Below, one piece after another: positions 1-64,000 of a DNA stretch of 64,000 nucleotides. Each line of letters starts with the position of its first letter. Position 1 is the stretch's first letter. The notes beneath the pieces are model-generated. The model did not search any database. It saw only the letters and a list, made by a program, of their open reading frames with translations, and was not told where the DNA came from. The position numbers were made by a program, and so were the translations under genes. Where the stretch lies: positions 7,923,001-7,987,000 of the forward strand of contig NZ_CP051680.1 of assembly GCF_012849095.1 (NCBI RefSeq), read 5' to 3'. Source of the stretch: Cohnella herbarum. Lineage in GTDB: Bacteria; Bacillota; Bacilli; Paenibacillales; Paenibacillaceae.

Positions 1-10
1 AGTAAAACGG

Positions 11-589
11 ATGAAAATTTATACCCGGACCGGTGACGAAGGGAAGACTTCGGTCATTGGCGGCCGAGTAATGAAAGACGATGCCCGAGTGGAAGCCTAC
101 GGGACGATCGACGAGTTAAATAGTTTTGTCGGGCAAGCCGCATCCGTCTTGGCTAGGGAATCTACTTCGGATTGGGCGGATTTGCTCGAAACGTTAACGA
201 TCGTTCAGCATGAATTGTTCGACTGCGGTTCGGATTTATGTTACGCGGTTCCGGATCCGGCTAAGATGAAGGTTACGCCCGCTATGACGGATCGCCTTGA
301 AAGCTGGATCGATTTATATGAAGCGCAGACGCCACCGATCGAGAAATTTATTTTGCCGGGAGGAAGCGAAGCCGCATCGTTGTTTCACGTGTGCCGGACC
401 GTTTGCCGTCGGGCGGAGAGAAGGCTTGTTACGTTGTCGGCAGAGCAGGAGTGTCCGGACGAGGTTCGCAAATATTTGAACCGCTTGTCCGACTTTTTCT
501 TCACCGTCGCAAGGGTGGCGAATGCCAGGTTAGGGCTTCTCGACGTAGAGTACGAGCGGAGCGCCCCGGTCTTCCGGCGGAGGTCTTGA
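11..589 (+). CDS. Cob(I)yrinic acid a,c-diamide adenosyltransferase, PduO type
   Basis: Transfers the adenosyl group of ATP to cob(I)alamin to make coenzyme B12 in the cytoplasm. The 192-residue protein begins with the family's ATP-binding stretch (TRTGDEGKTSVIGG, residues 5-18) and the DARVEAYGTIDELNS segment, and carries the later RAERRL and YLNRLSDFFF motifs of the PduO-type ATP site. Length is normal for the family. It ends 3 bases before the pseudouridine synthase, whose ribosome binding site lies inside this gene, so the two are probably co-transcribed. No other cobalamin gene is nearby. The true upstream context is outside the window. Confidence 0.93.
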   Translation: MKIYTRTGDEGKTSVIGGRVMKDDARVEAYGTIDELNSFVGQAASVLARESTSDWADLLETLTIVQHELFDCGSDLCYAVPDPAKMKVTPAMTDRLESWIDLYEAQTPPIEKFILPGGSEAASLFHVCRTVCRRAERRLVTLSAEQECPDEVRKYLNRLSDFFFTVARVANARLGLLDVEYERSAPVFRRRS

Positions 590-592
590 TTC

Positions 593-1573
593 ATGGCTAA
601 CGAGAATGAGAACGTCAACGCGGATTATTACGCTCCGATCGAATTCGTTGCGAATGCTTCCGACGAAGGGCGCAAATTGCGGGAAGTGCTTCGCAAGCGG
701 ATCGGTATTTCGCGGCGGCTGATGGTTCGCTTGAAAACCTCGGAAGAGGGGTTGTCCGTAAACGGCCTGAAAGTATGGCCGAACCATATCGTTTCCGAGG
801 GGGATATTATTAGCCTGCGCATGGAAACGGAAGTTTCGGAGACGATCTTGCCGCAACCGATGGAATTGGATATCGTTTTCGAGGACGACCATCTGTTGGT
901 ATTGAACAAACCTGCCGGAGTTATCGTTCATCCGACGACGGGACACTATCTTAACACTCTAGCCAACGGGGTCATGCATTATTGGCAGGAGCGCGGAGAG
1001 CGGATTCGTTTCCGGCCGGTACATCGATTGGACGAGCATACTTCGGGTTTGGTCGTCATTGCGAAGCATCCGTTGGCGCAGCAACAACTATCCGCGCAGA
1101 TGATGGAGGGCACGGTTACGAAACAATACCGGACGTTCGTGTACGGACGTCCTCCCGAACGGGAGGGCGAGATCAACGCGCCGATCGGAAGGCAAACGGA
1201 AGATCCCCATCGCAGAGTCGTGAGGGAGGATGGAGCGCCTTCGTTAACGTTCTATAAAGTGACGGATACCTATCACGACCAAGCTAGTGCGATCGACATC
1301 CGACTAGGTACGGGAAGAACGCATCAGATCAGGGTCCATATGACTTCGGTAGGCTGTCCGATTATCGGGGACGGCTATTATACGGACGAGAAATGGACGA
1401 GTTCGGAATGGGCGGCGAATTTGTCCGAAGTGATTGCCCGCCAAGCGCTCCATGCTGCCCTGTTAATCTTCAAGCATCCGGTAACCGGAGAAGAGATGCG
1501 GTTGGAAGCGGCTTTGCCCGAGGATATGAAACGGCTTGAACAGGAGCTTTCCAAGCTCTCGCATACTGAATAA
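593..1573 (+). CDS. RluA-family RNA pseudouridine synthase
   Basis: Converts specific uridines of rRNA or tRNA to pseudouridine. The 326-residue protein has an N-terminal S4-like RNA-binding part (residues about 20-90, with RKRIGISRRLMVRL) and a catalytic domain holding the HRLDEHTSGLVV motif, whose aspartate is the family nucleophile, followed by GRTHQIRVH. The specific RNA target cannot be read from sequence (RluD/YlyB-like is possible). The start ATG follows GGAGG in the end of the preceding gene. A downstream GTG-start gene follows after 15 bases, consistent with an operon. Confidence 0.93.
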   Translation: MANENENVNADYYAPIEFVANASDEGRKLREVLRKRIGISRRLMVRLKTSEEGLSVNGLKVWPNHIVSEGDIISLRMETEVSETILPQPMELDIVFEDDHLLVLNKPAGVIVHPTTGHYLNTLANGVMHYWQERGERIRFRPVHRLDEHTSGLVVIAKHPLAQQQLSAQMMEGTVTKQYRTFVYGRPPEREGEINAPIGRQTEDPHRRVVREDGAPSLTFYKVTDTYHDQASAIDIRLGTGRTHQIRVHMTSVGCPIIGDGYYTDEKWTSSEWAANLSEVIARQALHAALLIFKHPVTGEEMRLEAALPEDMKRLEQELSKLSHTE

Positions 1574-1588
1574 AAGGGGTCACGGGAC

Positions 1589-1957
1589 GTGAGCGAACAA
1601 TTGAAAGTCTATCATTTGCCGACTTGCAGCACATGTAAGGGCGCGATTAAAGCTCTTAAGCAACACGGATATCGCTTGGAACTTCAGGATATCAAGACGA
1701 CTCCTCCGGGAGAAGCCGAGCTGGGTGAGTTAATCGCGAAGAGCGGACTGCCGATCGGGAAATGGTTTAACGTATCCGGCGAAGTATATCGGGAAATGGG
1801 ATTGAAGGATAAGCTTCCCGGAATGTCCGACGAAGAGAAAATACGGTTGTTATCGTCTAACGGCATGTTAATCAAAAGACCGATCGTTACGAACGGAAGC
1901 AAAGTATCCATCGGTTTCCGGGAACAGGACTTCGGCCCGATGTGGTACACTTTATGA
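1589..1957 (+). CDS. ArsC/Spx-family thioredoxin-fold protein
   Basis: The 122-residue protein has the ArsC-like fold: a CSTCKGA active-site loop (Cys13 and Cys16) near the N-terminus, then the KTTPPGEAEL turn and the LIKRPIV cis-proline segment. This matches the YffB/ArsC/Spx superfamily. True Spx regulators also carry CxxC, but the sequence looks closer to the reductase-like Bacillus YusI type; I cannot separate them here. It starts at GTG and its stop TGA overlaps the ATG of the next gene (ATGA), which indicates translational coupling. Confidence 0.82.
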   Translation: MSEQLKVYHLPTCSTCKGAIKALKQHGYRLELQDIKTTPPGEAELGELIAKSGLPIGKWFNVSGEVYREMGLKDKLPGMSDEEKIRLLSSNGMLIKRPIVTNGSKVSIGFREQDFGPMWYTL

Positions 1958-3144
1958 AGAACGTTCGGTTTCGCTCCGATCGTCTTGACCGGTTAGGCTC
2001 CGCGATCTTCGCGGAAGTGGCGGAATGGAAAAGGGAAGCCCGCGACAAGGGATTGTCCGTGATCAATTTGGATATCGGCAGCCCGGATCAGCCTCCCGCC
2101 GAGCTTCTCCGATCCGTGTTGGCGGAAGCCAGCCTTAGATCCGATACTTATCGTTACCCGGGTACGGAAGGGACCTCGGCGTTTAGGCAGACGGTTGCCA
2201 AGTGGTTCTCTCATCGGTTCAACGTAGAGCTTGATCCCGATACGGAGGTGCTGTCGCTGATGGGCACGCAGGACGGGCTTGCCCACTTGCCGTTAGCGAT
2301 TAGCAATCCCGGAGATGCCGCATTGCTTCCGGATCCGGGATATCCGGTATACGGAGCGGGTTTGGCCGTTGCCGGGGTCGAGGCCATTTCGTTGCCCTTG
2401 CTCGAGGAGAACGATTATTTGCCCGACTTCGAAGCCGTGCCGCAGGCGGTCTGGGATAAAGTTAAATTCATGATTTTGAATTATCCGAGCAATCCGTTGT
2501 CGGCAACCGCCGATTTGGCGTTCTTCGAGCGGGCGGTTCATGCCGCGCGTAAGCATGGCGTGTTGCTCGTCCACGATAACGCCTACAGCGAAATGGCATT
2601 CGATGGCATGCGTCCGCCAAGCGTGCTTGAAATTCCGCATGCTTCCGAAATCGCCATCGAGTTCCACTCGTTGTCGAAATCCTATCACTTGGCGGGCACC
2701 CGTCTAGGATTTGCGGTAGGAAACAAAGAGGTTTTGTCCGCATTGCGGGCATTAAAGAATAATATCGATTTCGGCGTGTTTCTTGGCACCCAGGAGGCCG
2801 GGATAGCCGCGCTGGAGATGGACATCCATGATCCTAAGCCGATTTCGGGCTTATACGAAGGACGCAGGAACGTTTTCGTTCAAGCGCTTCGCGAGCAAGG
2901 CTGGAGCGTTTCTATGCCTCGTGCGACGATGTTCCTCTGGGCCCGGGTGCCGGAAGGCTGGTCTTCGCGGGCATTCTCCCAGGAGTTGCTCACGTCGACG
3001 GGGGTGGCGTCTATCCCTGGCAACGCGTTCGGCGCGCGAGGAGAAGGTTATGTAAGATTGGCTCTGGTCGAATCCGAGCCGAAGCTGTTAGATGCCGCCG
3101 AGCGGATCGGAAGATTCATTCGTACCGCTCAGCCGGGGAAATGA
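1954..3144 (+). CDS. Class I/II PLP-dependent aminotransferase
   Basis: A fold-type I aminotransferase of 396 residues. It shows the substrate/PLP segment SLMGTQDGLAHLPLA, the NYPSNPLSA aspartate-aminotransferase motif, a DNAY segment, and the PLP-binding lysine in SLSKSYHLAGTRLGF. It resembles LL-diaminopimelate aminotransferase-like and MtnE/PatA-like proteins; the substrate is not decidable. An upstream in-frame GTG at 1942 exists, but the ATG at 1954 overlaps the previous stop as ATGA and is the better start. It is part of the same compact operon as the preceding genes. Confidence 0.88.
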   Translation: MKNVRFRSDRLDRLGSAIFAEVAEWKREARDKGLSVINLDIGSPDQPPAELLRSVLAEASLRSDTYRYPGTEGTSAFRQTVAKWFSHRFNVELDPDTEVLSLMGTQDGLAHLPLAISNPGDAALLPDPGYPVYGAGLAVAGVEAISLPLLEENDYLPDFEAVPQAVWDKVKFMILNYPSNPLSATADLAFFERAVHAARKHGVLLVHDNAYSEMAFDGMRPPSVLEIPHASEIAIEFHSLSKSYHLAGTRLGFAVGNKEVLSALRALKNNIDFGVFLGTQEAGIAALEMDIHDPKPISGLYEGRRNVFVQALREQGWSVSMPRATMFLWARVPEGWSSRAFSQELLTSTGVASIPGNAFGARGEGYVRLALVESEPKLLDAAERIGRFIRTAQPGK

Positions 3145-3159
3145 AGGGAGAAAGTCGCA

Positions 3160-4044
3160 ATGGCCGAGAACAAAGTGTTATTAGTGGACGGAATGGCTTT
3201 GTTATTCCGGGGATACTTCGCCAATTCTTATGGCGGCTATATTCGGAAAACGAAAGCCGGCTTGCCTACGAACGCGGTATATGGGTTCGTTAAATATTTG
3301 CTGGACGCCTGCAAAACATTTAACCCGTCGCACGTCGTCTGTTGCTGGGATATGGGAAGCAAAACCTTCCGCACGGACAAGTTCAACGACTATAAAGGGA
3401 ATCGACCCGAAGCTCCGGCGGATCTGATTCCTCAATTCGATCTGGTGAAAGAAGTCGTGACCGGCTTCGGCATTCCGAATATCGGCGTTGTCGGCTATGA
3501 AGCCGACGATTGCATCGGCACCTTGTCGAAGCAGTTAAGCGCGCATATGGAAGTTTTCGTACTCACGGGAGACCATGACATGCTTCAGCTCGTCGACGAA
3601 CGGGTGAAGGTCGTCATTATGAAAAAAGGACCTTCCAACTACGCGGTATACGATGCGGATAAGCTCTTAGAAGAGAAGCAACTGACGGCCAAGCAGTTCA
3701 TCGATCTGAAAGGTCTTATCGGGGACACGTCGGACAACTATCCGGGCGTCAAAGGAATCGGCGAGAAAACGGCGACCAAGCTGCTCGTCGAATACCTCTC
3801 CATAGAAGGCATCTTGGAAAACTTGGCGTTATTGCCCAAAGGGGTAAAAGCTAAAATAGAAGCCGAGCTCGAGATGCTGCATCTCTGCCGAGAACTGGCC
3901 ACAATTCATTGCGGAGCGCCTGTCGCCTGTACGCCGGAACAATGTCTGTGGCAACCCGATCAAGCGAAAATCGCTTCGATGTTCGAGGAGCTTGAGTTCA
4001 ACAGCTTAGTGAAAGACGTCACTCGCCTTATCGCGGTATCTTAA
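3160..4044 (+). CDS. 5'-3' exonuclease (FEN/Pol I N-domain type)
   Basis: A stand-alone flap endonuclease/5' nuclease of 294 residues, like the N-terminal domain of DNA polymerase I. It shows LLVDGMALLFRGYFA at the start, the acidic metal-binding segments GYEADDCIGT and LTGDHDMLQLV, and the helix-hairpin-helix region GLIGDTSDNYPGVKGIGEKTATKLL. Small independent copies of this nuclease (YpcP type) are common in Bacillales and process RNA primers or flaps. It is the last gene of the operon and is followed by a rho-independent terminator. Confidence 0.93.
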   Translation: MAENKVLLVDGMALLFRGYFANSYGGYIRKTKAGLPTNAVYGFVKYLLDACKTFNPSHVVCCWDMGSKTFRTDKFNDYKGNRPEAPADLIPQFDLVKEVVTGFGIPNIGVVGYEADDCIGTLSKQLSAHMEVFVLTGDHDMLQLVDERVKVVIMKKGPSNYAVYDADKLLEEKQLTAKQFIDLKGLIGDTSDNYPGVKGIGEKTATKLLVEYLSIEGILENLALLPKGVKAKIEAELEMLHLCRELATIHCGAPVACTPEQCLWQPDQAKIASMFEELEFNSLVKDVTRLIAVS

Positions 4045-4072
4045 TATTTTTATATCGGAAGTAGCGACAAGA

Positions 4073-4104
4073 ACCCGGACGCCTTTAGCGGCATCCGGTT
4101 TTTT
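4073..4104 (+). terminator. Rho-independent terminator after the exonuclease gene
   Basis: A hairpin with arms CCGGACGCC and GGCATCCGG around a TTTAGC loop is followed by a T-rich run. It closes the 11-4044 operon. Confidence 0.85.
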
Positions 4105-4232
4105 GTTTTGTGCGGAAGGGGCGGCGAAACGGATGGATAAACGGATGGCGAAACGGACGAAAAAATATTTTTTTATGTGAACGTAGCTTTAGGGCAAAGG
4201 AATTTCATTCGTTATAGGTTGAGAGAATTGGA

Positions 4233-4970
4233 CACTTAATTCGAAAAAATAAGTTTAGTGGTAACCGCCGAATACGTCCATCCAACCGTTCTGGATTTTC
4301 AGTTTGGATACTTCGGATTCGCGGTTCGTTCTCTGCTGCTCCACGCTCAAACCCGCGAACAGATAGAGAGGGAGTTGCTTCATCTCGCTTAAAGGATCTA
4401 TTAATTTCGATTTGCGGGAAGACGTGTGATTCATCCGGTAATAAAGCGTCGAACGGCTAAGTCCAAGAAGAGCGGTTTGCGTGCGGATGGGGAGTCGGGT
4501 CTCTTCTTTATCGACGAACACGTTGCGGTCTTCCTTGGACAACCTCGATATCGTAGCTTGTTTCAGCCAATCCAACTGCAGACGCAATTGATCGATTTCC
4601 GTTTGCTTTTCTCCGATTTGCCGTTCGTAATCGCCTTTCAGTTTATCGGTTTTCTTATGATCGTTCTCGAATAGCCTGGACAGATTTTGCACGGCGTGTT
4701 TTTTCCACCGGTTCAAGACGAGGGGGTGGATGCCGTGTTCTTCGGCGAGCTCGGAAATACTGGTTTGTTCCTCGAGAAGCTTGGATATCATGTGCGCCTT
4801 CTGATGGGGAGTGAACCTTCTGCGGGTAGCAGCAGCCATATTTATATCTTCCTTTCCGTGGTCCAAATCTCAGTTCGTCCGAGGGGGAATGACTGATTTT
4901 TAACCTCATTCTAGTGTAAAAAAGGGCGATATTCAAGTATTAATCCTACTTGACACATAGGAATTAAGTG
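4233..4970 (-). mobile_element. Decayed, internally deleted IS3-type insertion sequence
   Basis: About 740 bases bounded by a perfect 10-bp inverted repeat (CACTTAATTC at 4233-4242 and GAATTAAGTG at 4961-4970) enclose one transposase-derived reading frame. Full IS3-family elements are usually 1.2-1.5 kb, so most of the second transposase frame, including the DDE catalytic core, has been lost. The boundaries are inferred from the inverted repeat alone; I did not find a clear target-site duplication. The right end overlaps a promoter-like sequence that faces the organosulfur cluster. Confidence 0.6.
4255..4839 (-). pseudogene. IS3-family transposase remnant (OrfA fused to the start of OrfB)
   Basis: The 194-residue frame begins with an IS3 OrfA-type helix-turn-helix (RRRFTPHQKAHMISKLLEEQ, then LAEEHGIHPLVLNRWKKHA) and a leucine-zipper-like helix (residues about 65-105). 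Near residue 130 it passes into an OrfB-like start (TALLGLSRSTLYYRM) and then into unrelated sequence ending in a stop. The DDE catalytic domain is missing, so it cannot be an active transposase. The ATG at 4839 is preferred over 4866 because AGGAAG lies just upstream of it. It could retain DNA binding to the IS ends; that is inference. Confidence 0.75.
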
Positions 4971-4979
4971 GATTAAGAT
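4950..4979 (+). promoter_or_regulatory. Candidate sigma-A promoter for the organosulfur cluster
   Basis: TTGACA at 4950-4955 and TAAGAT at 4974-4979 are separated by 18 bases and point toward the ABC transporter gene at 5092. The right inverted repeat of the IS remnant lies within the spacer, so the insertion may supply or have altered this promoter. Transcription has not been shown. Confidence 0.45.
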
Positions 4980-5091
4980 TCCTATTATCCTACGGAGCCT
5001 ATTCGTCGCTCCTGGAAGCAACGCTGACCAGACAAACTGGAAGAACATTGATTTTTATAGAACGCGAGCGTAGGCAAGGAGTGATGAGCAG

Positions 5092-5844
5092 GTGGAGGTT
5101 CTTGGACTGAGGAATGTTTCGAAAACGTACCGGAACGGAACGATAGCCGTCCAAGAGGCGAGTTTAAGCATTCATGAAGGGGAATTCGTTTCATTCGTCG
5201 GACCTTCCGGCTGCGGGAAGTCTACGATATTCCGTATGGCGGCCGGGCTGTCGAATCCCACTTCGGGAGAAATCGAAATTCTCGGCGGCACGCCGGAGCA
5301 AGCGAGGAGAAGCAACTCGATTTCCTGCGTGTTCCAAGAGGCGACCCTCTTGCCATGGGTGTCGGTCAAGGACAACATTACGCTGCCTTTGCAGCTAAGG
5401 AAACAACCGCGCAAGGAGCGGGAGGAAGAAGCGGAGCGGGTATTGCAACTGGTTGGTTTGCAAGATTACGCGAAAGCTTTGCCGCGCGAGCTTTCAGGAG
5501 GAATGAAGATGCGCGTCTCGATCGCGCGGGCACTAGTGGCCAAGCCCCGGATCTTGTTCATGGACGAACCGTTCGGCGCGTTGGACGAGATCACTAGGCA
5601 GACTCTCCAGGAAGAGCTGCTGACGATTTGGCAGAAGACCGAGCGAATGACGATCTTGTTCGTCACGCACAATGCGTTCGAAGCGGTTTACTTGTCCAAC
5701 CGGATTATGGTGATGACGCCGAGGCCGGGCCGGATATCCGATGAAATTCCGATCGATATGGCTTATCCGAGAGGCGAGCGTTTTCGGGCTAATCCCGAAT
5801 TCAGCCGTTTCGTTAGCCAAGTCAGCGACTCGTTAAGACATTGA
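5092..5844 (+). CDS. ABC transporter ATP-binding protein, nitrate/sulfonate/taurine type
   Basis: The cytoplasmic ATPase of an SsuB/TauB-type importer, 250 residues. It has a Walker A (GPSGCGKST, near residue 40), Q-loop region, the ABC signature LSGGM, Walker B (ILFMDEPFGALDE) and the H-loop (VTHNAFEA). The start is GTG with AAGGAG upstream. The permease and lipoprotein genes follow immediately, making a complete importer. Because SsuD and other organosulfur oxygenases follow in the same operon, the cargo is probably a sulfonate or related sulfur compound (inference). Confidence 0.92.
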   Translation: MEVLGLRNVSKTYRNGTIAVQEASLSIHEGEFVSFVGPSGCGKSTIFRMAAGLSNPTSGEIEILGGTPEQARRSNSISCVFQEATLLPWVSVKDNITLPLQLRKQPRKEREEEAERVLQLVGLQDYAKALPRELSGGMKMRVSIARALVAKPRILFMDEPFGALDEITRQTLQEELLTIWQKTERMTILFVTHNAFEAVYLSNRIMVMTPRPGRISDEIPIDMAYPRGERFRANPEFSRFVSQVSDSLRH

Positions 5845-5886
5845 ACGCGAACGAAATACTTATTGAACGGAAAGGAGGCCCAACCT

Positions 5887-6687
5887 ATGGACTTGGTTAG
5901 AAACGGCCGCTTAAGCCGCATTCTGCCTCCGTTAGCCGCTTTCGTACTGATCGTGGGCTTGTGGCAGCTGATCGTCGGGCAGGCAGGGCTTCCGGCATAC
6001 TTATTGCCGAAGCCGTCGGATATCGTCGAAGCCGTCGTCTCCAACTGGAGAAGCTTGTTGGGCTCGGTCTATACGACGACGCTCGAAACGATTTTAGGAT
6101 TTCTTTTCTCCGTCGTGGGAGGAGTCGTCGGCGCGATCCTGCTCGCCAGCTCCAAAATGATAGAGAGAAGCATCTATCCATACGCGATCGTCTTACAGAC
6201 GATCCCGATCGTAGCGGTGGCCCCGATTATCGTCATCTGGTTCGATGCCGGACTGCGCTCCATCGTTATCATCGCCTTTCTGATTGGCTTCTGTCCGATG
6301 TTATCCAACACGTTGATCGGACTCAACTCTACGGATCAGAACTTGAAAAACCTATTCCATCTGTATAACGCGTCGAAGTGGCAGACGATGTGGAAGCTGC
6401 GCATACCCGCCGCGCTCCCGTATATCGTAGGGGGACTGAAAATCTCCTGTTCCCTCTGCGTCATTGGAGCGATCGTCGGGGAGTACGTCGCCGGCGTCGG
6501 CGGCGGACAGGGAGGCCTAGGATATGCGATCACCTACGCGGCGATGCGCATTCAAACGCCTTATCTGTTCGCTTGCGGTCTCATGGCATCGCTTCTCGGA
6601 ATCGCCTTCTACCAACTCGTAAGTTACTTGTCCCGTAAATTACTCGGCTCCTGGCATGAATCCGAGCTGAGGACGGATATCGACTAA
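5887..6687 (+). CDS. ABC transporter permease, SsuC/TauC-like
   Basis: The inner-membrane channel subunit, 266 residues, with about six hydrophobic segments. A cytoplasmic coupling-loop motif is visible near residues 170-190 (WKLRIPAALPYIVGGLKIS). A longer frame from TTG 5863 exists, but AAAGGAGG at 5871-5878 sits inside it and is correctly placed for the ATG at 5887, which I take as the start. It belongs with the ATPase upstream and the binding protein downstream. Confidence 0.9.
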   Translation: MDLVRNGRLSRILPPLAAFVLIVGLWQLIVGQAGLPAYLLPKPSDIVEAVVSNWRSLLGSVYTTTLETILGFLFSVVGGVVGAILLASSKMIERSIYPYAIVLQTIPIVAVAPIIVIWFDAGLRSIVIIAFLIGFCPMLSNTLIGLNSTDQNLKNLFHLYNASKWQTMWKLRIPAALPYIVGGLKISCSLCVIGAIVGEYVAGVGGGQGGLGYAITYAAMRIQTPYLFACGLMASLLGIAFYQLVSYLSRKLLGSWHESELRTDID

Positions 6688-6723
6688 AGCTATTATTCTC
6701 CTATTCGAAAGGACAGATAAAAA

Positions 6724-7794
6724 ATGAAAAAAACTCCGATTCAACTGCTATTCACGATGTTACTCGCAATCGTTATCGTCGCGGGATGCGGCAATAACGC
6801 GGAATCGAACGGCGCGTCGCCGACGGCATCCGAGTCGCCGAAGTCTTCGGAGGCAGCGGCCTCCCCGGAAGCGGCTTCCTCCGAAGCGGCTTCGCCGGAA
6901 GCTTCCAAGGAGCTTCGCAAAATTACCGTTCAATTAGGCTGGTTCGCGGAGCCGGAGTACGGCGGCGACTACGCGGCTTTGGTTAAAGGGTACTTCGCGG
7001 AAGAAGGCCTGGACGTTACGATAAAATCCGGGGGACCTAAAGTGAACGGAAGACAAATCGTCGCGACCGGCAACGCGGATTTCGGATTCGCGAAAGCCGA
7101 CACCGTGTTGCAGAACCGCGAAGAAGGCCTGCCGATCGTCGCGGTAGCCGGCGCGCTTCAGAGCTCTCCGCAGGCTCTTATTTTCCACAAGGACCAGAAC
7201 ATCAAGACGTTCGAGGACCTGAACGGCCGTACGGCGTTCTTCGTTCCCGGAGTGCCCGCATACGAATACGTGAAGAAGAAATACAATCTCCAGTTGAAAG
7301 AGCAAGTGACCGACGGTACGCTCGTCCGGTTCTTGGAGGACAAGACCTCGCTCCTGCACGGATTCGCGACTTCGGAACCGATTACCCTGAAGGAGCAAGG
7401 AATAGAGGCGCAGCCGTTCTTGTTGTCCGAGTCCGGTTACGATCCGTACGAAATCACGATCATTACGTCGGAAAGCTTCCTGAAAGATAACCCGGAAGTC
7501 GTTAAAGCGTACCTGAGGGCCGTCAAGAAGGGCTGGGCGTATTATTTCGACAATGCGGAGGAAATCAACGTACGCATTCACGAGGACAACAAGGACCTCC
7601 CGATCGCCGCGATGAACGAGCAGGCGATTGCGTACAAACCCTACGTGACCGGCGGAGACGCCGCTACGGAAGGCTTCGGAATCATGAAGGAAGCGCGTTG
7701 GGAAGAGAACAAGAAACAGTTGCTGGAAGTCGGCCTGCTTAAAAAAGACGTCGACGTCAACGAAGCGTTCACGACGGAGTATTTGCCTAAATAA
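6724..7794 (+). CDS. ABC transporter substrate-binding lipoprotein (NMT1/SsuA-like)
   Basis: A 356-residue extracellular solute receptor anchored by lipid. The signal peptide ends in a lipobox (IVIVAGC, Cys near residue 22). A low-complexity Ser/Ala/Glu/Pro tether (residues about 28-60) follows, then an NMT1/THI5-like periplasmic-binding fold beginning KITVQLGWFAEPEYGGDYAA. Motifs such as GNADFGFAKADTVLQ and the GRTAFFVPG segment fit sulfonate, nitrate and pyrimidine-precursor binders. The ligand is not decidable from sequence; the neighbours favour an organosulfur compound. Confidence 0.9.
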   Translation: MKKTPIQLLFTMLLAIVIVAGCGNNAESNGASPTASESPKSSEAAASPEAASSEAASPEASKELRKITVQLGWFAEPEYGGDYAALVKGYFAEEGLDVTIKSGGPKVNGRQIVATGNADFGFAKADTVLQNREEGLPIVAVAGALQSSPQALIFHKDQNIKTFEDLNGRTAFFVPGVPAYEYVKKKYNLQLKEQVTDGTLVRFLEDKTSLLHGFATSEPITLKEQGIEAQPFLLSESGYDPYEITIITSESFLKDNPEVVKAYLRAVKKGWAYYFDNAEEINVRIHEDNKDLPIAAMNEQAIAYKPYVTGGDAATEGFGIMKEARWEENKKQLLEVGLLKKDVDVNEAFTTEYLPK

Positions 7795-7822
7795 CGAGGA
7801 AGCATGACGGAGGTAAGAGCCC

Positions 7823-8944
7823 ATGAGTACCCTGACTACGAGAGCGAAGGAACGATATTGGATAGATTTGGCGGCCGAATTGTCCGCGCGGTTCGCGTTA
7901 ACTGCGGCCGAGACGGATCGCAAGGCGGAACTGCCCAAGGATAACCTCAGACTCTTGTTCGAACGGGGCTTGGATACGGCGATACTGCCGGAAGAGAAAG
8001 GCGGAGCGGGCATCTCGTACGCGACGTTCGGGCGTATCGTCTTCGAAATCGCGCGAGGATGCCCGTCAACGGCCTGCGTATGGCTAATGAACACTTCCGC
8101 CGCGGAATCTCTCATTACGTTATCCAATCCCGAGAAATCGGATTACTATTTGCAACAATGGAAGCAAGGAAGACGCTTTGCCAATGCATTAAGCGAACCC
8201 TCCTCCGGCAACTTGTTCCTGAATCCCGTTCAGGAAGCGACGCCGCTCGGGGACGGGGATTGGAGCTTGGACGGCGCCAAAAGGTTCGTTTCCGGCTCGG
8301 AATGGGCGGACTTCTTCTTGATTAACGCCAGCATCGACGGATTGCCGGCCTTCTTCGGCGTAGAGCGCGACGAGACGGTCGAGATCCACGAAATTTGGGA
8401 TGCTCTCGGCATGCGAGGAACGAGGAGCCAATTGATCGGGTTTAATCGGACCCGCCTGAAAGCGGAGAATCGGTTCGGGCTGGTCGCCTCTACCCGTCAG
8501 AATTTGATCGCGCTCGGACTTCCGTGGCTGTCGCTCGGAATCGCCCAGTCGGCTTACGATGCTCTGAAGGCGCAAGCGGAAGGAAAGAAGCTCTCGGACG
8601 GCAAGCCGTTGTCCCACGTGCAATGGATCCAATACGAAACGGCGGAAGTCTATGTCAGGCTTAAGGCCGCGAAGCTGTTGGCAGAGCACTTGCTCGATTT
8701 GGCGGATGCCGGGTCCGAGCAAACGAACGTCGTATCGATGGAAGCGAAAATATTGGCCAACCAAATCGGCAAAGACGTCGCGGATCTCGGACTTCGGGTA
8801 GGAGGGGGGCTTGCGTTCACGAGAGCTCTGCCCTTCGAACGTCATCTGCGCGATGCTCAGGCAGGCGGATTGATGGCATACTCGAGCGAGCTTTGCAAGT
8901 TGTTCGTCGGGAAGAACGAGCTCAACGTGCGGGAGCAAGGGTGA
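7823..8944 (+). CDS. Acyl-CoA dehydrogenase-fold flavoprotein (DszC/SfnC-like)
   Basis: A 373-residue protein of the acyl-CoA dehydrogenase fold, with the N-terminal helical domain (LPEEKGGAGISYATFGRIVFEIARG), the middle beta domain (ALSEPSSGN, then GAKRFVSGSEWADFF) and the C-terminal helical bundle. In sulfur-salvage clusters this fold includes FMN-dependent monooxygenases such as DszC and SfnC rather than dehydrogenases. The neighbouring monooxygenase genes support that role here (inference). It ends 4 bases before the next gene. Confidence 0.85.
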   Translation: MSTLTTRAKERYWIDLAAELSARFALTAAETDRKAELPKDNLRLLFERGLDTAILPEEKGGAGISYATFGRIVFEIARGCPSTACVWLMNTSAAESLITLSNPEKSDYYLQQWKQGRRFANALSEPSSGNLFLNPVQEATPLGDGDWSLDGAKRFVSGSEWADFFLINASIDGLPAFFGVERDETVEIHEIWDALGMRGTRSQLIGFNRTRLKAENRFGLVASTRQNLIALGLPWLSLGIAQSAYDALKAQAEGKKLSDGKPLSHVQWIQYETAEVYVRLKAAKLLAEHLLDLADAGSEQTNVVSMEAKILANQIGKDVADLGLRVGGGLAFTRALPFERHLRDAQAGGLMAYSSELCKLFVGKNELNVREQG

Positions 8945-8948
8945 TCCT

Positions 8949-10316
8949 ATGACGAAACAAATCAGGCTTAACGCTTTCGACGTGAACGCGGCCATGCACA
9001 ATTCCCATGGCCTATGGAAACATCCGGAAAGCGAGAGATACCGATACAAGGATTTGAAGTATTGGGTCGAGATGGCGCAATTGTTGGAGAAGGGCATGTT
9101 CGATGCGTTGTTCCTGGCGGACGTATACGGATTCTACGATATTTATCGGGGAAACCGGGATGCGGCACTCCGGGACGCCATCCAAGCGCCGATCAACGAT
9201 CCTTCTCTGATCATTCCGACGATGGCTTACGCCACTAAGCACCTGAGCTTCGCGGTAACGGTCCCGACGACCTACGAGCAGCCCTATGCCCACGCCAGGC
9301 GAATGACGACGCTGGATCACTTGACGAACGGCAGGATCGGTTGGAACGTCGTTACCTCCTTTCTCCCGAGCGCGGCGCGCAACTTCGGGTTGGACCGGAT
9401 GATCGGGCACGACGAGCGCTACGATATCGCGGACGAATACTTGGAAGTCGTGTATAAGCTATGGGAAGGCAGCTGGGAGGACGACGCGGTCATTCGGGAC
9501 ACGGTCAAAGGCATATACACCGACCCTGCCAAGGTTCGGGAAATCCATCACGAGGGTAAGCATTATCGCGTACCCGGGCCGCATCTTAGCGAACCTTCCC
9601 CGCAACGGACGCCGGTGTTGTATCAAGCCGGGGCATCGCCGAGAGGGAGGGCGTTCGCGGCGAAACACGCGGAATGCGTCTTCATAGACGGACATTCCTA
9701 TGAGAGCATGAAGTTTTACGTAGACGATATTCGCGCCCAAGCCGTCGCTTACGGTCGGCATCCCGATGATATTAAGGTGTTCATGGCGCTTAGCACGATC
9801 GTGGGGACGACGGCTAAGGAAGCGCAAGAGAAGTTCCGCGAGTTGACCGAGTTAAGCAGCGAAGAAGGACCGCAAGCGATTTACGGGGGGTATACCGGCA
9901 TCGACTTGTCGAAGGGAGATCCGAATCAGATATTGACTTACCAAGCAACCGATCACGGACAAACCGTGCTGGCTCGTTATACGAAGATGTCTCCCAAGGA
10001 GATGACTTACGGGGAAGTCATCGAATCGGTTAAGAAAATCGGAGGCAGGGCCGTCGTTCTGACCGGCTCCGCGGAGCAGGTAGCGGATCAAATGCAGGCA
10101 TGGATGGAGAAAACGGGGATCGACGGGTTTAATCTCGGCCATCTCGTCACTCCGGGCAGCTTGAAGGAAGTCATCGACGGAGTGATACCGATCTTGCAGG
10201 AGCGAGGGGTATACAAAACGGAATATGAAACAGGTACGATGCGAGAGAAGTTGTTCGGGGCCGGTCGAAGCCGACTGCCCGAGCGGCATCCCGGAGCCGG
10301 TTACCGATACAAGTGA
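8949..10316 (+). CDS. NtaA/SnaA/DszA-type flavin-dependent monooxygenase, first copy
   Basis: A luciferase-like flavin monooxygenase of 455 residues that needs reduced FMN from a partner reductase. Family features are LNAFDVNAAMHNSHGLWKHP at the start, LFLADVYGFYDIY, the region THARRMTTLDHLTNGRIGWN-like near residue 115-135, and the NLGHLVTPGS segment near the C-terminus. DszA, SnaA and NtaA cleave aryl sulfones, oxidise pristinamycin and attack nitrilotriacetate respectively. It is strikingly similar to the next gene, so the pair arose by duplication. No flavin reductase is seen in the cluster. Confidence 0.9.
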   Translation: MTKQIRLNAFDVNAAMHNSHGLWKHPESERYRYKDLKYWVEMAQLLEKGMFDALFLADVYGFYDIYRGNRDAALRDAIQAPINDPSLIIPTMAYATKHLSFAVTVPTTYEQPYAHARRMTTLDHLTNGRIGWNVVTSFLPSAARNFGLDRMIGHDERYDIADEYLEVVYKLWEGSWEDDAVIRDTVKGIYTDPAKVREIHHEGKHYRVPGPHLSEPSPQRTPVLYQAGASPRGRAFAAKHAECVFIDGHSYESMKFYVDDIRAQAVAYGRHPDDIKVFMALSTIVGTTAKEAQEKFRELTELSSEEGPQAIYGGYTGIDLSKGDPNQILTYQATDHGQTVLARYTKMSPKEMTYGEVIESVKKIGGRAVVLTGSAEQVADQMQAWMEKTGIDGFNLGHLVTPGSLKEVIDGVIPILQERGVYKTEYETGTMREKLFGAGRSRLPERHPGAGYRYK

Positions 10317-10328
10317 GGGATTGCGACG

Positions 10329-11699
10329 ATGGGGAAAAAAATATTGCTGAACGCTTTCGACATGAACACCGCCATGCACAGCGCTCATGGATTGTGGAAA
10401 CATCCGGCGAACCAACGCCATCGCTATAAAGATCTGAACTATTGGGTGGAATTGGCGCGATTGCTTGAGCGGGGGAAATTCGACGCCTTGTTCTTGGCGG
10501 ACGTGCTTGGTTTCTACGACATATTCGGCGGCAATCGTGACGCGGCGCTGCGCGATGCGGTTCAAGCGCCGGTGAACGATCCTTCGTTGATTATTCCGAC
10601 GATGGCTTATGCGACCGAGCATCTGAGCTTCGCGGTTACGATACCGACGACTTACGAGCCGCCATACGCGCACGCAAGACGGATGTCGACGCTGGATCAT
10701 TTAACGGGAGGACGGGTAGGCTGGAATATTGTCACGTCTTTCTTGCCGAGCGCGGCCTTGAATTTCGGTCTGGACCGAATGGTGACCCATGACGAAAGAT
10801 ACGAGGTCGCGGACGAATATCTCGACGTCGTTTATAAGCTGTGGGAAGCCAGTTGGGAGGATGACGCCGTCATTCGCGATACGGCGAGAGGCATCTACAC
10901 CGATCCTTCCAAAGTCCACGAGATTAATCATCAAGGCAAATACTATAACATTCCGGGTCCTCATCTGAGCGAACCTTCGCCTCAGCGTACGCCGGTTCTC
11001 TATCAAGCTGGAACGTCAGCAAGAGGCCGGGAGTTCGCGGCGAAACACGCGGAATGCGTGTTCATCGACGCCCACAATTTCGAGAGCTTGAAATTTTACG
11101 TGGACGATATCCGGGCCAAAGCGGTTTCTTACGGCCGCAAGCCGGAGGACGTTAAGGTGTTCATGGCGATCAATTCGATCGTGGGTCGCACCCGGGCCGA
11201 AGCGGAAGAAAAATATCGGGAGTATACGGCGATACGAAGCGATGAAGCGCCTCAAGTGCTCTACGGAGGCTTCAGCGGAATCGATCTGTCCAAGTACGAT
11301 CGGTCGGATTACTTGTCCTACTACGCGTCCGATCATGGACAGGCGGCGGTTGCCCGGTTTACGACGATGTCGGAGAAAAAGATGAACGTAGGCGAGGTCG
11401 TGGACGAGATTACGAAGATCGGCGGCAGAAGCGCGCTGCTCTTCGGATCCGGCGAGGAAGTCGCCGATCAAATGCAGCAATGGGTGGAACGAACCGGGAT
11501 CGACGGATTTAATCTCGCGCATCTCATCACTCCGGGAAGCTTGGAGGATATCATCGATTTGGTCGTTCCGGTCTTGCAGGAACGGGGATTGTACAAGACG
11601 GAGTACGAGAAGGGAACGATGCGCGAGAAGCTCTTCGGACCCGGGGAAAGCCGTCTTCCGGACAGGCATCCCGGAGCGGCTTTCCGCCGTCGCAAATGA
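10329..11699 (+). CDS. NtaA/SnaA/DszA-type flavin-dependent monooxygenase, second copy
   Basis: A 456-residue paralogue of the preceding gene, with matching N-terminal (LLNAFDMNTAMHSAHGLWKH) and C-terminal (EKGTMREKLFGPGESRLPDR) ends and the same internal motifs. The two diverge most in the region around residues 300-350, where the substrate-facing loop of this fold lies, suggesting different substrates or successive steps. The gene starts 12 bases after its sister ends. It is probably a cytoplasmic enzyme using diffusible FMNH2. Confidence 0.9.
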   Translation: MGKKILLNAFDMNTAMHSAHGLWKHPANQRHRYKDLNYWVELARLLERGKFDALFLADVLGFYDIFGGNRDAALRDAVQAPVNDPSLIIPTMAYATEHLSFAVTIPTTYEPPYAHARRMSTLDHLTGGRVGWNIVTSFLPSAALNFGLDRMVTHDERYEVADEYLDVVYKLWEASWEDDAVIRDTARGIYTDPSKVHEINHQGKYYNIPGPHLSEPSPQRTPVLYQAGTSARGREFAAKHAECVFIDAHNFESLKFYVDDIRAKAVSYGRKPEDVKVFMAINSIVGRTRAEAEEKYREYTAIRSDEAPQVLYGGFSGIDLSKYDRSDYLSYYASDHGQAAVARFTTMSEKKMNVGEVVDEITKIGGRSALLFGSGEEVADQMQQWVERTGIDGFNLAHLITPGSLEDIIDLVVPVLQERGLYKTEYEKGTMREKLFGPGESRLPDRHPGAAFRRRK

Positions 11700-11714
11700 C
11701 AAAGGAGTGAATGG

Positions 11715-13160
11715 GTGATGCCTTCCAGAGGACAACGATTCTTGGATAGCTTAAACGACGGCCGCAACGTCTGGGTCGATAACGATAGAGTAACCGATCT
11801 TCCCACTCATCCGGCATTTTCCGGAACGCTAGGTACGATTAGCCGGTTGTTCGATTTCTTGGACGATGCCAAGTTCAGGGATCACGTGGGGTATCCGGTG
11901 AACGGGCGCGACAAATACGCGCACAGCTCGTTTCTGGTTCCCTATAGCGCGGAGGATTTGGCGAAGAGAAGCAACGCGTTCTCTTATTGGGCCAAAGAGA
12001 CGAACGGCGTCATGAGCCGATTGTCCGATTACGCCCGTTCGTTGGTGACCGGGTGGTATGGCTCCCGTAAGCAGTTAGGCAAGCTGGAGTCCAAGCTGGA
12101 GTCGAAAATAGCGGCGTATTACGAAGAGGCGAGGGATAAGGATTTATTCCTGACGACTTCTCTACTGGATCCGCAGATCGACCGGTCCAAAGGGCTTGAC
12201 GATCAACGAATTGCCGAAAGGTATTTGCATGTCGTCAAGGAAACGAAAGAAGGCATCGTACTGAATGGCGCGAAGATGATCGCGACGGGAGCCCCCTATA
12301 CCCATGACTTTCTGATCTTCTCGTTTAACAAGCTGGATGTCCGGCACAGCAAGCACGCGCATGCCTTGATCGTACCCGCCGGGTCGAAAGGCTTGCATAT
12401 CGTGTGCAGGGACTCGTTCGCCGAAGCCGGCGTTCGGGATTATCCGCTTAGCGCCCGTTATGACGAAATGGACGCCGTCCTGTTGTTCGACGAAGTGCTT
12501 ATTCCCTGGGAACGGGTACTGATCAACGGCGACGCGGATGCGGTCTGGAAACTGAGAACCCATACCCCGTCCAATACGCTCGCTTTCCATCAGACGGTCG
12601 TTCGTTTCGTCGCGAAGCTGGAGTTCGTAACCGGAGTCGCTATCGCCGTAGCGGACGCGATCGGCGTCAACGGATTCCTGCACGTGCAGGAGAAGCTCGG
12701 AGAGCTGATTACGCAGATCGATACGATGAAGGCTCTCGTCATCGCTTCGGAAGCGCAGGCCAAACCCGACCCGGTCACGGGGATGTGGTTGCCGGAAGCT
12801 TCCTACATCGATACGGCGAGAAGCATCGGAACGAAGCTGTACCCAAGGGCGATCGAAATCCTCCAGCAGATCGGCGGCGGAGGTTTCGTTCAGACGCCGG
12901 CGAGGATGAGCCAGTTCGAAGGGCCGTTAAGCGACTTGCTTAACCGTTATTTCGAAGGGGTATCGTTAAACGCGGAAAACAAAGTACGGCTGTTCAAGCT
13001 GGCGTGGGACCTTATCGGCAGCCCGCTCGGTTCGAGGCATGAACTGTACGAACGATTCTACGCGGGAGATCCGGTTCGGAGTTTCGCGAATCAGTACATC
13101 GGCAGCGACAAATCCGCGTTGGTCGACCCGATATGGAAGCTTCTGCGACAATCCCGCTAG
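11715..13160 (+). CDS. HpaB-family flavin-dependent hydroxylase
   Basis: A 481-residue 4-hydroxyphenylacetate 3-hydroxylase-type oxygenase, related to the acyl-CoA dehydrogenase fold. It shows the HpaB opening (SLNDGRNVWVDNDRVTDL, then HPAF), the central GAKMIATGAPYTHDFLIF and the VLIPWERVLI loop, and the C-terminal GGGFVQTPARMSQFEGP segment. Family members hydroxylate aromatic rings with FADH2. In this operon it may open an aryl product of the DszA-like step (inference). GTG at 11715 and ATG at 11718 are both possible after AAAGGAG; spacing slightly favours GTG. Confidence 0.88.
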   Translation: MMPSRGQRFLDSLNDGRNVWVDNDRVTDLPTHPAFSGTLGTISRLFDFLDDAKFRDHVGYPVNGRDKYAHSSFLVPYSAEDLAKRSNAFSYWAKETNGVMSRLSDYARSLVTGWYGSRKQLGKLESKLESKIAAYYEEARDKDLFLTTSLLDPQIDRSKGLDDQRIAERYLHVVKETKEGIVLNGAKMIATGAPYTHDFLIFSFNKLDVRHSKHAHALIVPAGSKGLHIVCRDSFAEAGVRDYPLSARYDEMDAVLLFDEVLIPWERVLINGDADAVWKLRTHTPSNTLAFHQTVVRFVAKLEFVTGVAIAVADAIGVNGFLHVQEKLGELITQIDTMKALVIASEAQAKPDPVTGMWLPEASYIDTARSIGTKLYPRAIEILQQIGGGGFVQTPARMSQFEGPLSDLLNRYFEGVSLNAENKVRLFKLAWDLIGSPLGSRHELYERFYAGDPVRSFANQYIGSDKSALVDPIWKLLRQSR

Positions 13161-13181
13161 TAATAGGAAGGAGTAAATGAC

Positions 13182-14324
13182 ATGGAAGTGTTTTGGTTTA
13201 TTCCGACGCATGGCGACGGCAAGTATTTGGGGACCGGACATGGGGCCCGCGCCGTCGATTTCGATTACATGACTCAGATCGCCAAGGCAGCGGACAGCTT
13301 GGGATTCGGAGGCGTCCTGCTCCCCACCGGCAAATCCTGCGAAGATCCGTGGATCGCGGCTTCGGCTTTAATACCGATGACCCAAAAGCTTAAATTTCTC
13401 GTCGCGGTACGACCCGGACTCATGTCGCCGACGATAGCGGCGAGAATGGCCTCGACGTTCGACCGGATATCCGGTGGAAGGCTGCTTATCAACGTCGTGA
13501 CCGGGGGGGATCCGATAGAATTGGCCGGAGAAGGCCTCCATCTCGACCATGACGCCCGTTACGAGATGACCGACGAATTCCTTACCGTATGGCGTAAAGC
13601 GCTTCAAGGAGAGGAAATCGATCTGGACGGCGAGCATATTCGGATCAAAGGCGGCAAAGTGCTGTATCCGCCCGTTCAACAGCCGTATCCGCCTTTGTAT
13701 TTCGGAGGGTCTTCGGATGCGGGGCACAAAGTGGCGGCGAATCATATCGACGTTTATCTTTCCTGGGGGGAACCCCCGGAGCAAGTGAAGGAGAAGATCG
13801 ACGTCGTTCGCAAGCTCGCGGCCGAACAAGGGAGAACGGTGCGTTTCGGAATCAGGCTTCATGTGATCGTCAGGGAGAAAGAAGAAGACGCGTGGAAAGC
13901 GGCGGACGAGCTCATCAGCTATTTGGACGACGACACGATCGCGGGCGCCCAGAAAATATTGGACCGGTTCGACTCGGTCGGACAACGGCGAATGATGAAT
14001 TTGCACGGAGGCAGGCGCGAGAATTTGGAGATCAGTCCGAATCTATGGGCCGGCGTCGGACTTGTCCGTGGCGGCGCGGGAACCGCGCTAGTCGGCGATC
14101 CCCGAACGGTCGCGGATCGGATGAAGGCTTATGCGGATATCGGAATCGAGACGTTTATTCTATCAGGCTATCCTCACCTGGAGGAAGCCTACCGGACGGC
14201 AGAGTTGTTGTTCCCGTTGCTGCCGCTCAGCGGCAAGCAAGAGAAACGCGCGGGGAACTCCTATATTAGCCCGTTCGGGGAAATGATCGCGAACAACGAA
14301 ATCCCGAAAGCCGAAGCGAGATAA
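13182..14324 (+). CDS. ssuD: Alkanesulfonate monooxygenase SsuD
   Basis: An FMNH2-dependent luciferase-like enzyme that releases sulfite from alkanesulfonates. The 380-residue sequence carries SsuD features: [15 protein letters not shown] at the N-terminus, the active-site region [12 protein letters not shown], and [18 protein letters not shown] followed by [11 protein letters not shown]. It sits in the operon with its own importer, the usual ssu arrangement. No ssuE-type flavin reductase is present, so reduced flavin must come from elsewhere. Confidence 0.93.
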
Positions 14325-14350
14325 GGACATAGGCGCTAGGAGGTTTTATG

Positions 14351-15367
14351 ATGGCGGCGAACGGGATAGACGGCCGATGGCTCGCGGATCTGCCCAAGGT
14401 GGAATTGCACGTCCATCTCGAGGGCTCGATTCCGAGCGCGGCGTTGCTTGCGCTTGCGGATAAATACGGAGCGAAGCTGCCTCGGCCGATCGATAAGCTT
14501 TACGAATTCGACGGGCTGAAGCCTTTCCTTGAATTCCTGGATTGGATTTGCGGATTGATCCGCACCGGCGAGGAATTGGAGGGGATCGCTTACGAAGTCG
14601 CCCGACGATTGTCGGAGCAACGGGTCTCCTATGCGGAAATTATCGTGAATCCAACCCATTGGCATGAACATTGGACTGTTGAGCGATTGGTTTCCTCGTT
14701 GATCGCGGGTTTCGAACGCGCGGCGGATGAGGGATTAGCGGATTGCAGTCTGCTCTTATCCCTATTAAGGACGCAGAGCGGAGAAGCGGCCGAGGAACTC
14801 GTGGATTGGATGATCGCGAATCGAAACCCTCGCATTGCGGGCTTATCTATCGACGGGAACGAACAAGCCGCAGGGAGGACGGGGCCAAGATTCGCCAAGG
14901 CATTCGCGAAGGCTAAAGCCGCGGGCTTCTTTACGACGGCACATGCGGGGGAGTCCTCGGGACCCGAAGGGGTCCGGGATGCCCTCGATCTGTTAGTCGT
15001 CGATCGCATCGACCACGGGGTAAGGGCGGCGGAGGATCCGGACTTGATAATCCGGCTTGCTAACGAAGGGATCCCTCTGAACGTGTGCCTGACCTCGAAC
15101 TTGGTTCTGCTGTATCCTTCGATCGATGATCATCCTCTTCGCCGGTTGCTGGAGGCGGGGGTTCGCGTCACGGTGAATACCGATGACCCGGAGTTGCTGG
15201 GGATATCGCTAACAAGCGAATGGGAAAAGATCGGCTCGTTGTGCGAATGGACGCGCGAACATGCCGTGTCCGCTTCACGCCATGCGATTGACGCGGCTTT
15301 CTGCGACGATCGGAGGAAACGGGTGCTTCACGAGCAACTGACCGCGTTCTTGAATCGGACGAGTTAG
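14351..15367 (+). CDS. Adenosine deaminase-family metal-dependent hydrolase
   Basis: A 338-residue TIM-barrel deaminase. It shows the metal-binding LPKVELHVHLEGS near the start, HAGES in the middle (His plus catalytic Glu region), the RIDHG motif and the NTDDPELLG end motif. All belong to the adenosine/adenine/AMP deaminase family. Its position as last gene of an organosulfur operon is unusual; it may act on a purine-like or amino-heterocycle released by the oxygenases, or simply ride along. ATG 14351 is better spaced from AGGAGG than ATG 14348. Substrate unknown. Confidence 0.85.
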   Translation: MAANGIDGRWLADLPKVELHVHLEGSIPSAALLALADKYGAKLPRPIDKLYEFDGLKPFLEFLDWICGLIRTGEELEGIAYEVARRLSEQRVSYAEIIVNPTHWHEHWTVERLVSSLIAGFERAADEGLADCSLLLSLLRTQSGEAAEELVDWMIANRNPRIAGLSIDGNEQAAGRTGPRFAKAFAKAKAAGFFTTAHAGESSGPEGVRDALDLLVVDRIDHGVRAAEDPDLIIRLANEGIPLNVCLTSNLVLLYPSIDDHPLRRLLEAGVRVTVNTDDPELLGISLTSEWEKIGSLCEWTREHAVSASRHAIDAAFCDDRRKRVLHEQLTAFLNRTS

Positions 15368-15445
15368 CGCGTTAATGAAGACTTACAATCAAATAACTAA
15401 GGAAAAACGTGTTATCCCGTTAAAGCGGAAGCTCAAAGCTTCGTG

Positions 15446-16312
15446 CTAGAGTGGAGTGGCGGCACGTTGCACCTTGCGATAATCCCGGGCGGAAGTCCGG
15501 GTTATTTTTTTGAACGTTTTGCCGAAATGGGAGAAATTATCGAAGCCGGTTCGAGCGGCGACGTCCGTTACGGAGAGGCTGCTTTCTCTAAGCAAGCGCT
15601 GCGCTTCCTTAATTCGGGTGAGGTTCAAGTAATCGATCAAAGTAAAACCGGTAACTTCCTTAAATGCGCGACTCATGTAGTAAGGACTGATGAAAAACCG
15701 TTCGGCGAGCTGTTGGACGCGGATTTGTTCCCCGTAATTCGCGTTCAAATAACGCACGACTTCGGAGATTTTCCGGTGCAGCGGCGAAACGTAAGCGGGC
15801 TCCGGCGGGCGATTGGCTGCAACGTGACGAGAAGATAGTAGCATCAACTCCGTAACGGCTTGCCGGATTGAAATTACGTATCCCGGCGGCCGGTCTCTAA
15901 GTTCGACTAACATTCTTCCGATCGTTTGGCTAAGCCTCTCCCGGTTGTCGGACAGTAAGTTGACGATAGGACTGTCTTGGCGGAATGGACTAAGCAGCAG
16001 ATCGTCGTGGGGCTTAAGTACGTCCCTGACGAATCGTTCGTCGATATGGATAACGATTCTCTCGTGAGCGGGCTCGCCTTCCTGCAAAGTTTTATGAACC
16101 TCGTTCTTATCGATGAATACAAGGTCTCCGGCAGCGATCCGATAGGTCGTGTCTTTAACGAAGTAAATTCTCGAACCGGAAAGGAGGTAGTAGATTTCGT
16201 AATACGGATGAAAATGGTTGCTCGTCATGCTGAACGGTACCGTTCGCTTCACGTAATCGAGATATAGAGGATCGGAATAAGATCCGTATATCATCGTCTC
16301 GGGCAACTTCAT
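15446..16312 (-). CDS. AraC-family transcriptional regulator
   Basis: A 288-residue regulator with an N-terminal cupin-like sensing domain (residues about 20-100, including the HFHPYYEIYYLLSGS metal/sugar-pocket signature) and a C-terminal double helix-turn-helix (residues about 185-285; FFISPYYMSRAFKEVTG and VAARTGFDNFSHFGKTFKK). It is divergent from the Gfo/Idh/MocA and uxaC genes across a 144-bp spacer, so it most likely activates them in response to a sugar or uronate (inference). A GAGAGGAG ribosome binding site precedes the ATG. Confidence 0.9.
   Translation of the reverse strand: MKLPETMIYGSYSDPLYLDYVKRTVPFSMTSNHFHPYYEIYYLLSGSRIYFVKDTTYRIAAGDLVFIDKNEVHKTLQEGEPAHERIVIHIDERFVRDVLKPHDDLLLSPFRQDSPIVNLLSDNRERLSQTIGRMLVELRDRPPGYVISIRQAVTELMLLSSRHVAANRPPEPAYVSPLHRKISEVVRYLNANYGEQIRVQQLAERFFISPYYMSRAFKEVTGFTLIDYLNLTRIKEAQRLLRESSLSVTDVAARTGFDNFSHFGKTFKKITRTSARDYRKVQRAATPL
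15480..15511 (+). terminator. Terminator closing the organosulfur cluster
   Basis: Arms CCCGGGC and GTCCGGG form a hairpin followed by TTATTTTTTT. It overlaps the last codons of the convergent AraC-family gene and may serve both sides. Confidence 0.75.
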
Positions 16313-16456
16313 CGATCATCATCTCCTCTCTATGTTTATAGTATAGCAAGAAAAGCGGGGTTTTAAGAAAAAAAAGCAGAAAACACGGAGAATTAAATAC
16401 TCGTTTGCGATAAATTAGTGCTAGAGGATTGACACTATCGTAAAAGGGTGATGGAA

Positions 16457-17749
16457 ATGACTTTAAAGAAAAAATACGTACTCGTCGGTTCGGGCGGCAG
16501 GGCAGAGTTCTTCTATTCGGCGATCGCGACTTCATTTCATGAAACATCCGAATTGTTGGCGTTTTGCGACACGAACCAAACCCGCATGGATTACGCGAAT
16601 CGGCAATTGACGGAGCGTTACGGTTACCAAAAGGTCAACACTTATAAAGCGGAGCAATTCGAAGAGATGATCGCTAACGAGCGTCCGGATGCGGTGATCG
16701 TGACAAGCGTGGACCGGACCCATCACTCGTACATCATTCGCGCTATGGAGCTAGGCTGCGACGTCGTTACGGAGAAGCCGATGACGGTGGACGAGATCAA
16801 ATGCCAACAGATTCTTGACGCCGTCGAACGCACTCGCCGCGATGTGCGGGTAACGTTTAATTATCGTTATGCTCCCCATCATACGAAAGCCCGCGAACTG
16901 ATTGAAGACGGAACGATCGGCAAGATCACTTCCGTGCACTTCGAATGGTTGTTGAATACGCAGCACGGCGCGGACTACTTCCGCAGATGGCATCGCGACA
17001 AAAGAAACAGCGGCGGATTGCTCGTGCACAAATCGACTCACCATTTCGATCTCGTCAATTTCTGGATCGGTTCCGAGCCGGACACCGTCTTCGCTTTCGG
17101 AGATTTGCTGTTCTACGGCAAAGAAAACGCGGAGGCGCGCGGCGAAACCAAGTTCTATGACCGGGCAACGGGCAACCCGAACGCGAAAGAGGATCCGTTC
17201 GCGCTTCATATGGACGAGAACGAGAATCTGAAGGGGCTTTACTTGGACGCGGAGCATGAGGACGGCTACCGCCGCGACCAGAGCGTATTCGGAGACGGCA
17301 TCAATATTGAAGATACGATGGGCGTCATGGTAAAGTACAAGAATAATGCCATCATGACGTATTCGCTTAACGCGTATTTACCTTGGGAAGGTTACCGAAT
17401 TGCCTTTAACGGAACGAAGGGTCGCATCGAAATGAAGGTCGTCGAGCAATCTTATGTCAATTCCGGCGGAGAGAAGTCGCAGGAAGGCGCATTGCAAGCT
17501 CAAAGCATCACGGTATTCCCGATGTTCGCGGCTCCTTACGAAGTCGAAGTAGAAGAGGGCATAGGCGGGCATGGCGGCGGCGACCCCGCACTGCTGAACG
17601 ATATTTTCGGTACGCCGGTAGAGGATCGCTTCAATCGGGCGGCTAACCACATCGATGGAGCAAGATCGATTCTGACGGGAATTGCCGCGAATCGCTCCAT
17701 ACGGACAGGTCAACCCATAAAGGTAGATGAGCTGGTGAAATTTCACTGA
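16457..17749 (+). CDS. Gfo/Idh/MocA-family oxidoreductase
   Basis: An NAD(P)-dependent sugar dehydrogenase-type protein of 430 residues. It has an N-terminal Rossmann fold (YVLVGSGGRAEFF), the family's EKP motif (CDVVTEKPM) and a C-terminal alpha/beta substrate domain with GGLLVHKSTHHFDLVNFW. ATG 16457 is chosen over the upstream GTG 16448 and ATG 16451 because the AAAGGG sequence is only well spaced for it. The next gene is uxaC, 17 bases on, so a role in uronate or related sugar-acid use is likely but not proven. Confidence 0.88.
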   Translation: MTLKKKYVLVGSGGRAEFFYSAIATSFHETSELLAFCDTNQTRMDYANRQLTERYGYQKVNTYKAEQFEEMIANERPDAVIVTSVDRTHHSYIIRAMELGCDVVTEKPMTVDEIKCQQILDAVERTRRDVRVTFNYRYAPHHTKARELIEDGTIGKITSVHFEWLLNTQHGADYFRRWHRDKRNSGGLLVHKSTHHFDLVNFWIGSEPDTVFAFGDLLFYGKENAEARGETKFYDRATGNPNAKEDPFALHMDENENLKGLYLDAEHEDGYRRDQSVFGDGINIEDTMGVMVKYKNNAIMTYSLNAYLPWEGYRIAFNGTKGRIEMKVVEQSYVNSGGEKSQEGALQAQSITVFPMFAAPYEVEVEEGIGGHGGGDPALLNDIFGTPVEDRFNRAANHIDGARSILTGIAANRSIRTGQPIKVDELVKFH

Positions 17750-17766
17750 AGGAGCGGGATAACGAA

Positions 17767-19173
17767 GTGAAAGCGTTTATGGACGATAATTTTTTGCTTC
17801 AGAATGCCGTATCGGAACGATTGTATCATGATTACGCGGCGAAACAGCCGATCATAGATTATCATTGTCATTTGAATCCCCAGGAAATATTCGAGGACAA
17901 GCGCTTTAGCAATTTGGCGGAAATCTGGCTGTACGGGGATCACTATAAGTGGCGGGCGATGAGGGCCAACGGGATTCCCGAATCCCTCGTTACCGGAGGG
18001 CCGGGCGTTAGCGATTACGATCGGTTCATGGCTTGGGTGAAGACGGTTCCCGCTACGTTAGGCAATCCGTTATACCATTGGTCGCATTTGGAGCTTCGTC
18101 GTTATTTCAATATCGAAGAGACGATTAACGAGAAGAACGGACCGATTATCTGGGAGAAAGCCAACGCGATCTTGCAATCCGAACGTTTTTCCGTTAGGCA
18201 GCTTATTCGGGAACAGCGGGTTCGCGTCATCTGCACGACAGACGATCCGACCGATACGCTCGAATACCATGAGGGAATCAAAGGATTAGCGGACTTCGAT
18301 TGTCAGGTGCTTCCGTCGTTCAGACCGGACAAAGGTTTGGAAATACGCAGAGAACCGTTCGTGGCATGGGTGAAGAAGCTAGCGCAATCAGCGGGTATGC
18401 CGGTCACGAGCTACGGGCAATTCCTCGAAGCGATCGATAGCCGAATTCAACATTTCGCCAACGTCGGGTGTAAAGTATCCGATCACGCGTTAGATCAGGT
18501 GTACTACTCGGAAGCGACGCTGGACGAGGTTTCGGTTATTTTCTCCAAGGCAATGGACGGGCAACCGCTCACTTTGGAAGAAGAGCAGAAGCACAAAACC
18601 TATACGCTGATCCATCTCGGCCAGCAGTACGCGAAACGCGGTTGGACGATGCAGTTGCACATCCATGCTTCCCGGAACAACAACAGCCGCATGTTCTCGC
18701 GCTTGGGACCGGATACGGGATTCGATTCCATTCATGACGGACCGCTCGCTTATCCGTTGATGAAGCTGTTAGACGGAATCGAAGCCACGGGTACTCTGCC
18801 GCAGACGATTCTGTACTCTCTAAACCCGAAAGATTATAGCGTGTTGGGCACCGTCATGGGAAGCTTTCAGGACGGTAACGCTGTTGGGAAAATCCAATTG
18901 GGTTCGGCTTGGTGGTTCAACGATACGAAAGACGGCATGCTCGAACAGATGAACGTGCTTGCCAACATGGGGCTTTTGAGCCGGTTCGTGGGGATGCTTA
19001 CGGATTCTCGCAGCTTTCTCTCCTATCCGCGACATGAGTATTTCCGCAGAATCCTATGCAATATGCTCGGAGAATGGGTCGTTCGGGGCGAAGCTCCGGA
19101 TGATACGGATCTTCTGGGCGGCATGGTGGAAGATATTTGTTACCGTAACGCGAAACGGTATTTCAATTTTTAA
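17767..19173 (+). CDS. uxaC: Glucuronate isomerase
   Basis: Isomerises D-glucuronate to fructuronate and galacturonate to tagaturonate, the first cytoplasmic step of hexuronate breakdown. The 468-residue sequence has the family opening FLLQNAVSERLYHDYA, the metal-site IIDYHCHLNPQEI, the CTTDDP motif and the HIHASRNNNSRMF region. Length is normal. The start is GTG. No uxuA, uxuB or kdg genes follow, so the rest of the pathway is elsewhere. Confidence 0.95.
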   Translation: MKAFMDDNFLLQNAVSERLYHDYAAKQPIIDYHCHLNPQEIFEDKRFSNLAEIWLYGDHYKWRAMRANGIPESLVTGGPGVSDYDRFMAWVKTVPATLGNPLYHWSHLELRRYFNIEETINEKNGPIIWEKANAILQSERFSVRQLIREQRVRVICTTDDPTDTLEYHEGIKGLADFDCQVLPSFRPDKGLEIRREPFVAWVKKLAQSAGMPVTSYGQFLEAIDSRIQHFANVGCKVSDHALDQVYYSEATLDEVSVIFSKAMDGQPLTLEEEQKHKTYTLIHLGQQYAKRGWTMQLHIHASRNNNSRMFSRLGPDTGFDSIHDGPLAYPLMKLLDGIEATGTLPQTILYSLNPKDYSVLGTVMGSFQDGNAVGKIQLGSAWWFNDTKDGMLEQMNVLANMGLLSRFVGMLTDSRSFLSYPRHEYFRRILCNMLGEWVVRGEAPDDTDLLGGMVEDICYRNAKRYFNF

Positions 19174-19233
19174 TTGCGCGATCCTGCCTGCTTTGATATG
19201 CTTCGGTTATATTTAATTATCGGTCGTGAAGCA

Positions 19234-19280
19234 CACGCCGCTTGTTCTCCTTTAGGGGGAGCAAGCGGCGTGTTGTTGTT
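19234..19280 (+). terminator. Terminator after uxaC
   Basis: A long stem with arms near CACGCCGCTTG and CAAGCGGCGTG encloses a short loop and is followed by TGTTGTTGTT. It closes the uxaC operon. Confidence 0.75.
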
Positions 19281-19304
19281 CATGGGCATAAGGGAGGATA
19301 TGGA

Positions 19305-20231
19305 GTGAGCGAGCAAGACTTAACGAAGGAGCAGGGCAAGAGAGAGAACATTCCTCACGATGAAGCGTTCAAGAAATTGCTGCAAACCTTTTTCGCCGAA
19401 TTTATCGAGCTGTTTTTTCCACACTTGGATTTGCTATTGGATCATACCCACACGCGATTGTTAATGCAGGAGTTGCTCGTAGATATCGTTGGCGAAGAGG
19501 CAAGGAGTCTCGATTTACTCATAGAAACCAGGTATAGATCGCTTAATGCTTATATACTGATACATTTAGAGCCGCAATCGTACTGGCAAGAAAAATTCAA
19601 CGAGCGAATGTTTATCTATTTCAGTCGACTCTTCGAGCGGCATCGCAAAGAGCATAGACTTATTATTCCGATTGCGATCTTTACCTCGGATGCGTGGCGA
19701 GAAGAGCCGGATACCTACTCGATGGCGATACCCGATCATGAGATCGTCCGTTTTCAGTTTTTAAAGGTGGAGCTGAAAAAGCATAATTGGAGACGATTCG
19801 TGGATTCGGATAATCCCGTAGCCGCTGCGCTGTTAGCGAAAATGGGATATAATAAGAAGGAAAAGAGAGAGATGCGTTCGGCTTACTTGCGGATGATTCT
19901 ACGGATGAGAAAAAAGCTGGACGATGCGAAAATGGCTTTAATCATGTCCGTTGCGGATTTGTATTTCGAGCCCGATAGAGAACAAGATGAACAAGTACTG
20001 CGCGAGTTGCTTAACCAATATCCGGAGGAGGGCGATAACATCATGGAGCTTATGCCGGCTTGGAAACGTTGGGGATACGAGGAAGGAATAGAGGAAGGGT
20101 TGGAGAAAGGAAAAGCGGAAGAACGCAAAATGACCGTTCGCAAGCTGCTTGCCAAAGGTTTCTCCGACGAGCAGATCGCCGAAACGCTTGAAATATCTTT
20201 GGATGAAATTAAACGGCTTGCCCGTCATTAA
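19305..20231 (+). CDS. Rpn-family recombination-promoting nuclease / YhgA-like transposase
   Basis: A 308-residue member of the Rpn (PD-(D/E)XK) family. The nuclease core is visible as DEAFKKLLQTFF near the start, then LDLLIETRYRS and ILIHLEPQSYWQEKF. The C-terminal third carries a charged EEGIEEGLEKGKAEE repeat-like stretch and a small helix-turn-helix (KGFSDEQIAETLEISLDEIK), a usual Rpn ending. GTG 19305 after AGGGAGG is preferred to the in-frame ATG upstream in the terminator. Rpn proteins cut DNA and promote RecA-independent exchange; host role unknown. Confidence 0.85.
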   Translation: MSEQDLTKEQGKRENIPHDEAFKKLLQTFFAEFIELFFPHLDLLLDHTHTRLLMQELLVDIVGEEARSLDLLIETRYRSLNAYILIHLEPQSYWQEKFNERMFIYFSRLFERHRKEHRLIIPIAIFTSDAWREEPDTYSMAIPDHEIVRFQFLKVELKKHNWRRFVDSDNPVAAALLAKMGYNKKEKREMRSAYLRMILRMRKKLDDAKMALIMSVADLYFEPDREQDEQVLRELLNQYPEEGDNIMELMPAWKRWGYEEGIEEGLEKGKAEERKMTVRKLLAKGFSDEQIAETLEISLDEIKRLARH

Positions 20232-20241
20232 CCGATAGATA

Positions 20242-20284
20242 AGGGACAGGAACTTTGGCTGCTTAGCCGAAAGATGCTGTCCCT
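20242..20284. terminator. Hairpin between convergent genes
   Basis: AGGGACAG and CTGTCCCT form a perfect 8-bp stem around a 27-base loop that itself contains GGCTGCTTAGCC. It lies between the Rpn gene and the small minus-strand gene and probably serves as a shared terminator. Confidence 0.55.
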
Positions 20285-20293
20285 ATTTCGTAA

Positions 20294-20539
20294 TTACAAC
20301 GGGTCTTCTCCCGGATAATCCCGGTCCAAACCGGCATGCAATCCGCGATTCTCATAGCCGAAACGAGCCGGAGAACGCTGGTCATCACGCCACTCCGGGG
20401 TTTTACCTAAAGTTTCCGAGATCAACGGAGAGCCGTAGGGGCCTTCGGGAAATTCTTCGGGAATCAGATCATTGCGCAGCGATTCAACCGTCGCGAGATC
20501 GGTCGTCGCTTGTTTTTTCTCCGAACGAAAGGGAAACAG
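20294..20539 (-). CDS. Small conserved-looking protein with a CTG start
   Basis: An 81-codon minus-strand frame that starts at no ATG, GTG or TTG. Its only start with a ribosome binding site is CTG at 20539, nine bases after TTAGGAGG. The predicted product is hydrophilic and acidic with motifs LATVESLRNDLIPEEFPEGP, then PEWRDDQRSPARFGYENR and LDRDYPGEDPL at the end. Codon use matches the host. I do not recognise the family with certainty; it resembles short Bacillales proteins of unknown function. The real start could be elsewhere only if it is non-canonical. Confidence 0.65.
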   Translation of the reverse strand: MFPFRSEKKQATTDLATVESLRNDLIPEEFPEGPYGSPLISETLGKTPEWRDDQRSPARFGYENRGLHAGLDRDYPGEDPL

Positions 20540-20612
20540 GGTTGGAAACCTCCTAACTGATTAGGGTGATTTCCATTAGAGTGTCCGGGTCAACCGATTG
20601 TTAATCGGAAAG

Positions 20613-20909
20613 TTAATCGGTATAATTGACGGCTCCGAGTACGAGAGTCAGAAATTGGGCGAGTTCTGCCGCTTCTTCCTCGTTGATCCGAAACACCGAT
20701 TCCAGCACGCCCTCTTCTTCGAGGTCGTCTGGCCCCAATACGGCGCTGCGTCCGAACATCATGTCCGTTACGAGCTTCTTGCCGTAGAAACGGTTCGTCG
20801 ATAAAATCGCCAGGTCAAAGCGTTTCAGACCGGGCGTTACGAACGTGACGAACCGGGTCGTCGTTTGTTCCGTCGAATCCGATAAAAAATCGAAATCCTT
20901 CATACTCAT
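20613..20909 (-). CDS. DUF3055-like small protein
   Basis: A 98-residue acidic protein. TTTRFVTFVTPGLKRFDLAI, then STNRFYGKKLV and GPDDLEEEGVLESVF, match the pattern I know for the Bacillales DUF3055 family. The function is unknown. The ATG follows AAGGAGGA, and a TATAAT hexamer lies about 35 bases upstream. It is the last host gene before the integrated element, and its promoter region is intact. Confidence 0.75.
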   Translation of the reverse strand: MSMKDFDFLSDSTEQTTTRFVTFVTPGLKRFDLAILSTNRFYGKKLVTDMMFGRSAVLGPDDLEEEGVLESVFRINEEEAAELAQFLTLVLGAVNYTD

Positions 20910-21089
20910 CGGTAAAAGTCCTCCTTGGCATTCTGCTCCTCTTATTATACGGGATAGACGGGGTATTGCCTAACTTGGATATATTTGATAATCTATAGTT
21001 GTTCATGTTTGCAGGAGAGAGGAAGCACTTCTATTTTGAGGGTCTGAAAACCCAATGATATCAAGGTTTATGAATTTATTTGTGGGTAT

Positions 21090-21109
21090 TTGCCCACGTT
21101 TTGCCCACG
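21090..21109 (+). repeat. Left copy of the integrase-end repeat
   Basis: TTGCCCACGTTTTGCCCACG, two TTGCCCAC units in tandem, just beyond the integrase stop. It matches the right-end copy in 19 of 20 bases. The GTGGG just before it can also pair with the first CCCAC. It probably contains integrase arm-binding sites. Confidence 0.65.
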
Positions 21110-21120
21110 TGAGATAAACA

Positions 21121-22362
21121 TTAGAGGCCATTCATTAGCTCATCGAGCTTTTGGACTGCTTCTTTTTTTCGTGTTTTTGTTACGTGTAGATATATGTCCT
21201 TCGTTACTCGATCCGACTTATGCCCTAGACGCTCCATGATGGCCTCTATGGATACACCGGCTTCGGCCATGAGTGAAGTATGGGTATGCCTCATCGAATG
21301 CGGTGAGAGGGCTGTATTCAAGCCCGCGTACTTTAACAGTGTGGTCATGCGCTTATGAACGCTGCCGCGTGAAATTGGATATCCTAGCAATGTATCTTCC
21401 CGAGCAAATACGTAATCCTTATCTAGATAAGTTTTCTTATGTTCCATTTTGAAAATGTTCTGTCGGGCTTTCAAACTTTTCAATTCTGTAACAAGCACCT
21501 TATTAATGTCGATGACACGCTTTGAGCTTATCGTCTTTGGTGGGTTTAATCCTGGATTCGCAACTCCATCCTTCTCATACAACGTTTTGTTGATATTGAT
21601 TGTCTGGTTTACCAGATCGATATCCCGCCACTTTAGAGCAACCATCTCCCCGATTCGCAATCCTGTATAAGCTAATAAATAATACCTCACGAAATCATCC
21701 GGATGGCCCTTTTTAGCCTCATGGAGGAAACGGGCAAGCTCTTCCTTCTCTAAATACTTCGGAAGCTCGTTCTCATTTTCTAACTCTTCAACTGTCTTTT
21801 GAAAAGTTGGTAACTGGGCTTTTTCAGTTGGATCGGAAGCGATTATTTCAAGATCAACTGCATTGGCGAACAGTAGTTTTGCCGTCTCATGAATACTTTC
21901 AATTGTTTTCTTCGAGTAGCCTTTTCTCTTAACTTTCTTACCGACTTCTTTGTTCTTGAGCTCAATGAGCATGTCCTGATACATTTTTCGGGTAATTTTC
22001 TTAAGTGGGATTTCGGAGAAGTGAGCGGATAGGTTTTTGAGTCTAGCACGCCTAATATCGATCGTGCTGTTTCTCACTTTTCCAGTAGCTGCATAAATGT
22101 CAATCCATTGTTCTGCGAATTCCTTAAACGAAACATTTTTCTCCGATACGTATGTACCGTCAGCAACGGATACAATAGCCTTTGCATAAGCGAGCTCTGC
22201 TTCCTTCTGAGACTTGAAGCCATGTTTCTCCGTTTGCCGGCGTTTGCCCGTCTTAGGATCTGGGCCGAGCTCGAGCCGATAAGACCAGGTAGCTCCGCAT
22301 TTACACTTTCCCTCGCATTTACAACTACGTTTACGTACCGTTGATTTAGCTATTGTTTTCAA
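21121..22362 (-). CDS. Tyrosine-type site-specific integrase
   Basis: Catalyses integration and excision of the element. The 413-residue protein has a short Cys-rich N-terminal segment (SCKCEGKCKCG), an arm-binding domain, a SAM-like core-binding domain (residues about 70-190) and a catalytic domain. Arg in YTGLRIGEMVALKW, His-x-x-Arg in SPHSMRHTHTSLM, LGHKSD and the nucleophile Tyr in TKDIYLHVT are all in place, so it should be active. The only upstream start is TTG at 22362, unusually close to its GAGAGGAG sequence. It is transcribed toward the left end. Confidence 0.93.
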   Translation of the reverse strand: MKTIAKSTVRKRSCKCEGKCKCGATWSYRLELGPDPKTGKRRQTEKHGFKSQKEAELAYAKAIVSVADGTYVSEKNVSFKEFAEQWIDIYAATGKVRNSTIDIRRARLKNLSAHFSEIPLKKITRKMYQDMLIELKNKEVGKKVKRKGYSKKTIESIHETAKLLFANAVDLEIIASDPTEKAQLPTFQKTVEELENENELPKYLEKEELARFLHEAKKGHPDDFVRYYLLAYTGLRIGEMVALKWRDIDLVNQTININKTLYEKDGVANPGLNPPKTISSKRVIDINKVLVTELKSLKARQNIFKMEHKKTYLDKDYVFAREDTLLGYPISRGSVHKRMTTLLKYAGLNTALSPHSMRHTHTSLMAEAGVSIEAIMERLGHKSDRVTKDIYLHVTKTRKKEAVQKLDELMNGL

Positions 22363-22403
22363 CTCCTCTCTTAATTCTATTTATGCTTTTTAGTCAACTA
22401 CAA

Positions 22404-22730
22404 TCAATAACGCAAACCTGCTGTATTGTGTTCAAGAGCCTTTTTAGTCACTTCATGCAACTTGTCTATTATTGGTTTTGAGCGCACTACTTCAGATACA
22501 TCATTACTTATATATTTGCGTGCCCCAACACGAAGTCCCTCTTCATTCAACTTTTTAGCCACTTCCGCTACAGCACCTTCAATGGCGTACTCATGAATAA
22601 TCCGCTTTTCGAGCGTATCGGGAGAATAAGACTCGATTAAAGCAATGACTTCATTCTGATGTTCAATTTCTTTCTGGAGGGCCTCCACGTATTCTTTCCT
22701 CTTCTGTAGACTGATTTTTTTCATCTTCAT
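22404..22730 (-). CDS. Hypothetical small helical protein
   Basis: A 108-residue, mostly helical, charged protein. The first 45 residues look coiled-coil (KRKEYVEALQKEIEHQNEV), and the C-terminal half (EVAKKLNEEGLRVGARKYIS) could be a DNA-binding helix pair. It lies between the integrase and the palindrome-rich region and is read with the integrase. Such a place often holds an excision or transfer accessory protein, but I recognise no family. Confidence 0.6.
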   Translation of the reverse strand: MKMKKISLQKRKEYVEALQKEIEHQNEVIALIESYSPDTLEKRIIHEYAIEGAVAEVAKKLNEEGLRVGARKYISNDVSEVVRSKPIIDKLHEVTKKALEHNTAGLRY

Positions 22731-23378
22731 AGAATTGTTCCTTTCGGTTTATGAATTTTAATACATATAGGAACCGCCATGCAGCGGGGAACCTCTTTGT
22801 AAGTCGCCTGAGCCCGATAAAGCCGTTCTGAGGGCTTGTATAGGCTGGGTGGTAGTTTGTACCGGTTAACGTTGTAGTGTGCTGAAACCATGATGAATCA
22901 ATACGAAATGGAGCTTAGACGGTGTGATTGATGGGGTATGTTGAACATACATCATAGGTTCATTACTAATGAGGTCATGGTTACGGTAAGTTAGCGTCCC
23001 CTTGTCAGTCATTGCGTGCTGGAGCTTAGACGGTGCATTGTCTGCATACGTCCGTAATAATCGTGTAGGGTTTACGACGCGCGTCGTATTAGTACCCGGG
23101 TGTCGACCAGTTATAGCGCGCGCTATTTTCTCTAAAGTGCACGCGAGTGCACTTTTCTTTCGACACTTCTGTCGAATCATGATCTCACTCACCAATTATG
23201 GTGAGTCCAAAATTGGACTGTCATGGGTCAGCATGGATCCGTGCGCTCCTCAATTTCGACTCAGCAATTTTGCATAGTCTCATTACATCAACGGAATGGT
23301 GGAGTTTCAACGAACGGAAATTCGCGTTGGTTACTTCTTGCCCTAAGAGATTCTTAGGGTGCGCAATTTTTCGTTCAG
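22731..23378. other. Non-coding region rich in repeats and palindromes
   Basis: 648 bases without a credible gene. It contains a 16-bp direct repeat (TGGAGCTTAGACGGTG at 22909-22924 and 23020-23035), an inverted repeat GTATGTT-G-AACATAC at 22936-22950, the palindrome array at 23073-23219, and a hairpin CCCTAAGA-GAT-TCTTAGGG at 23341-23359. Open frames here lack ribosome binding sites and credible protein sequence. A replication or transfer origin, or a packaging site, is possible. Confidence 0.6.
23073..23219. repeat. Array of distinct perfect palindromes and hairpins
   Basis: In order: TACGACGC/GCGTCGTA (23073-23088), ACCCGGGT (23094-23101), GTCGAC (23102-23107), ATAGCGC/GCGCTAT (23113-23126), AAAGTGCAC-gcga-GTGCACTTT (23134-23155), TTCGACA-cttc-TGTCGAA (23159-23176), ATCATGAT (23176-23183), ACTCACC-aattat-GGTGAGT (23187-23206) and AGTCCAA-aa-TTGGACT (23204-23219). 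Each arm set is different, so this is not a tandem repeat. Confidence 0.85.
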
Positions 23379-24317
23379 TTACTGCCGATCCGGGAACAAC
23401 ACTTTGAGCATGTCCAGGATGCGTTGGCGATCGGGAGCATTTAGTGGCTGATGTTTATACGTGACTTCTTCTTCATTGAGTAAGCTAGTAAGTTCTTTGT
23501 TCTGCGTTACTTCACCAATGGTCAACGGAAAATCTTTGAGAGCCATTTCTAGATCACGTCCAACGGTTGTTATATCTCCTAAATCGAATTTTCTTCCACT
23601 ATGTTCTTCAACTACCCCCACTAACGCTTTTACAACGTCGCGAATGGTTATACGTGCTGCTTCTCTTGCTTCTTCATCGGTCATCTCTACTAAGTCCCAT
23701 GTTAAATCATCGAGTTGTTTTAGTTGCATTTGGTTGCCACGTTTTTGATGGCTTCCAGTGGTAACTAATTTTGAATAATCGATATCTAATTCATGTTTTT
23801 TGGCTATTTTAATGACATCTGCATAAAGTTTCCCCATTTCATCAAAATCGTCAAGTCTCTGCATCATTTCAATTAACTCATTAGTAATGTTCGAGAAGTC
23901 GAACAATGAATCTTTCATCACTTCATCGTCAATTGTGCTTTTCATTAATTCAATTAGATCCACTTTGATCTCTTCCGGATAGTCTCCGTTAATTGACATT
24001 TGGGATAATAAATCTCGGAACGATTCAATTACCTTCGATCGATCATTGTACGCTTCTTTTAATTGTTTTTTCTTATCATCAGAGAGACCATCAAAGTAAC
24101 CGGAGTATTCAAGAAGATCACCATATGGGTGATCGTAAGCTTCAGAAAGTTTCCGTAGTGTCTCTCTTGATGGTATTGGTGGCTTATTAGTTTTTCGATT
24201 GTTTCCTAATTCTAGATCGCGTATATATGTGTGACTTAGCCCGGTGAGTTTAGCAACATCTCGTAAAGTCATTTTCCCTCGTAGTTCGCGAAGTTTTTCA
24301 CCAAATTTCTGATTCAA
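23379..24317 (-). CDS. XRE-type repressor-like regulator with long C-terminal domain
   Basis: A 312-residue regulator, probably the element's master repressor. Residues about 5-70 form an XRE helix-turn-helix (LRGKMTLRDVAKLTGLSHTYIRDLELGNNR). The rest is helical and acidic with no protease-like S24 or ImmA motif that I can see, so induction may not be the classical RecA type. The start is TTG at 24317, with AAGGAG upstream. It is divergent from the 24476 regulator, as in phage switches. Confidence 0.8.
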   Translation of the reverse strand: MNQKFGEKLRELRGKMTLRDVAKLTGLSHTYIRDLELGNNRKTNKPPIPSRETLRKLSEAYDHPYGDLLEYSGYFDGLSDDKKKQLKEAYNDRSKVIESFRDLLSQMSINGDYPEEIKVDLIELMKSTIDDEVMKDSLFDFSNITNELIEMMQRLDDFDEMGKLYADVIKIAKKHELDIDYSKLVTTGSHQKRGNQMQLKQLDDLTWDLVEMTDEEAREAARITIRDVVKALVGVVEEHSGRKFDLGDITTVGRDLEMALKDFPLTIGEVTQNKELTSLLNEEEVTYKHQPLNAPDRQRILDMLKVLFPDRQ

Positions 24318-24390
24318 TTGTTATAACTCCTTCCATCTGATCATCTTGGTTTCTATTGTAAGGTATAGACGAACAAAGATAAAGAGGAAT

Positions 24391-24455
24391 GTTGTTTCGT
24401 ACTTGACACTTTATAACATCCATAATAAAATGAATTTTGTAAAGTGTGAAACAAC
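24391..24455 (+). promoter_or_regulatory. Switch promoter flanked by GTTGTTTC operator half-sites
   Basis: TTGACA at 24403-24408 and TAAAAT at 24426-24431 (17-base spacer) form a promoter for the small XRE gene. GTTGTTTC (24391-24398) lies just upstream of the -35, and its inverse GAAACAAC (24448-24455) lies just beyond the -10. A nested CACTTTA/TAAAGTG pair (24407-24413 and 24440-24446) is also present. The same half-sites recur as a 17-bp palindrome at 24671. Confidence 0.65.
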
Positions 24456-24475
24456 AAAAGAGTGAGGTGATTTTA

Positions 24476-24736
24476 TTGAAAAATGATGTTAAGTACCTGC
24501 GTCGAAGTAAGGCTTTCGATATGACCCAGGAAGAGCTGGCTCAAATTATAGGTGTAACGAAAGCCACGATATCAGCAATAGAGAATGGGGCGAATACTTC
24601 CGCGGAGAATATGTTGAAGATTTCAAGAGTTTTCAGTAAGGATCCAAGGGAAATTTTTTTTGTTGAAGATGTTGTTTCTGAAACAACAAACGAATTAGAA
24701 ATAGGAATGGGGGGATTACATGGAACCAGTAATTAA
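24476..24736 (+). CDS. Small XRE-family regulator (Cro-like)
   Basis: An 86-residue single-domain helix-turn-helix protein (LRRSKAFDMTQEELAQIIGV, then TKATISAIENGANTSAENM). It is probably the Cro-like or antirepressor partner of the divergent regulator. The TTG at 24476 follows GTGAGGTGATT; the longer frame from 24446 would start inside the operator. Its 3' part contains a second copy of the operator. Confidence 0.8.
   Translation: MKNDVKYLRRSKAFDMTQEELAQIIGVTKATISAIENGANTSAENMLKISRVFSKDPREIFFVEDVVSETTNELEIGMGGLHGTSN
24671..24687. promoter_or_regulatory. Perfect operator-like palindrome inside the Cro-like gene
   Basis: GTTGTTTC-T-GAAACAAC is a 17-bp perfect palindrome made of the two half-sites that flank the switch promoter. 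It lies 33 bp before the next regulator's ATG and may be a second operator for it. Confidence 0.6.
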
Positions 24737-24980
24737 GTTTTATAATGCCAAACATTTCGTAGAACTGCTTATCCGCAAAGGACATACAGTACATTCATTT
24801 GCTGTAGTCGTTGGGATTGAAGAAGCAACCATCGAACAAATCACGAACGGGAAAGGGAACCCGAGTCCGCAAGCCGCCAAAAAAATATGTGATGCTCTCG
24901 AAGTCAAATTTGATGACATCTTTCGTATCGGATATAGCAAGTCGAAACCGAACAAGCAGCCACAATCTGCAACGAACTAA
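24720..24980 (+). CDS. Second small XRE-family regulator
   Basis: An 86-residue helix-turn-helix protein (FVELLIRKGHTVHSFAVVVG, then IEEATIEQITNGKGNPSPQ and AKKICDALEVKFDDIF). Its start overlaps the end of the preceding gene by 17 bases, so the two are translated from one message. Single-domain XRE pairs of this kind occur in phage and satellite switches. Its specific target is unknown. Confidence 0.78.
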   Translation: MEPVIKFYNAKHFVELLIRKGHTVHSFAVVVGIEEATIEQITNGKGNPSPQAAKKICDALEVKFDDIFRIGYSKSKPNKQPQSATN

Positions 24981-25012
24981 TTTAATCCATCAATTAATGA
25001 AGGAGAAAGACC

Positions 25013-25411
25013 ATGAGCATTGATTCAACGCAAAGATTCTTGGACGTAGTGTTTGAAAGACTGCTGAATGAGAATGCGAGTAGCTTAATGGCAATGAAGG
25101 CTTTGATCGTGGAAGGCACCAATGAGATTCGTAACCGCGAATCCGCAGCAACAAGTGAAGCTCCGATTATAAACGGACGCAAGAGGGTTCTAAGGGCCGA
25201 GCATTTGCCGGATGTTTGCTCGCCGCAAGTCGCGGCCGACTACTTACAAATTTCGCGTACACGTGTCTATGAATATTGCGGAATTGCCCCTGAAGCTGGC
25301 GGTATCCCGAGTTATACGATCGGCGGAAGCCGCAAAATCGATAAAGCTGATTTGCTTCGTTGGAAAGAGGCGCAAAAGGCAAGAGCAGCTGAGCGCTTCG
25401 CTCATGATTGA
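25013..25411 (+). CDS. Excisionase-like helix-turn-helix protein
   Basis: A 132-residue protein. The C-terminal half has a MerR/excisionase-type winged helix (SPQVAADYLQISRTRVYEYC, then PSYTIGGSRKIDKADLLRWK). This is typical of the HTH_17 family used by excision factors and satellite AlpA-like activators. The first 60 residues are helical and of unknown role. ATG follows GAAGGAG. Confidence 0.75.
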   Translation: MSIDSTQRFLDVVFERLLNENASSLMAMKALIVEGTNEIRNRESAATSEAPIINGRKRVLRAEHLPDVCSPQVAADYLQISRTRVYEYCGIAPEAGGIPSYTIGGSRKIDKADLLRWKEAQKARAAERFAHD

Positions 25412-25499
25412 ACTACACTTGGTCAGTTAACGGGAATTATGTTGATCATCTCCGCTTACTAGCAACTCATTAAAACTCAATCAAGGGAGCGATATTTTA

Positions 25500-25949
25500 A
25501 TGCAGGCAAAACAGGTGATTAACTGGCGCGGTGTTTACGAAGCGAACAGCTTCGATAAGAATGTCTTTGAGCAAATCCAGAGAGGCGAAATTCCGGATTG
25601 TTTGCAAGGGCAAGGAAAAGAGGCGGAGTTTTTCATGGAAGCTGTTCGGCTAATTGCAAATGAGTCTCGCGATATGACCAATGCTGAATTTTCGGAATTT
25701 CAGCTACGATTCGATCGGGTACTGTCCATGTCGCAGGAACAAGCGATCGAAGTCGATAATCCTATCCTCACAAGGGCAGACCGTGAGCAGGTGTTTAGCG
25801 CATGCATTGTTGACGCGATTGCCGATGATGGTTCTATTCCTCTCGAATCCGTGATTGAAGGGCTCGAACGAGAAGGTTTTGACGTGTCGGAGCTCCGGGC
25901 CTTTTGTGAAGAGATTATTTCCAGAGAAGGAGTTGCTCCCAATGCCTGA
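25500..25949 (+). CDS. Hypothetical acidic protein
   Basis: A 149-residue acidic protein with no signal peptide or membrane segment. Motifs such as MTNAEFSEFQLRFDRVLSM and ILTRADREQVFSACIVDAIA suggest an all-helical fold. AGGGAG precedes the ATG. It starts the early left-to-right operon of the element and overlaps the next small gene. I recognise no family. Confidence 0.65.
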   Translation: MQAKQVINWRGVYEANSFDKNVFEQIQRGEIPDCLQGQGKEAEFFMEAVRLIANESRDMTNAEFSEFQLRFDRVLSMSQEQAIEVDNPILTRADREQVFSACIVDAIADDGSIPLESVIEGLEREGFDVSELRAFCEEIISREGVAPNA

Positions 25950-26142
25950 GGGTTGGTTGATACAACTTATTACGGAATTATCGTTGATGCTCGACAAGAG
26001 CAGAGATGAGATAGAGTCAGTTGTTAAGCAGTGCTCGACTTTCCGTAACGACGGCAGGATTGTTTTACACCTGGAACGGATGGAGCCACTGCTCGGATTG
26101 GAAGCTGGATATTTCCGGAAAGCAGCCGGACGAAGAATATAG
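25942..26142 (+). CDS. Hypothetical small protein
   Basis: A 66-residue frame starting at ATG 25942, overlapping the preceding stop by 8 bases, with GAAGGAG upstream. It is helical (LIQLITELSLMLDKSRDEIE) with a basic tail. It is probably translated by coupling. No family is recognised, and the longer frame from 25855 lacks a ribosome binding site. Confidence 0.5.
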   Translation: MPEGWLIQLITELSLMLDKSRDEIESVVKQCSTFRNDGRIVLHLERMEPLLGLEAGYFRKAAGRRI

Positions 26143-26158
26143 AAAGGAGCCAAATGAT

Positions 26159-26506
26159 ATGGCTGAATTTAATTTACAGACGCGATTACGAGCTATTGAT
26201 AGTGCTGAGCACGGTCCGAGGCTGCTGGAGATCAGCGGAGAGCATGTCCGCCTAGCGAAGGAGCTTATTTGTAACACGAGCGCATACACCATGGAGCAAC
26301 GTGAAGAGATGCGTGGCCGCATTGAGCAATTACGGCAGGAGCGCGATTCAATCCTATCTCTCTATGCTGATTCTGTTCAGGATCCAGAAGTGATCATGGA
26401 TAGTGGTTCGCAATCGTCGGCGCCAATGTCAGGGATTTTCGGACAGGAGAGCTTCAATGCAGTGGACAGGCCTCATACATCATCTTTGAGAGTGGTGAGC
26501 GATTAA
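26159..26506 (+). CDS. Hypothetical coiled-coil protein
   Basis: A 115-residue protein with a central charged helix (SAYTMEQREEMRGRIEQLRQ) and a serine-rich C-terminal tail. AAAGGAG precedes the ATG at 26159. It directly abuts the next gene (stop TAA followed at once by ATG), so both are in one operon. The family is unknown. Confidence 0.6.
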   Translation: MAEFNLQTRLRAIDSAEHGPRLLEISGEHVRLAKELICNTSAYTMEQREEMRGRIEQLRQERDSILSLYADSVQDPEVIMDSGSQSSAPMSGIFGQESFNAVDRPHTSSLRVVSD

Positions 26507-26848
26507 ATGGCAACGATCTATTTCAACTGGATCATCATGCGTCCGCTTCTTATTCTACTGCAAGACTTGGAAGCTGAGCTAACTGCCCTTGATACGGCCG
26601 GCGTAACCGTATTGCCCCTCGAAGCACATAAATTCGAGCTGATTCATACCATTCTGGGATTATGCGGAATCGAGCGAGATGATGATGAGGTTGCATACCT
26701 CTGCGATCCCCTGTTTTCCTTCCTTGAAGGCAACATAACTATCAGACAGTGCATGGAGAAAATGGATCTAATGTTCATTGAAACCAAGAAGGAAAGGCGG
26801 GGGAGGGATGGAGCCGGTAATGAAAGAGCTCTTATCGGAACCAGTTAA
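26507..26848 (+). CDS. Hypothetical small protein
   Basis: A 113-residue protein that begins immediately at the stop of the gene before it. The N-terminal half is hydrophobic and helical (IIMRPLLILLQDLEAELTAL), not a clear signal peptide. The tail is basic. I recognise no family; synteny with a replication gene suggests an early phage-type accessory role. Confidence 0.55.
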   Translation: MATIYFNWIIMRPLLILLQDLEAELTALDTAGVTVLPLEAHKFELIHTILGLCGIERDDDEVAYLCDPLFSFLEGNITIRQCMEKMDLMFIETKKERRGRDGAGNERALIGTS

Positions 26849-26886
26849 ATCAATGAAACGTCGATCGGCGGTGAAGTAAATATTAT

Positions 26887-27867
26887 ATGGCGAGACCAAC
26901 TAAGAGTACAGTTGACTATTTCCCGCATTATATCAAAGCCGGAAGAACCTTATTCATCCTAGAAAATGACTATGGTAACGATGGTTATGCATTCTGGTTC
27001 AAGCTTCTTGAAGTGTTAGGTGACACCGAGGGAATGGCATTCCATTACGGAGATCAAGCCAATAAACGGTTCTTGTTGTCTAAGACTAGGGTTGATGAGG
27101 AGAAAGGAGTTAGCATCCTTGAGACACTCGCTCAACTGGGAACTATCGATAAGGACTTGTGGCAAGATCACCAAATCATATGGGTGCAGAACTTAGTAGA
27201 CAACGTGAAGGATGCATTCAAGAAGCGCATTGGTTCATTGCCTCATAAACCCGGAAATATAGTTTCTTCCACCGGAAACCATCATATAAGAGATGTTTCT
27301 GATACCGGAAACGACGATAATGATGCGTTTCCTCCGGAAGAAATCGGGAAAGAGAAAGAGAAAGAGAAAGAGAAAGAGAAAGTAAAGAGAAATGAAATTA
27401 AAGAAGATCCTTCCTCCCGAAATAAGAAAACCGCTTATTCCGAGGACAATGTTTATTATCAAATGTCTCTATATTTTCATTCGAAAATAATGGAGCATGC
27501 AGCGATTAATAAAGTCGATCACCTTATAAGAAACGTTAATATGCAGACGTGGGCAGATGACTTTTGTAAGATCGTTGAAATAGATAAGAGAGATACGAAG
27601 GAACTGCACAAAATCATTGATTGGAGTACGTCAGATTCATTCTGGCAAAAGAACATACTTTCTCCAGATAAGCTCAGGAAGAAATATATCGACCTAGCAA
27701 TAAAGATGAATTCCAACCCGAGCAATCATGGTTATCCCAAGAAGAAATCGAAGTTCGAAGATACAATGGATTTTCTTGATAAACAATTTAGAAAGGTGGA
27801 GCAGCATGAAGGAGACGGAAGTAATCAAGATTATGGCCATGATCACGACAGCTTACCCGAGCCGTGA
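26887..27867 (+). CDS. Phage-type replication protein (DUF4373/Lin1244-like, DnaD-like)
   Basis: A 326-residue replication initiator or replisome organiser. Residues about 1-110 match the Lin1244/Lin1753 N-terminal type (RPTKSTVDYFPHYIKAGRTL, then YGNDGYAFWFKLLEVLG). A Lys/Glu-rich linker (about 155-170) follows. The C-terminal part (residues about 190-285) resembles a DnaD-type helicase-recruiting domain. The next gene is a helicase loader, which supports the reading. It indicates the element can direct its own DNA replication start. Confidence 0.78.
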   Translation: MARPTKSTVDYFPHYIKAGRTLFILENDYGNDGYAFWFKLLEVLGDTEGMAFHYGDQANKRFLLSKTRVDEEKGVSILETLAQLGTIDKDLWQDHQIIWVQNLVDNVKDAFKKRIGSLPHKPGNIVSSTGNHHIRDVSDTGNDDNDAFPPEEIGKEKEKEKEKEKVKRNEIKEDPSSRNKKTAYSEDNVYYQMSLYFHSKIMEHAAINKVDHLIRNVNMQTWADDFCKIVEIDKRDTKELHKIIDWSTSDSFWQKNILSPDKLRKKYIDLAIKMNSNPSNHGYPKKKSKFEDTMDFLDKQFRKVEQHEGDGSNQDYGHDHDSLPEP

Positions 27868-28150
27868 GTGGGATGAAAAACAAACCAAGCTATGGGTTGA
27901 AATGTTAACCGGCACACCGTATTACATCGCTCAGGATAATGTCGTTGAGCACATCAAGACCAGTAAATTCCCTCCAACCATAGCTGAAGTGATTCAATAC
28001 GAACCTGAGATCAGTATGGATCCAGAAATATATCACCGAAATAAGCAAATAGCCCACCAACAATGGGTAGCTGCTGGAGGTGACCCAGAGGCGTTTATTT
28101 TTGGGGCTGATAAGCTGGATAAGAAGCTGAATAATAAGCTATTGAATTAG
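27806..28150 (+). CDS. Helicase loader/inhibitor, G39P-like
   Basis: A 114-residue protein starting at ATG 27806 behind AAAGGTGGAG, overlapping the end of the replication gene by 62 bases. MKETEVIKIMAMITTAYPS, WVEMLTGTPYYIAQDNVVEH and KFPPTIAEVIQ match the SPP1 G39P type that brings DnaB helicase to the origin. The larger frame from 27728 has no ribosome binding site. Together with the preceding gene it forms a phage-type replication module. Confidence 0.75.
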   Translation: MKETEVIKIMAMITTAYPSREWDEKQTKLWVEMLTGTPYYIAQDNVVEHIKTSKFPPTIAEVIQYEPEISMDPEIYHRNKQIAHQQWVAAGGDPEAFIFGADKLDKKLNNKLLN

Positions 28151-28193
28151 CAAGTTGCACAGTTAACGCAATACATCACGAAAGGATGAGCAC

Positions 28194-28607
28194 ATGGCAA
28201 CGAAATTGATCAAAGGACTAACTGCGGCTCAGAAAAAAGAACTTCAGCGAGTATGTGAGGACCTCTTCGAGCGCTATAGATACTTCAAATTGGTCGAGGC
28301 CGAAAATGACGCTTCTGGTAGATTAGATCTTAATGAATCGGCCTATGAGATAGAACAATCCGAACGGCGTAAAATGCTTATTCAACGCTTGGAACAAATT
28401 GTCGAGCGGCTCCCTTTGTCCGAAAAAGACATGATCAAGCTTAGATACATGGATTCAGACGAAGCAAGAGACTATCAGATTTATCAGATTGAACTTGGAA
28501 TTGCGGAAGGGACATATACAAAGATTCGGACCTCAGCGTTCTTTAAGTTAGCCGGTGCTTTCAAACTAGATTTTGGAGCAGATCCTATAGAGGTTCCTAA
28601 CATATAG
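28194..28607 (+). CDS. ArpU-family phage regulator, first copy
   Basis: A 137-residue protein like the ArpU family that controls late phage genes. The helical N-terminal part is followed by a sigma-like region (VERLPLSEKDMIKLRYMDSD) and a C-terminal helix (YTKIRTSAFFKLAGAFKL). In prophages ArpU genes usually precede the terminase genes; here none follow. A paralogue comes next. Confidence 0.72.
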   Translation: MATKLIKGLTAAQKKELQRVCEDLFERYRYFKLVEAENDASGRLDLNESAYEIEQSERRKMLIQRLEQIVERLPLSEKDMIKLRYMDSDEARDYQIYQIELGIAEGTYTKIRTSAFFKLAGAFKLDFGADPIEVPNI

Positions 28608-28622
28608 CGAGCGGGTGAATCT

Positions 28623-29078
28623 ATGGGGAAGAGCTCAGCGGCAGATGAACGGAAAGAGATTCAACGCATTATGGAGAGATATCTGGATACGTACCGCGAA
28701 TTTAAGTATCAGAAATTTGAGCGGAAAGAAGTTCAGATTACCGGCAGTTACGAAGTTCGGTATCACGGAAACACGAATGTTACCAGTGATTCGACGGCAG
28801 ATATCGCAGTATGGAACGTATTCACACAGCAACAGAGGCTAGATTACTGCGAGCGGGTTGAGAGAGTTGTCGATAAATTGTCAATCAAGGAGATGCGCCT
28901 TATCCGCTGTAGATATATGCAGCGTGAACCGATCTTGGACAAACAAGCCCAGCGGCAATTGCAAATGAGTAAATTTATTTACGCAAACAATCGAGATAGC
29001 GCATTTACAAATCTGCTTTCCAGGCTGCGCCTTGCAATTGAGGAAGTAGCTGAAATAGAGCAAGACCAAACCCAATAA
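28623..29078 (+). CDS. ArpU-family phage regulator, second copy
   Basis: A 151-residue paralogue of the preceding gene with the same layout, including DKLSIKEMRLIRCRYMQRE and the C-terminal NNRDSAFTNLLSRLRLAIEE. The N-terminal third differs and has an extra beta-like insertion (TGSYEVRYHGNTNVTS). Two ArpU-like genes in tandem are unusual and suggest separate targets. Confidence 0.65.
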   Translation: MGKSSAADERKEIQRIMERYLDTYREFKYQKFERKEVQITGSYEVRYHGNTNVTSDSTADIAVWNVFTQQQRLDYCERVERVVDKLSIKEMRLIRCRYMQREPILDKQAQRQLQMSKFIYANNRDSAFTNLLSRLRLAIEEVAEIEQDQTQ

Positions 29079-29096
29079 TGAGGGGAAGATTAATCA

Positions 29097-29564
29097 ATGA
29101 AACAGTCTATTAAAGATCTATTCGCATCGGTCACACTTGACGGAAAACCAATATCATTTTCCCAATTCTTGAAGGACAACGCAGGTAATTATGAGCTCTA
29201 CCAGGGCTACATCGGGAAGATGCTAGAGGCTGCTTCTGGACCCGACTTTCAATGGAGCGAAGTAGATGATTATGTCGGCCCGATTGCTCACGAGGTCATA
29301 AGCGAAGCATACGAGGCAGATCACGAGATATATCAGGATCTTGTGTTCGCGATTCAAGACGCTTATGACAGGCTGAAGGATAAACATCTGAAAAATCGTG
29401 GCTTCATGAACTTTGAGATTAAATTCACCGATCCGGATGCTGCCGAACAATTGGACATATTGGCAATGCATCTGCGGGATGGGTGGGTTATCGAGAAGAT
29501 CAAAAACGAGTCTCCCAACGAATGCCATCAATTCATGTTAATCCGTCCTGAGATTGACGATTGA
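29097..29564 (+). CDS. Hypothetical acidic protein
   Basis: A 155-residue acidic, soluble protein behind GAGGGGAAG. FEIKFTDPDAAEQLDILAMH and WVIEKIKNESPNECHQFML suggest a small alpha/beta fold. It is the last gene of the early operon before a 250-base gap. No family recognised. Confidence 0.55.
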   Translation: MKQSIKDLFASVTLDGKPISFSQFLKDNAGNYELYQGYIGKMLEAASGPDFQWSEVDDYVGPIAHEVISEAYEADHEIYQDLVFAIQDAYDRLKDKHLKNRGFMNFEIKFTDPDAAEQLDILAMHLRDGWVIEKIKNESPNECHQFMLIRPEIDD

Positions 29565-29815
29565 GCTTAATACCATGAAGCACGTCAGATAGCCCACCTA
29601 TCTAGGTTGTTTATTAAATATTTATATAGATATCTCCTTACTTATTTAGATTCTATATAAACAGAATAGTGAAGCCTTCCTGTGGTCGATTTGAGACGTT
29701 CTAAAGATAGTCTAGTGGGGTTAATGCTTATCGAAAGATTGATTCCTGTATGGCGCTCCTAGAGCATCAGGTGATGTATCTGGAATTATGTCAGTAATGA
29801 GGGGAGGTGATATAT

Positions 29816-30043
29816 ATGGAACCAAAGCAAGGTACAGTAACACTTAACTCAGCTAATCCGCGTGAGGCGCTGAAGAACTGGATCGAGAAGAATCCTACAC
29901 GTAAGGTTGTTGATCATTACTTCAGTGCAGGTATGAATCAAGTACACATCATGTGGGAGATCATTGATCCGAACAAACCGAGTGCGTCTGGTTATGAAAC
30001 GATTGTAGTAACAAGTGGTAACCTGCCAGGCTGGTTGGTCTAG
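29816..30043 (+). CDS. Hypothetical small protein
   Basis: A 75-residue protein from ATG 29816, well placed after AGGGGAGGTGAT; the GTG at 29807 falls inside that site. Likely beta-rich (KVVDHYFSAGMNQVHIMWEI). It is preceded by a CCTTCCTGTGGTCGA element at 29675-29689 that resembles leaders of other cargo genes here. Function unknown. Confidence 0.6.
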   Translation: MEPKQGTVTLNSANPREALKNWIEKNPTRKVVDHYFSAGMNQVHIMWEIIDPNKPSASGYETIVVTSGNLPGWLV

Positions 30044-30133
30044 ACTAGAGACGCGATAGCCTAAGCCATGTTAAGCGAAGCATCCAGCTAGCTATAGGTT
30101 ACATTGATCAAACGATTAGAGAGGAGGTAAGCC

Positions 30134-30472
30134 ATGTTTAGATTCCTATTGAGTTTATTTAAGAGATCTCCATTAACTCTAGGGCTATTGAAATCCAATC
30201 ATCCCGATGTGTACCAAGAAGCATTCAATGAGATTACCACAAAGGAACGCGAACGGATCCGAGATATTAATTCGATGAGGTATAGCAGGGATAGAGATAG
30301 GGTAGATGTAAGTGTCAAGATAGACCGAATCTTAGATAATGCTATATATACAGGAGCGTTAGCCACTGATATATCTATCGAAATATTGAACATTGTAGTT
30401 GAATACGATAAATCAAAAGTAATAGAGGATGACCTAGTAGCCATTCAGAATCGCATATGGTTCGGGTCTTAG
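30134..30472 (+). CDS. Hypothetical small protein
   Basis: A 112-residue protein behind a strong AGAGGAGGT. The N-terminal 12 residues are hydrophobic (MFRFLLSLFKRS) but too short for a membrane anchor. The rest is charged and helical. No recognised family. Confidence 0.55.
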   Translation: MFRFLLSLFKRSPLTLGLLKSNHPDVYQEAFNEITTKERERIRDINSMRYSRDRDRVDVSVKIDRILDNAIYTGALATDISIEILNIVVEYDKSKVIEDDLVAIQNRIWFGS

Positions 30473-30800
30473 TCTTAGCATCACATGAAGGCATAGGTGT
30501 ATGTACATCCTGTGTTGTAGTAGCGGGCGCGTGAGAGGGCGATGTGGCAGGGAAACAAGATGGTTCTGGAACAAAAAGGTACTGGGACAGCCCCAAAAGG
30601 AATGCGGGTGCGCGTGAGCCCGAAATCCCGCTAGATTTTATTTCAAAAAGATCCTTTCGCTTTCGTTGGTGGGTGTGGTACATGGGCAACTAATGAAAAT
30701 CGCTTCAAATTAAGCAGTTAAACTGGATTAGGACGATCAAAGCGGAAAAAGAAAGTAACGATAACTTAAGTAACGAAACATAAACGGAAGGAAGATAAGA
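30473..30800. other. Non-coding stretch with a GC-rich structured segment
   Basis: No credible gene. A GC-rich block at 30521-30633 is closed by complementary ends TAGCGGG and CCCGCTA, with inner GGGC/GCCC pairing and two CGCGTGAG copies (30528-30535 and 30611-30617 region). It stands out from the AT-rich surroundings and may encode a structured RNA. It is too long and lacks the loops for a tRNA. Confidence 0.4.
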
Positions 30801-31115
30801 ATGAATCATTATACAGAGCAACAACGAATTAATATGCTTGAAAGTTTTCGTACGAAAGTCAACAGCGATATGATCGATAAGGCCATTGCGAACGGGTTAA
30901 GTCCAGAAACTACAGCTATAGACATAGTGAAAGCGGGTTTACATCGTACTGAAGAAGAAATAGGTAACGAAATAGTCACAACAATGGTAGCTGAAGCGAA
31001 TAGGATCATGGCGAATCGACAAAAAAAGAATCATCATGCACCTACTCCTACTGGCGATTCTGATGTGGATGCAATCATTGAAGAAGCTTACCGTCTTCGG
31101 TCTAATAATCTCTAG
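30801..31115 (+). CDS. Hypothetical small helical protein
   Basis: A 104-residue helical protein behind GGAAGGA. It has TVEEI-like acidic helices (ATAIDIVKAGLHRTEEEIGN-type, residues about 35-60) and a basic, histidine-rich linker (RQKKNHHAP). Family unknown. Confidence 0.55.
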   Translation: MNHYTEQQRINMLESFRTKVNSDMIDKAIANGLSPETTAIDIVKAGLHRTEEEIGNEIVTTMVAEANRIMANRQKKNHHAPTPTGDSDVDAIIEEAYRLRSNNL

Positions 31116-31177
31116 CTATCGGACTTAATCACCTTGAAAATTAATAATAATCGTCAAAACATTAGGAGGTATTTACC

Positions 31178-31969
31178 TTGAAACATACATTTCAGCAAGC
31201 CATTACAGAATTTAATAGCGCAAATACTGTAATTAATTCGAGAGTCGCAGCCTTGAACTCCGAAATTAGGAAAAAGAAATCTGAACATGTGCAAGCTACT
31301 GAACGATACAAGCAGGCCATGATTGAAGACGCAGCAGGTACGAAGGAATATACGACCACAGAACTATCCGAACTAAAACAGAAAGCGGAGAATATCGCAC
31401 TCGATATTTCTACAGCGACTGAGAGACTGGAGATGCTCACTTCTGGAGCAAATTCCGGTAAAAAGGAAAAGCTACGGATCCTACTTGATGATGTAAAAAC
31501 GGCATGGAAACATGAAGTGGATGGTATTAACGATGATATAGACAAGGTGCAGTCGGAAGCTCGGGAACTTAGAGCACTTCTGACTCTAAAGATCGCAGAG
31601 GCCAACGTGTTCTATAAGAAAGCTCAGCAGGTTAAACAGGAATTAAATGCGGTGGAACATTCTGCGGGGTTGTCATATCAGGAACGAACCTCTAAATCTG
31701 GTGTTCCTGATGGGCCAAAACTTAAGCAAATCATTGGCAGTTCCTATCCTGTATTGGCTGTTGGAGACGAATGTATCGTCCCACGGGAGGACGAGTTGGA
31801 AAACGCATATCTCACCGGTGGATTACCCCTTTGGATTCAGCATTACGCGAATACTGGTGAACTTGTAACCGATAAAGAAGCACGTTCGTTATTGGAGAAA
31901 ATCAGTAAAACGGAGAATAAGCAGAAGGGAAAGAGCATATTAAGTCGATTGTTTCCCAATAAAACATAG
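31178..31969 (+). CDS. Coiled-coil protein of unknown function
   Basis: A 263-residue cytoplasmic protein with a long coiled coil (residues about 15-165) followed by a small C-terminal domain (GDECIVPREDELENAYLTGG, then WIQHYANTGEL). TTG start after TAGGAGG. Similar layouts occur in phage-encoded proteins of unknown role. A terminator-like hairpin follows. Confidence 0.6.
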   Translation: MKHTFQQAITEFNSANTVINSRVAALNSEIRKKKSEHVQATERYKQAMIEDAAGTKEYTTTELSELKQKAENIALDISTATERLEMLTSGANSGKKEKLRILLDDVKTAWKHEVDGINDDIDKVQSEARELRALLTLKIAEANVFYKKAQQVKQELNAVEHSAGLSYQERTSKSGVPDGPKLKQIIGSSYPVLAVGDECIVPREDELENAYLTGGLPLWIQHYANTGELVTDKEARSLLEKISKTENKQKGKSILSRLFPNKT

Positions 31970-31997
31970 TTTAGGTAAACATATAGTTTGACATTCC

Positions 31998-32030
31998 CCC
32001 GGAGACCTCAGTTTCCGGGATTTTCCTTTT
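31998..32030 (+). terminator. Terminator-like hairpin
   Basis: CCCGGA and TCCGGG pair around a 10-base loop and are followed by ATTTTCCTTTTT. Its 3' arm begins the 100-bp sequence that is duplicated before the third secreted protein gene. Confidence 0.6.
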
Positions 32031-32111
32031 TAACTCTTAAGTATACTGTCGGAAAATGTAGATTATCAGTCTTATAATTCCTGATTTTTCCTCGTATGAT
32101 TGGAACATTAC
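32012..32111 (+). repeat. Duplicated upstream sequence, copy 1
   Basis: About 100 bases before the first secreted protein gene match 34030-34129 at roughly 89 of 100 positions by eye, although the coding regions that follow start with unrelated domains. Contains TATAAT-like hexamers. Confidence 0.8.
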
Positions 32112-32133
32112 TTAACTAGGAGGCGGCTTTATA

Positions 32134-33186
32134 GTGAAAAAGAAAATTAGTTTTACAATTTTAGCTTTATTGGTAGTAATCACAACACTTTTTTCATCAG
32201 TCTCGTTCGCAGATTCTGCTATAGTTGGTCAACAATTACTGCAACCTGAAAGCGGCTGGAAGAGAATTGATGACTCAGATCCCTCTATTAAATATTCTTC
32301 AAACCGAGTGAGTGGAGGTACAACAGCTGCATTTAATAACACCTATAACCTTTTATTCCAAAATGAATCTGTTGAGTTTAAGTTTAAGGGAACTAAATTA
32401 CGAATAATAAACATGTACTATTATGCTAATCAATCAGACAATGTGAAAGTTTTGATTGACGGGGTGGAATATACATATAGCTGTGCCGGAGATGGTAGGG
32501 AGGTATGGCAGGTACTTGCATTTGAAAAACTAAATTTAACTGACACAATACATACTGTAAAAATAACAAATGCGCATGAAAACTCAAATTATCATATTTA
32601 TATGGATGCGATTGATATCGATGATTCTGGGTATGTATTAGATCCTGATTCAAATCCAACCACAGAAATTCCGGATTCAATTAGTAATTTAAGTGCTCAG
32701 TCCCATAATTCAAACATTAAACTGAGTTGGAATGCTGTCACCGGAGCAATTAGTTATATTGTTAAGAGGAGCACTACAGTTGGTGGTCCCTATACAGATA
32801 TTGCAAGTAATGTAACAGGCAATATATATTCAGACACGACTGCTGTTGTCGGGACAACCTATTACTACGTGGTAGTAGCCGTAAATTCAAACGGTCAGAG
32901 CGGATTATCTAATGAAGTTTCTGCAACTTTACAACCCATTTCTAACGGTAAAGCAATTCTGACTATTACCATGACAAATGGAAGTATTAAGGAATATGAT
33001 CTTTCACAGCAGCAATTAGATTCATTTATTACGTGGGTTGATGAGAAAGATAACGGTAACGGTCCTGAAAAATATAAGTTCGTTAAAACATGGAACAAAG
33101 GCCCGTTTAAGGCACGAAATGAATACGTGATATTTGATAAGATTCTTACTTTCAGTGTCGACGAGTACGATGTAGTAACTCAATAA
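32134..33186 (+). CDS. Secreted protein: beta-sandwich domain, Fn3 domain and shared C-terminal domain
   Basis: A 350-residue exported protein. A signal peptide ends near SVSFA (residue 26). Residues about 30-165 form a beta-rich domain that resembles carbohydrate-binding jelly rolls (FKFKGTKLRIINMYYY). Residues about 180-265 are a fibronectin type III domain (YIVKRSTTVGGPYTDIA, TYYYVVVAVNSNGQSG). The last 75 residues form the shared domain (YKFVKTWNKGPFKARNEYVI). No membrane or wall anchor is visible. Starts at GTG. It may act outside the cell on polysaccharide or a phage or cell surface (inference). Confidence 0.8.
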   Translation: MKKKISFTILALLVVITTLFSSVSFADSAIVGQQLLQPESGWKRIDDSDPSIKYSSNRVSGGTTAAFNNTYNLLFQNESVEFKFKGTKLRIINMYYYANQSDNVKVLIDGVEYTYSCAGDGREVWQVLAFEKLNLTDTIHTVKITNAHENSNYHIYMDAIDIDDSGYVLDPDSNPTTEIPDSISNLSAQSHNSNIKLSWNAVTGAISYIVKRSTTVGGPYTDIASNVTGNIYSDTTAVVGTTYYYVVVAVNSNGQSGLSNEVSATLQPISNGKAILTITMTNGSIKEYDLSQQQLDSFITWVDEKDNGNGPEKYKFVKTWNKGPFKARNEYVIFDKILTFSVDEYDVVTQ

Positions 33187-33223
33187 TAGGGCTTGATTAA
33201 TTATTTTTGAGGGGGTCTGCAGT

Positions 33224-33991
33224 TTGAATAAGATAAACAAGAAAATTGTTTCAATAGTTCTTAGTGCAGTTATGTTATTCACATTTGTTTCGAATGCGAG
33301 CGCTGCTGTAGTGGGCGACGTCCTACAAAATCCTGAGACGGGTTGGACAAGATATGATGAAACGGATTACAATTTTATTTACACTGGAGAGTCTTGGGGA
33401 TATACCTACGACAGTGCCTATTATGGAGGTTCAATAAAAATATTTGTTGGAACCAAGGGGAGCGTTAAGTTTAAATTTAAAGGAACGAAATTTAGGTTAA
33501 TAGCTAACTACAATACGGATAGACCTAATAGTGAAAGCAACAAGGTAATAATCGATGGGGAATACGATAGTGCATTTTCTGAATTCAATAGTTTAAATCA
33601 CCAAATCCTTGTGTTCGAGAAAACAGATCTTCCAGATATTGAGCACAATGTTGAGATTGATGTAAATGGTCTATTTTCACTGGATGCAATCGACATTGAT
33701 GATACTGGGACAATTCTTAACCCTGAAGATCCAGAACAACCTGCTCAAGGAAATCGAGCGCTCCTCACTATAACCATGACGAACGGACTTGAAAAGGAAT
33801 ACGATCTATCCATGGCTGAGGTTAATGCATTCATCTCCTGGTTCGACGCTAAAGATGCCGGCAGCGGTCCCGCAAAATATAAGTTCGTAAAAACGTGGAA
33901 CAAAGGGCCGTTTAAGTCACGCGCTGAGTACGTTATCTTCGATAAGATTCTTACATTCGATGTCGACGAGTACGATGTGACCTCTCCATAA
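33224..33991 (+). CDS. Secreted protein: beta-sandwich domain and shared C-terminal domain
   Basis: A 255-residue paralogue of the previous protein without the Fn3 domain. Signal peptide ends near SNASA. The first domain (residues about 30-165) parallels that of the first paralogue (GWTRYDETDYNFIYTG, FKFKGTKFRLIANY). The C-terminal domain (RALLTITMTNGLEKEYDLSM, YKFVKTWNKGPFKSRAEYVI) is nearly identical in all three. TTG start after GAGGGGGT. Confidence 0.8.
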   Translation: MNKINKKIVSIVLSAVMLFTFVSNASAAVVGDVLQNPETGWTRYDETDYNFIYTGESWGYTYDSAYYGGSIKIFVGTKGSVKFKFKGTKFRLIANYNTDRPNSESNKVIIDGEYDSAFSEFNSLNHQILVFEKTDLPDIEHNVEIDVNGLFSLDAIDIDDTGTILNPEDPEQPAQGNRALLTITMTNGLEKEYDLSMAEVNAFISWFDAKDAGSGPAKYKFVKTWNKGPFKSRAEYVIFDKILTFDVDEYDVTSP

Positions 33992-33997
33992 AAGATT

Positions 33998-34028
33998 AGC
34001 CCGGGGCTTCGGCTCTCGGGCTTTTTTT
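33998..34028 (+). terminator. Terminator after the second secreted protein gene
   Basis: AGCCCG and CGGGCT arms around a GGGCTTCGGCTCT loop, then a run of seven T. Confidence 0.85.
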
Positions 34029-34029
34029 A

Positions 34030-34129
34030 TTTCCGGGATTTTCCTTTTTAACTCTTTAGTATAATGTCGAAAAAAGTAGATTATCAGTCTTATAATTCCT
34101 TATGTTTCCTCGTACAATGGGGGCATTAC
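34030..34129 (+). repeat. Duplicated upstream sequence, copy 2
   Basis: Counterpart of 32012-32111, placed before the third secreted protein gene. It includes TATAAT at 34060-34065 and a TGTCGAA box at 34065-34071. Confidence 0.8.
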
Positions 34130-34147
34130 ATATTAGGGGGTTAATAA

Positions 34148-35173
34148 GTGAAAAAGGTTTTATTATTTCTAATGGGATTCGCATTAATAATCGGATTAAC
34201 AGCTCCAATAAAGTCTGTAAGTGCGTACTCAGAAGGATTATTGAATGGAAAGATTCTTGAAATTGGTCAGATTGACCCAATAGCCGGCGTTATCACTCCT
34301 TCAGGAAATACAACTAATTTAATTACAGATAATAGCGAAGGCACACTCTTCCAACTTTACTATGGAAACAATGCTGAAAATAAAGCGAAACAGTATGCTT
34401 GGTACACTTTTGATTCACCAGTTACACTTAACGCTTATAAAATTAAAGCCGATGGAAAGTTTTCAATAAGAGCGTTTGACGAAAATAATAATCAAATTAT
34501 GAGTATTGGGACTGAATTAGCCGGTAGTAATCATCTAGTTATAGACGGAACTCAACAAAATATTGGGGCTATCACAGGAGTGAAGACCGTTTTTATTTGT
34601 GCAGGAACGGAAAATTCGAATCCAAAGATATATGAGTTTGACGTTTTCTCTCGTCCACAGGCGCCAATTAATCTTAGCGCAACCGGCGGTAATAGCGTGG
34701 TTGACTTGTCATGGACTTCTACAGTCGGTGTGACAAACTATACACTAAAAAGATCAACGTCATCAGGTGGGCCATATACAACTATTGCAACTAATGTGAC
34801 TAACACATTCTATACTGACCCTAATGTTACAATCGGCACTACGTATTATTACGTTGTTGTAGCTGTTAATGTCATTGGCGAGAGCACACTATCAAATGAA
34901 GCATCTGCAACTCCCATAGCTCCGCCAAACCCCGGACGTGCACTCCTCACGGTCTACATATCCGGCGGTCAAATTAAGGAATACGATCTTAGCGCTACTG
35001 AACTTAACGCATTCATCTCATGGTATGATGCTAAAGATGCTGGTAGCGGTCCAGCTAAATACAAATTCGTGAAGACGTGGAACAAAGGACCGTTCAAAGC
35101 CCGGAGTGAATACGTGATCTTCGATAAAATCCTTACATTCGATGTGGACGAGTATGATGTTGTAAATCCATAG
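34148..35173 (+). CDS. Secreted protein: distinct N-domain, Fn3 domain and shared C-terminal domain
   Basis: A 341-residue exported protein. Signal peptide ends near SVSA (residue 26). Its first domain (residues about 30-175; AWYTFDSPVTLNAYKIKAD) is unlike those of the other two and resembles a discoidin-type sandwich. A fibronectin type III domain follows (residues about 176-258; YTLKRSTSSGGPYTTIA) and then the shared C-terminal domain (YKFVKTWNKGPFKARSEYVI). GTG start. A domain-swapped member of the family. Confidence 0.8.
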   Translation: MKKVLLFLMGFALIIGLTAPIKSVSAYSEGLLNGKILEIGQIDPIAGVITPSGNTTNLITDNSEGTLFQLYYGNNAENKAKQYAWYTFDSPVTLNAYKIKADGKFSIRAFDENNNQIMSIGTELAGSNHLVIDGTQQNIGAITGVKTVFICAGTENSNPKIYEFDVFSRPQAPINLSATGGNSVVDLSWTSTVGVTNYTLKRSTSSGGPYTTIATNVTNTFYTDPNVTIGTTYYYVVVAVNVIGESTLSNEASATPIAPPNPGRALLTVYISGGQIKEYDLSATELNAFISWYDAKDAGSGPAKYKFVKTWNKGPFKARSEYVIFDKILTFDVDEYDVVNP

Positions 35174-35179
35174 TAGATT

Positions 35180-35211
35180 AGCCCGTTGGCTTCGGCTGAC
35201 GGGCTTTTTTT
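35180..35211 (+). terminator. Terminator after the third secreted protein gene
   Basis: AGCCCGT and ACGGGCT arms around GGCTTCGGCTG, then a T run. Confidence 0.85.
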
Positions 35212-35278
35212 GCAGGGAAATCCTGTTAAACTGTCGAATATTGTTGAAACATTATCTTGTATTCTTGGAGGAATAATT

Positions 35279-36514
35279 TTGAATAGCATTCAAAGAACTT
35301 TAACCTTTATTAAGGATTTATGGTTTGCTCCATTTGCTGTTTTTCTTATTGGCTTCGTATTTATTCAAGGTGCATTTTCTCCCTTTTTATCAGAACAGTT
35401 TATGTTTCAGAAAATACTCACTGTAACGCCAGTGTCATACAATTTGTATATAACTAATGGTATATATCAATCTCTTGTTATTCTATTACCATTTATCCTA
35501 TCTTACATCCTGGTTAAACACATTTCCCTATATCATAAACTAATAATCTGGTTTCGAAGACGCACAAGCAATAGTATTTTAGATCAGCTTAAAATGGCAC
35601 TCTTTATGGCAATATACATCATTTTAATGGGAATTATATTAAGGCTTCAGTTATTATCTATGAGTGGGGACTCTATTCCTGATTCTACTCTAACAGCCGC
35701 GGTAGCTTTTTTACTTTACTTTATAGTTAGTTTACTTTTCTATAAAGCAAACGACGAAATAAATAGATATGATCGTTTCAATAATCACATGTGTGTTTTC
35801 TATATCTCAGGTGTTCTATTCATAGTTACTTTATTATCAGTGTATATATATGGACTTCAATCACAAGTTGAAACTTTCAATAAATACAATAGAGATGGAA
35901 AAAACATTGAGCTTTTAAAAGTAACTTACGAAGATGGGCTTGAGAAGATACTAATAAAAATGGATATTAACCCTGAATATATTATTGGTTATGATATGCC
36001 TGCGAAGAAAATGAATCTCATCCCCAGAGATAAAGTAAAAAAGATCGAATCATATAGAAATACATACCAAGGGGATAAAAGAAAATATCAACAAACTTTT
36101 AGTAACACTTCGTTGGAAAAAGAAAAAAAGCAAATAATAGACTTAATAAATGATTATTACGAAATCAGACTTGAGCTAAATCCTAATATTAATTCAATTA
36201 ATAAATATATCTCACTTTTCACAAACGATTTTAGACATTCTTATATAAACGGAGTCTCTCCGGATATCTTACTAAAACAAATGAAACAAGAAAAATACCG
36301 CAACAAGGAACACAAGGATTTTTATGGTCTTGCTCTCTCGGACCCAGAAACTGAAGAAAGTGATAATCCCAACGTCAAAATTAGCAAAGTCTATGTTCGT
36401 GAATATTGGAAAGCCAGGAACTATGACTATTCATTTTTAATCAAATCTTACGATGGAGTAGTTTGGAACATTGATAATATAGAAGAAGCACATTTCACAT
36501 TTCAAAATGATTAA
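35279..36514 (+). CDS. Membrane protein with a large outside domain
   Basis: A 411-residue protein from TTG 35279 behind TGGAGGAA; the longer frame from 35186 begins inside the terminator. The first about 215 residues contain around six hydrophobic segments (PFAVFLIGFVFIQGAF, VILLPFILSYILVK, MALFMAIYIILMGIIL, AVAFLLYFIVSLLF, VLFIVTLLSVYIYG). The C-terminal about 195 residues are hydrophilic with a helical core and resemble no family I know. A TGTCGAA box at 35232-35238 precedes it. Cargo of unknown role. Confidence 0.65.
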   Translation: MNSIQRTLTFIKDLWFAPFAVFLIGFVFIQGAFSPFLSEQFMFQKILTVTPVSYNLYITNGIYQSLVILLPFILSYILVKHISLYHKLIIWFRRRTSNSILDQLKMALFMAIYIILMGIILRLQLLSMSGDSIPDSTLTAAVAFLLYFIVSLLFYKANDEINRYDRFNNHMCVFYISGVLFIVTLLSVYIYGLQSQVETFNKYNRDGKNIELLKVTYEDGLEKILIKMDINPEYIIGYDMPAKKMNLIPRDKVKKIESYRNTYQGDKRKYQQTFSNTSLEKEKKQIIDLINDYYEIRLELNPNINSINKYISLFTNDFRHSYINGVSPDILLKQMKQEKYRNKEHKDFYGLALSDPETEESDNPNVKISKVYVREYWKARNYDYSFLIKSYDGVVWNIDNIEEAHFTFQND

Positions 36515-36746
36515 TACATTTGGGGATTTCGCGATGATCCCGCTTGCCACAACGCACGCCCTTTACGAAGCCGCCGCTAATCGAACGCCCGTATACTTAA
36601 TTTTCGACGGGGAGACTTTCGGGCTGGCTCCGATCGAGGAGCTTACGGATTTCCATGTTAAACTAAGGATAGATAGCGTTCTAAACAATTTCGTTCGTAA
36701 TAGTTGTATGTTTTACATGGCTGACGACAACACAGATAAAAAGTAG
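36507..36746 (+). CDS. Small protein, paralogue of the minus-strand gene at 37058
   Basis: A 79-residue frame overlapping the previous stop, with a second in-frame ATG at 36534 that could be the real start. The core (ALYEAAANRTPVYLIFDGE, then APIEELTDFHV) resembles that of the 37058-37252 protein (ALYNQTPVSVWKNGKLYYEG). Its GC content is closer to the host than to its neighbours. Function unknown. Confidence 0.5.
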   Translation: MINTFGDFAMIPLATTHALYEAAANRTPVYLIFDGETFGLAPIEELTDFHVKLRIDSVLNNFVRNSCMFYMADDNTDKK

Positions 36747-36843
36747 TTCTTCGTAATAATCTAGGTACACTGTTAGAGGATTTTTGCTATTTTTATATCT
36801 CAAGTTGAACTCAGTTTACAGTAACAGAGATAAAAAATCATAT

Positions 36844-36875
36844 GGGAGTGCGGCTAACGTCAGCACTCCCTTTTC
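36844..36875 (+). terminator. Terminator in the 36.8 kb gap
   Basis: GGGAGTGC and GCACTCCC form a perfect 8-bp stem around an 11-base loop, followed by TTTTCG. Confidence 0.8.
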
Positions 36876-36897
36876 GTTTGTCTAAGGGGGTCCTGGG

Positions 36898-37071
36898 CTG
36901 AAGTACTACCTCGGGTATAACGGGAAACGCATCAATGTTCCGCTATCGAAAGACGAGGCAATGAAGTTACTTTTCGAAACAAAGGGGGCTATTAAGGGGT
37001 TATGTATCATGGTCTATGACGAGAACGATAAGTTCGTAAGGCAAATACCAGGCAAGCCTAAGCGATCTTGA
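36898..37071 (+). CDS. Small protein with a CTG start
   Basis: A 57-codon frame with a strong AAGGGGGT six bases before CTG 36898 and no ATG, GTG or TTG in a usable place. The product (KYYLGYNGKRINVPLSKDE, then LCIMVYDENDKFVRQIPGK) reads like a real alpha/beta protein. It is closer to host codon use. Its 3' end overlaps the minus-strand gene that follows by 14 bases. This is the second CTG-start candidate in the window. Confidence 0.5.
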   Translation: MKYYLGYNGKRINVPLSKDEAMKLLFETKGAIKGLCIMVYDENDKFVRQIPGKPKRS

Positions 37072-37252
37072 ATATACAGGTAGCTTTCAAGAAATACCCA
37101 TCATTGATATAAACGGCTTCCTCGGTCTGTTCTTGGATCGGACCACCTTCATAATAAAGCTTGCCGTTTTTCCATACTGAAACGGGAGTTTGGTTATAAA
37201 GTGCAGCAGTTATTTTTTCATCGGTATCTAGTAGAAATCCAGACTTGAACAT
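37058..37252 (-). CDS. Small protein, paralogue of 36507
   Basis: A 64-residue protein from ATG 37252 behind AAAGGAGGTG; the upstream in-frame ATG has no such site. It shares a core with the 36507 gene (AALYNQTPVSVWKNGKLYYE). It converges on the preceding small gene. Unknown function. Confidence 0.55.
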   Translation of the reverse strand: MFKSGFLLDTDEKITAALYNQTPVSVWKNGKLYYEGGPIQEQTEEAVYINDGYFLKATCIFKIA

Positions 37253-37273
37253 ACAGCACCTCCTTTGATCATT

Positions 37274-37312
37274 TTTCGACATGCGGAAGGTAAATCCTTC
37301 CTGTTGTCGAAA
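37274..37312 (+). promoter_or_regulatory. Inverted-repeat leader before the nuclease module
   Basis: TTTCGACA-tgc-GGAAGG-taaat-CCTTCC-tgt-TGTCGAAA forms a large inverted repeat just before the nuclease gene. Its outer arms are inverted TGTCGAA boxes, the Spo0A consensus. The segment CCTTCCTGTTGTCGAAATATG has close relatives before the genes at 29816 and 40303. Confidence 0.5.
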
Positions 37313-37351
37313 TATGTAACAATAGATTATGACATATGGAGGAACAACTTC

Positions 37352-38791
37352 ATGCTTTTCTCTGAGTTATTTGGAATAAAAAAAATTAAAGCTGACGACT
37401 GGTTTGATCCCATTCTGACCGTTGATACGAAACTTTTTATTGATCCATTTTTACTTTTTCAATGTAAAGAAGGTTTTTTTGTAAATTCACACACTAAGAT
37501 TATTGTTTTCTTTCAGAGGGCATTCGAACTTGCTGCAAAAAGTGGCGGGAATACCTTTTCATTATCCTATAACAAACTACTGAGTATATTGTCATTCCCA
37601 GAGGCAAGTGAGTTATGTTTAGGTTTTGCAGGAAGTGATACTGACGGGGCAGGATCTGGTCCAGGTTTTTCAATAAATATTGCGAGTGTAATGATTGATT
37701 CAATAGGTCTAGGAATCAGAGACATGGTACATTTTGAAGAAATGTCGTTGCTGGGTAAAGGAATAGGACGGGATAGGATAAGTGACATTGCTGCTAACAT
37801 ACTTAAAAGAGAGTTAATTGATTACACTCTGGAAATATGTAAAAGGCACAAGATCCCTACTCAAAGAGTACGAGTGAGAAACTCTGATTTTAACTTTGAA
37901 TATCTTCGTTGGGAGAGCAATATTGTTGAACTTCCAATTAATCCGTTTACTGAAAGGCCACGTCCCATCCTGCTTGTGCCAGAAAAGGTGTTAAGACATC
38001 TTTCCACAATAAATTCTGAGGATTTTCTAACTTGGGCTTGGGAAAATGAAAATTTTACACTTAGAAATGATTTAAATTTTGAAGTTAAAAGCAAAATTAG
38101 AAAAGAAGATATTATTAATATCGCTAGAAATAATCCTAGCTTTGTCGAAAAGTATGTTGAGTTCAATGAGGGTCGAGATTCAATACCATATGATTTAGAA
38201 AAGGATATATACGGATTCTATAAATGGTATGAGCAGTCAAAGAAGTTTCGTGATTCTTTTCCATTCATTATCAATCCTATAACAGGAGAACAAGACCTAC
38301 CTGGATTTGTAGAAGCTTTATTAAGAATCTTTGAAACTTTCATAATAGACAACTCAGGATATAAACTATTATGGAATGAAGGGATAGTTAAAAAACCGAA
38401 GATAGAAGAAGCCTCTCAATTATTATTTCTAGGAGTTGTAAAACACTATTGCTATGCTAACAATATTGATATTTCACGTGAAGTAGACATTGGGAGAGGT
38501 CCAGTAGATTTTAAGTTTACAGAAGGATTTCAACATCGAGTTCTCCTCGAGGTCAAAAGAGCTAGTAATAGTAAGTTTTACGATGGATTACAAAAACAAT
38601 TGCTTCAATATCTCAAAGGTGAGGGTATTACCCATGGCTTCTATATGGTCATTGTCCAAAAAGATGATGAGCTCGATAAAGCGGAACGTATTAAGCAATT
38701 GGCTGAAAAAATAAGCGAAGATAACGGAGCTAAAGTTAAAGCTTTCATCATTGATGCAAGAGACAATAAACCATCAGCATCAAAATTATAA
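37352..38791 (+). CDS. PD-(D/E)XK-type nuclease-domain protein, candidate defence gene
   Basis: A 479-residue cytoplasmic protein, ATG 37352 behind GGAGG. The N-terminal part starts LFGIKKIKADDWFDPILTVD, a pattern I cannot name. Residues about 395-450 form a restriction-like nuclease core: an Asp in GRGPVDFKF, then the EVK motif (RVLLEVKRASNSKFYDGLQK), with flanking helices. The next gene follows after 21 bases and is clearly paired with it. The position at the cargo end of the element fits a two-gene antiviral module (inference). Target unknown. Confidence 0.7.
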   Translation: MLFSELFGIKKIKADDWFDPILTVDTKLFIDPFLLFQCKEGFFVNSHTKIIVFFQRAFELAAKSGGNTFSLSYNKLLSILSFPEASELCLGFAGSDTDGAGSGPGFSINIASVMIDSIGLGIRDMVHFEEMSLLGKGIGRDRISDIAANILKRELIDYTLEICKRHKIPTQRVRVRNSDFNFEYLRWESNIVELPINPFTERPRPILLVPEKVLRHLSTINSEDFLTWAWENENFTLRNDLNFEVKSKIRKEDIINIARNNPSFVEKYVEFNEGRDSIPYDLEKDIYGFYKWYEQSKKFRDSFPFIINPITGEQDLPGFVEALLRIFETFIIDNSGYKLLWNEGIVKKPKIEEASQLLFLGVVKHYCYANNIDISREVDIGRGPVDFKFTEGFQHRVLLEVKRASNSKFYDGLQKQLLQYLKGEGITHGFYMVIVQKDDELDKAERIKQLAEKISEDNGAKVKAFIIDARDNKPSASKL

Positions 38792-38812
38792 GAAGAATTG
38801 GAGGATACAAAT

Positions 38813-39787
38813 ATGAAGAGACCTTGGAAAAAGAATGTGTTTAAATTGTCTACAGACTTACTGAAAAAGGTGGAAGAGCTGGAGTCTAATGAACTAGTAG
38901 TAGGGGCTGTAAAACAAATTCCAGTATCAGAAATTAAACAGGGAGTTTATAGTCACATTGGAATAGAATTTATTAATGATTCGATTCAGATCGAGGATTC
39001 TGTATTGCCTTCTAAAGAGAATGGAAGGTATTCAAAGTATAACAAAGAAGGGAGAACGTTTGTTCGAAAGGATCTCCCTAAGATAAGTAAGACTTATTCA
39101 GCTGGCCAAGTCCCTAATTTCGGAGATTGGAGTAAAGGTTCTCACGAAATGAGTTGGACAAAACTAGTAAGACAAAAAGAGCACTGGTATGAAAAAAACA
39201 TAAATATCAATCTAGAAAAGTTAGAAGAAAATGAAACAACACTAACTATAAAATTCAGTTTGGATACACAGCTAAAGAAGGATGACCCATCGTTTGAAAA
39301 GGAATTATTGTTTCATATTAACTTATTTATGGAGAACACAGGTGTAAGCAATATATTTAGTGCGGATGCTACGAATGAGCAGTACATATCAACTTTATAT
39401 GTTAAGTGGGAACTGCTACCGCCTGGTCAGAAAAACATCAATTCTAACGTAGAACAAATACTTATGAGGTTAAGATCACCTTCTGAAGAAACAAAACAAC
39501 TGATTATTGAACGGATTGAATTTTTTGAGTCACTGAAACCGACGCAGTACATCGTTGGTGAAAATAGATTTAGTAAATATTTTGGTGCTGTCATAAATGA
39601 TAAAAAAGTTATCTTGGAAAATGTTTGGTTTGGAAATGCCATATATATTTTTAATGAAGATTGGAAAGAACTTACCCGATTGAGTCGAACACAACTGCTG
39701 AGTAGTAATGATAAAAATTTCGAAAGAGTCACACATACAGGAAATTGGAAAATCAAAGTTACTAATATTCTTGGGATGTGGGATTAA
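38813..39787 (+). CDS. Partner protein of the nuclease gene, unknown fold
   Basis: A 324-residue soluble protein behind TTGGAGG. It has no signal peptide, transmembrane segment, HTH or nucleotide-binding motif that I can see. Internal features are PWKKNVFKLSTDLLKKVEEL at the start and the beta-rich TLTIKFSLDTQLKKDDPSFE in the middle. Because it is coupled to a nuclease-like gene, a sensing or toxin-control role is possible. No family is recognised. Confidence 0.65.
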   Translation: MKRPWKKNVFKLSTDLLKKVEELESNELVVGAVKQIPVSEIKQGVYSHIGIEFINDSIQIEDSVLPSKENGRYSKYNKEGRTFVRKDLPKISKTYSAGQVPNFGDWSKGSHEMSWTKLVRQKEHWYEKNININLEKLEENETTLTIKFSLDTQLKKDDPSFEKELLFHINLFMENTGVSNIFSADATNEQYISTLYVKWELLPPGQKNINSNVEQILMRLRSPSEETKQLIIERIEFFESLKPTQYIVGENRFSKYFGAVINDKKVILENVWFGNAIYIFNEDWKELTRLSRTQLLSSNDKNFERVTHTGNWKIKVTNILGMWD

Positions 39788-40302
39788 TATGAATAGAGGA
39801 TCATAAGTAAAACAGGTCGAGCGAATGGTTCCCGAAAGGATGGGGATCTTACTGTAAATATACATTATCCTTATCGAGGGTCTCAGGCAATCCGAAAATC
39901 CTATTTCATATTCTGTTTTTGCGTTTGCATCCTTAGTTGCATACTGGATGGCGTCAAAGGAAAAAGTAATTCTATTAGGAGATCAGTCTTATCGGCCGTG
40001 ATCGTAGGTTATTCCTAAGACTCACAGCAATTGAACAAAAAATAATTAAATGCTTAGAATAGCGATCTATTCACGGATCGTTTTTCTATTGAATAGAACA
40101 TTCGGATTATTACCAGAGGCTCGCAGCTAGTGATTGATGAGCAAGAGATGAGGATATCAGCAGAGTGTTATCAGTCCATTGTCTTGAGCCACTTCGTGGG
40201 TCAATTCACGTTGATGAGGTTCGGAACAAGCAGGATGAGTGCTGAATTAGAATAAAAGGAAATGCCTTCCTGCTGTCGAAGTATGACTAAGGAGGTGTTA
40301 TT
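39788..40302. other. 515-base gap with a terminator and leader element
   Basis: No supported gene. It holds a terminator hairpin (CGATC-tattcacg-GATCG with a T run at 40063-40085) and the CCTTCCTGCTGTCGAAGTATG element at 40265-40285 before the next gene. The rest shows no structure I recognise and looks like decayed DNA. Confidence 0.55.
40063..40085 (+). terminator. Terminator in the 39.8-40.3 kb gap
   Basis: CGATC and GATCG pair around TATTCACG, then TTTTT. Confidence 0.65.
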
Positions 40303-40563
40303 ATGAGTTCCATATTTCACGAAGTAAAAAATTATGCAATTCTTCTGGAGAGCGTAAAACCATTTGGAGGATCGGGTACGGTAACGACTGAATGGAATTG
40401 GGAAATCAGCATATATAAACTTGGGACGGGCATTTTCAAAGCAAAGGCATCAGAAGAATCTAAGGGCAAAAGGATTCCGTGGTTCGTTATTAATCTTGAT
40501 GATGAAAATGAAGCATTAAAATCAATTCTTAATGACTTACAATTGCATATGAACCAATCCTAG
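40303..40563 (+). CDS. Hypothetical small protein
   Basis: An 86-residue protein behind an excellent AAGGAGGTG. It is beta-rich in the first half (YAILLESVKPFGGSGTVTTE) and acidic at the end. It has its own leader element and terminator, so it is an independent cargo unit. Function unknown. Confidence 0.6.
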   Translation: MSSIFHEVKNYAILLESVKPFGGSGTVTTEWNWEISIYKLGTGIFKAKASEESKGKRIPWFVINLDDENEALKSILNDLQLHMNQS

Positions 40564-40585
40564 CACCCTCGGGTGCTTTTATTCT
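40562..40585 (+). terminator. Terminator after the 40303 gene
   Basis: AGCACCC-TC-GGGTGCT followed by TTTATTCTT. It overlaps the 5' end of the DUF3102-like remnant. Confidence 0.75.
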
Positions 40586-40980
40586 TATCTACTGACCTAT
40601 CGGTTATCAACACAGAGATCAACAGCTTTATGCAAGTCGCAGGACAAGCAGTTTTCGAAATCGGTAAGCGGTTGAAGCATGTGAAGGAAAATGATTTAGC
40701 ACATGGGCAATGGTTAAGCTGGCTTGAATCGATAGACATTCCGAAGACTACTGCTTGGAACCTAATTCAAGCGTTCAATCAATTTTCAAATGTTCCGACA
40801 TCGGAACATCTTCCTAGCGGGAAATTGTTCGAAATGCTCTCTCTGCCGGAATCAATTGACCGTTCAGAGTTCCTCGGACAGGCACATGATATTCCCTCAA
40901 CCGGTAAATCGAAGAAAGCTGAGGACATGACGGTCAGGGAACTGTGCGAGGTCAAGAAGGATCTTCAAACAGTTGAGTAA
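40573..40980 (+). pseudogene. DUF3102-like remnant, 5' truncated
   Basis: The 135-codon frame encodes a DUF3102-type region ([20 protein letters not shown], then [20 protein letters not shown]). Its 5' end lies inside a terminator and has no ribosome binding site. DUF3102 proteins are phage and plasmid proteins of unknown function. It is most likely a decayed gene cut off at the start. Confidence 0.6.
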
Positions 40981-41187
40981 TGCGCCTAAGAATCCGAATC
41001 CGCTAGCTGATACTTCATGCGCGCTGTCTGTAGGTTGAAATGTGTTAGCTGATCAACGTTTCTGAGTCTCCGATAGAGGTGGTATCTAACTGCCAAGCGA
41101 TGCGACAGGCTCCCAGCAAGGCTATATCCGCTTCACTGAGGATTATTATGATATTCGGAGATCGAAGAGGCAGAGGGAATCCGGGAG

Positions 41188-41505
41188 ATGTTGGAACGGT
41201 TTGGGTGGACGCAGGACAGGGTTTCAAAGGAATTCGGCAAGTCACAAAATTGGGTTAATTTAAGACTGTCTCTCCTTCAATTGGATGTGCCAATCCAACA
41301 AAAAATTATAGAGCGCTCTATAAATTCTACCCAAGCAGGACAAATCGCTAGAGCTCCTAAGAACCTACAGTCTGCAATTGCTGACAAGGTCGTCCGTGTA
41401 GAACTTTCATCTCGCGACAAAAAATTACTTGTTAAATTGGCGGATCGATCGTTGTCTGATTGGCTTGCAGAGCGTTGTGAAACTACCGAAAGGTATAGGG
41501 GTTAG
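41188..41505 (+). pseudogene. ParB/Spo0J-like DNA-binding domain remnant
   Basis: The frame encodes the ParB helix-turn-helix (RFGWTQDRVSKEFGKSQNWV, then RLSLLQLDVP). Matching codons extend only about 30 bases upstream before a stop, so the N-terminal CTP-binding domain of a real ParB is absent. It has no ribosome binding site. It is probably a remnant of a plasmid or phage partition gene or of a DUF3102-ParB protein. Confidence 0.6.
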
Positions 41506-41547
41506 CATGTCGAATAGTCACATAGTGAAGTTCATAGGAGGGTTATC

Positions 41548-42282
41548 ATGGGAGATGAAAAGTTTATAGCTTTTTTGGATATTCTAGGGTTTAGAGACAT
41601 GGTCAATAGTAATAGTCATAATGATCTTGAAAAAATAATCGAAAGCGTAATTGAAAGGAATGTTTTGAGAGCTGAGAAAAATGTAAATAAAACTTTGAGA
41701 GATCTGAAATATGATGACGTGCAAATAAGCTTTCTAACTTTATCGGACAGTATAATAATTTGGACTGGTGATAAGAATGCATTAAGTTTTGTTGGTTTTA
41801 TTATGATTGTGAATATATTGAGTGCTGCACTTATGTACGATGGAGTTCCAATCAGGGGCGGCATTTCATGTGGACCTATATCAATAAAACAAGATAAAAG
41901 ACAATATTTATATGGCAAGGGAATCGTTAAAGCGTATAATATCGAAAAGAAACAGGATTGGTCGGGAGTGGTTATAGACCCTGAAGTATTGAAACTAGAT
42001 GAACTTTATAATTCGAAAGAAATAGAACTATTAAGAAGTCATAATCACATAGTGGATTACAAAGTTCCAAATAAGAGTGGTGAAATGTGCGAACAACCGT
42101 GTTTGAATTGGCCGACAGGATTGCAGTTATTAAGTAAGATGAATAGGTTGGAAAAAATAGATATCAGATCAAAGTTTGAAATGCATAAAAAAAGTATTAA
42201 CGACTGGGGAGTCGAAAATAAGATATTGAACACGATAAGATTTTATAATTGGGTTCAAGAAAAAGAAAACTCCAGAGATTGA
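41548..42282 (+). CDS. Class III nucleotidyl cyclase-like protein
   Basis: A 244-residue protein behind AGGAGGG. It keeps the class III cyclase pattern: FIAFLDILGFRDMV near residue 7 (metal-binding Asp), FLTLSDSIIIW near residue 63 (second Asp) and VPIRGGISCGPI near residue 98. The outer part is helical. Known relatives of this fold include the Pycsar cyclases that signal phage attack, but no partner receptor gene is adjacent. Activity and nucleotide product are unproven. It is the last gene of the element. Confidence 0.65.
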   Translation: MGDEKFIAFLDILGFRDMVNSNSHNDLEKIIESVIERNVLRAEKNVNKTLRDLKYDDVQISFLTLSDSIIIWTGDKNALSFVGFIMIVNILSAALMYDGVPIRGGISCGPISIKQDKRQYLYGKGIVKAYNIEKKQDWSGVVIDPEVLKLDELYNSKEIELLRSHNHIVDYKVPNKSGEMCEQPCLNWPTGLQLLSKMNRLEKIDIRSKFEMHKKSINDWGVENKILNTIRFYNWVQEKENSRD

Positions 42283-42301
42283 TCTCCAGAGTGATTTGCA
42301 C

Positions 42302-42321
42302 TTGCCCACATTTTGCCCACG
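42302..42321 (+). repeat. Right copy of the integrase-end repeat
   Basis: TTGCCCACATTTTGCCCACG, in the same orientation as the left copy with one mismatch, followed by a third TGCCCAC. It lies 20 bases after the last element gene. Confidence 0.65.
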
Positions 42322-42430
42322 CCTGCCCACAATAATGGTGATTTCATCATGTCAGTTAGAGCACAAAAACCTTGATACGTAGACATTCTTGGTTAGCATT
42401 GAATAGTCAAAACACCCCAAAATAGAAGAA

Positions 42431-42465
42431 GCACCTCATCGCCGTCCGGCGGGAGGTGTTTTTTT
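42431..42465 (+). terminator. Terminator at the right flank of the element
   Basis: CACCTC and GAGGTG arms with an inner CGCC-GTCC-GGCG stem, followed by TTTTTTT. It may be a host terminator at or near the insertion site. Confidence 0.8.
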
Positions 42466-42543
42466 GCGTTCCGAGGCAGGCCGGCATTGCTGCTTGAACA
42501 TCCATATACTATGCCGCATGGGCGGTTTAAGGAGGAAGTCAAG

Positions 42544-43542
42544 ATGCAGGTCGTGTTTTTGAATCAGTTCGAACGGGTAACGGGTCAGGCGGAGGACAGA
42601 GCGCAAGTATTCATCGGGGAGTTGCAAGGGATTTGGAGCGCAGGGTGGAGGGCGATCCAGCTTGGAACGTCGGAAGTCGAGGACATTTGGTACGAAGGCA
42701 TGAGTTGGGAGGAGTTGCTTGCCGCGTTTCGTCATGGGGTAGCGAGCAAGATGAAGTTAGGTTTTAGGCCGCTTTTGGATGGTATGTTGGAGGAAACGCC
42801 ATTCTGGGAACGCCGACCGGCTTTCCCGCAACTGCTCCAATGTTATGCGGATTCGCAAGACGCGGAGACGGTGGTTGCCGATTTACGTAAGTGGAGGAGA
42901 GCCAAATCCGTCGAAGAGAAGAAATCCGCATATCTCATTGCAACGAATCGAGAGCTGCAGACGTTAGCTGTATTCTTGCCTCATACGTTAGAGGAACTTC
43001 AACAAATTCCCGGATTCGGGAAGATTAAGATCGAACGCTACGGTGACGAAATCATTTCTTTGCTTAAGGGCGTAGATAGAACCCACACTTATCCGTTGCA
43101 AGAATGGGTATCTCTAGCCGTCAGCGATGTGCAACTTTCCGAATGGATGTTCCATATGAAAGAGGATAAATACGGCAAAGCTTTAACCGTTGTAAAGGAG
43201 AAACGTTCATTGCTGAACGGCATTCGAGAAGGCCGGAATCTCGGACAACTGGAAGAAGAGCTGAAATGCCCTCGGCGTAAATTGCTGGAAAGGATCGAAA
43301 GGTTGGACGAAGAAGGTTACGACGTGCTGCCTGTAGTCGAACGGGAACTGCTTGAAGTCACTCCTGAGGAAAACGAGCAGTACGAGACGGCTATTCAGCA
43401 ATTGGGAGACCGTTATTTGAAGCCGTTGCTGCAGCAAATCTACGGCGAGATCGGATCGAACGATGAAGAGGTCGAACGGCAGTACGAGAAGCTTCGCATG
43501 ATGCGGATTCGTCATCGTCGCGTCAAACAATCCGCGGTATAG
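42544..43542 (+). CDS. HRDC-like domain protein
   Basis: A 332-residue protein from ATG 42544 behind AAGGAGGA. Residues about 120-185 resemble an HRDC domain (SAYLIATNRELQTLAVFLPH, then LQQIPGFGKIKIERYGDEI), known from RecQ helicases and RNase D. The rest is helical with a C-terminal basic tail. There is no helicase or nuclease domain, so the protein probably only binds nucleic acid. First host gene right of the element. Widespread in Paenibacillaceae in my recollection, function unknown. Confidence 0.75.
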   Translation: MQVVFLNQFERVTGQAEDRAQVFIGELQGIWSAGWRAIQLGTSEVEDIWYEGMSWEELLAAFRHGVASKMKLGFRPLLDGMLEETPFWERRPAFPQLLQCYADSQDAETVVADLRKWRRAKSVEEKKSAYLIATNRELQTLAVFLPHTLEELQQIPGFGKIKIERYGDEIISLLKGVDRTHTYPLQEWVSLAVSDVQLSEWMFHMKEDKYGKALTVVKEKRSLLNGIREGRNLGQLEEELKCPRRKLLERIERLDEEGYDVLPVVERELLEVTPEENEQYETAIQQLGDRYLKPLLQQIYGEIGSNDEEVERQYEKLRMMRIRHRRVKQSAV

Positions 43543-43567
43543 AAAGCTGCCAGAACGATTACGATAA

Positions 43568-43604
43568 ATCCTCGCCTCCTCAACCGGAGTCGGGGATTTT
43601 TTTG
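43568..43604 (+). terminator. Terminator after the HRDC-like gene
   Basis: ATCCTCG and CGGGGAT arms with an inner TCC/GGA pair, then TTTTTTT. Confidence 0.8.
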
Positions 43605-43703
43605 TATTGCTTTAAATTCCTCAATCAGTAAAATTATGGTCAAAACGTATCAGAAGTTCTAATGTCCACTTCAAAATGTGAAATATTTCAAAGGAGGCAC
43701 GGG

Positions 43704-43742
43704 ATGCGAAACGATCCTGCCTATGGAAACCATGCTGACTGA
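43704..43742 (+). other. Possible 12-codon leader frame before the heparinase-like gene
   Basis: ATG with AAAGGAGG upstream opens a frame ending TGA that overlaps ATG 43732 of the heparinase-like gene in another phase. It could be a translational leader or the displaced real start. Confidence 0.35.
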
Positions 43743-45609
43743 ACGGTTCGACCGCCTGAAAGAGGAAGGGAAACAATGGCTGCTGCCTCTCGATGAATTC
43801 CATCCTTACCCGCATGCGGAAGATCGCGATGCTTGGACGGCCGTAACGACCGAGTCCCGCCTCCGGTGGCTTTCCCTTGCGGAGAGATACATCGATTATG
43901 CTTGGCCTGCTTTGAAAGCTTCGCAATATTTGTCCTATCGCCGGGATGGAACATTCGTAGGTTATAACTACTCTTATTGGGAGAGAAGGACGATACTCGG
44001 TACTTTGGTGCTCGCGGAATGCATCGAGTACAGTGGACGGTTCTTGGATCAGATCGTAGACGGAGTCATGAGCATTTGCGAAGAAACGACTTGGATGCCG
44101 CCCCAGATGAACGGAGCGATTATTCGACCGGGATCGCAAGAGAGCTTGCACGATAGCGCAGATCATCAGGTGGAGTTGTTTAGCAGCGAGACGGCGGCTT
44201 TATTGATCTGGACGAGATACTTGCTCAAGTGCAGATTCGACGAGATCAGTCCGCGGATCTCCCTTCGTATAGAACGGGAAGTAAACGATCGCTTGTTGAA
44301 GCCCTATGCGCGGCGGGACGATTATTGGTGGATGGGGTTCGCCCCGGGTCACCGCGTAAACAATTGGAATCCTTGGTGCAACGGTAACGCGCTGATGGGT
44401 TTTCTTCTTCTGGAACGGGATTCGGAATCTCGGAACGAGGCCGTTGGCAAGATCATGCGAAGCTTGGACGTATTTCTTGAAACCTATCCGCCCGACGGCT
44501 GCTGCGATGAAGGACCGATGTATTGGGGGAAATCGGGCGGTTCCCTATACGATTGTTTGGATCTGCTGCATCAAGCTTCCGGCGGCCGGATCGATATTTT
44601 CGGGGAACGAATCGTCAAGGATATCGGGGCTTATTTGTACAAGGCACACATTGCCGGACCTTATTACGTCAATTTCGCCGATGGGGATGCGCTCGTCAGA
44701 CCGGAAGGCGACGTCGTGTACGGTTTCGGTCGGGATATTCAGGATGATAATTTAATCCGGCTAGGAGCGAGTTTGCCGGAAACGGAACCGCCGCTTCATG
44801 ATTGGTTTTCGATTTTCCGGCATCTGCGGAATTTGTTCCAGGAACGGGAAAGGAAGGACGCCGAAGCATCGCCGCCTAACGTTCCGGAGGCATGGATGGC
44901 CCATTCGCAAGTGATGTCCGCTCGGCAGAAGGGGGATGAAGGGTTGTTCATCGCCGCCAAAGGCGGCCATAACGCCGAATCGCATAATCATAACGATGTC
45001 GGACATTTTATCGTATACGCGGATGGCTTACCCGTACTCATCGATCTGGGAACCGAAGAATACCGGGTGCAAACGTTCAGTCCGCAGAGGTATGAGTTAT
45101 GGTATCTGAAGTCGGAATATCACAATTTGCCGACGGTAAGGGGGATCGGTCAGCAAGATGGGCGGCAATTCCGAGGAGAGGATGCCGCATTTACCGGGGA
45201 TGCCGGTCAGGCGGAGATGAAGTTACGAATCGAGGGAGCTTACCCCGACGAAGCAGGGATCGAAAAATGGCAGCGAACCTTCAGACTTTCGCGAGAAGGA
45301 CGAGGGTACGTCGAGATTATCGACGATTTCCGGCTTCGCGATCCGGCTGCCGATCTTTATTACAGCCTGATGACGCCGTTAAAGCCGATTATCGCGGCTG
45401 ATGGCGCAATCGAGCTCGAGTATGCGCCGAACAAACGAGTAACGGTTACGTACGATGCGGAAGCTTTGGTAGCTAAGAGCGAGCAGATCGAAATCGTGGA
45501 TGAACGGTTGCGCGTAAACTGGGGAGATACGGTCTATCGCATTCTAATGACGATGAAGCAACCGGTAACGCAAGGCAAACACGCCGTCAAAATCATAAGG
45601 GGGAACTGA
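43723..45609 (+). CDS. Heparinase II/III-family protein
   Basis: A 628-residue cytoplasmic-looking protein of the heparinase II/III type, with an alpha/alpha toroid (GFAPGHRVNNWNPWCNGNAL, then EGPMYWGKSGG) and a C-terminal beta-sandwich with SHNHNDVGHFIVYADGLPVL. It likely acts on uronate-containing polysaccharide or oligosaccharide. There is no signal peptide. ATG 43723 has no ribosome binding site, while AAAGGAGG (43690-43697) serves a 12-codon frame at 43704-43742 that overlaps this start. Either the gene is translated by coupling or its 5' end is frameshifted. Confidence 0.82.
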   Translation: METMLTERFDRLKEEGKQWLLPLDEFHPYPHAEDRDAWTAVTTESRLRWLSLAERYIDYAWPALKASQYLSYRRDGTFVGYNYSYWERRTILGTLVLAECIEYSGRFLDQIVDGVMSICEETTWMPPQMNGAIIRPGSQESLHDSADHQVELFSSETAALLIWTRYLLKCRFDEISPRISLRIEREVNDRLLKPYARRDDYWWMGFAPGHRVNNWNPWCNGNALMGFLLLERDSESRNEAVGKIMRSLDVFLETYPPDGCCDEGPMYWGKSGGSLYDCLDLLHQASGGRIDIFGERIVKDIGAYLYKAHIAGPYYVNFADGDALVRPEGDVVYGFGRDIQDDNLIRLGASLPETEPPLHDWFSIFRHLRNLFQERERKDAEASPPNVPEAWMAHSQVMSARQKGDEGLFIAAKGGHNAESHNHNDVGHFIVYADGLPVLIDLGTEEYRVQTFSPQRYELWYLKSEYHNLPTVRGIGQQDGRQFRGEDAAFTGDAGQAEMKLRIEGAYPDEAGIEKWQRTFRLSREGRGYVEIIDDFRLRDPAADLYYSLMTPLKPIIAADGAIELEYAPNKRVTVTYDAEALVAKSEQIEIVDERLRVNWGDTVYRILMTMKQPVTQGKHAVKIIRGN

Positions 45610-45692
45610 CGTTTTCGGACATGAGAAAGAGGGAGTTTCCGCGAAACTGCCGGAATTCTCCCTCAGATAAATTCATCATCATCCAATGCCGA

Positions 45693-46628
45693 TCACAACC
45701 AATCTTTCTTGCGAAAGAAGTAAAACATTCCGAACCCGATAACGGCCATGCATCCGATTAACACAACGGAGCCGAAATCGAAATGCATTCCCGGGATATA
45801 GTCGAAATTCATTCCGTAAATGCCGGTAATGAACGTTAAAGGCATGAAGATCGTCGTCAGCGCGGTGAATACGCGCATGATTTCATTGGCCCGGCTCGCA
45901 AGGCTGGATTGATAGGCTTCGCGCAAGTTCGCCATGAGATCGCGATAGGTTTCGAACGTTTCGTATATTTTGACGGCATTCTCGTGGATGTCGCCGAAAT
46001 ATTTCTGCAGTTCATTATCGATAAGCCGCAGGTCTTTCTTGTTTAACGTCGCGATCAGTTCGCGCTGCGGACCGAGCACTTTCTTCAGCCATAGAATCTC
46101 GCTTCGGAGTCCGATGATCTCGGTCAGGTGGGATTTCTTCGTATGCATGAGGATATCCTCCTCAAGACTCTCGATCCGGGCTTCGATTCGGTCGCCGACG
46201 GTAAGATAGTTATCGACGACAATGTCGACCAGGTGGTAGAGGAACCGATCCGCCGAATTGACCTCTTGCTCCCACAGAATCGGTTTGACGCTGCGGAGTT
46301 CGTTGATCTTCTGGCGGGTTACCGTAATTAAATAGTGGCGTCCAAGAAACATGTTCAAGGCACGCAAGAAAATTTCCTCGTCGTCGAACCGAATGCTATT
46401 GATCACGAGGAAGTATTGATTTTCGTAAATTTCGAGTTTGGGACGTTGTTCCTCTTCCATCAAGCAGTCTTCGACGGCCAAGTCGTGCAGCCCGAATAAA
46501 GGTTGAAGGACGATGAGATCGTCTACGTCCGCGTCGATCCAATAGAAGCCGCTCTTAGGCGGAATAAGCGTATCGTTAATACTGTCGATAGTCGTAAAAA
46601 TGCCGTTGTTTACCAATCTGATTTTCAT
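45693..46628 (-). CDS. corA: CorA-family magnesium/cobalt transporter
   Basis: A 311-residue inner-membrane channel for Mg2+ and Co2+. It has the long cytoplasmic N-terminal domain, a long helix, and two C-terminal membrane segments separated by the diagnostic GMN (ITGIYGMNFDYIPGMH), followed by FGMFYFFRKKDWL at the end. ATG 46628 behind AAAGGAG is preferred to the longer frame. A structured leader lies upstream. It is convergent with the heparinase-like gene. Confidence 0.93.
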   Translation of the reverse strand: MKIRLVNNGIFTTIDSINDTLIPPKSGFYWIDADVDDLIVLQPLFGLHDLAVEDCLMEEEQRPKLEIYENQYFLVINSIRFDDEEIFLRALNMFLGRHYLITVTRQKINELRSVKPILWEQEVNSADRFLYHLVDIVVDNYLTVGDRIEARIESLEEDILMHTKKSHLTEIIGLRSEILWLKKVLGPQRELIATLNKKDLRLIDNELQKYFGDIHENAVKIYETFETYRDLMANLREAYQSSLASRANEIMRVFTALTTIFMPLTFITGIYGMNFDYIPGMHFDFGSVVLIGCMAVIGFGMFYFFRKKDWL

Positions 46629-46702
46629 GGGATTTGCTCCTTTGCATGTCCGATCTGGTTCATGCAGGACGCTCTCCACGAGAAAGAAATCTTAGCCGAA
46701 GA

Positions 46703-46798
46703 AGCCGGACAAAGAAATAGTCCCCCCCGAAGGTTTCCATCCTGCGTTATTCATGCGATTGCCACAGGGCTTGGGTTTATCGCCTTCCATGTCCGGCT
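46703..46798 (-). promoter_or_regulatory. Structured leader RNA candidate before corA
   Basis: The minus-strand leader is closed by a perfect 9-bp stem (AGCCGGACA and TGTCCGGCT). Inside it are a GAAGG/CCTTC pair and a GCGAT/ATCGC stem, with GGGGGGG in a loop. I compared it by memory with the M-box, NiCo, yybP-ykoY and c-di-AMP classes and found no convincing match. It could sense Mg2+ or another ion. Confidence 0.5.
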
Positions 46799-46909
46799 CC
46801 CCCCTTTATAATCAGATAATGATAAGTCGCTATTAACGTGTTAAGTATAATCCTCACCCCCGTACCTTTCAAGGAGAAAATATGTCGAAGCCATTGGGCG
46901 GTTCACACC

Positions 46910-46938
46910 TTGACTCCCTTCGGTTTTTCGGGTACATT
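46910..46938 (+). promoter_or_regulatory. Promoter of the methionine operon
   Basis: TTGACT (46910-46915) and TACATT (46933-46938) with a 17-base spacer, about 40 bases before the S-box aptamer. Confidence 0.65.
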
Positions 46939-46975
46939 AAGGATAGTTTTCCCCACAATCGAATAGAAATGGCCA

Positions 46976-47140
46976 TCTTATCAAGAGCAGGCGGAGGGAC
47001 TAGCCCTATGAAGCCCGGCAACCGACGTATTTTATTATACGCACGGTGCTAAATCTTGCGGAAACTTAACGTTTCTGACAGATGAGAGGGGCGCGCGTAC
47101 GATCTGCTACACGACCCTATCTCATTTGGGGTCGTTTTTT
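46976..47140 (+). promoter_or_regulatory. S-box (SAM-I) riboswitch with terminator
   Basis: The aptamer carries the hallmark segments CTTATCAAGAGCAGGCGGAG, GACTAGCCCTATGAAGCCCG and GGCAACC, and ends with GATGAGAG. A terminator hairpin (ACGACCC and GGGGTCGT with a T run, 47111-47140) follows. When S-adenosylmethionine is plentiful it should stop transcription of metA-metI-patB. Confidence 0.95.
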
Positions 47141-47174
47141 GTTGTACATTTTGACGTAATCAGGAGGAATGAAC

Positions 47175-48113
47175 ATGCCGATCAAAGTACCGGATAATCT
47201 GCCGGCCAAGGAAATATTAGCAGGAGAGAATATATTCGTCATGGATGAAAGCGTCGCTTACCGTCAGGATATTCGCCCGCTGCGAATCGCGATCTTGAAT
47301 TTAATGCCGACGAAGGAAACGACGGAAACCCAACTGTTGCGCTTGATCGGCAACACTCCGCTACAACTGGAAGCGGTATTGCTGCATCCGAAGACGCATC
47401 ATTCCAAGAATACCTCAGCCGACCATCTGGCCAGCTTCTATAAAACGTTCGACGATATCAAAGACGAGCAATACGACGGTTTTATCATAACCGGGGCTCC
47501 CGTCGAGCATCTTCCGTTCGAGGAAGTCACTTACTGGGACGAATTGAAGGAAATCATGGATTGGACGGTCGGCAACGTCACTTCGACGTTTCATATTTGT
47601 TGGGGCGCCCAAGCGGGACTGTATCATCATTTCGGGGTGCCGAAATACGATCTGCCCGAGAAAATGTTCGGCGTATATCCGCATGGAATTTCCAAGCCGA
47701 ACGTCCCTTTGCTGAGAGGCTTCGACGAGATGTTCTACGTACCGCAGTCCCGTCATACGGAAGTGCTGAAGTCGGATGTCGATAATGTCGCGGACTTGGA
47801 AATATGGTCCGAGTCCGAGGAAGCCGGCGTGTATATCGCCGCGACTTCCGACGGCAAGCAAATTTTCGTCACCGGCCATTCCGAATACGATGCCCCTTCT
47901 TTGAAATGGGAATACGATCGCGATAAAGCGAAAGGGTTGCGCATCGACGTGCCTAAGAACTATTATCCGAATAACGACCCTTCGAAAATTCCGGTTTCGA
48001 CTTGGCGCGCGCACGCCAACCTGCTGTTCTCTAATTGGCTGAATTATTATGTTTATCAAGCTACGCCGTTCGAGCTTGGCAAAGCGAAGGCTAACCAGAC
48101 CACGTTGCGATAG
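47175..48113 (+). CDS. metA: Homoserine O-acyltransferase MetA
   Basis: Acylates homoserine, the first committed step of methionine synthesis. The 312-residue sequence has the MetA motifs [30 protein letters not shown], the catalytic [16 protein letters not shown], and [10 protein letters not shown]. Bacillales enzymes of this type mostly use acetyl-CoA despite the homoserine succinyltransferase name. ATG 47175 is well placed after AGGAGG; ATG 47169 is too close. Confidence 0.95.
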
Positions 48114-48130
48114 GGAGGATATGAAACACA

Positions 48131-49288
48131 ATGAACATCGAAAGCCGTTTAGCCCAAATCGGATCGATCAACGATCCGCAAACCGGAGCGGTCAGCTTCC
48201 CGATCTACCAATCGACCGCATTCCGCCATCCCCAGCTTGGGAAAAGCACGGGATTCGATTATTCTCGCTCCAAGAGTCCGACCCGGGCCGTTCTCGAAAC
48301 CGCAGCGGCCGATCTCGAAAGCGGCGACGCCGGGTTCGCGACGAGTTCGGGCATGGCAGCGCTGCAAATCATTTTCTCGCTGTTCAGCCAAGGCGACCAT
48401 CTATTAGTTTCCCTTGACTTATATGGCGGTACATACCGTCTGCTCGAGCAAGTCATGTCGCGTTTCGGCGTGACGGCTTCTTACATCGATACGAACGATC
48501 TCGATGCGCTGGAGTCCCACAGGAAGCCGAACACGAAAGCGGTCCTGATCGAGACGCCGACCAACCCGTTGATGATGGTTACGGATATCGCGAAAGTAGC
48601 CGCATGGGCGAAACAAAAAGGGCTTCTCACGATCGTGGACAACACGTTGCTAACGCCGTTCTTCCAACGTCCGATAGAGCTTGGGGCGGATATCGTCATC
48701 CACAGCGCGACAAAATATTTGGGCGGCCACAACGATGTGTTGGCGGGATTGATCGTGACCAAGGGCGAGAAGTTATCGGCCGATGTCGCTTTCCTTCACA
48801 ATTCGATCGGTGCCGTGCTCGGACCTCAGGATTCCTGGTTGCTGATGAGGGGAATGAAGACGCTAGCCCTTCGTATGGAGCGTCATCAATATAACGCGAC
48901 TAGACTCGCGGCATGGCTGAAAATTCATCCTTCTGTGGATGAAGTCTATTATCCGGCCCTTCCTCATCATCCCGGACACGAAATACAGAACGCGCAATCT
49001 TCGGGCAACACCGGTATTTTCTCCTTCAAAATGAAAGATGCCCGCACGATCGAACCGATCCTTCGTCATATTAAGCTGATCGCTTTCGCGGAAAGCTTAG
49101 GAGGCGCGGAGTCGCTAATGACTTATCCGGCCGTGCAGACGCACGCGGATATCCCCCTTGAAATCCGCCAGGCCGTCGGAGTGGACGATCGGTTGCTTCG
49201 TTTCTCGGTAGGACTCGAGCATGTCGACGATATTATGAACGATCTCAAGCAAGCGATCGAAGCCGCTGAGCGTGAAATAAACGGATAA
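48131..49288 (+). CDS. metI: Cystathionine gamma-synthase / O-acetylhomoserine thiolyase
   Basis: A PLP enzyme of the Cys/Met metabolism family, 385 residues, that joins acylated homoserine with cysteine or sulfide. It shows SRSKSPTRAVLETAAADLE, the PLP-lysine motif IHSATKYLGGHNDV and the C-terminal RFSVGLEHVDDI. It follows metA by 17 bases under the same S-box. Confidence 0.93.
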   Translation: MNIESRLAQIGSINDPQTGAVSFPIYQSTAFRHPQLGKSTGFDYSRSKSPTRAVLETAAADLESGDAGFATSSGMAALQIIFSLFSQGDHLLVSLDLYGGTYRLLEQVMSRFGVTASYIDTNDLDALESHRKPNTKAVLIETPTNPLMMVTDIAKVAAWAKQKGLLTIVDNTLLTPFFQRPIELGADIVIHSATKYLGGHNDVLAGLIVTKGEKLSADVAFLHNSIGAVLGPQDSWLLMRGMKTLALRMERHQYNATRLAAWLKIHPSVDEVYYPALPHHPGHEIQNAQSSGNTGIFSFKMKDARTIEPILRHIKLIAFAESLGGAESLMTYPAVQTHADIPLEIRQAVGVDDRLLRFSVGLEHVDDIMNDLKQAIEAAEREING

Positions 49289-49310
49289 TCCGGATCGGAG
49301 GGAAACGACG

Positions 49311-50498
49311 ATGAAATACGATTTTGACAAAATAATCGATCGGACGGGTACGGCTTCTTATAAATGGGATCAGTCGGAGAAACTGTTCGGCCGTCCGGAT
49401 ATTTTGCCGCTGTGGGTTGCGGACATGGATTTCGAAGCGCCGAAGGAAGTCGTCGAGGCGATTACCCGCAGAGCGGAACAAGGTATCTATGGCTATACGG
49501 TTCGTACGCAATCGTTCTACGATGCAATTATCGGTTGGTTGTCGAGACGGCATGGCTGGACGATCGAACAGGATTGGATCAGTTCCAGTCCTGGCGTCGT
49601 TCCCGCGCTAAGCCTTATGGTGCTGGCATTTACGGAGCCGGGCGACGGTATCATTTTGCAATCGCCGGTTTACTATCCGTTCTATGACGTGATCAAAGCG
49701 AACGGACGTAACGTTGTAGACAACGCGCTGATTTTGAAAGACGGTCAATACACGATAAATTTCGATCTGTTGGAGCAGCAAGCGAAAGACGGAGCGAAGA
49801 TGCTATTGTTATGCTCTCCTCATAACCCGGGCGGCCGTGTATGGAAACGCGAAGAACTGGTGCGCATCGGAGAGATTTGCACGAAATACGGTTTACTGGT
49901 CGTAGCCGACGAGATTCATCACGATCTCGTATTCTCCGGTTACAAGCATGTGCCGTACGCTTCGCTATCGGATGAATTCGCGCAGAACTCCGTCACTTGT
50001 ATCGCGCCGAGCAAAACGTTTAACTTAGCCGGTCTGCAAGCCGCCTCCGTCATTATTCCTAACGAGGAAATACGGCGTAAGTATAATGCGTTGCTTAGAA
50101 CGCTGTCGATCCATATGGAAAGTTATTTCGGCTTGACCGCGATCGAAAGCAGCTATACGCACGGCGAACAATGGCTAGATCAGTTACTCGTCTATTTAGA
50201 GGGAAATCTAAACGCCTTGGTGGATTTCGTCGGGAAGCATTTACCTCAAGTGAAGGTAATCAAGCCCGAGGGCACCTACTTAGTATGGTTGGACTGCACG
50301 GCGATCTCGGATAAACCTCAAGTGCTCAAGCAACTCATGTTCGAGCAAGCGGGCGTCGCGTTTTCCGATGGTTCGGTATTCGGCAAACAAGGAGAAGGTT
50401 ACTTACGCATTAACCTGGCTTGTCGTCGTTCATTGTTGGTGGAAGCACTGGAGAAATTCGCCTCCGCGGCGAATTCCGCCACCGTGTCGAGTAAATAA
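49311..50498 (+). CDS. patB: MalY/PatB-family cystathionine beta-lyase
   Basis: A 395-residue fold-type I PLP enzyme that cleaves cystathionine to homocysteine. It has the family start FDKIIDRTGTASYKWDQSEK, LPLWVADMDF, SPGVVPALSLMVLAFTEPGD and the PLP lysine in IAPSKTFNLAGLQ. It completes the metA-metI route to homocysteine. A terminator follows. Confidence 0.9.
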   Translation: MKYDFDKIIDRTGTASYKWDQSEKLFGRPDILPLWVADMDFEAPKEVVEAITRRAEQGIYGYTVRTQSFYDAIIGWLSRRHGWTIEQDWISSSPGVVPALSLMVLAFTEPGDGIILQSPVYYPFYDVIKANGRNVVDNALILKDGQYTINFDLLEQQAKDGAKMLLLCSPHNPGGRVWKREELVRIGEICTKYGLLVVADEIHHDLVFSGYKHVPYASLSDEFAQNSVTCIAPSKTFNLAGLQAASVIIPNEEIRRKYNALLRTLSIHMESYFGLTAIESSYTHGEQWLDQLLVYLEGNLNALVDFVGKHLPQVKVIKPEGTYLVWLDCTAISDKPQVLKQLMFEQAGVAFSDGSVFGKQGEGYLRINLACRRSLLVEALEKFASAANSATVSSK

Positions 50499-50519
50499 AC
50501 AGGTTGGAATGAATCGGAT

Positions 50520-50557
50520 ATCGCCGCGATCTTGTCACCTCTGAGGTGACTATCGCG
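50520..50557 (+). terminator. Terminator after the methionine operon
   Basis: A long hairpin with outer ATCGCCGCGAT/ATCGCGGTGA arms and an inner TCACCTC-TGAGGTGA stem, followed by TTTTGTG. Confidence 0.7.
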
Positions 50558-50625
50558 GTGATTTTGTGTTACGATGGGATAAGCGGTTTAAGAGGACATA
50601 AGTCCGTAAGAAGGAGGGTCCCCAG

Positions 50626-51762
50626 ATGAATCAAGTGGACCGGATTTTGGATGGAGCTCTGCAAGGAAAGAGACTGCAATTGGAAGATATCGTAACTTTA
50701 TTCGAAAGCGATGAAATAGAAAAGCTTGGTCATACGGCGAATCAGATCATGCTGAAGAAGCATCCGGAGCCGATTACGACATTCGTGGTCGGGCGCAACG
50801 TCAATTACACGAACGTATGCGACGTGTATTGCAGGTTCTGCGCTTTCTATCGCGCTCCGGGCTCGAACGAAGGTTACGTGCTGCCGGATGAAACGATTTT
50901 CCGTAAAATCCAAGAAACGATCGACGTAGGCGGTACCGAGATTCTGATGCAAGGCGGAACGAACCCGGATTTGCCTTTCAGCTATTATTTGGATTTACTG
51001 CGGGCGATCAAACAGCGTTTCCCCGAAATCACGATGCACTCCTTCTCGCCTGCGGAAATTCGTAAAATGCAGGTCGTCGCCGGAAATATTCCGTTAGAGG
51101 ACGTCGTTAGACAGCTGCATGAGGCCGGTCTGGATTCTCTTCCGGGCGGCGGAGCGGAGATTCTGGACGATCGGACCCGCAAGAAAATCAGCCGAATGAA
51201 AGGCAGTTGGCGCGATTGGATGGACGTTATGACGACCGCGCATAAGATCGGCATGAATACGACGGCGACGATGGTTATCGGCTTCGGCGAATCGATGGAA
51301 GAAAGAGCGCTGCATCTGATGCGCGTTCGCGACGCGCAAGATGAATGTTTGAACAATCAATATCCATCCCCGGGATTCCTGGCGTTCATTCCTTGGACGT
51401 TCCAGCCGGAGAACACGAACATGAAACGCGAGAAAGCGACGCCGGAAGAATATTTAAAAACGCTGGCGATCAGCCGGATCGCTTTGGACAATATCGATAA
51501 TTTCCAATCTTCTTGGGTGACGATGGGCCCGGAAGTCGGGAAGCTATCGCTACAGTACGGCTGTAACGACTTCGGAAGCACGATGATCGAAGAGAACGTG
51601 GTATCGGCCGCCGGAACGACGCATAAGGTCAACATAGAACTTATTCTTAAATTAATCCGCGAATGCGGTAAAATTCCGGCCCAACGCAACACGAAATACG
51701 AAACGATCAAGATTTACCGCGAGAACGACAAAGTAGCCAAAGATTACGTCATGCAAAACTAA
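50626..51762 (+). CDS. mqnC: Cyclic dehypoxanthinyl futalosine synthase MqnC
   Basis: A radical SAM enzyme of the futalosine menaquinone pathway, 378 residues. The iron-sulfur cluster motif is CDVYCRFC near residue 65, with YTNVCDVYCRFCAFYRAPGS as context. It also carries GGTEILMQGGTNPDLPFSYY and LDSLPGGGAEIL. Its presence implies menaquinone is made by the futalosine route in this host. A single gene with its own ribosome binding site and a terminator after it. Confidence 0.93.
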   Translation: MNQVDRILDGALQGKRLQLEDIVTLFESDEIEKLGHTANQIMLKKHPEPITTFVVGRNVNYTNVCDVYCRFCAFYRAPGSNEGYVLPDETIFRKIQETIDVGGTEILMQGGTNPDLPFSYYLDLLRAIKQRFPEITMHSFSPAEIRKMQVVAGNIPLEDVVRQLHEAGLDSLPGGGAEILDDRTRKKISRMKGSWRDWMDVMTTAHKIGMNTTATMVIGFGESMEERALHLMRVRDAQDECLNNQYPSPGFLAFIPWTFQPENTNMKREKATPEEYLKTLAISRIALDNIDNFQSSWVTMGPEVGKLSLQYGCNDFGSTMIEENVVSAAGTTHKVNIELILKLIRECGKIPAQRNTKYETIKIYRENDKVAKDYVMQN

Positions 51763-51781
51763 ACGATACCTTACTTGAAGA

Positions 51782-51816
51782 AAGCTCCGTCTCGGATGAA
51801 GAGGCGGAGCTTTTTT
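51782..51816 (+). terminator. Terminator after mqnC
   Basis: AAGCTCCG and CGGAGCTT arms around a 14-base loop, then TTTTT. Confidence 0.85.
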
Positions 51817-52024
51817 GGCGTTTAACGATTCGCTGCATTTCGTATTTCACTTAGTAAATGAAGGGAAATCGAACATATGGGAGGCGCGAATACGGACAGA
51901 CGGCGCGCGTCTTGCGAACCGGAGATTAAACTTCATAAAAAGTACCATAACCGGCAACCCATCGTATATCCCTTTTTGGGTCACCATATAGTAAGTATCA
52001 AGCTTGCAAGTTGGAGGTGAGGAA

Positions 52025-52888
52025 TTGAACAGAATGGAAGTCGTCGTGGAGTACGGGAACGATCATTCATCGTTGGAACGGCTGGCCGGCATGCTGAACC
52101 GAACTTTCGTGGGCACGGACAATCCCGTGGATAGCGTGCAGTGGGAGCTTAGCCGGGAAGACGGGGTTATCCGCTGTCAATTTCCTTTAGGTCCCGGGCC
52201 GGAAGATAAAAAAAACTACTGCGACAGAGTGGGGCGCGCGCTTGCGGAATATACGCTTTCCGATCAAGAGCCTACGCTGCTTCGCGCGTTATTTCAAAAT
52301 CGTTTTGGGCTTAAGGACGAATTCGAGACGGATGCGCTCATCGCGGAAGCCGTTTCCTTGCTGGACGGCGAGCCGGATGTCGATGAATCTTGGATGGGAC
52401 GCGGCAGGGAACGACGGTTGCAAAAGCTGACCACTCGATTTTCACATTACTTAGAAGATCATGAACGGCTTCATTTGGACGGATTTATGCGGTTCAGGCT
52501 TGGCGATTATCGCGCCGAGGTGCAGGAGGCCGCGGAAACGGCAATCGAAGAGAGGCTCATGGAGAGACAATACCAGGAATTCATGACGCTGCTTAAATCG
52601 ATGGTGGAATGGCAGGAGACCAGAACGTCCGCCGTGCACGTCTTGCATTCCGGCGGTCATGCTTTTCGTTTACTCGACGAGGAGATGCGTCCGCTGGACC
52701 AAGAGGCGCCGGAAATCGATGTTCAAGAGGAGCAGGAGGAGGAAAGCAGGGTGGTGAGCCGACTGCTAGCCGCCTCTCCGCGCCAATTGTATATCCACAC
52801 TCCCGAACCGGAATCGCAGGTCATTCGTACCATCATCGGAATATTCGGCGACCGGGCGGCTGTCTATCCCGATTTACCGGCACATTAA
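52025..52888 (+). CDS. ytxC: YtxC-like sporulation-associated protein
   Basis: A 287-residue cytoplasmic protein that matches the YtxC family (MRFRLGDYRAEVQEAAETAI-type segment near residue 165). It stands directly before thrS, as in Bacillus subtilis, where it was named as a putative sporulation protein. TTG 52025 fits the GGAGGTGAGG site; ATG 52034 is an alternative. Molecular function unknown. Confidence 0.88.
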   Translation: MNRMEVVVEYGNDHSSLERLAGMLNRTFVGTDNPVDSVQWELSREDGVIRCQFPLGPGPEDKKNYCDRVGRALAEYTLSDQEPTLLRALFQNRFGLKDEFETDALIAEAVSLLDGEPDVDESWMGRGRERRLQKLTTRFSHYLEDHERLHLDGFMRFRLGDYRAEVQEAAETAIEERLMERQYQEFMTLLKSMVEWQETRTSAVHVLHSGGHAFRLLDEEMRPLDQEAPEIDVQEEQEEESRVVSRLLAASPRQLYIHTPEPESQVIRTIIGIFGDRAAVYPDLPAH

Positions 52889-52908
52889 TCGGCTTTTCGC
52901 GGTCGTAC

Positions 52909-52938
52909 TTGACTGAAACGGGGCAAGACGAGTATAAT
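52909..52938 (+). promoter_or_regulatory. Promoter of thrS
   Basis: TTGACT (52909-52914) and TATAAT (52933-52938) with an 18-base spacer, immediately before the T-box leader. Confidence 0.75.
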
Positions 52939-52949
52939 TTTTGATATCA

Positions 52950-53227
52950 ATCCACATTTACAAGCTATGAGAAAGACATCGGCGTCTGTAAAGGACGGAT
53001 CAGAGAGAGGAACCTTGGCTGCAAGTTCCTTCCGTACCGACTGACGTTGACCCCTTTCGAGCTGCGGAGATGAATTCGCGATCATTCGTGATGGCGTTAG
53101 TATTCTCGGCCGGTTCATGACCGTTAATACATGCCAGAGGATCGGTTGCCAGTTAACCGATTGATGGAGGGTGGAACCACGGGCCGCATTCAGAGCACCC
53201 GTCCCTTTCGGGACGAGGTGTTTTTTT
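52950..53227 (+). promoter_or_regulatory. T-box leader of thrS
   Basis: The conserved T-box sequence AGGGTGGAACCACGGG lies at 53168-53183. A terminator hairpin (CACCCGTCCC and GGGACGAGGTG, then TTTTTTT) ends the leader at 53227. The upstream part carries the stem I AGAGAGG region. Uncharged threonyl-tRNA should stabilise read-through into thrS. Confidence 0.95.
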
Positions 53228-53256
53228 GTTTCCCATTAAACGAAGGAGGAATTCGA

Positions 53257-55197
53257 ATGTCTGTACAAGTGAAATTGCCCGATGGCGCGGTTCGCTCTTA
53301 CGATGCCGGCATAACCATCGAAGAAATCGCGTTCTCGATCAGTCCCGGACTGAAAAAAGTAGCGGTCGCGGGTAAAGTAGACGGTAAAGTGGTGGATTTG
53401 AATACGGCTATCTCGAGCGACGTGGCATTAGAGATCCTAACGCTGGACAATGCCGACGGTCTGGAGGTCATGCGTCATAGTACCGCTCACTTATTGGCTC
53501 AAGCGCTTAAACGCGTTTATGGAGCCGACAAAGTGAAGCTTGGTATCGGACCGGTCATCGAGGATGGCTTCTATTACGATATCGATATGGAGCAGTCCGT
53601 AACTCCCGAGGATCTTGCGGCGATCGAGAAGGAAATGGACAAAATCGTGAAAGAAAACTTGCCGATCGAAAGACGGGAAGTCAGCCGCGAAGAAGCTCTG
53701 CGAATATTCGAAGAGATTTCCGATCCGTTAAAATTAGAGCTTATCCGGGACTTGCCGGAAGGCGTGGCGATTACGCTTTACGATCAAGGAGAGTTTTTCG
53801 ATCTTTGCCGCGGACCGCATTTGCCGTCGACGGGGCGTATTAAGTCGTTCAAACTTCTGAGCGTCGCGGGTGCCTACTGGCGCGGCGATAGCAAGAACAA
53901 GATGCTGCAGCGGATTTACGGAACGGCGTTCGCGAAAAAAGCCGAGCTGGACGAGCATCTTCATTTCCTCGAGGAAGCCAAGAAACGGGATCACCGGAAG
54001 CTCGGCCGCGAGTTGAAAATGTTCGCTTTCAACCGCGAAGTCGGTCAAGGGCTGCCGTTGTGGCTTCCGTATGGCGCCAAGCTACGTCAAACGCTTGAGC
54101 GTTACATCGTCGATCTAGAGGAGAAGCTGGGTTACAGTCACGTGTATACCCCGGTACTAGCCAATGTAGAGCTATACAAAACATCGGGTCACTGGGAGCA
54201 TTACCAAGAAGATATGTTTCCGAAGATGACGTTGGATAACGAAGAATTGGTGCTTCGTCCGATGAACTGCCCTCACCATATGATGGTGTACAAGAGCGAC
54301 ATGCGCAGCTACCGCGATCTTCCGGTACGTATCGCCGAGCTGGGCACCATGCATCGGTACGAGATGTCCGGAGCTTTGACGGGCTTGCACCGGGTTCGCG
54401 CGATGACGCTGAACGACGCTCATATATTCTGTCGCGTGGATCAAATCAAGGAAGAGTTCACCCGGGTCGTTAACTTGATCCGCCAGGTGTACGAGGACTT
54501 CGGCATTAAAGATTACCGTTTCCGTCTTTCTTACCGGGATCCTAAGGATACCGAGAAATATTGGCCGGACGACGAAATGTGGGAAAATTCCCAGCGTATG
54601 CTTCGCGAAGTCGTGGAAGAGCTAGGCTTACCGTTCTTCGAGGCGGAAGGAGAAGCGGCTTTCTACGGTCCTAAGCTGGACGTGCAAATCAAGACGGCTC
54701 TCGGCAAGGAAGAAACGTTATCGACCGCGCAACTTGACGTACTGCTACCGGAACGCTTCCAACTGGAATACACCGGAGATGACGGCAAGAAACATCGCCC
54801 GGTCGTTATCCATCGGGGCATTATCAGTACGATGGAACGCATGACCGCGTTCTTGCTGGAAAATTTCGCGGGTGCGCTGCCGCTATGGCTATCCCCCGTA
54901 CAAGCGAAGCTTATTCCCGTAAACCCGATCTACGAGCCTTACGTGAAGGAAGTAGAAGAGAAGCTTCAACGCGCCGGCGTCCGTGTCGAGTCGGATCTGC
55001 GTAACGAGAAGCTGGGTTATAAAATTCGCGAAGCCCAGTTGGAGAAAATCCCTTATATGCTCGTAATCGGCGAGAACGAATCGTTGAACGGAACCGTTTC
55101 CGTTCGTCGTCGCGGCGAAGGGGATTTGGGTGCTCAATCGGTGGACGAATTCGTTTCCCGCATTACGGGCGAGATTGCTTCCAAACGGATTGACTAG
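53257..55197 (+). CDS. thrS: Threonyl-tRNA synthetase
   Basis: Charges tRNA-Thr with threonine. The 646-residue protein has an N-terminal TGS domain (residues about 1-65), the editing domain with [15 protein letters not shown], the class II catalytic core ([20 protein letters not shown] with the zinc-site Cys/His), and the C-terminal anticodon-binding domain ([19 protein letters not shown]). ATG 53257 after AAGGAGG. Controlled by the T-box upstream. Confidence 0.97.
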
Positions 55198-55223
55198 AGT
55201 TAGGCTAACTGGAATACGATAGG

Positions 55224-55265
55224 AGGAAGCCCTTATGCATATCGTGCTTAAGGGCTTCCTTTTTT
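55224..55265 (+). terminator. Terminator after thrS
   Basis: AGGAAGCCCTTA and TTAAGGGCTTCCT form a long stem with a short loop, then TTTTTT. Confidence 0.9.
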
Positions 55266-55393
55266 CGTGAAAATTGAGCAGTTTCGCGTCATGTCGCATA
55301 TCTTCTATTAAATGGTAATTATTCTCTTTTTATCGCGTTTATGATAGAATAAGAATACTTCAAATAAGCATCCTTTTAGGAGTGGCTGGATAC

Positions 55394-55915
55394 ATGAACT
55401 TCCTCCGTGATTCAAATTTACCGGAATCGTTCTGGTCGGAAGATGAAGTACTGGGCGAGCTTTATTCGCAAATGCTGAAGGTCGTTCGTCATAAGCTATG
55501 GCACAAGAACGACGCGGGCGACGTGGTGCAAGAAGCCTGGGTGCGTATTCTAGAGAAGAGATCTACGCTGCGGAACGAGGAGAAGCTCATTCCATGGGCC
55601 AAGGCGATTGCTTCTAACCTAGCTTCGAACGCTAACCGGGCAAGGCGTCACGAGAGTATCGATGATCACCTGGAGCATGAAATTGCCGGTACGAGATCTA
55701 ACTTCGATCCAGAATCGATGATGGAGCTGTCCGATCTGTTGGGACAGTTGGATCCTGTTACAAGAACGCTGCTTCTGTATAAGTTTTATTACGGTTTGAA
55801 GGATGCCGAGATTGCGACCGCGTTGCAGTTGCCGGTTGGTACGGTTAAGGCGCGGATTCATCGCGGCAAAGCGAGATTAAAAACGCAAGTAGAAGACGAA
55901 GATCGACATACATAA
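55394..55915 (+). CDS. ECF-like RNA polymerase sigma factor
   Basis: A sigma-70-type factor of 173 residues. The region 2 helix (NDAGDVVQEAWVRILEK, then LIPWAKAIASNLASNANRAR) and region 4 helix-turn-helix (LYKFYYGLKDAEIATALQLP, then VGTVKARIHRGKARLK) are clear. No anti-sigma gene follows, unlike many ECF operons. The GTG at 55382 overlaps the AGGAG site, so ATG 55394 is preferred. A gamma-type SASP gene lies 46 bases downstream. Confidence 0.88.
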   Translation: MNFLRDSNLPESFWSEDEVLGELYSQMLKVVRHKLWHKNDAGDVVQEAWVRILEKRSTLRNEEKLIPWAKAIASNLASNANRARRHESIDDHLEHEIAGTRSNFDPESMMELSDLLGQLDPVTRTLLLYKFYYGLKDAEIATALQLPVGTVKARIHRGKARLKTQVEDEDRHT

Positions 55916-55961
55916 ACCAATTCCTTGCTGTCCATGCTATGTTGTGGAGGTGAGGTAGACA

Positions 55962-56099
55962 GTGGCAAAGAACAAGAAGCAGAAAATCGGCAATGCAAAC
56001 GCAAACGATTATCAAGCCGAGTTTGCGTCTGAGACGAATGTCGGCAACAACACGCAAAATAAAGCTGCCCAGAAAAATTCGAACCAGTCCAATAGGTAG
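55962..56099 (+). CDS. Gamma-type small acid-soluble spore protein
   Basis: A 45-residue frame with GTG start behind GGAGGTGAGG. It contains the diagnostic gamma-SASP segment DYQAEFASETNV and is Asn/Gln/Lys rich, like SspE. These proteins store amino acids in the spore core and are cut during germination. It is shorter than typical SspE because it has one EFASETN unit rather than two or three. Probably read from a sporulation-specific sigma-G promoter, which I did not locate. Confidence 0.85.
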   Translation: MAKNKKQKIGNANANDYQAEFASETNVGNNTQNKAAQKNSNQSNR

Positions 56100-56171
56100 T
56101 TTTAGCTTGCGCGTTAATTGCGCGTCATGTTTTTGTGTGAAGATTCCATAAATAAACAAGCTTTTTTGGAG

Positions 56172-56199
56172 AGGGACCCTTAAGGGTCCCTTTCTTTTT
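56172..56199 (+). terminator. Terminator after the spore protein gene
   Basis: GGGACCC-TTAA-GGGTCCC perfect hairpin followed by TTTCTTTTT. Confidence 0.9.
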
Positions 56200-56269
56200 G
56201 TCAAAAATCGTAATATAATGTTAGGAAAACTAACGTAAAACGACAAATGACTTGTTGGAGTGATGAGAG

Positions 56270-57715
56270 ATGGCACTATGGCAACGTTGGTTAAGGAGAA
56301 ATGGCAACGGGATGGACAAGCCGCGTTTTTCTCGGCCCGATCAGGCAAACGTTGCCTCGCGGAATGAGGAGTCGACCGCGGAAGCGAAGCCGGAAGCTCT
56401 TCGACACATGATAGAGGAAGCCGTCGTTATCGCGGATCGGCTTCAGGCGGCCGTATCCGAAGTAGATTCGAGCATAAGCCAACTGGACGCGATCGCCGAC
56501 AGAACGACGGAGCATGAAGAGAAGCTTCGTCGGAATAGCCAGACGGCTATGATTCGTTTGGAAGAAGCGTTTTCCTCGCTTCAGGAAGTGTCTGCGGCTT
56601 CGCAGGAAATTCGCGGCGTCACGGAACAGTTGAACGCTCAGAGTCAACGGACGAAGGACGTAGTCGTGGAGGTATGTCGTTCTCTTAATCACACCGATGA
56701 AGTCATGAACGATTTGTCGACGAATCATGGGACGATGGAGGAAAGGGTGAACGGATTGATCGCCCAAGCTTCGAAAATCGGGGAGATCAACGAATTAATC
56801 CAAGAAATCGTCGCTCAGACGTCGTTGCTGGCGCTGAATGCGGCGATAGAAGCGGCGCACGCGGGAGAGCATGGGCGCGGTTTCTCGATTGTCGCGCAAG
56901 AGATCAGGAAACTTGCCGAACAGAGCGGACAAGCGGTCAAGCGATCGACGAGCATCGTGCACAATATCGAGTCCGGCATTCGCCAGGTCGTTAGCTCGGT
57001 TGAACGCGAGAAGGAGTCCGTCGCACTCGGTTTAACCGAGATGTCGCGGACGCGCGAGAAGATGGATATCATATTCAATTCGTTCTTGAAGGTTGACGAG
57101 CACGTCGGCAAGACGCTTGAGTTTGCGGTGGAGCAGGCGGACCGGACGTCCTCGACGAATGCCATGCTGGAGGATGTCGTGGAATCCGTCGGGTTGACCA
57201 TGAGTAGCGTAGACGACACTTTGGCGCAGAATAAGCGGCAAAGGACCGAAATCAACAATCTCGGCCGGGTGTCCGAAGAGCTGAACGAATCGGCGGATGA
57301 ACTCGTCGTAGCCGTTCAGAATGCCGGAGGTAGGGTGTGGAGCGGCGCGGTAGCCGCGGATACGGCGCATTGGACGAATTTGTTGCGGACGCTTACGTTG
57401 GATCCTGCTCTGGCTGGGATGGCGGAGGAAGTCCATCGCGAGGTGCTGGGGAATTGGTTGAAGCGCTCGTCGGGTATGGAAGCTATCTGGTCTAATCGCA
57501 GCGATGGTTCTTTCGTCTTCTCCGCCCCGGAAGCGGGACTATTAAATGCCAGAGGGCGCGAGTGGTGGAAAAGGGCGATGGCGGGAGAAACCTTCGTATC
57601 GGAAGTTTATGTTTCCGCTATTACGAAGAAGCCGTGTTTAACGGTATCGATGCCGCTGATGAGGATTGATGGAACGGCCTTCGGGGTTGTCGGGATAGAT
57701 ATTGTGATTTCTTGA
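56270..57715 (+). CDS. Soluble methyl-accepting chemotaxis-type receptor
   Basis: A 481-residue receptor with no membrane segment. The signalling hairpin tip ([20 protein letters not shown], then [20 protein letters not shown]) lies in the first half, and the sensory domain, a Cache/PAS-like fold (residues about 350-481; [20 protein letters not shown] and [20 protein letters not shown]), is at the C-terminus. This reverses the usual order. It probably senses a cytoplasmic signal for the CheA/CheW system. The ligand is unknown. Confidence 0.88.
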
Positions 57716-57812
57716 CAAATAAATGGCCATAAACGGTTCTCAAAAACGAAAAAATCCAGTATGATATAGTTAATGTTATGAAAGTTAACGAGAATAGGGT
57801 AGGTGACCTATC

Positions 57813-58169
57813 ATGACGGAGCCTTCGGTACCGATTTCCGCGACGAATATACCGCGGCGTAAAGCTGCAGAGGTGCATTCCTTACTTGAAGCGCTCATTT
57901 CTAAACGGGAGCAGGAAATATCCGACATCGAACAGATGGTGGAACGTTACGAACGGAGATTAAGGCTGGAGGAGCAGGCCTATCGATCGATGTCGACGTT
58001 ACGTCGAATCCTATCGGGCAAGAAACCGGATCATCATTTGGCGCTTGAATACATTCATTACGTGAAGAAGCCAATGGAGAAAGTCCGTATGCTTCGTCTT
58101 GAGGTGGCCAACTATCAAGCGATGCTGGCGGGCAACATTCCCGCGGATGTCACAGCTCTTAACACTTGA
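57813..58169 (+). CDS. Hypothetical coiled-coil protein
   Basis: A 118-residue soluble protein, mostly a charged coiled coil (ISKREQEISDIEQMVERYER) followed by helices. ATG after GGTGACCTATC, a weak ribosome site. It stands alone between the receptor and a terminator shared with amt. I recognise no family. Confidence 0.6.
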   Translation: MTEPSVPISATNIPRRKAAEVHSLLEALISKREQEISDIEQMVERYERRLRLEEQAYRSMSTLRRILSGKKPDHHLALEYIHYVKKPMEKVRMLRLEVANYQAMLAGNIPADVTALNT

Positions 58170-58190
58170 AATGTATTGAGCGTAATAAAG

Positions 58191-58228
58191 AAGGAAGGTT
58201 GGGCGGCGAATGCAGCCCAACCTTCCTT
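58191..58228. terminator. Bidirectional terminator
   Basis: A perfect 14-bp stem, AAGGAAGGTTGGGC and GCCCAACCTTCCTT, with T-rich ends on both strands. It serves the 57813 gene and the convergent amt gene. Confidence 0.9.
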
Positions 58229-58233
58229 TTCGT

Positions 58234-59523
58234 CTATCGATCGGCAGATTGGCTTCTCAACTGATCCACGTCAAGGAAGTCGTGATCTTGACTATAGGCC
58301 GGGACGCCGTGAATGCCGATATCAAGACCGATCAGTTCTTCGTCGCGAGTTACGCGGACGGGCTTGAATAGTTGAATGAGTTTCAGGACGAGCCAAGTCA
58401 GGGAAAATCCCCAGATGGCGACGACGGCCAATCCGAGTGCCTGCACTCCGAATAGATACCATCCTCCGCCATAGAAGAGGCCGGTATGGGCGGCTGTTCC
58501 CGGCATGGCGAACAGGCCGACGGCGAGTGTTCCGATACTGCCGCTGATGCCATGGACGGCGAATGCTCCGACGGGGTCGTCTACTTTGCGTTTTTCAAGC
58601 CATTCGCTTCCTAATACCATGACGATCCCTGAGAGCGCGCCAATGAATATGGCGGCGGCGCTGGAGACGAAGGCGCATCCCGCGGTAATTCCGACTAATC
58701 CGGCTAACGCTCCGTTAATGACCATGGGAGGATCGGCTTTGCGATATCTTAGCATCGTGAAGAGGATACATGCGGCGCAACCAGCGGCGGATGCGAGCAT
58801 TGTGGTCAGCGCGATATGGCCGATGCTCTCGTTCGTTGCGCTTAACGTGCTTCCGGAATTGAATCCGAACCAACCGAACCAGAGAATAAATGCGCCGACG
58901 GAAGCTAACGGCAGATTGGAAGGGGGTACGATGTTGATTTTGCCATCCGCTCCGAATCTGCCTAGACGTGGGCCGATGAATAAGGCTGCCGCTAACGCCG
59001 CGAAGCCGCCGAGCGCATGAATGGCTGCGGAACCGGCGAAGTCTATCATCCCTAATTGAGCTAACCAACCGTTAGGGGACCAGATCCAGTGACCGGAAAT
59101 GGGGTAAATAAGTCCCGTCATGAATATCGTGTAGATAATGTATGCGCGGAAATGAATTCTTTCGGCTACCGCACCGGAAACGATGGATATTACGGCAATA
59201 ACGAAAGCGCATTGGAACAGCCAGTAGGTGTCGTAAGAAATATTGAGCGAAAGATGTGTTAGATCGCCTTCCATGAAGAAGCCGGTCGTGCCGATCCATC
59301 CCCCTGCGTCCTTGCCGTACATTAGGGCGAAACCGATAGCGAAAAAGACGAGAGCGCCGAACGCGATATCCACGAAAACCTTCATAATTATGCTGACGGC
59401 ATTTTTCTGTCGTACGAATCCGGCTTCAAGCAGCGCAAATCCGCCTTCCATCAATAAAATCATCGCGGCCGTCAATACGACCCAGATTGTGTCTAGGCCT
59501 CTTGATAATTGCTCGAGTTCCAT
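58234..59523 (-). CDS. amt: Ammonium transporter
   Basis: An Amt/MEP/Rh-family channel, 429 residues and eleven membrane segments. It has the family motifs WILTAAMILLMEGGFALLEA-like near the start, FAGSAAIHALGGFAALAAAL (twin-His region nearby), GWFGFNSGSTL and the C-terminal AVHGISGSIGTLAVGLF. ATG 59523 behind TTAGGAG is preferred to the longer frame. No PII (glnK) gene is next to it, which is unusual. Confidence 0.93.
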   Translation of the reverse strand: MELEQLSRGLDTIWVVLTAAMILLMEGGFALLEAGFVRQKNAVSIIMKVFVDIAFGALVFFAIGFALMYGKDAGGWIGTTGFFMEGDLTHLSLNISYDTYWLFQCAFVIAVISIVSGAVAERIHFRAYIIYTIFMTGLIYPISGHWIWSPNGWLAQLGMIDFAGSAAIHALGGFAALAAALFIGPRLGRFGADGKINIVPPSNLPLASVGAFILWFGWFGFNSGSTLSATNESIGHIALTTMLASAAGCAACILFTMLRYRKADPPMVINGALAGLVGITAGCAFVSSAAAIFIGALSGIVMVLGSEWLEKRKVDDPVGAFAVHGISGSIGTLAVGLFAMPGTAAHTGLFYGGGWYLFGVQALGLAVVAIWGFSLTWLVLKLIQLFKPVRVTRDEELIGLDIGIHGVPAYSQDHDFLDVDQLRSQSADR

Positions 59524-59659
59524 TGCTTCAACTCCTAATAGCTTTATGAATACCTTACATATCACATAGAAATTCGAACTCATTATATAGTGGAGAGTCA
59601 CCTAAGTCAACGGATAATGTAATGATATGTGACACTTAAAGAGGCACAAGATACGGATA

Positions 59660-59677
59660 CTCAGTCTCGAGACCGAG
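59660..59677. promoter_or_regulatory. Palindrome before liaF
   Basis: CTCAGTCTC and GAGACCGAG form an 18-bp palindrome with one mismatched pair, about 95 bases before liaF. It could be the LiaR autoregulation site. Confidence 0.4.
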
Positions 59678-59771
59678 GAGAGTTTACTACCTACGCCGCT
59701 GTTGATACGCGTGCTTGTTTCGTTATACTGAGAACATATATTTCGATACGCATCTATTGGAGGACGGGATT

Positions 59772-60821
59772 ATGCAAACATCGACCGCGCACCGCTTGCT
59801 GTGGGGGATCGTCGTAGTGACGATCGGAGTTGTCTTCTTATTGAACCAAGTCGGGATGATTTCGTTGGATATCGGGGAGCTAATCGGGACGTATTGGCCG
59901 GTGTTGCTCATTGTATTCGGATTGCAAGGGCTGCTTTTGCAACACGGCGGGGGGTTCTGGTGGAATTCGTTGACGGTGATCATCGGGGGGTACTTTCTCG
60001 GTCGGAACTTGGGTTTGTTGGAATGGGGAGTATCCGATATGATACGCATTCTTGTTCCGATCGCGATTATTCTGTTCGGGATTAACTTGATATTCAGAAG
60101 TAACCGTCCGACGTGCAAGAAACAAAAAGATTACAAGGGCGGACAATGGAATCCGATTCACCCTACGACTCCTCCGATTCCGCCTGTGCCGCCTATGCCC
60201 CCGGGACCGCCTCCCGTTCCGCCGGAGTTGGAGGAATTCGAACGGCGTAATCCCGTGGATTTATCCAAGAAGGCTCGGAATGACTTCGAATCCTCTCATT
60301 ACGCTAATCGGGAGGACAAAGCCCGAGAGCGCAGCGACGATTCGGAATACGATGGTTGGAATCAAGGGCATGAGCATAAGGATTGGTGGAAAAACCACGA
60401 TTGGAAACGTTACGGAAAAAACCACGATTGGAAACGTTACGCAAGAGACAACCACAGTAGATTTATTGGAGATATGCATTTCGGAAACGGTTATTGGGAA
60501 CTTCGCCCAATGAATATTTCGAATTTCATCGGAGATACGACGTTGGACTTGACGAAAGCGCAGATTTCACTCGGAGAAACCCGGGTTTACGTTTCTTCCT
60601 TTATAGGCGACGTGAAAGTATTCGTGCCCAACGACCTTTCGGTCGGACTGAAGGTGGAATCCAGCTGTCTGATCGGCGACGTGAAAGTGTTGGATCAAAA
60701 ACGCGGCGGCTTGTTCAATCAAATGTCGGTGGAAACTCCGAATTATATGGATTCCGATAAACGCGTCGTTCTGATCGTAAGCAGCTTAATCGGCGATGTT
60801 CGAGTAACGAAGGTAGGCTAA
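59772..60821 (+). CDS. liaF: LiaF-like membrane protein
   Basis: A 349-residue inhibitor of the LiaS kinase. The first 110 residues carry about four membrane segments, followed by a proline-rich linker (residues about 145-170; PPIPPVPPMPPGPPPVPP) and a C-terminal DUF2154-type beta domain (FIGDTTLDLTKAQI, SSFIGDVKVFVPND). A 9-residue repeat, KNHDWKRYG then KNHDWKRYA, lies in the linker. ATG 59772 after TTGGAGG. First gene of liaFSR. Confidence 0.85.
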   Translation: MQTSTAHRLLWGIVVVTIGVVFLLNQVGMISLDIGELIGTYWPVLLIVFGLQGLLLQHGGGFWWNSLTVIIGGYFLGRNLGLLEWGVSDMIRILVPIAIILFGINLIFRSNRPTCKKQKDYKGGQWNPIHPTTPPIPPVPPMPPGPPPVPPELEEFERRNPVDLSKKARNDFESSHYANREDKARERSDDSEYDGWNQGHEHKDWWKNHDWKRYGKNHDWKRYARDNHSRFIGDMHFGNGYWELRPMNISNFIGDTTLDLTKAQISLGETRVYVSSFIGDVKVFVPNDLSVGLKVESSCLIGDVKVLDQKRGGLFNQMSVETPNYMDSDKRVVLIVSSLIGDVRVTKVG

Positions 60822-60825
60822 ATCA

Positions 60826-61839
60826 ATGGTAAAACGGGTTCGGACGAGCAAATGGGCCTCTTCGATTTACGCCGGCTTGACGACGATGGTCGTCATGACG
60901 CTGCTCTACTGCGGGGTGGTCATCTTCACGGACAGCATTCCAAGTCTGGAAACTTGGCTAACTTGGGCCGGCGTGCTTGCTGCCGTGCAGATGGCCATTA
61001 CTTATCGCGGCGGTCAAAGAACGCAGAGGATGATCGATCAATTGCAGCTTGCGATGAAGCAAGCGTCCGCAGGGAGCTGGAATACGCGCTTGCCAGAGAT
61101 CGAAGGAGACGCCTTCTCGGGAGTGTTTCGAGAAATGAACGCGATGATGGGTCATTTGGAAGGACGCATCAAACTTCTTCAGCAGCTTGGGGAAAAAGAG
61201 GTCATGGAAGAAGTTTCCTCGCATGAAGACGCGGTGTTGGAAGAAAGAAAACGGTTAGCCCGCGACCTTCATGATACCGTAAGCCAACAATTATTCGCGC
61301 TTCATATGTCGGCATCATCGTTACCTAAACTGCTGGAACGCGATAGGGAACATGCGGAGAAAGTGATGGAGCAGCTTATCGCCATGTCTTCGACGGCGCA
61401 ACGCCAAATGCGCGGGCTGATCGCGCAACTGAGGCCGATGGAACTGCAAGGCAGGACATTGGAAGAAGCTTTAGAGCGATGGTTCCCGGATTATTGTCGG
61501 CAAAACGGGCTCCAGGGCAAGCTTGAAATACAAATGAAAGGCCGAATATCGGACGCGAAGGAGCATCAACTGTTCTTGATCATTCAAGAAGCGATGGCGA
61601 ATGTGGTCAAACATGCGGAAGCGTTAAGCGTTCGTTTATATCTTGGCGAAACGGACCGGCAGATTTCCCTGTCTATAGAAGACGACGGGGCGGGCTTTAA
61701 GAACGAGCAGGTGAGGTCGGGCACCTATGGCTTGTCGACGATGAATGAACGCGCGCAGAAGCTGGGCGGAGAAGCGGAGATCGTAACGAAACCGGGTTCC
61801 GGCACGCGAGTGCGGGTATGGTTTCCGAAATTCGAATAG
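60826..61839 (+). CDS. liaS: LiaS-like sensor histidine kinase
   Basis: A 337-residue intramembrane-sensing kinase with two N-terminal membrane segments (YAGLTTMVVMTLLYCGVVIF, then AGVLAAVQMAITYRGG). A HAMP-like linker follows, then the phosphoacceptor His in RLARDLHDTVSQQL and an HATPase (IEDDGAGF, TYGLSTMNERAQKLGG). It lies 4 bases after liaF and pairs with LiaR. Senses envelope stress in known relatives. Confidence 0.92.
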   Translation: MVKRVRTSKWASSIYAGLTTMVVMTLLYCGVVIFTDSIPSLETWLTWAGVLAAVQMAITYRGGQRTQRMIDQLQLAMKQASAGSWNTRLPEIEGDAFSGVFREMNAMMGHLEGRIKLLQQLGEKEVMEEVSSHEDAVLEERKRLARDLHDTVSQQLFALHMSASSLPKLLERDREHAEKVMEQLIAMSSTAQRQMRGLIAQLRPMELQGRTLEEALERWFPDYCRQNGLQGKLEIQMKGRISDAKEHQLFLIIQEAMANVVKHAEALSVRLYLGETDRQISLSIEDDGAGFKNEQVRSGTYGLSTMNERAQKLGGEAEIVTKPGSGTRVRVWFPKFE

Positions 61840-61851
61840 GAGCGGATGAAG

Positions 61852-62526
61852 ATGACGGAGCCTGCAGGTTCCCCTTGGAAAGTACTTATCGTAGACGACC
61901 ACGAGATGGTTAGAATGGGCTTGCGTACTTATTTAATGTTGGATTCGAGATTCGAAGTCATCGGCGAAGCCGGCGGAGGGAAAGAAGCGATCGAGAAACT
62001 CGCGAACGGGGGATTTCAGGGCAAATTACCGCAGATCGTTCTAATGGATTTGATGATGCCGGACATGGATGGGGTCGAGACGACGCGAGCGTTGTTAAGC
62101 CAGTATCCGGATTTTCGAATCATCATCTTGACCAGCTTCTTGGAAGACGGGAAAGTCGTCGAAGCTATTGAAGCGGGAGCGGTCAGCTATGTGCTAAAAA
62201 CCGTATCGGCCGACGAATTGATCTACGCGATGCAAGGAGCGATCAAGAACATGCCCGTCATGAGCACGGACGTGTCCCAGGCTCTTACCCGCGGACTTCG
62301 CAAGCGTTCCGTCAGCAATGACGTCGAGGGGTTAACGGAGCGGGAACGCGAAGTTCTGCTTCTTATTGCGGAAGGACGGAATAATAAAGATATCGGCGAC
62401 GAGCTGCATATCAGCATCAAAACCGTCAAAACCCATGTCAGTAACTTGCTGATGAAATGCGAACTGGAAGATCGAACGCAGCTTGCCATATATGCGCATC
62501 GAAAAGGCTGGGTAAAGGAAGCATAA
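61852..62526 (+). CDS. liaR: LiaR-like response regulator
   Basis: A 224-residue NarL-type response regulator. The receiver carries Asp-rich VDDHEMVRMG and the phosphoacceptor in VLMDLMMPDMDGVE. The C-terminal LuxR helix-turn-helix is TEREREVLLLIAEGRNNKDI, then ISIKTVKTHVSNLL. Starting at ATG 61852 gives good spacing from TAGGAG; ATG 61846 is too close. Completes liaFSR. Confidence 0.92.
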   Translation: MTEPAGSPWKVLIVDDHEMVRMGLRTYLMLDSRFEVIGEAGGGKEAIEKLANGGFQGKLPQIVLMDLMMPDMDGVETTRALLSQYPDFRIIILTSFLEDGKVVEAIEAGAVSYVLKTVSADELIYAMQGAIKNMPVMSTDVSQALTRGLRKRSVSNDVEGLTEREREVLLLIAEGRNNKDIGDELHISIKTVKTHVSNLLMKCELEDRTQLAIYAHRKGWVKEA

Positions 62527-62576
62527 TTTATTAACCTTGGGATACTCTACTAAGAAAAAAAGGGGGTTCCCTCAAG

Positions 62577-62990
62577 GTGCATGCCCTTCCGTCTGCCCTG
62601 ACTTCTAAAGTTCGGGATTACGTCGTATCGAGAGAAGCATTATCGGAGCAAGGATTTACGTTAGGCGGGAATTGGGATTACGATCATGGCTCCTTCGATT
62701 GCGCATTGGATGAAGCGAATAAAGTATGGTTGCGTTTGCCGTTCGATGTAACGGTCGGCAATCTAGATGGCGAGTCGGACGACAACGATACCGAAATCCG
62801 GTTCGGCCAGCCGTACGTACTTAAACATGTCTATAATGAAGGTTTGGATAGGGAAGCGCAGCCTGGCGTGATGGGGGCCGTCTTGAACCAGTTTTCGGAT
62901 CCATTGGATCCCGACGATAAGATCGAATCCGAATGGATAGAGAAAGCCGAGCGGAAGCTGCGCGAAGCGGAAGCCATATATCCAGGTTGA
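62577..62990 (+). CDS. YugN-like family protein
   Basis: A 137-residue acidic protein that matches the YugN-like family of Bacillales (GGNWDYDHGSFDCALDEANK, then VWLRLPFDVTVGNLDG, FGQPYVLKHVYNEGLD). GTG start at 62577 after an AGGGGG. Function unknown. A terminator follows. Confidence 0.82.
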   Translation: MHALPSALTSKVRDYVVSREALSEQGFTLGGNWDYDHGSFDCALDEANKVWLRLPFDVTVGNLDGESDDNDTEIRFGQPYVLKHVYNEGLDREAQPGVMGAVLNQFSDPLDPDDKIESEWIEKAERKLREAEAIYPG

Positions 62991-62997
62991 AGAAGCG

Positions 62998-63021
62998 GAA
63001 ACGGCACGCGAGTGCCGTTTC
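62998..63021 (+). terminator. Terminator after the YugN-like gene
   Basis: GAAACGGCAC-gcga-GTGCCGTTTC, a perfect 10-bp stem, then TTTG. Confidence 0.75.
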
Positions 63022-63035
63022 TTTGTGGTAATAGA

Positions 63036-63153
63036 GGTTGTCAAAAAGTCCAATTTTGATCACGAAGCCTAACTAGAAGCGTACTCGACATCGAATCTTG
63101 AATTCAACTTCTTTTAACCTTCTCGGTGCTGAAAACCGGACTTTTTGAACTCG
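63036..63153. repeat. MITE-like inverted repeat
   Basis: TCAAAAAGTCC (63041-63051) and GGACTTTTTGA (63138-63148) are perfect 11-bp inverted termini. Similarity continues inward (TTTT-A-CAC against its complement) for about 12 bases. The inside, about 85 bases, is non-coding. I recall similar intergenic repeats in Paenibacillus-type genomes. Confidence 0.65.
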
Positions 63154-63288
63154 AATTGATAAGGATTTTTCTAGGCTTTTACTTCGTATTCATTTCCGTT
63201 TAAGATAGTTTTAAGGAAACTCGTATAATATACAATCAAGAAGTCTAGAACGGCGTCTGCCTAACGCGGCGCGAGGAGGAAAATGAAA

Positions 63289-64000
63289 ATGGATGATCAG
63301 AACAAAAAACCGGAAGAGCAAGGATTCACATATGAGCCTGAAAAAAGAGACGATCCCTACGCGGATGTCCGGAGAGAGTCGGAGCCGTATACGTTCGGAC
63401 CTTTCGGGACTACTCCTTCTTACGGAGCGAGCGAGCAACCGAATTCCGAACAATCCAGAACGTTGGACGTTACCCCGACTTCTTCGAAGGAGTATCGCCC
63501 CTTCACCGTATCCGGGGGGCCGGCGCGAAATGATTGGGGTGCCAAACCTCCGCGAAGAACTTCGTTCAGGGCGATGTTCGCCTCGTTCCTTGTAGGGGTA
63601 GTAGTGGTCGGAGGATTAATGTTCACCGCCGATCGGCAAAATTGGTTTTCCGACCAAGCGTTCGGGGGTTCGTCGCAAGTACAGGAAACGACGGCGAAGA
63701 CGGTTAATAATCCGGTAAGCAATACGGAAGACGCAGTCCGCCCGAACAATATCGCCAAAATTTTCGAGCAATCTTCCCCGGCAGTCGTTAAGATCGAGAC
63801 GTATGCGGCGGAGCAACAAGGCGGCGGACTGCTGGAAGACGATTTCTTCCGTCAATTTTTCGGTGACGATTTCGGAGGCGGGGACACCGGCGGAAAAGGC
63901 GAATTGCAGCCGAGCGGGATGGGATCCGGGTTTATTTTCGACTCGACGGGATATATCTTGACCAACCAACACGTGGTAGGCGGCGCCAGCGAAATTAAAG
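63289..64000 (+). CDS. HtrA/DegP-type membrane-anchored serine protease, cut by the window end
   Basis: The N-terminal 237 residues of an HtrA-like protease. A long acidic cytoplasmic region (residues about 1-95) precedes one membrane segment (MFASFLVGVVVVGGLMF), then an extracellular linker and the start of a trypsin-like domain (SSPAVVKIETYA, GSGFIFDSTGYILTNQHVVG) with the catalytic His in TNQHVV. The catalytic Asp, Ser and PDZ domain are beyond the window. ATG 63289 is better spaced from AGGAGG than 63283. Confidence 0.88.
   Translation, partial: MDDQNKKPEEQGFTYEPEKRDDPYADVRRESEPYTFGPFGTTPSYGASEQPNSEQSRTLDVTPTSSKEYRPFTVSGGPARNDWGAKPPRRTSFRAMFASFLVGVVVVGGLMFTADRQNWFSDQAFGGSSQVQETTAKTVNNPVSNTEDAVRPNNIAKIFEQSSPAVVKIETYAAEQQGGGLLEDDFFRQFFGDDFGGGDTGGKGELQPSGMGSGFIFDSTGYILTNQHVVGGASEIK

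Follow-up and report, generated by a model that had tools for sequence, protein, structure and literature searches.

The locus analyzed here raises the question of what a dense run of mutually unrelated palindromes may be doing in a prophage, between the repressor gene and the genes on the integrase side. The window, that is, the whole stretch of DNA that we analyzed, spans 64,000 nucleotides (64 kb) of the 8.5 Mb genome of Cohnella herbarum. A sequence-only reading of it had proposed, as possible kinds of element, a replication origin, a transfer or packaging site, or a folded RNA. Our results did not support any of these, and point instead to a collection of candidate binding sites for phage antirepressors.

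Location and palindrome density of the array

The palindromes occupy the 648-bp gap between the repressor gene and a small gene, orf108. The features of the locus are (window coordinates):

21121–22362, minus strand: tyrosine integrase (Phage_integrase PF00589, E 7.6e-28, plus Arm-DNA-bind_4; phrog_1)
22404–22730, minus strand: orf108, a conserved small protein between integrase and repressor, with no Pfam match
22898–22924, plus strand: direct repeat, left copy (27 bp, 81%, 16 bp identical), to the left of the block of elements E1–E3
about 22930–23374, unstranded: whole palindrome array, in the 648-bp gap
23009–23035, plus strand: direct repeat, right copy, pairing with the left copy at 22898–22924
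23379–24317, minus strand: cI-like repressor with a Cro/C1 helix-turn-helix (HTH_3, phrog_8)
24446–24736, plus strand: Cro-like regulator (HTH_3, E 4.2e-14), where the early genes start

Repressor, orf108 and integrase are all encoded on the minus strand, and on the far side of the repressor lie Cro-like, helix-turn-helix, excisionase-like and DnaD-like genes. The palindrome cluster was indeed present at 23073–23219, where it had been reported; this range proved too short, as the array reaches from about 22930 to 23374. Nor is the array directly next to the integrase, as had been described, because orf108 (22404–22730) lies between them. The relatives of orf108 amount to 12 proteins (a count that includes orf108 itself) and carry Paenibacillus and Brevibacillus names; at three loci (L009, L010 and L011) they are likewise sandwiched between an integrase and a repressor. 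One relative is named as lying on a Brevibacillus plasmid. Elsewhere in the window there is a SAM riboswitch (RF00162, 80 bits) at 46975–47088.

The density of the cluster was not reproduced by shuffled sequences. At 23073–23219 we counted five disjoint hairpins (arm of at least 6, loop up to 4), covering 90 of the 147 bp; 2000 dinucleotide shuffles of this sequence averaged 0.16 and gave two at most. Raising the minimum arm to 7, with loops still no longer than 4, again left five, whereas 1000 shuffles averaged 0.04, also with two at most. No other 150 bp of the 64-kb window is as dense, the runner-up having three hairpins, and in ten shuffles of the whole window the maximum per 150 bp never exceeded three. 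A sixth hairpin, at 23204–23219, overlaps its neighbour by three bases. The dense cluster is thus real; the nine palindromes that had been counted are reached only if short perfect palindromes are included (by eye, ACCCGGGT, GTCGAC and ATCATGAT). Both repeats noted to the left of the cluster are also there, a 16-bp direct repeat (22909–22924 and 23020–23035) and an inverted repeat (22936–22950). The two copies of the 27-bp direct repeat bracket the block of E1–E3, as if this block had been inserted or duplicated. Overall, the analysis supports a working structure that is neither a tandem nor a mobile repeat.

Dense palindromes in the early region of a prophage could suggest an origin of replication, a packaging site or a transfer site with unrelated hairpins. 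However, the DnaD-like gene, at 26887, is about 3.5 kb from the array, an iterated unit is absent, and six of the elements match antirepressor sites, as described below. We regard such a site as very improbable.

Palindromes inside Bro-N and pRha genes

The 641-bp stretch holding the array has no sequence relatives in phage and plasmid records, and a comparison with 394 genomes of the family returned two short matches besides itself. Both fall on the inverted repeat at 22936–22950, GTATGTTGAACATAC. The first lies in another palindrome-rich gap (locus L013 of genome G381; fold z -12 and -9), and the second lies inside a phage gene. The exact 15-mer GTATGTTGAACATAC occurs at 35 places in viral contigs, of which ten loci were examined closely. 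Six of the ten have GGGG/GTC or GATC-like flanks, and in all six the 15-mer is inside a Bro-N-related gene, where it codes for VCSTYP; in one of the genes carrying it (L014) the Pfam Bro-N domain is shown. We did not find sister arrays through the relatives of orf108 and of the repressor, in viral contigs or genome contigs, nor an array of the window kind at the orf108 loci L009–L011. Apart from the two short matches, the 641-bp stretch as a whole is thus absent from the other genomes among the 394; this type of element recurs, whereas the window array itself does not.

The places returned by a search for Bro-N genes were examined as 30 loci and 80 fetched stretches, with the remainder left out. 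For hairpin statistics, Bro-N genes were chosen by protein similarity alone, which gave 71 genes from 80 loci (the rest were without an anchor or duplicates); loci L027–L061, chosen by the exact 15-mer, were excluded here. A perfect hairpin (arm of at least 7, loop of at most 5) was found in 24 of the 71 genes within the 75 bp before the codons of a NExGLY motif. In the interval from 60 to 30 bp before these codons there were 22 hairpins, compared with 1.5 expected from synonymous codon shuffles. Imperfect stems were seen in 95 of 218 distinct Bro-N sites, compared with 4.6 in mononucleotide shuffles; the 218 sites, which include some of L027–L061, derive from 362 rows, 45 of them without an anchor or too near the start and the rest duplicates. 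A smaller set has 75 sites (31 of 111 rows were without an anchor), and loci L251 and L263 are absent from its listed sites.

The arms of the palindrome differ from gene to gene, and the same core can stand in different reading frames: GTAAGTTCAACTTAC codes for VSSTY and CTAAGTTCAACTTAG for AKFNL, which argues for a constraint on the DNA and not on the protein alone. Mismatches within the stems show no strand preference (15 G.T against 18 A.C).

Where genes have the same palindrome, the short helix coded just upstream also tends to be shared. Thus, QVAGVKRR goes with GTGATTTCAAATCAC, PRVVRQR with GTATGTTCAACATAC, RMVKER with GTAAGTTCAACTTAC, and NPTQAISR with CTATGTTCAACATAG. We measured this in 99 genes with an odd-centred perfect palindrome (arm of at least 6), some of them from L027–L061. 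Palindrome similarity and helix identity both carry phylogeny, which partial correlations reduce and do not remove; with identity across the remainder of the protein taken into account, the partial correlation between helix and palindrome was 0.429 over all genes, and 0.545 and 0.295 within two lineages. None of 1000 permutations reached the observed value in any of these three sets. Over all 99 genes the segment LESRKPEA scored 0.487, slightly above the helix; this advantage vanished within the lineages, in each of which the helix was the top window (the best other window reached 0.223 and 0.184). In a structure model of a Bro-N protein (mean pLDDT 73; about 81–92 over residues 31–120, the Bro-N part), helices at 50–57 and 62–67 are followed by strands at 74–81 and 84–91. 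A fold search with this model gave no match among solved structures at E ≤ 0.001, and no solved relative of Bro-N was found in the search of solved structures.

The pRha genes gave a mixed picture. A CAATTTTG-centred palindrome with an arm of at least 6 was found at a fixed place in 5 of the 11 pRha genes examined (Ldl1, L109, cdtI, Javan112 and Pseudomonas CF208a). It is absent from the other six: phiSa2wa has an arm-6 palindrome with another centre at the fixed place, L285 has an arm of 5 only, and in BarryFoster, phiFL3B, VA7 and E2 no palindrome was found there. Two further pRha genes, those of G381 and Tadhana, also carry the CAATTTTG palindrome. The complete genome of Tadhana has two antirepressor palindromes, each present once (at most one mismatch) and inside its own gene.

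Three side observations concern these genes. The pRha gene of Javan112 (L454) has a second, stronger palindrome (arm 10) at nt 136–159, upstream of the CAATTTTG one. In Ldl1 (L365, 9480–9585) the non-coding DNA upstream of a Bro-N gene has, by eye, about three palindromes of the CAATTTTG kind, and these resemble the site in the pRha gene of Ldl1 itself. In G381 the pRha frame ends early (108 aa) and is directly followed by a strong hairpin (L458, 1758–1784) that resembles a Bro-N site, or a terminator.

From family names and annotations, Bro-N and pRha proteins are putative antirepressors. The position of the palindromes and their co-variation with the helix suggest that each Bro-N protein would bind as a dimer to the palindrome of its own gene. 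As a first step of the mechanism that we propose, a Bro-N dimer very probably binds the palindrome 30–60 bp before the NExGLY codons inside its own gene, with the short helix coded just upstream setting specificity, and at least some pRha proteins would do likewise with a palindrome centred on CAATTTTG. A further copy that might serve as an ordinary operator is rare in phages with Bro-N (2 of 42 loci at no more than two mismatches, the exceptions being L151 with 18/18 and L189 with 28/29), and we rejected this idea; action away from the protein's own gene is thus conjectural.

Candidate antirepressor sites in the window and in other arrays

We compared the elements of the window with the sites of Bro-N and pRha genes. 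The elements are, from left to right:

22930–22955, minus strand: E1, predicted Bro-N-type site GTATGTTCAACATAC with its flanks; firm
22954–22978, plus strand: E2, candidate Bro-N-type site TCATTACTAATGA; 21/25, one above the best of eight controls
22983–23007, minus strand: E3, candidate Bro-N-type site of the L232 type; 21/25, one above the best control; 20/22
23073–23088, unstranded: W1 TACGACGCGCGTCGTA, palindrome; best match elsewhere 13/16
23113–23126, unstranded: W3 ATAGCGCGCGCTAT, palindrome; no good match found
23134–23155, plus strand: W4, a stem followed by TCTTT; terminator-like
23156–23176, minus strand: W5, predicted Bro-N-type site TTCGACAGAAGTGTCGAA; firm, with the exact core at 23159–23176
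23187–23206, unstranded: W7 ACTCACCAATTATGGTGAGT, palindrome; its arms recur at the far end of a pRha gene
23204–23219, unstranded: W8 AGTCCAAAATTGGACT, possibly pRha-type by its centre CAATTTTG; not significant
23257–23280, unstranded: W10, candidate pRha-type site; 19/24 to the pRha site of Ldl1 (L365)
23313–23328, unstranded: W11, candidate pRha-type site; 13/16 to the pRha site of G381, 60 controls reaching at most 12
23339–23361, plus strand: W12, hairpin, terminator-like on this strand; alternatively an AKYCLG-type Bro-N site
23361–23374, plus strand: possible pRha-type site GCGCAATTTTTCGT, overlapping the T run behind W12

E1 is firmly assigned as a Bro-N-type site by its match (25/26) to the Bro-N genes L003/L014 and L051. 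When the three elements of the left block were compared with three Bro-N types, E1 matched at 24/25 and E2 and E3 at 21/25 each, with controls (8 segments, 580 bp) reaching at most 20; E2 and E3 are thus weaker Bro-N-type candidates, close to the controls. The score of E3, 30.1 bits, is matched at three other places in the 64 kb. Both gain weight because they adjoin E1 and coincide with palindromes, and E2 also because of a compensated pair: compared with L184, TCATTACTAATGA against TCATTTCAAATGA, both sides of one pair differ.

Within the 150 bp originally reported, W5 alone is a firm candidate of the Bro-N type. It is found at 18/18 inside the Bro-N genes L251 and L263, and at 21/21 with its flank in L251, in both cases directly before NExGLY-like codons; L251 is confirmed as Bro-N, and both are places of the Bro-N search. 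For W1, W3, W4 and W7 no match to Bro-N sites above controls was found, and W1, W3 and W7 gave no match to known antirepressor sites. The W7 pattern has six viral matches, one of which, at the far end of a pRha gene, was not counted; there, near the end of a pRha/ORF6C gene (L448, 3762–3781), a 20-bp palindrome carries the W7 arms.

W4 is probably an intrinsic terminator rather than an operator. Its arms were found at 31 positions spread over 30 genome loci. Of these positions, 20 are intergenic, and 17 of the 20 run into at least four T. The remaining 11, within called reading frames or at their margins, include no Bro-N or pRha gene. W4 was not listed by a simple terminator scan.

Seven pRha sites were tried on the window, and three matched above all 60 controls while four did not. 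W10 is above the controls, which reach at most 16, and so is W11; the possible site at 23361–23374 matches the pRha site of Tadhana at 12/14, with the 60 controls reaching at most 11. W8 matches the site in the L109 pRha gene at 12/16, a score that 3 of the 60 control segments reach. As an AKYCLG-type Bro-N site, W12 scores 18/25, inside the control range. In total, six of about 13 elements of the window have a candidate assignment: E1 and W5 firmly, and E2, E3, W10 and W11 above controls.

Similar arrays, whose elements were counted at a score cut-off that carries no control, were found in five other genomes. The largest is that of L013 (G381), with nine Bro-N-type elements; its pieces match five different Bro-N genes, and it also holds, at 16/16, the palindrome of the G381 pRha gene 30 kb away. 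At 4898–5011 the same locus has an inverted repeat with two 52-bp arms, 81% complementary, built of four Bro-N-type sites. In L078 (G095) six elements lie within 212 bp immediately downstream of the Bro-N gene of that locus. The four elements of L189 (G065) are upstream of Bro-N genes, and one of the four agrees at 28/29 with the Bro-N gene of L189 itself. L080 (G175) and L075 (G072) have two each; those of L075 are located between repressor and integrase, as in the window, and one is a match of 44/47. The genomes G095 and G065 have Bro-N genes as well as arrays. A Bro-N match was absent from G381 and G072, weak and partial in G175, and absent also from the genome of the window, where pRha and ANT matches were likewise not found (E ≤ 0.001).

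The weakest array elements are individually near the chance level, and the same scores occur singly in many loci, so the case for the smaller arrays rests on clustering. At the score of E3, 129 loci have matches outside Bro-N genes, mostly isolated, and such isolated matches are probably due to chance. We think it likely, as the second step of the mechanism, that the window array and those of the five genomes contain sites of several different antirepressors, placed in both orientations.

Of the 27 elements of the six arrays, 11 are in the sense and 16 in the antisense orientation relative to the genes they match, with both orientations present in five of the six arrays. This bears on the possibility of an antisense or sponge RNA, in which the array would be transcribed and its hairpins would pair with antirepressor mRNAs. 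Antisense RNAs of some phages (P1 c4, P22 sar) pair with antirepressor mRNAs, and in the phage-plasmid N15 a small processed RNA reportedly, going by a title, controls an antirepressor gene. The array resembles c4 and sar as a non-coding part of an immunity region that would act on antirepressor genes, the targets of such an RNA; it is rich in hairpins, folds better than its shuffles (z -4.1), and has the terminator-like W4 and W12 on the plus strand. In contrast to c4 and sar, its elements have mixed orientation rather than a uniformly antisense one, there is no RNA-strand signal, and there are many targets. The folding, which had been suggested as a check, surpassed that of shuffles equally on both strands (z -4.13 and -4.14), because palindromes must fold so. 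Over the array, no Rfam match was found at gathering scores, and a single one, weak and far below the cut-off, at E up to 5. Furthermore, G.T mismatches are not in excess of A.C (15 to 18), and the co-variation with the helix is a mark of protein-DNA recognition, of which an RNA would leave no trace. The lack of strand preference in the mismatches, together with both orientations, thus fits double-stranded DNA sites and not one RNA. On the grounds of mismatch symmetry and mixed orientation we rejected RNA as the main explanation, and we hold an antisense RNA to be quite improbable.

The elements could also be debris: fragments of antirepressor genes captured by recombination and without present function. 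They keep coding flanks (for example, the 44/47 match in L075), and the direct repeat flanks the E1–E3 block. Among changed pairs in array elements, 36 of 41 are broken and 5 compensated, although some of the 36 reflect stems wrongly picked by the script, W5 among them; decay of the array elements is possible. However, every fragment includes the palindrome, several specificities stand side by side within 212 bp in L078, perfect palindromes persist in a non-coding stretch, and E2 has its compensated pair. By eye, the flanks partly continue the palindrome, and their retention is therefore expected of binding sites too. We consider debris unlikely.

Possible roles of the array

On balance, we favour reading the array as a set of predicted double-stranded DNA binding sites for Bro-N and pRha antirepressors, mostly foreign, in the immunity region of a prophage. 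That proteins bind these sites, that foreign antirepressors do so on the array, and that expression between repressor and integrase changes in consequence, is what we infer from the comparisons above. As a third step, more tentative than the first two and somewhat less likely than not, the antirepressor of a rival phage would bind its site here and alter transcription between the repressor and orf108–integrase, and the prophage would thereby respond to the induction of rivals.

The same sites might instead be decoys that soak up foreign antirepressors and shield the lysogen from cross-induction, leaving the neighbouring genes unaffected. All the evidence on site identity applies equally to this possibility, and one site per specificity, many specificities and a genome without the proteins themselves would fit a shield. 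For the Gifsy/Fels-1 prophages of Salmonella, antirepressors of one prophage are reported to act on others in the same cell, and in polylysogens antirepressors can act on non-cognate repressors (PMC3121763). Yet a single site per chromosome would hold only a dimer or two, the arrays of L078 and L189 adjoin a Bro-N gene of their own phage, and those of L189 and L013 each include a site belonging to an antirepressor gene in that same genome. We rank sensing first, because the arrays of the window and L075 are in the gap between repressor and integrase and because one site per specificity is little for titration; the decoy, which seems possible though rather doubtful, comes second, and debris third.

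Parts of this arrangement are familiar from other systems. Phage operator clusters and stoperators also gather many short regulator sites in non-coding phage DNA, and in these, as in mycobacteriophage L5, one protein reads many copies of one motif. Unlike there, nearly every site of the array differs and would belong to the protein of a different phage; multiple copies of one motif, as in iterons or stoperators, were not found in the window array. CRISPR mini-arrays, which occur in phages, are likewise collections of short segments similar to the genes of other phages. In contrast to them, the array has no repeat unit (a repeat search of the array found no CRISPR-type identical repeats between spacers), and the pieces identified are palindromes that come from one position in a single type of gene. 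The likeness to the Gifsy/Fels-1 antirepressors (PMC3121763) is that of antirepressors acting across the prophages of one cell; these are small proteins that bind repressor proteins, whereas here predicted DNA sites of Bro-N and pRha proteins are collected. Titles and abstract openings among the literature matches listed did not report palindromes inside antirepressor genes, or such arrays; the nearest precedents are the operator clusters of a single repressor and the antirepressor cross-talk in Salmonella (PMC3121763). To our knowledge, a collection of sites for the regulators of many phages would be a new kind of element.

A broader reading, which we judge about evenly balanced, is that temperate phages keep libraries of the sites of other phages' antirepressors in their immunity regions, in order to listen or to shield. 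It depends on a rule that we include in the same even judgement, namely that an antirepressor gene carries the site of its own protein beside the codons of the recognition helix. Since the site adjoins these codons, specificity and site would travel as one cassette.

If this is true, prophages would interact through a readable DNA code, and Bro-N would gain a recognition code: the site within an antirepressor gene would predict what the encoded protein binds. Prophage cross-talk, shown for some Salmonella phages (PMC3121763), would become testable across many genomes, and an array would predict which foreign phages a prophage can sense or resist.
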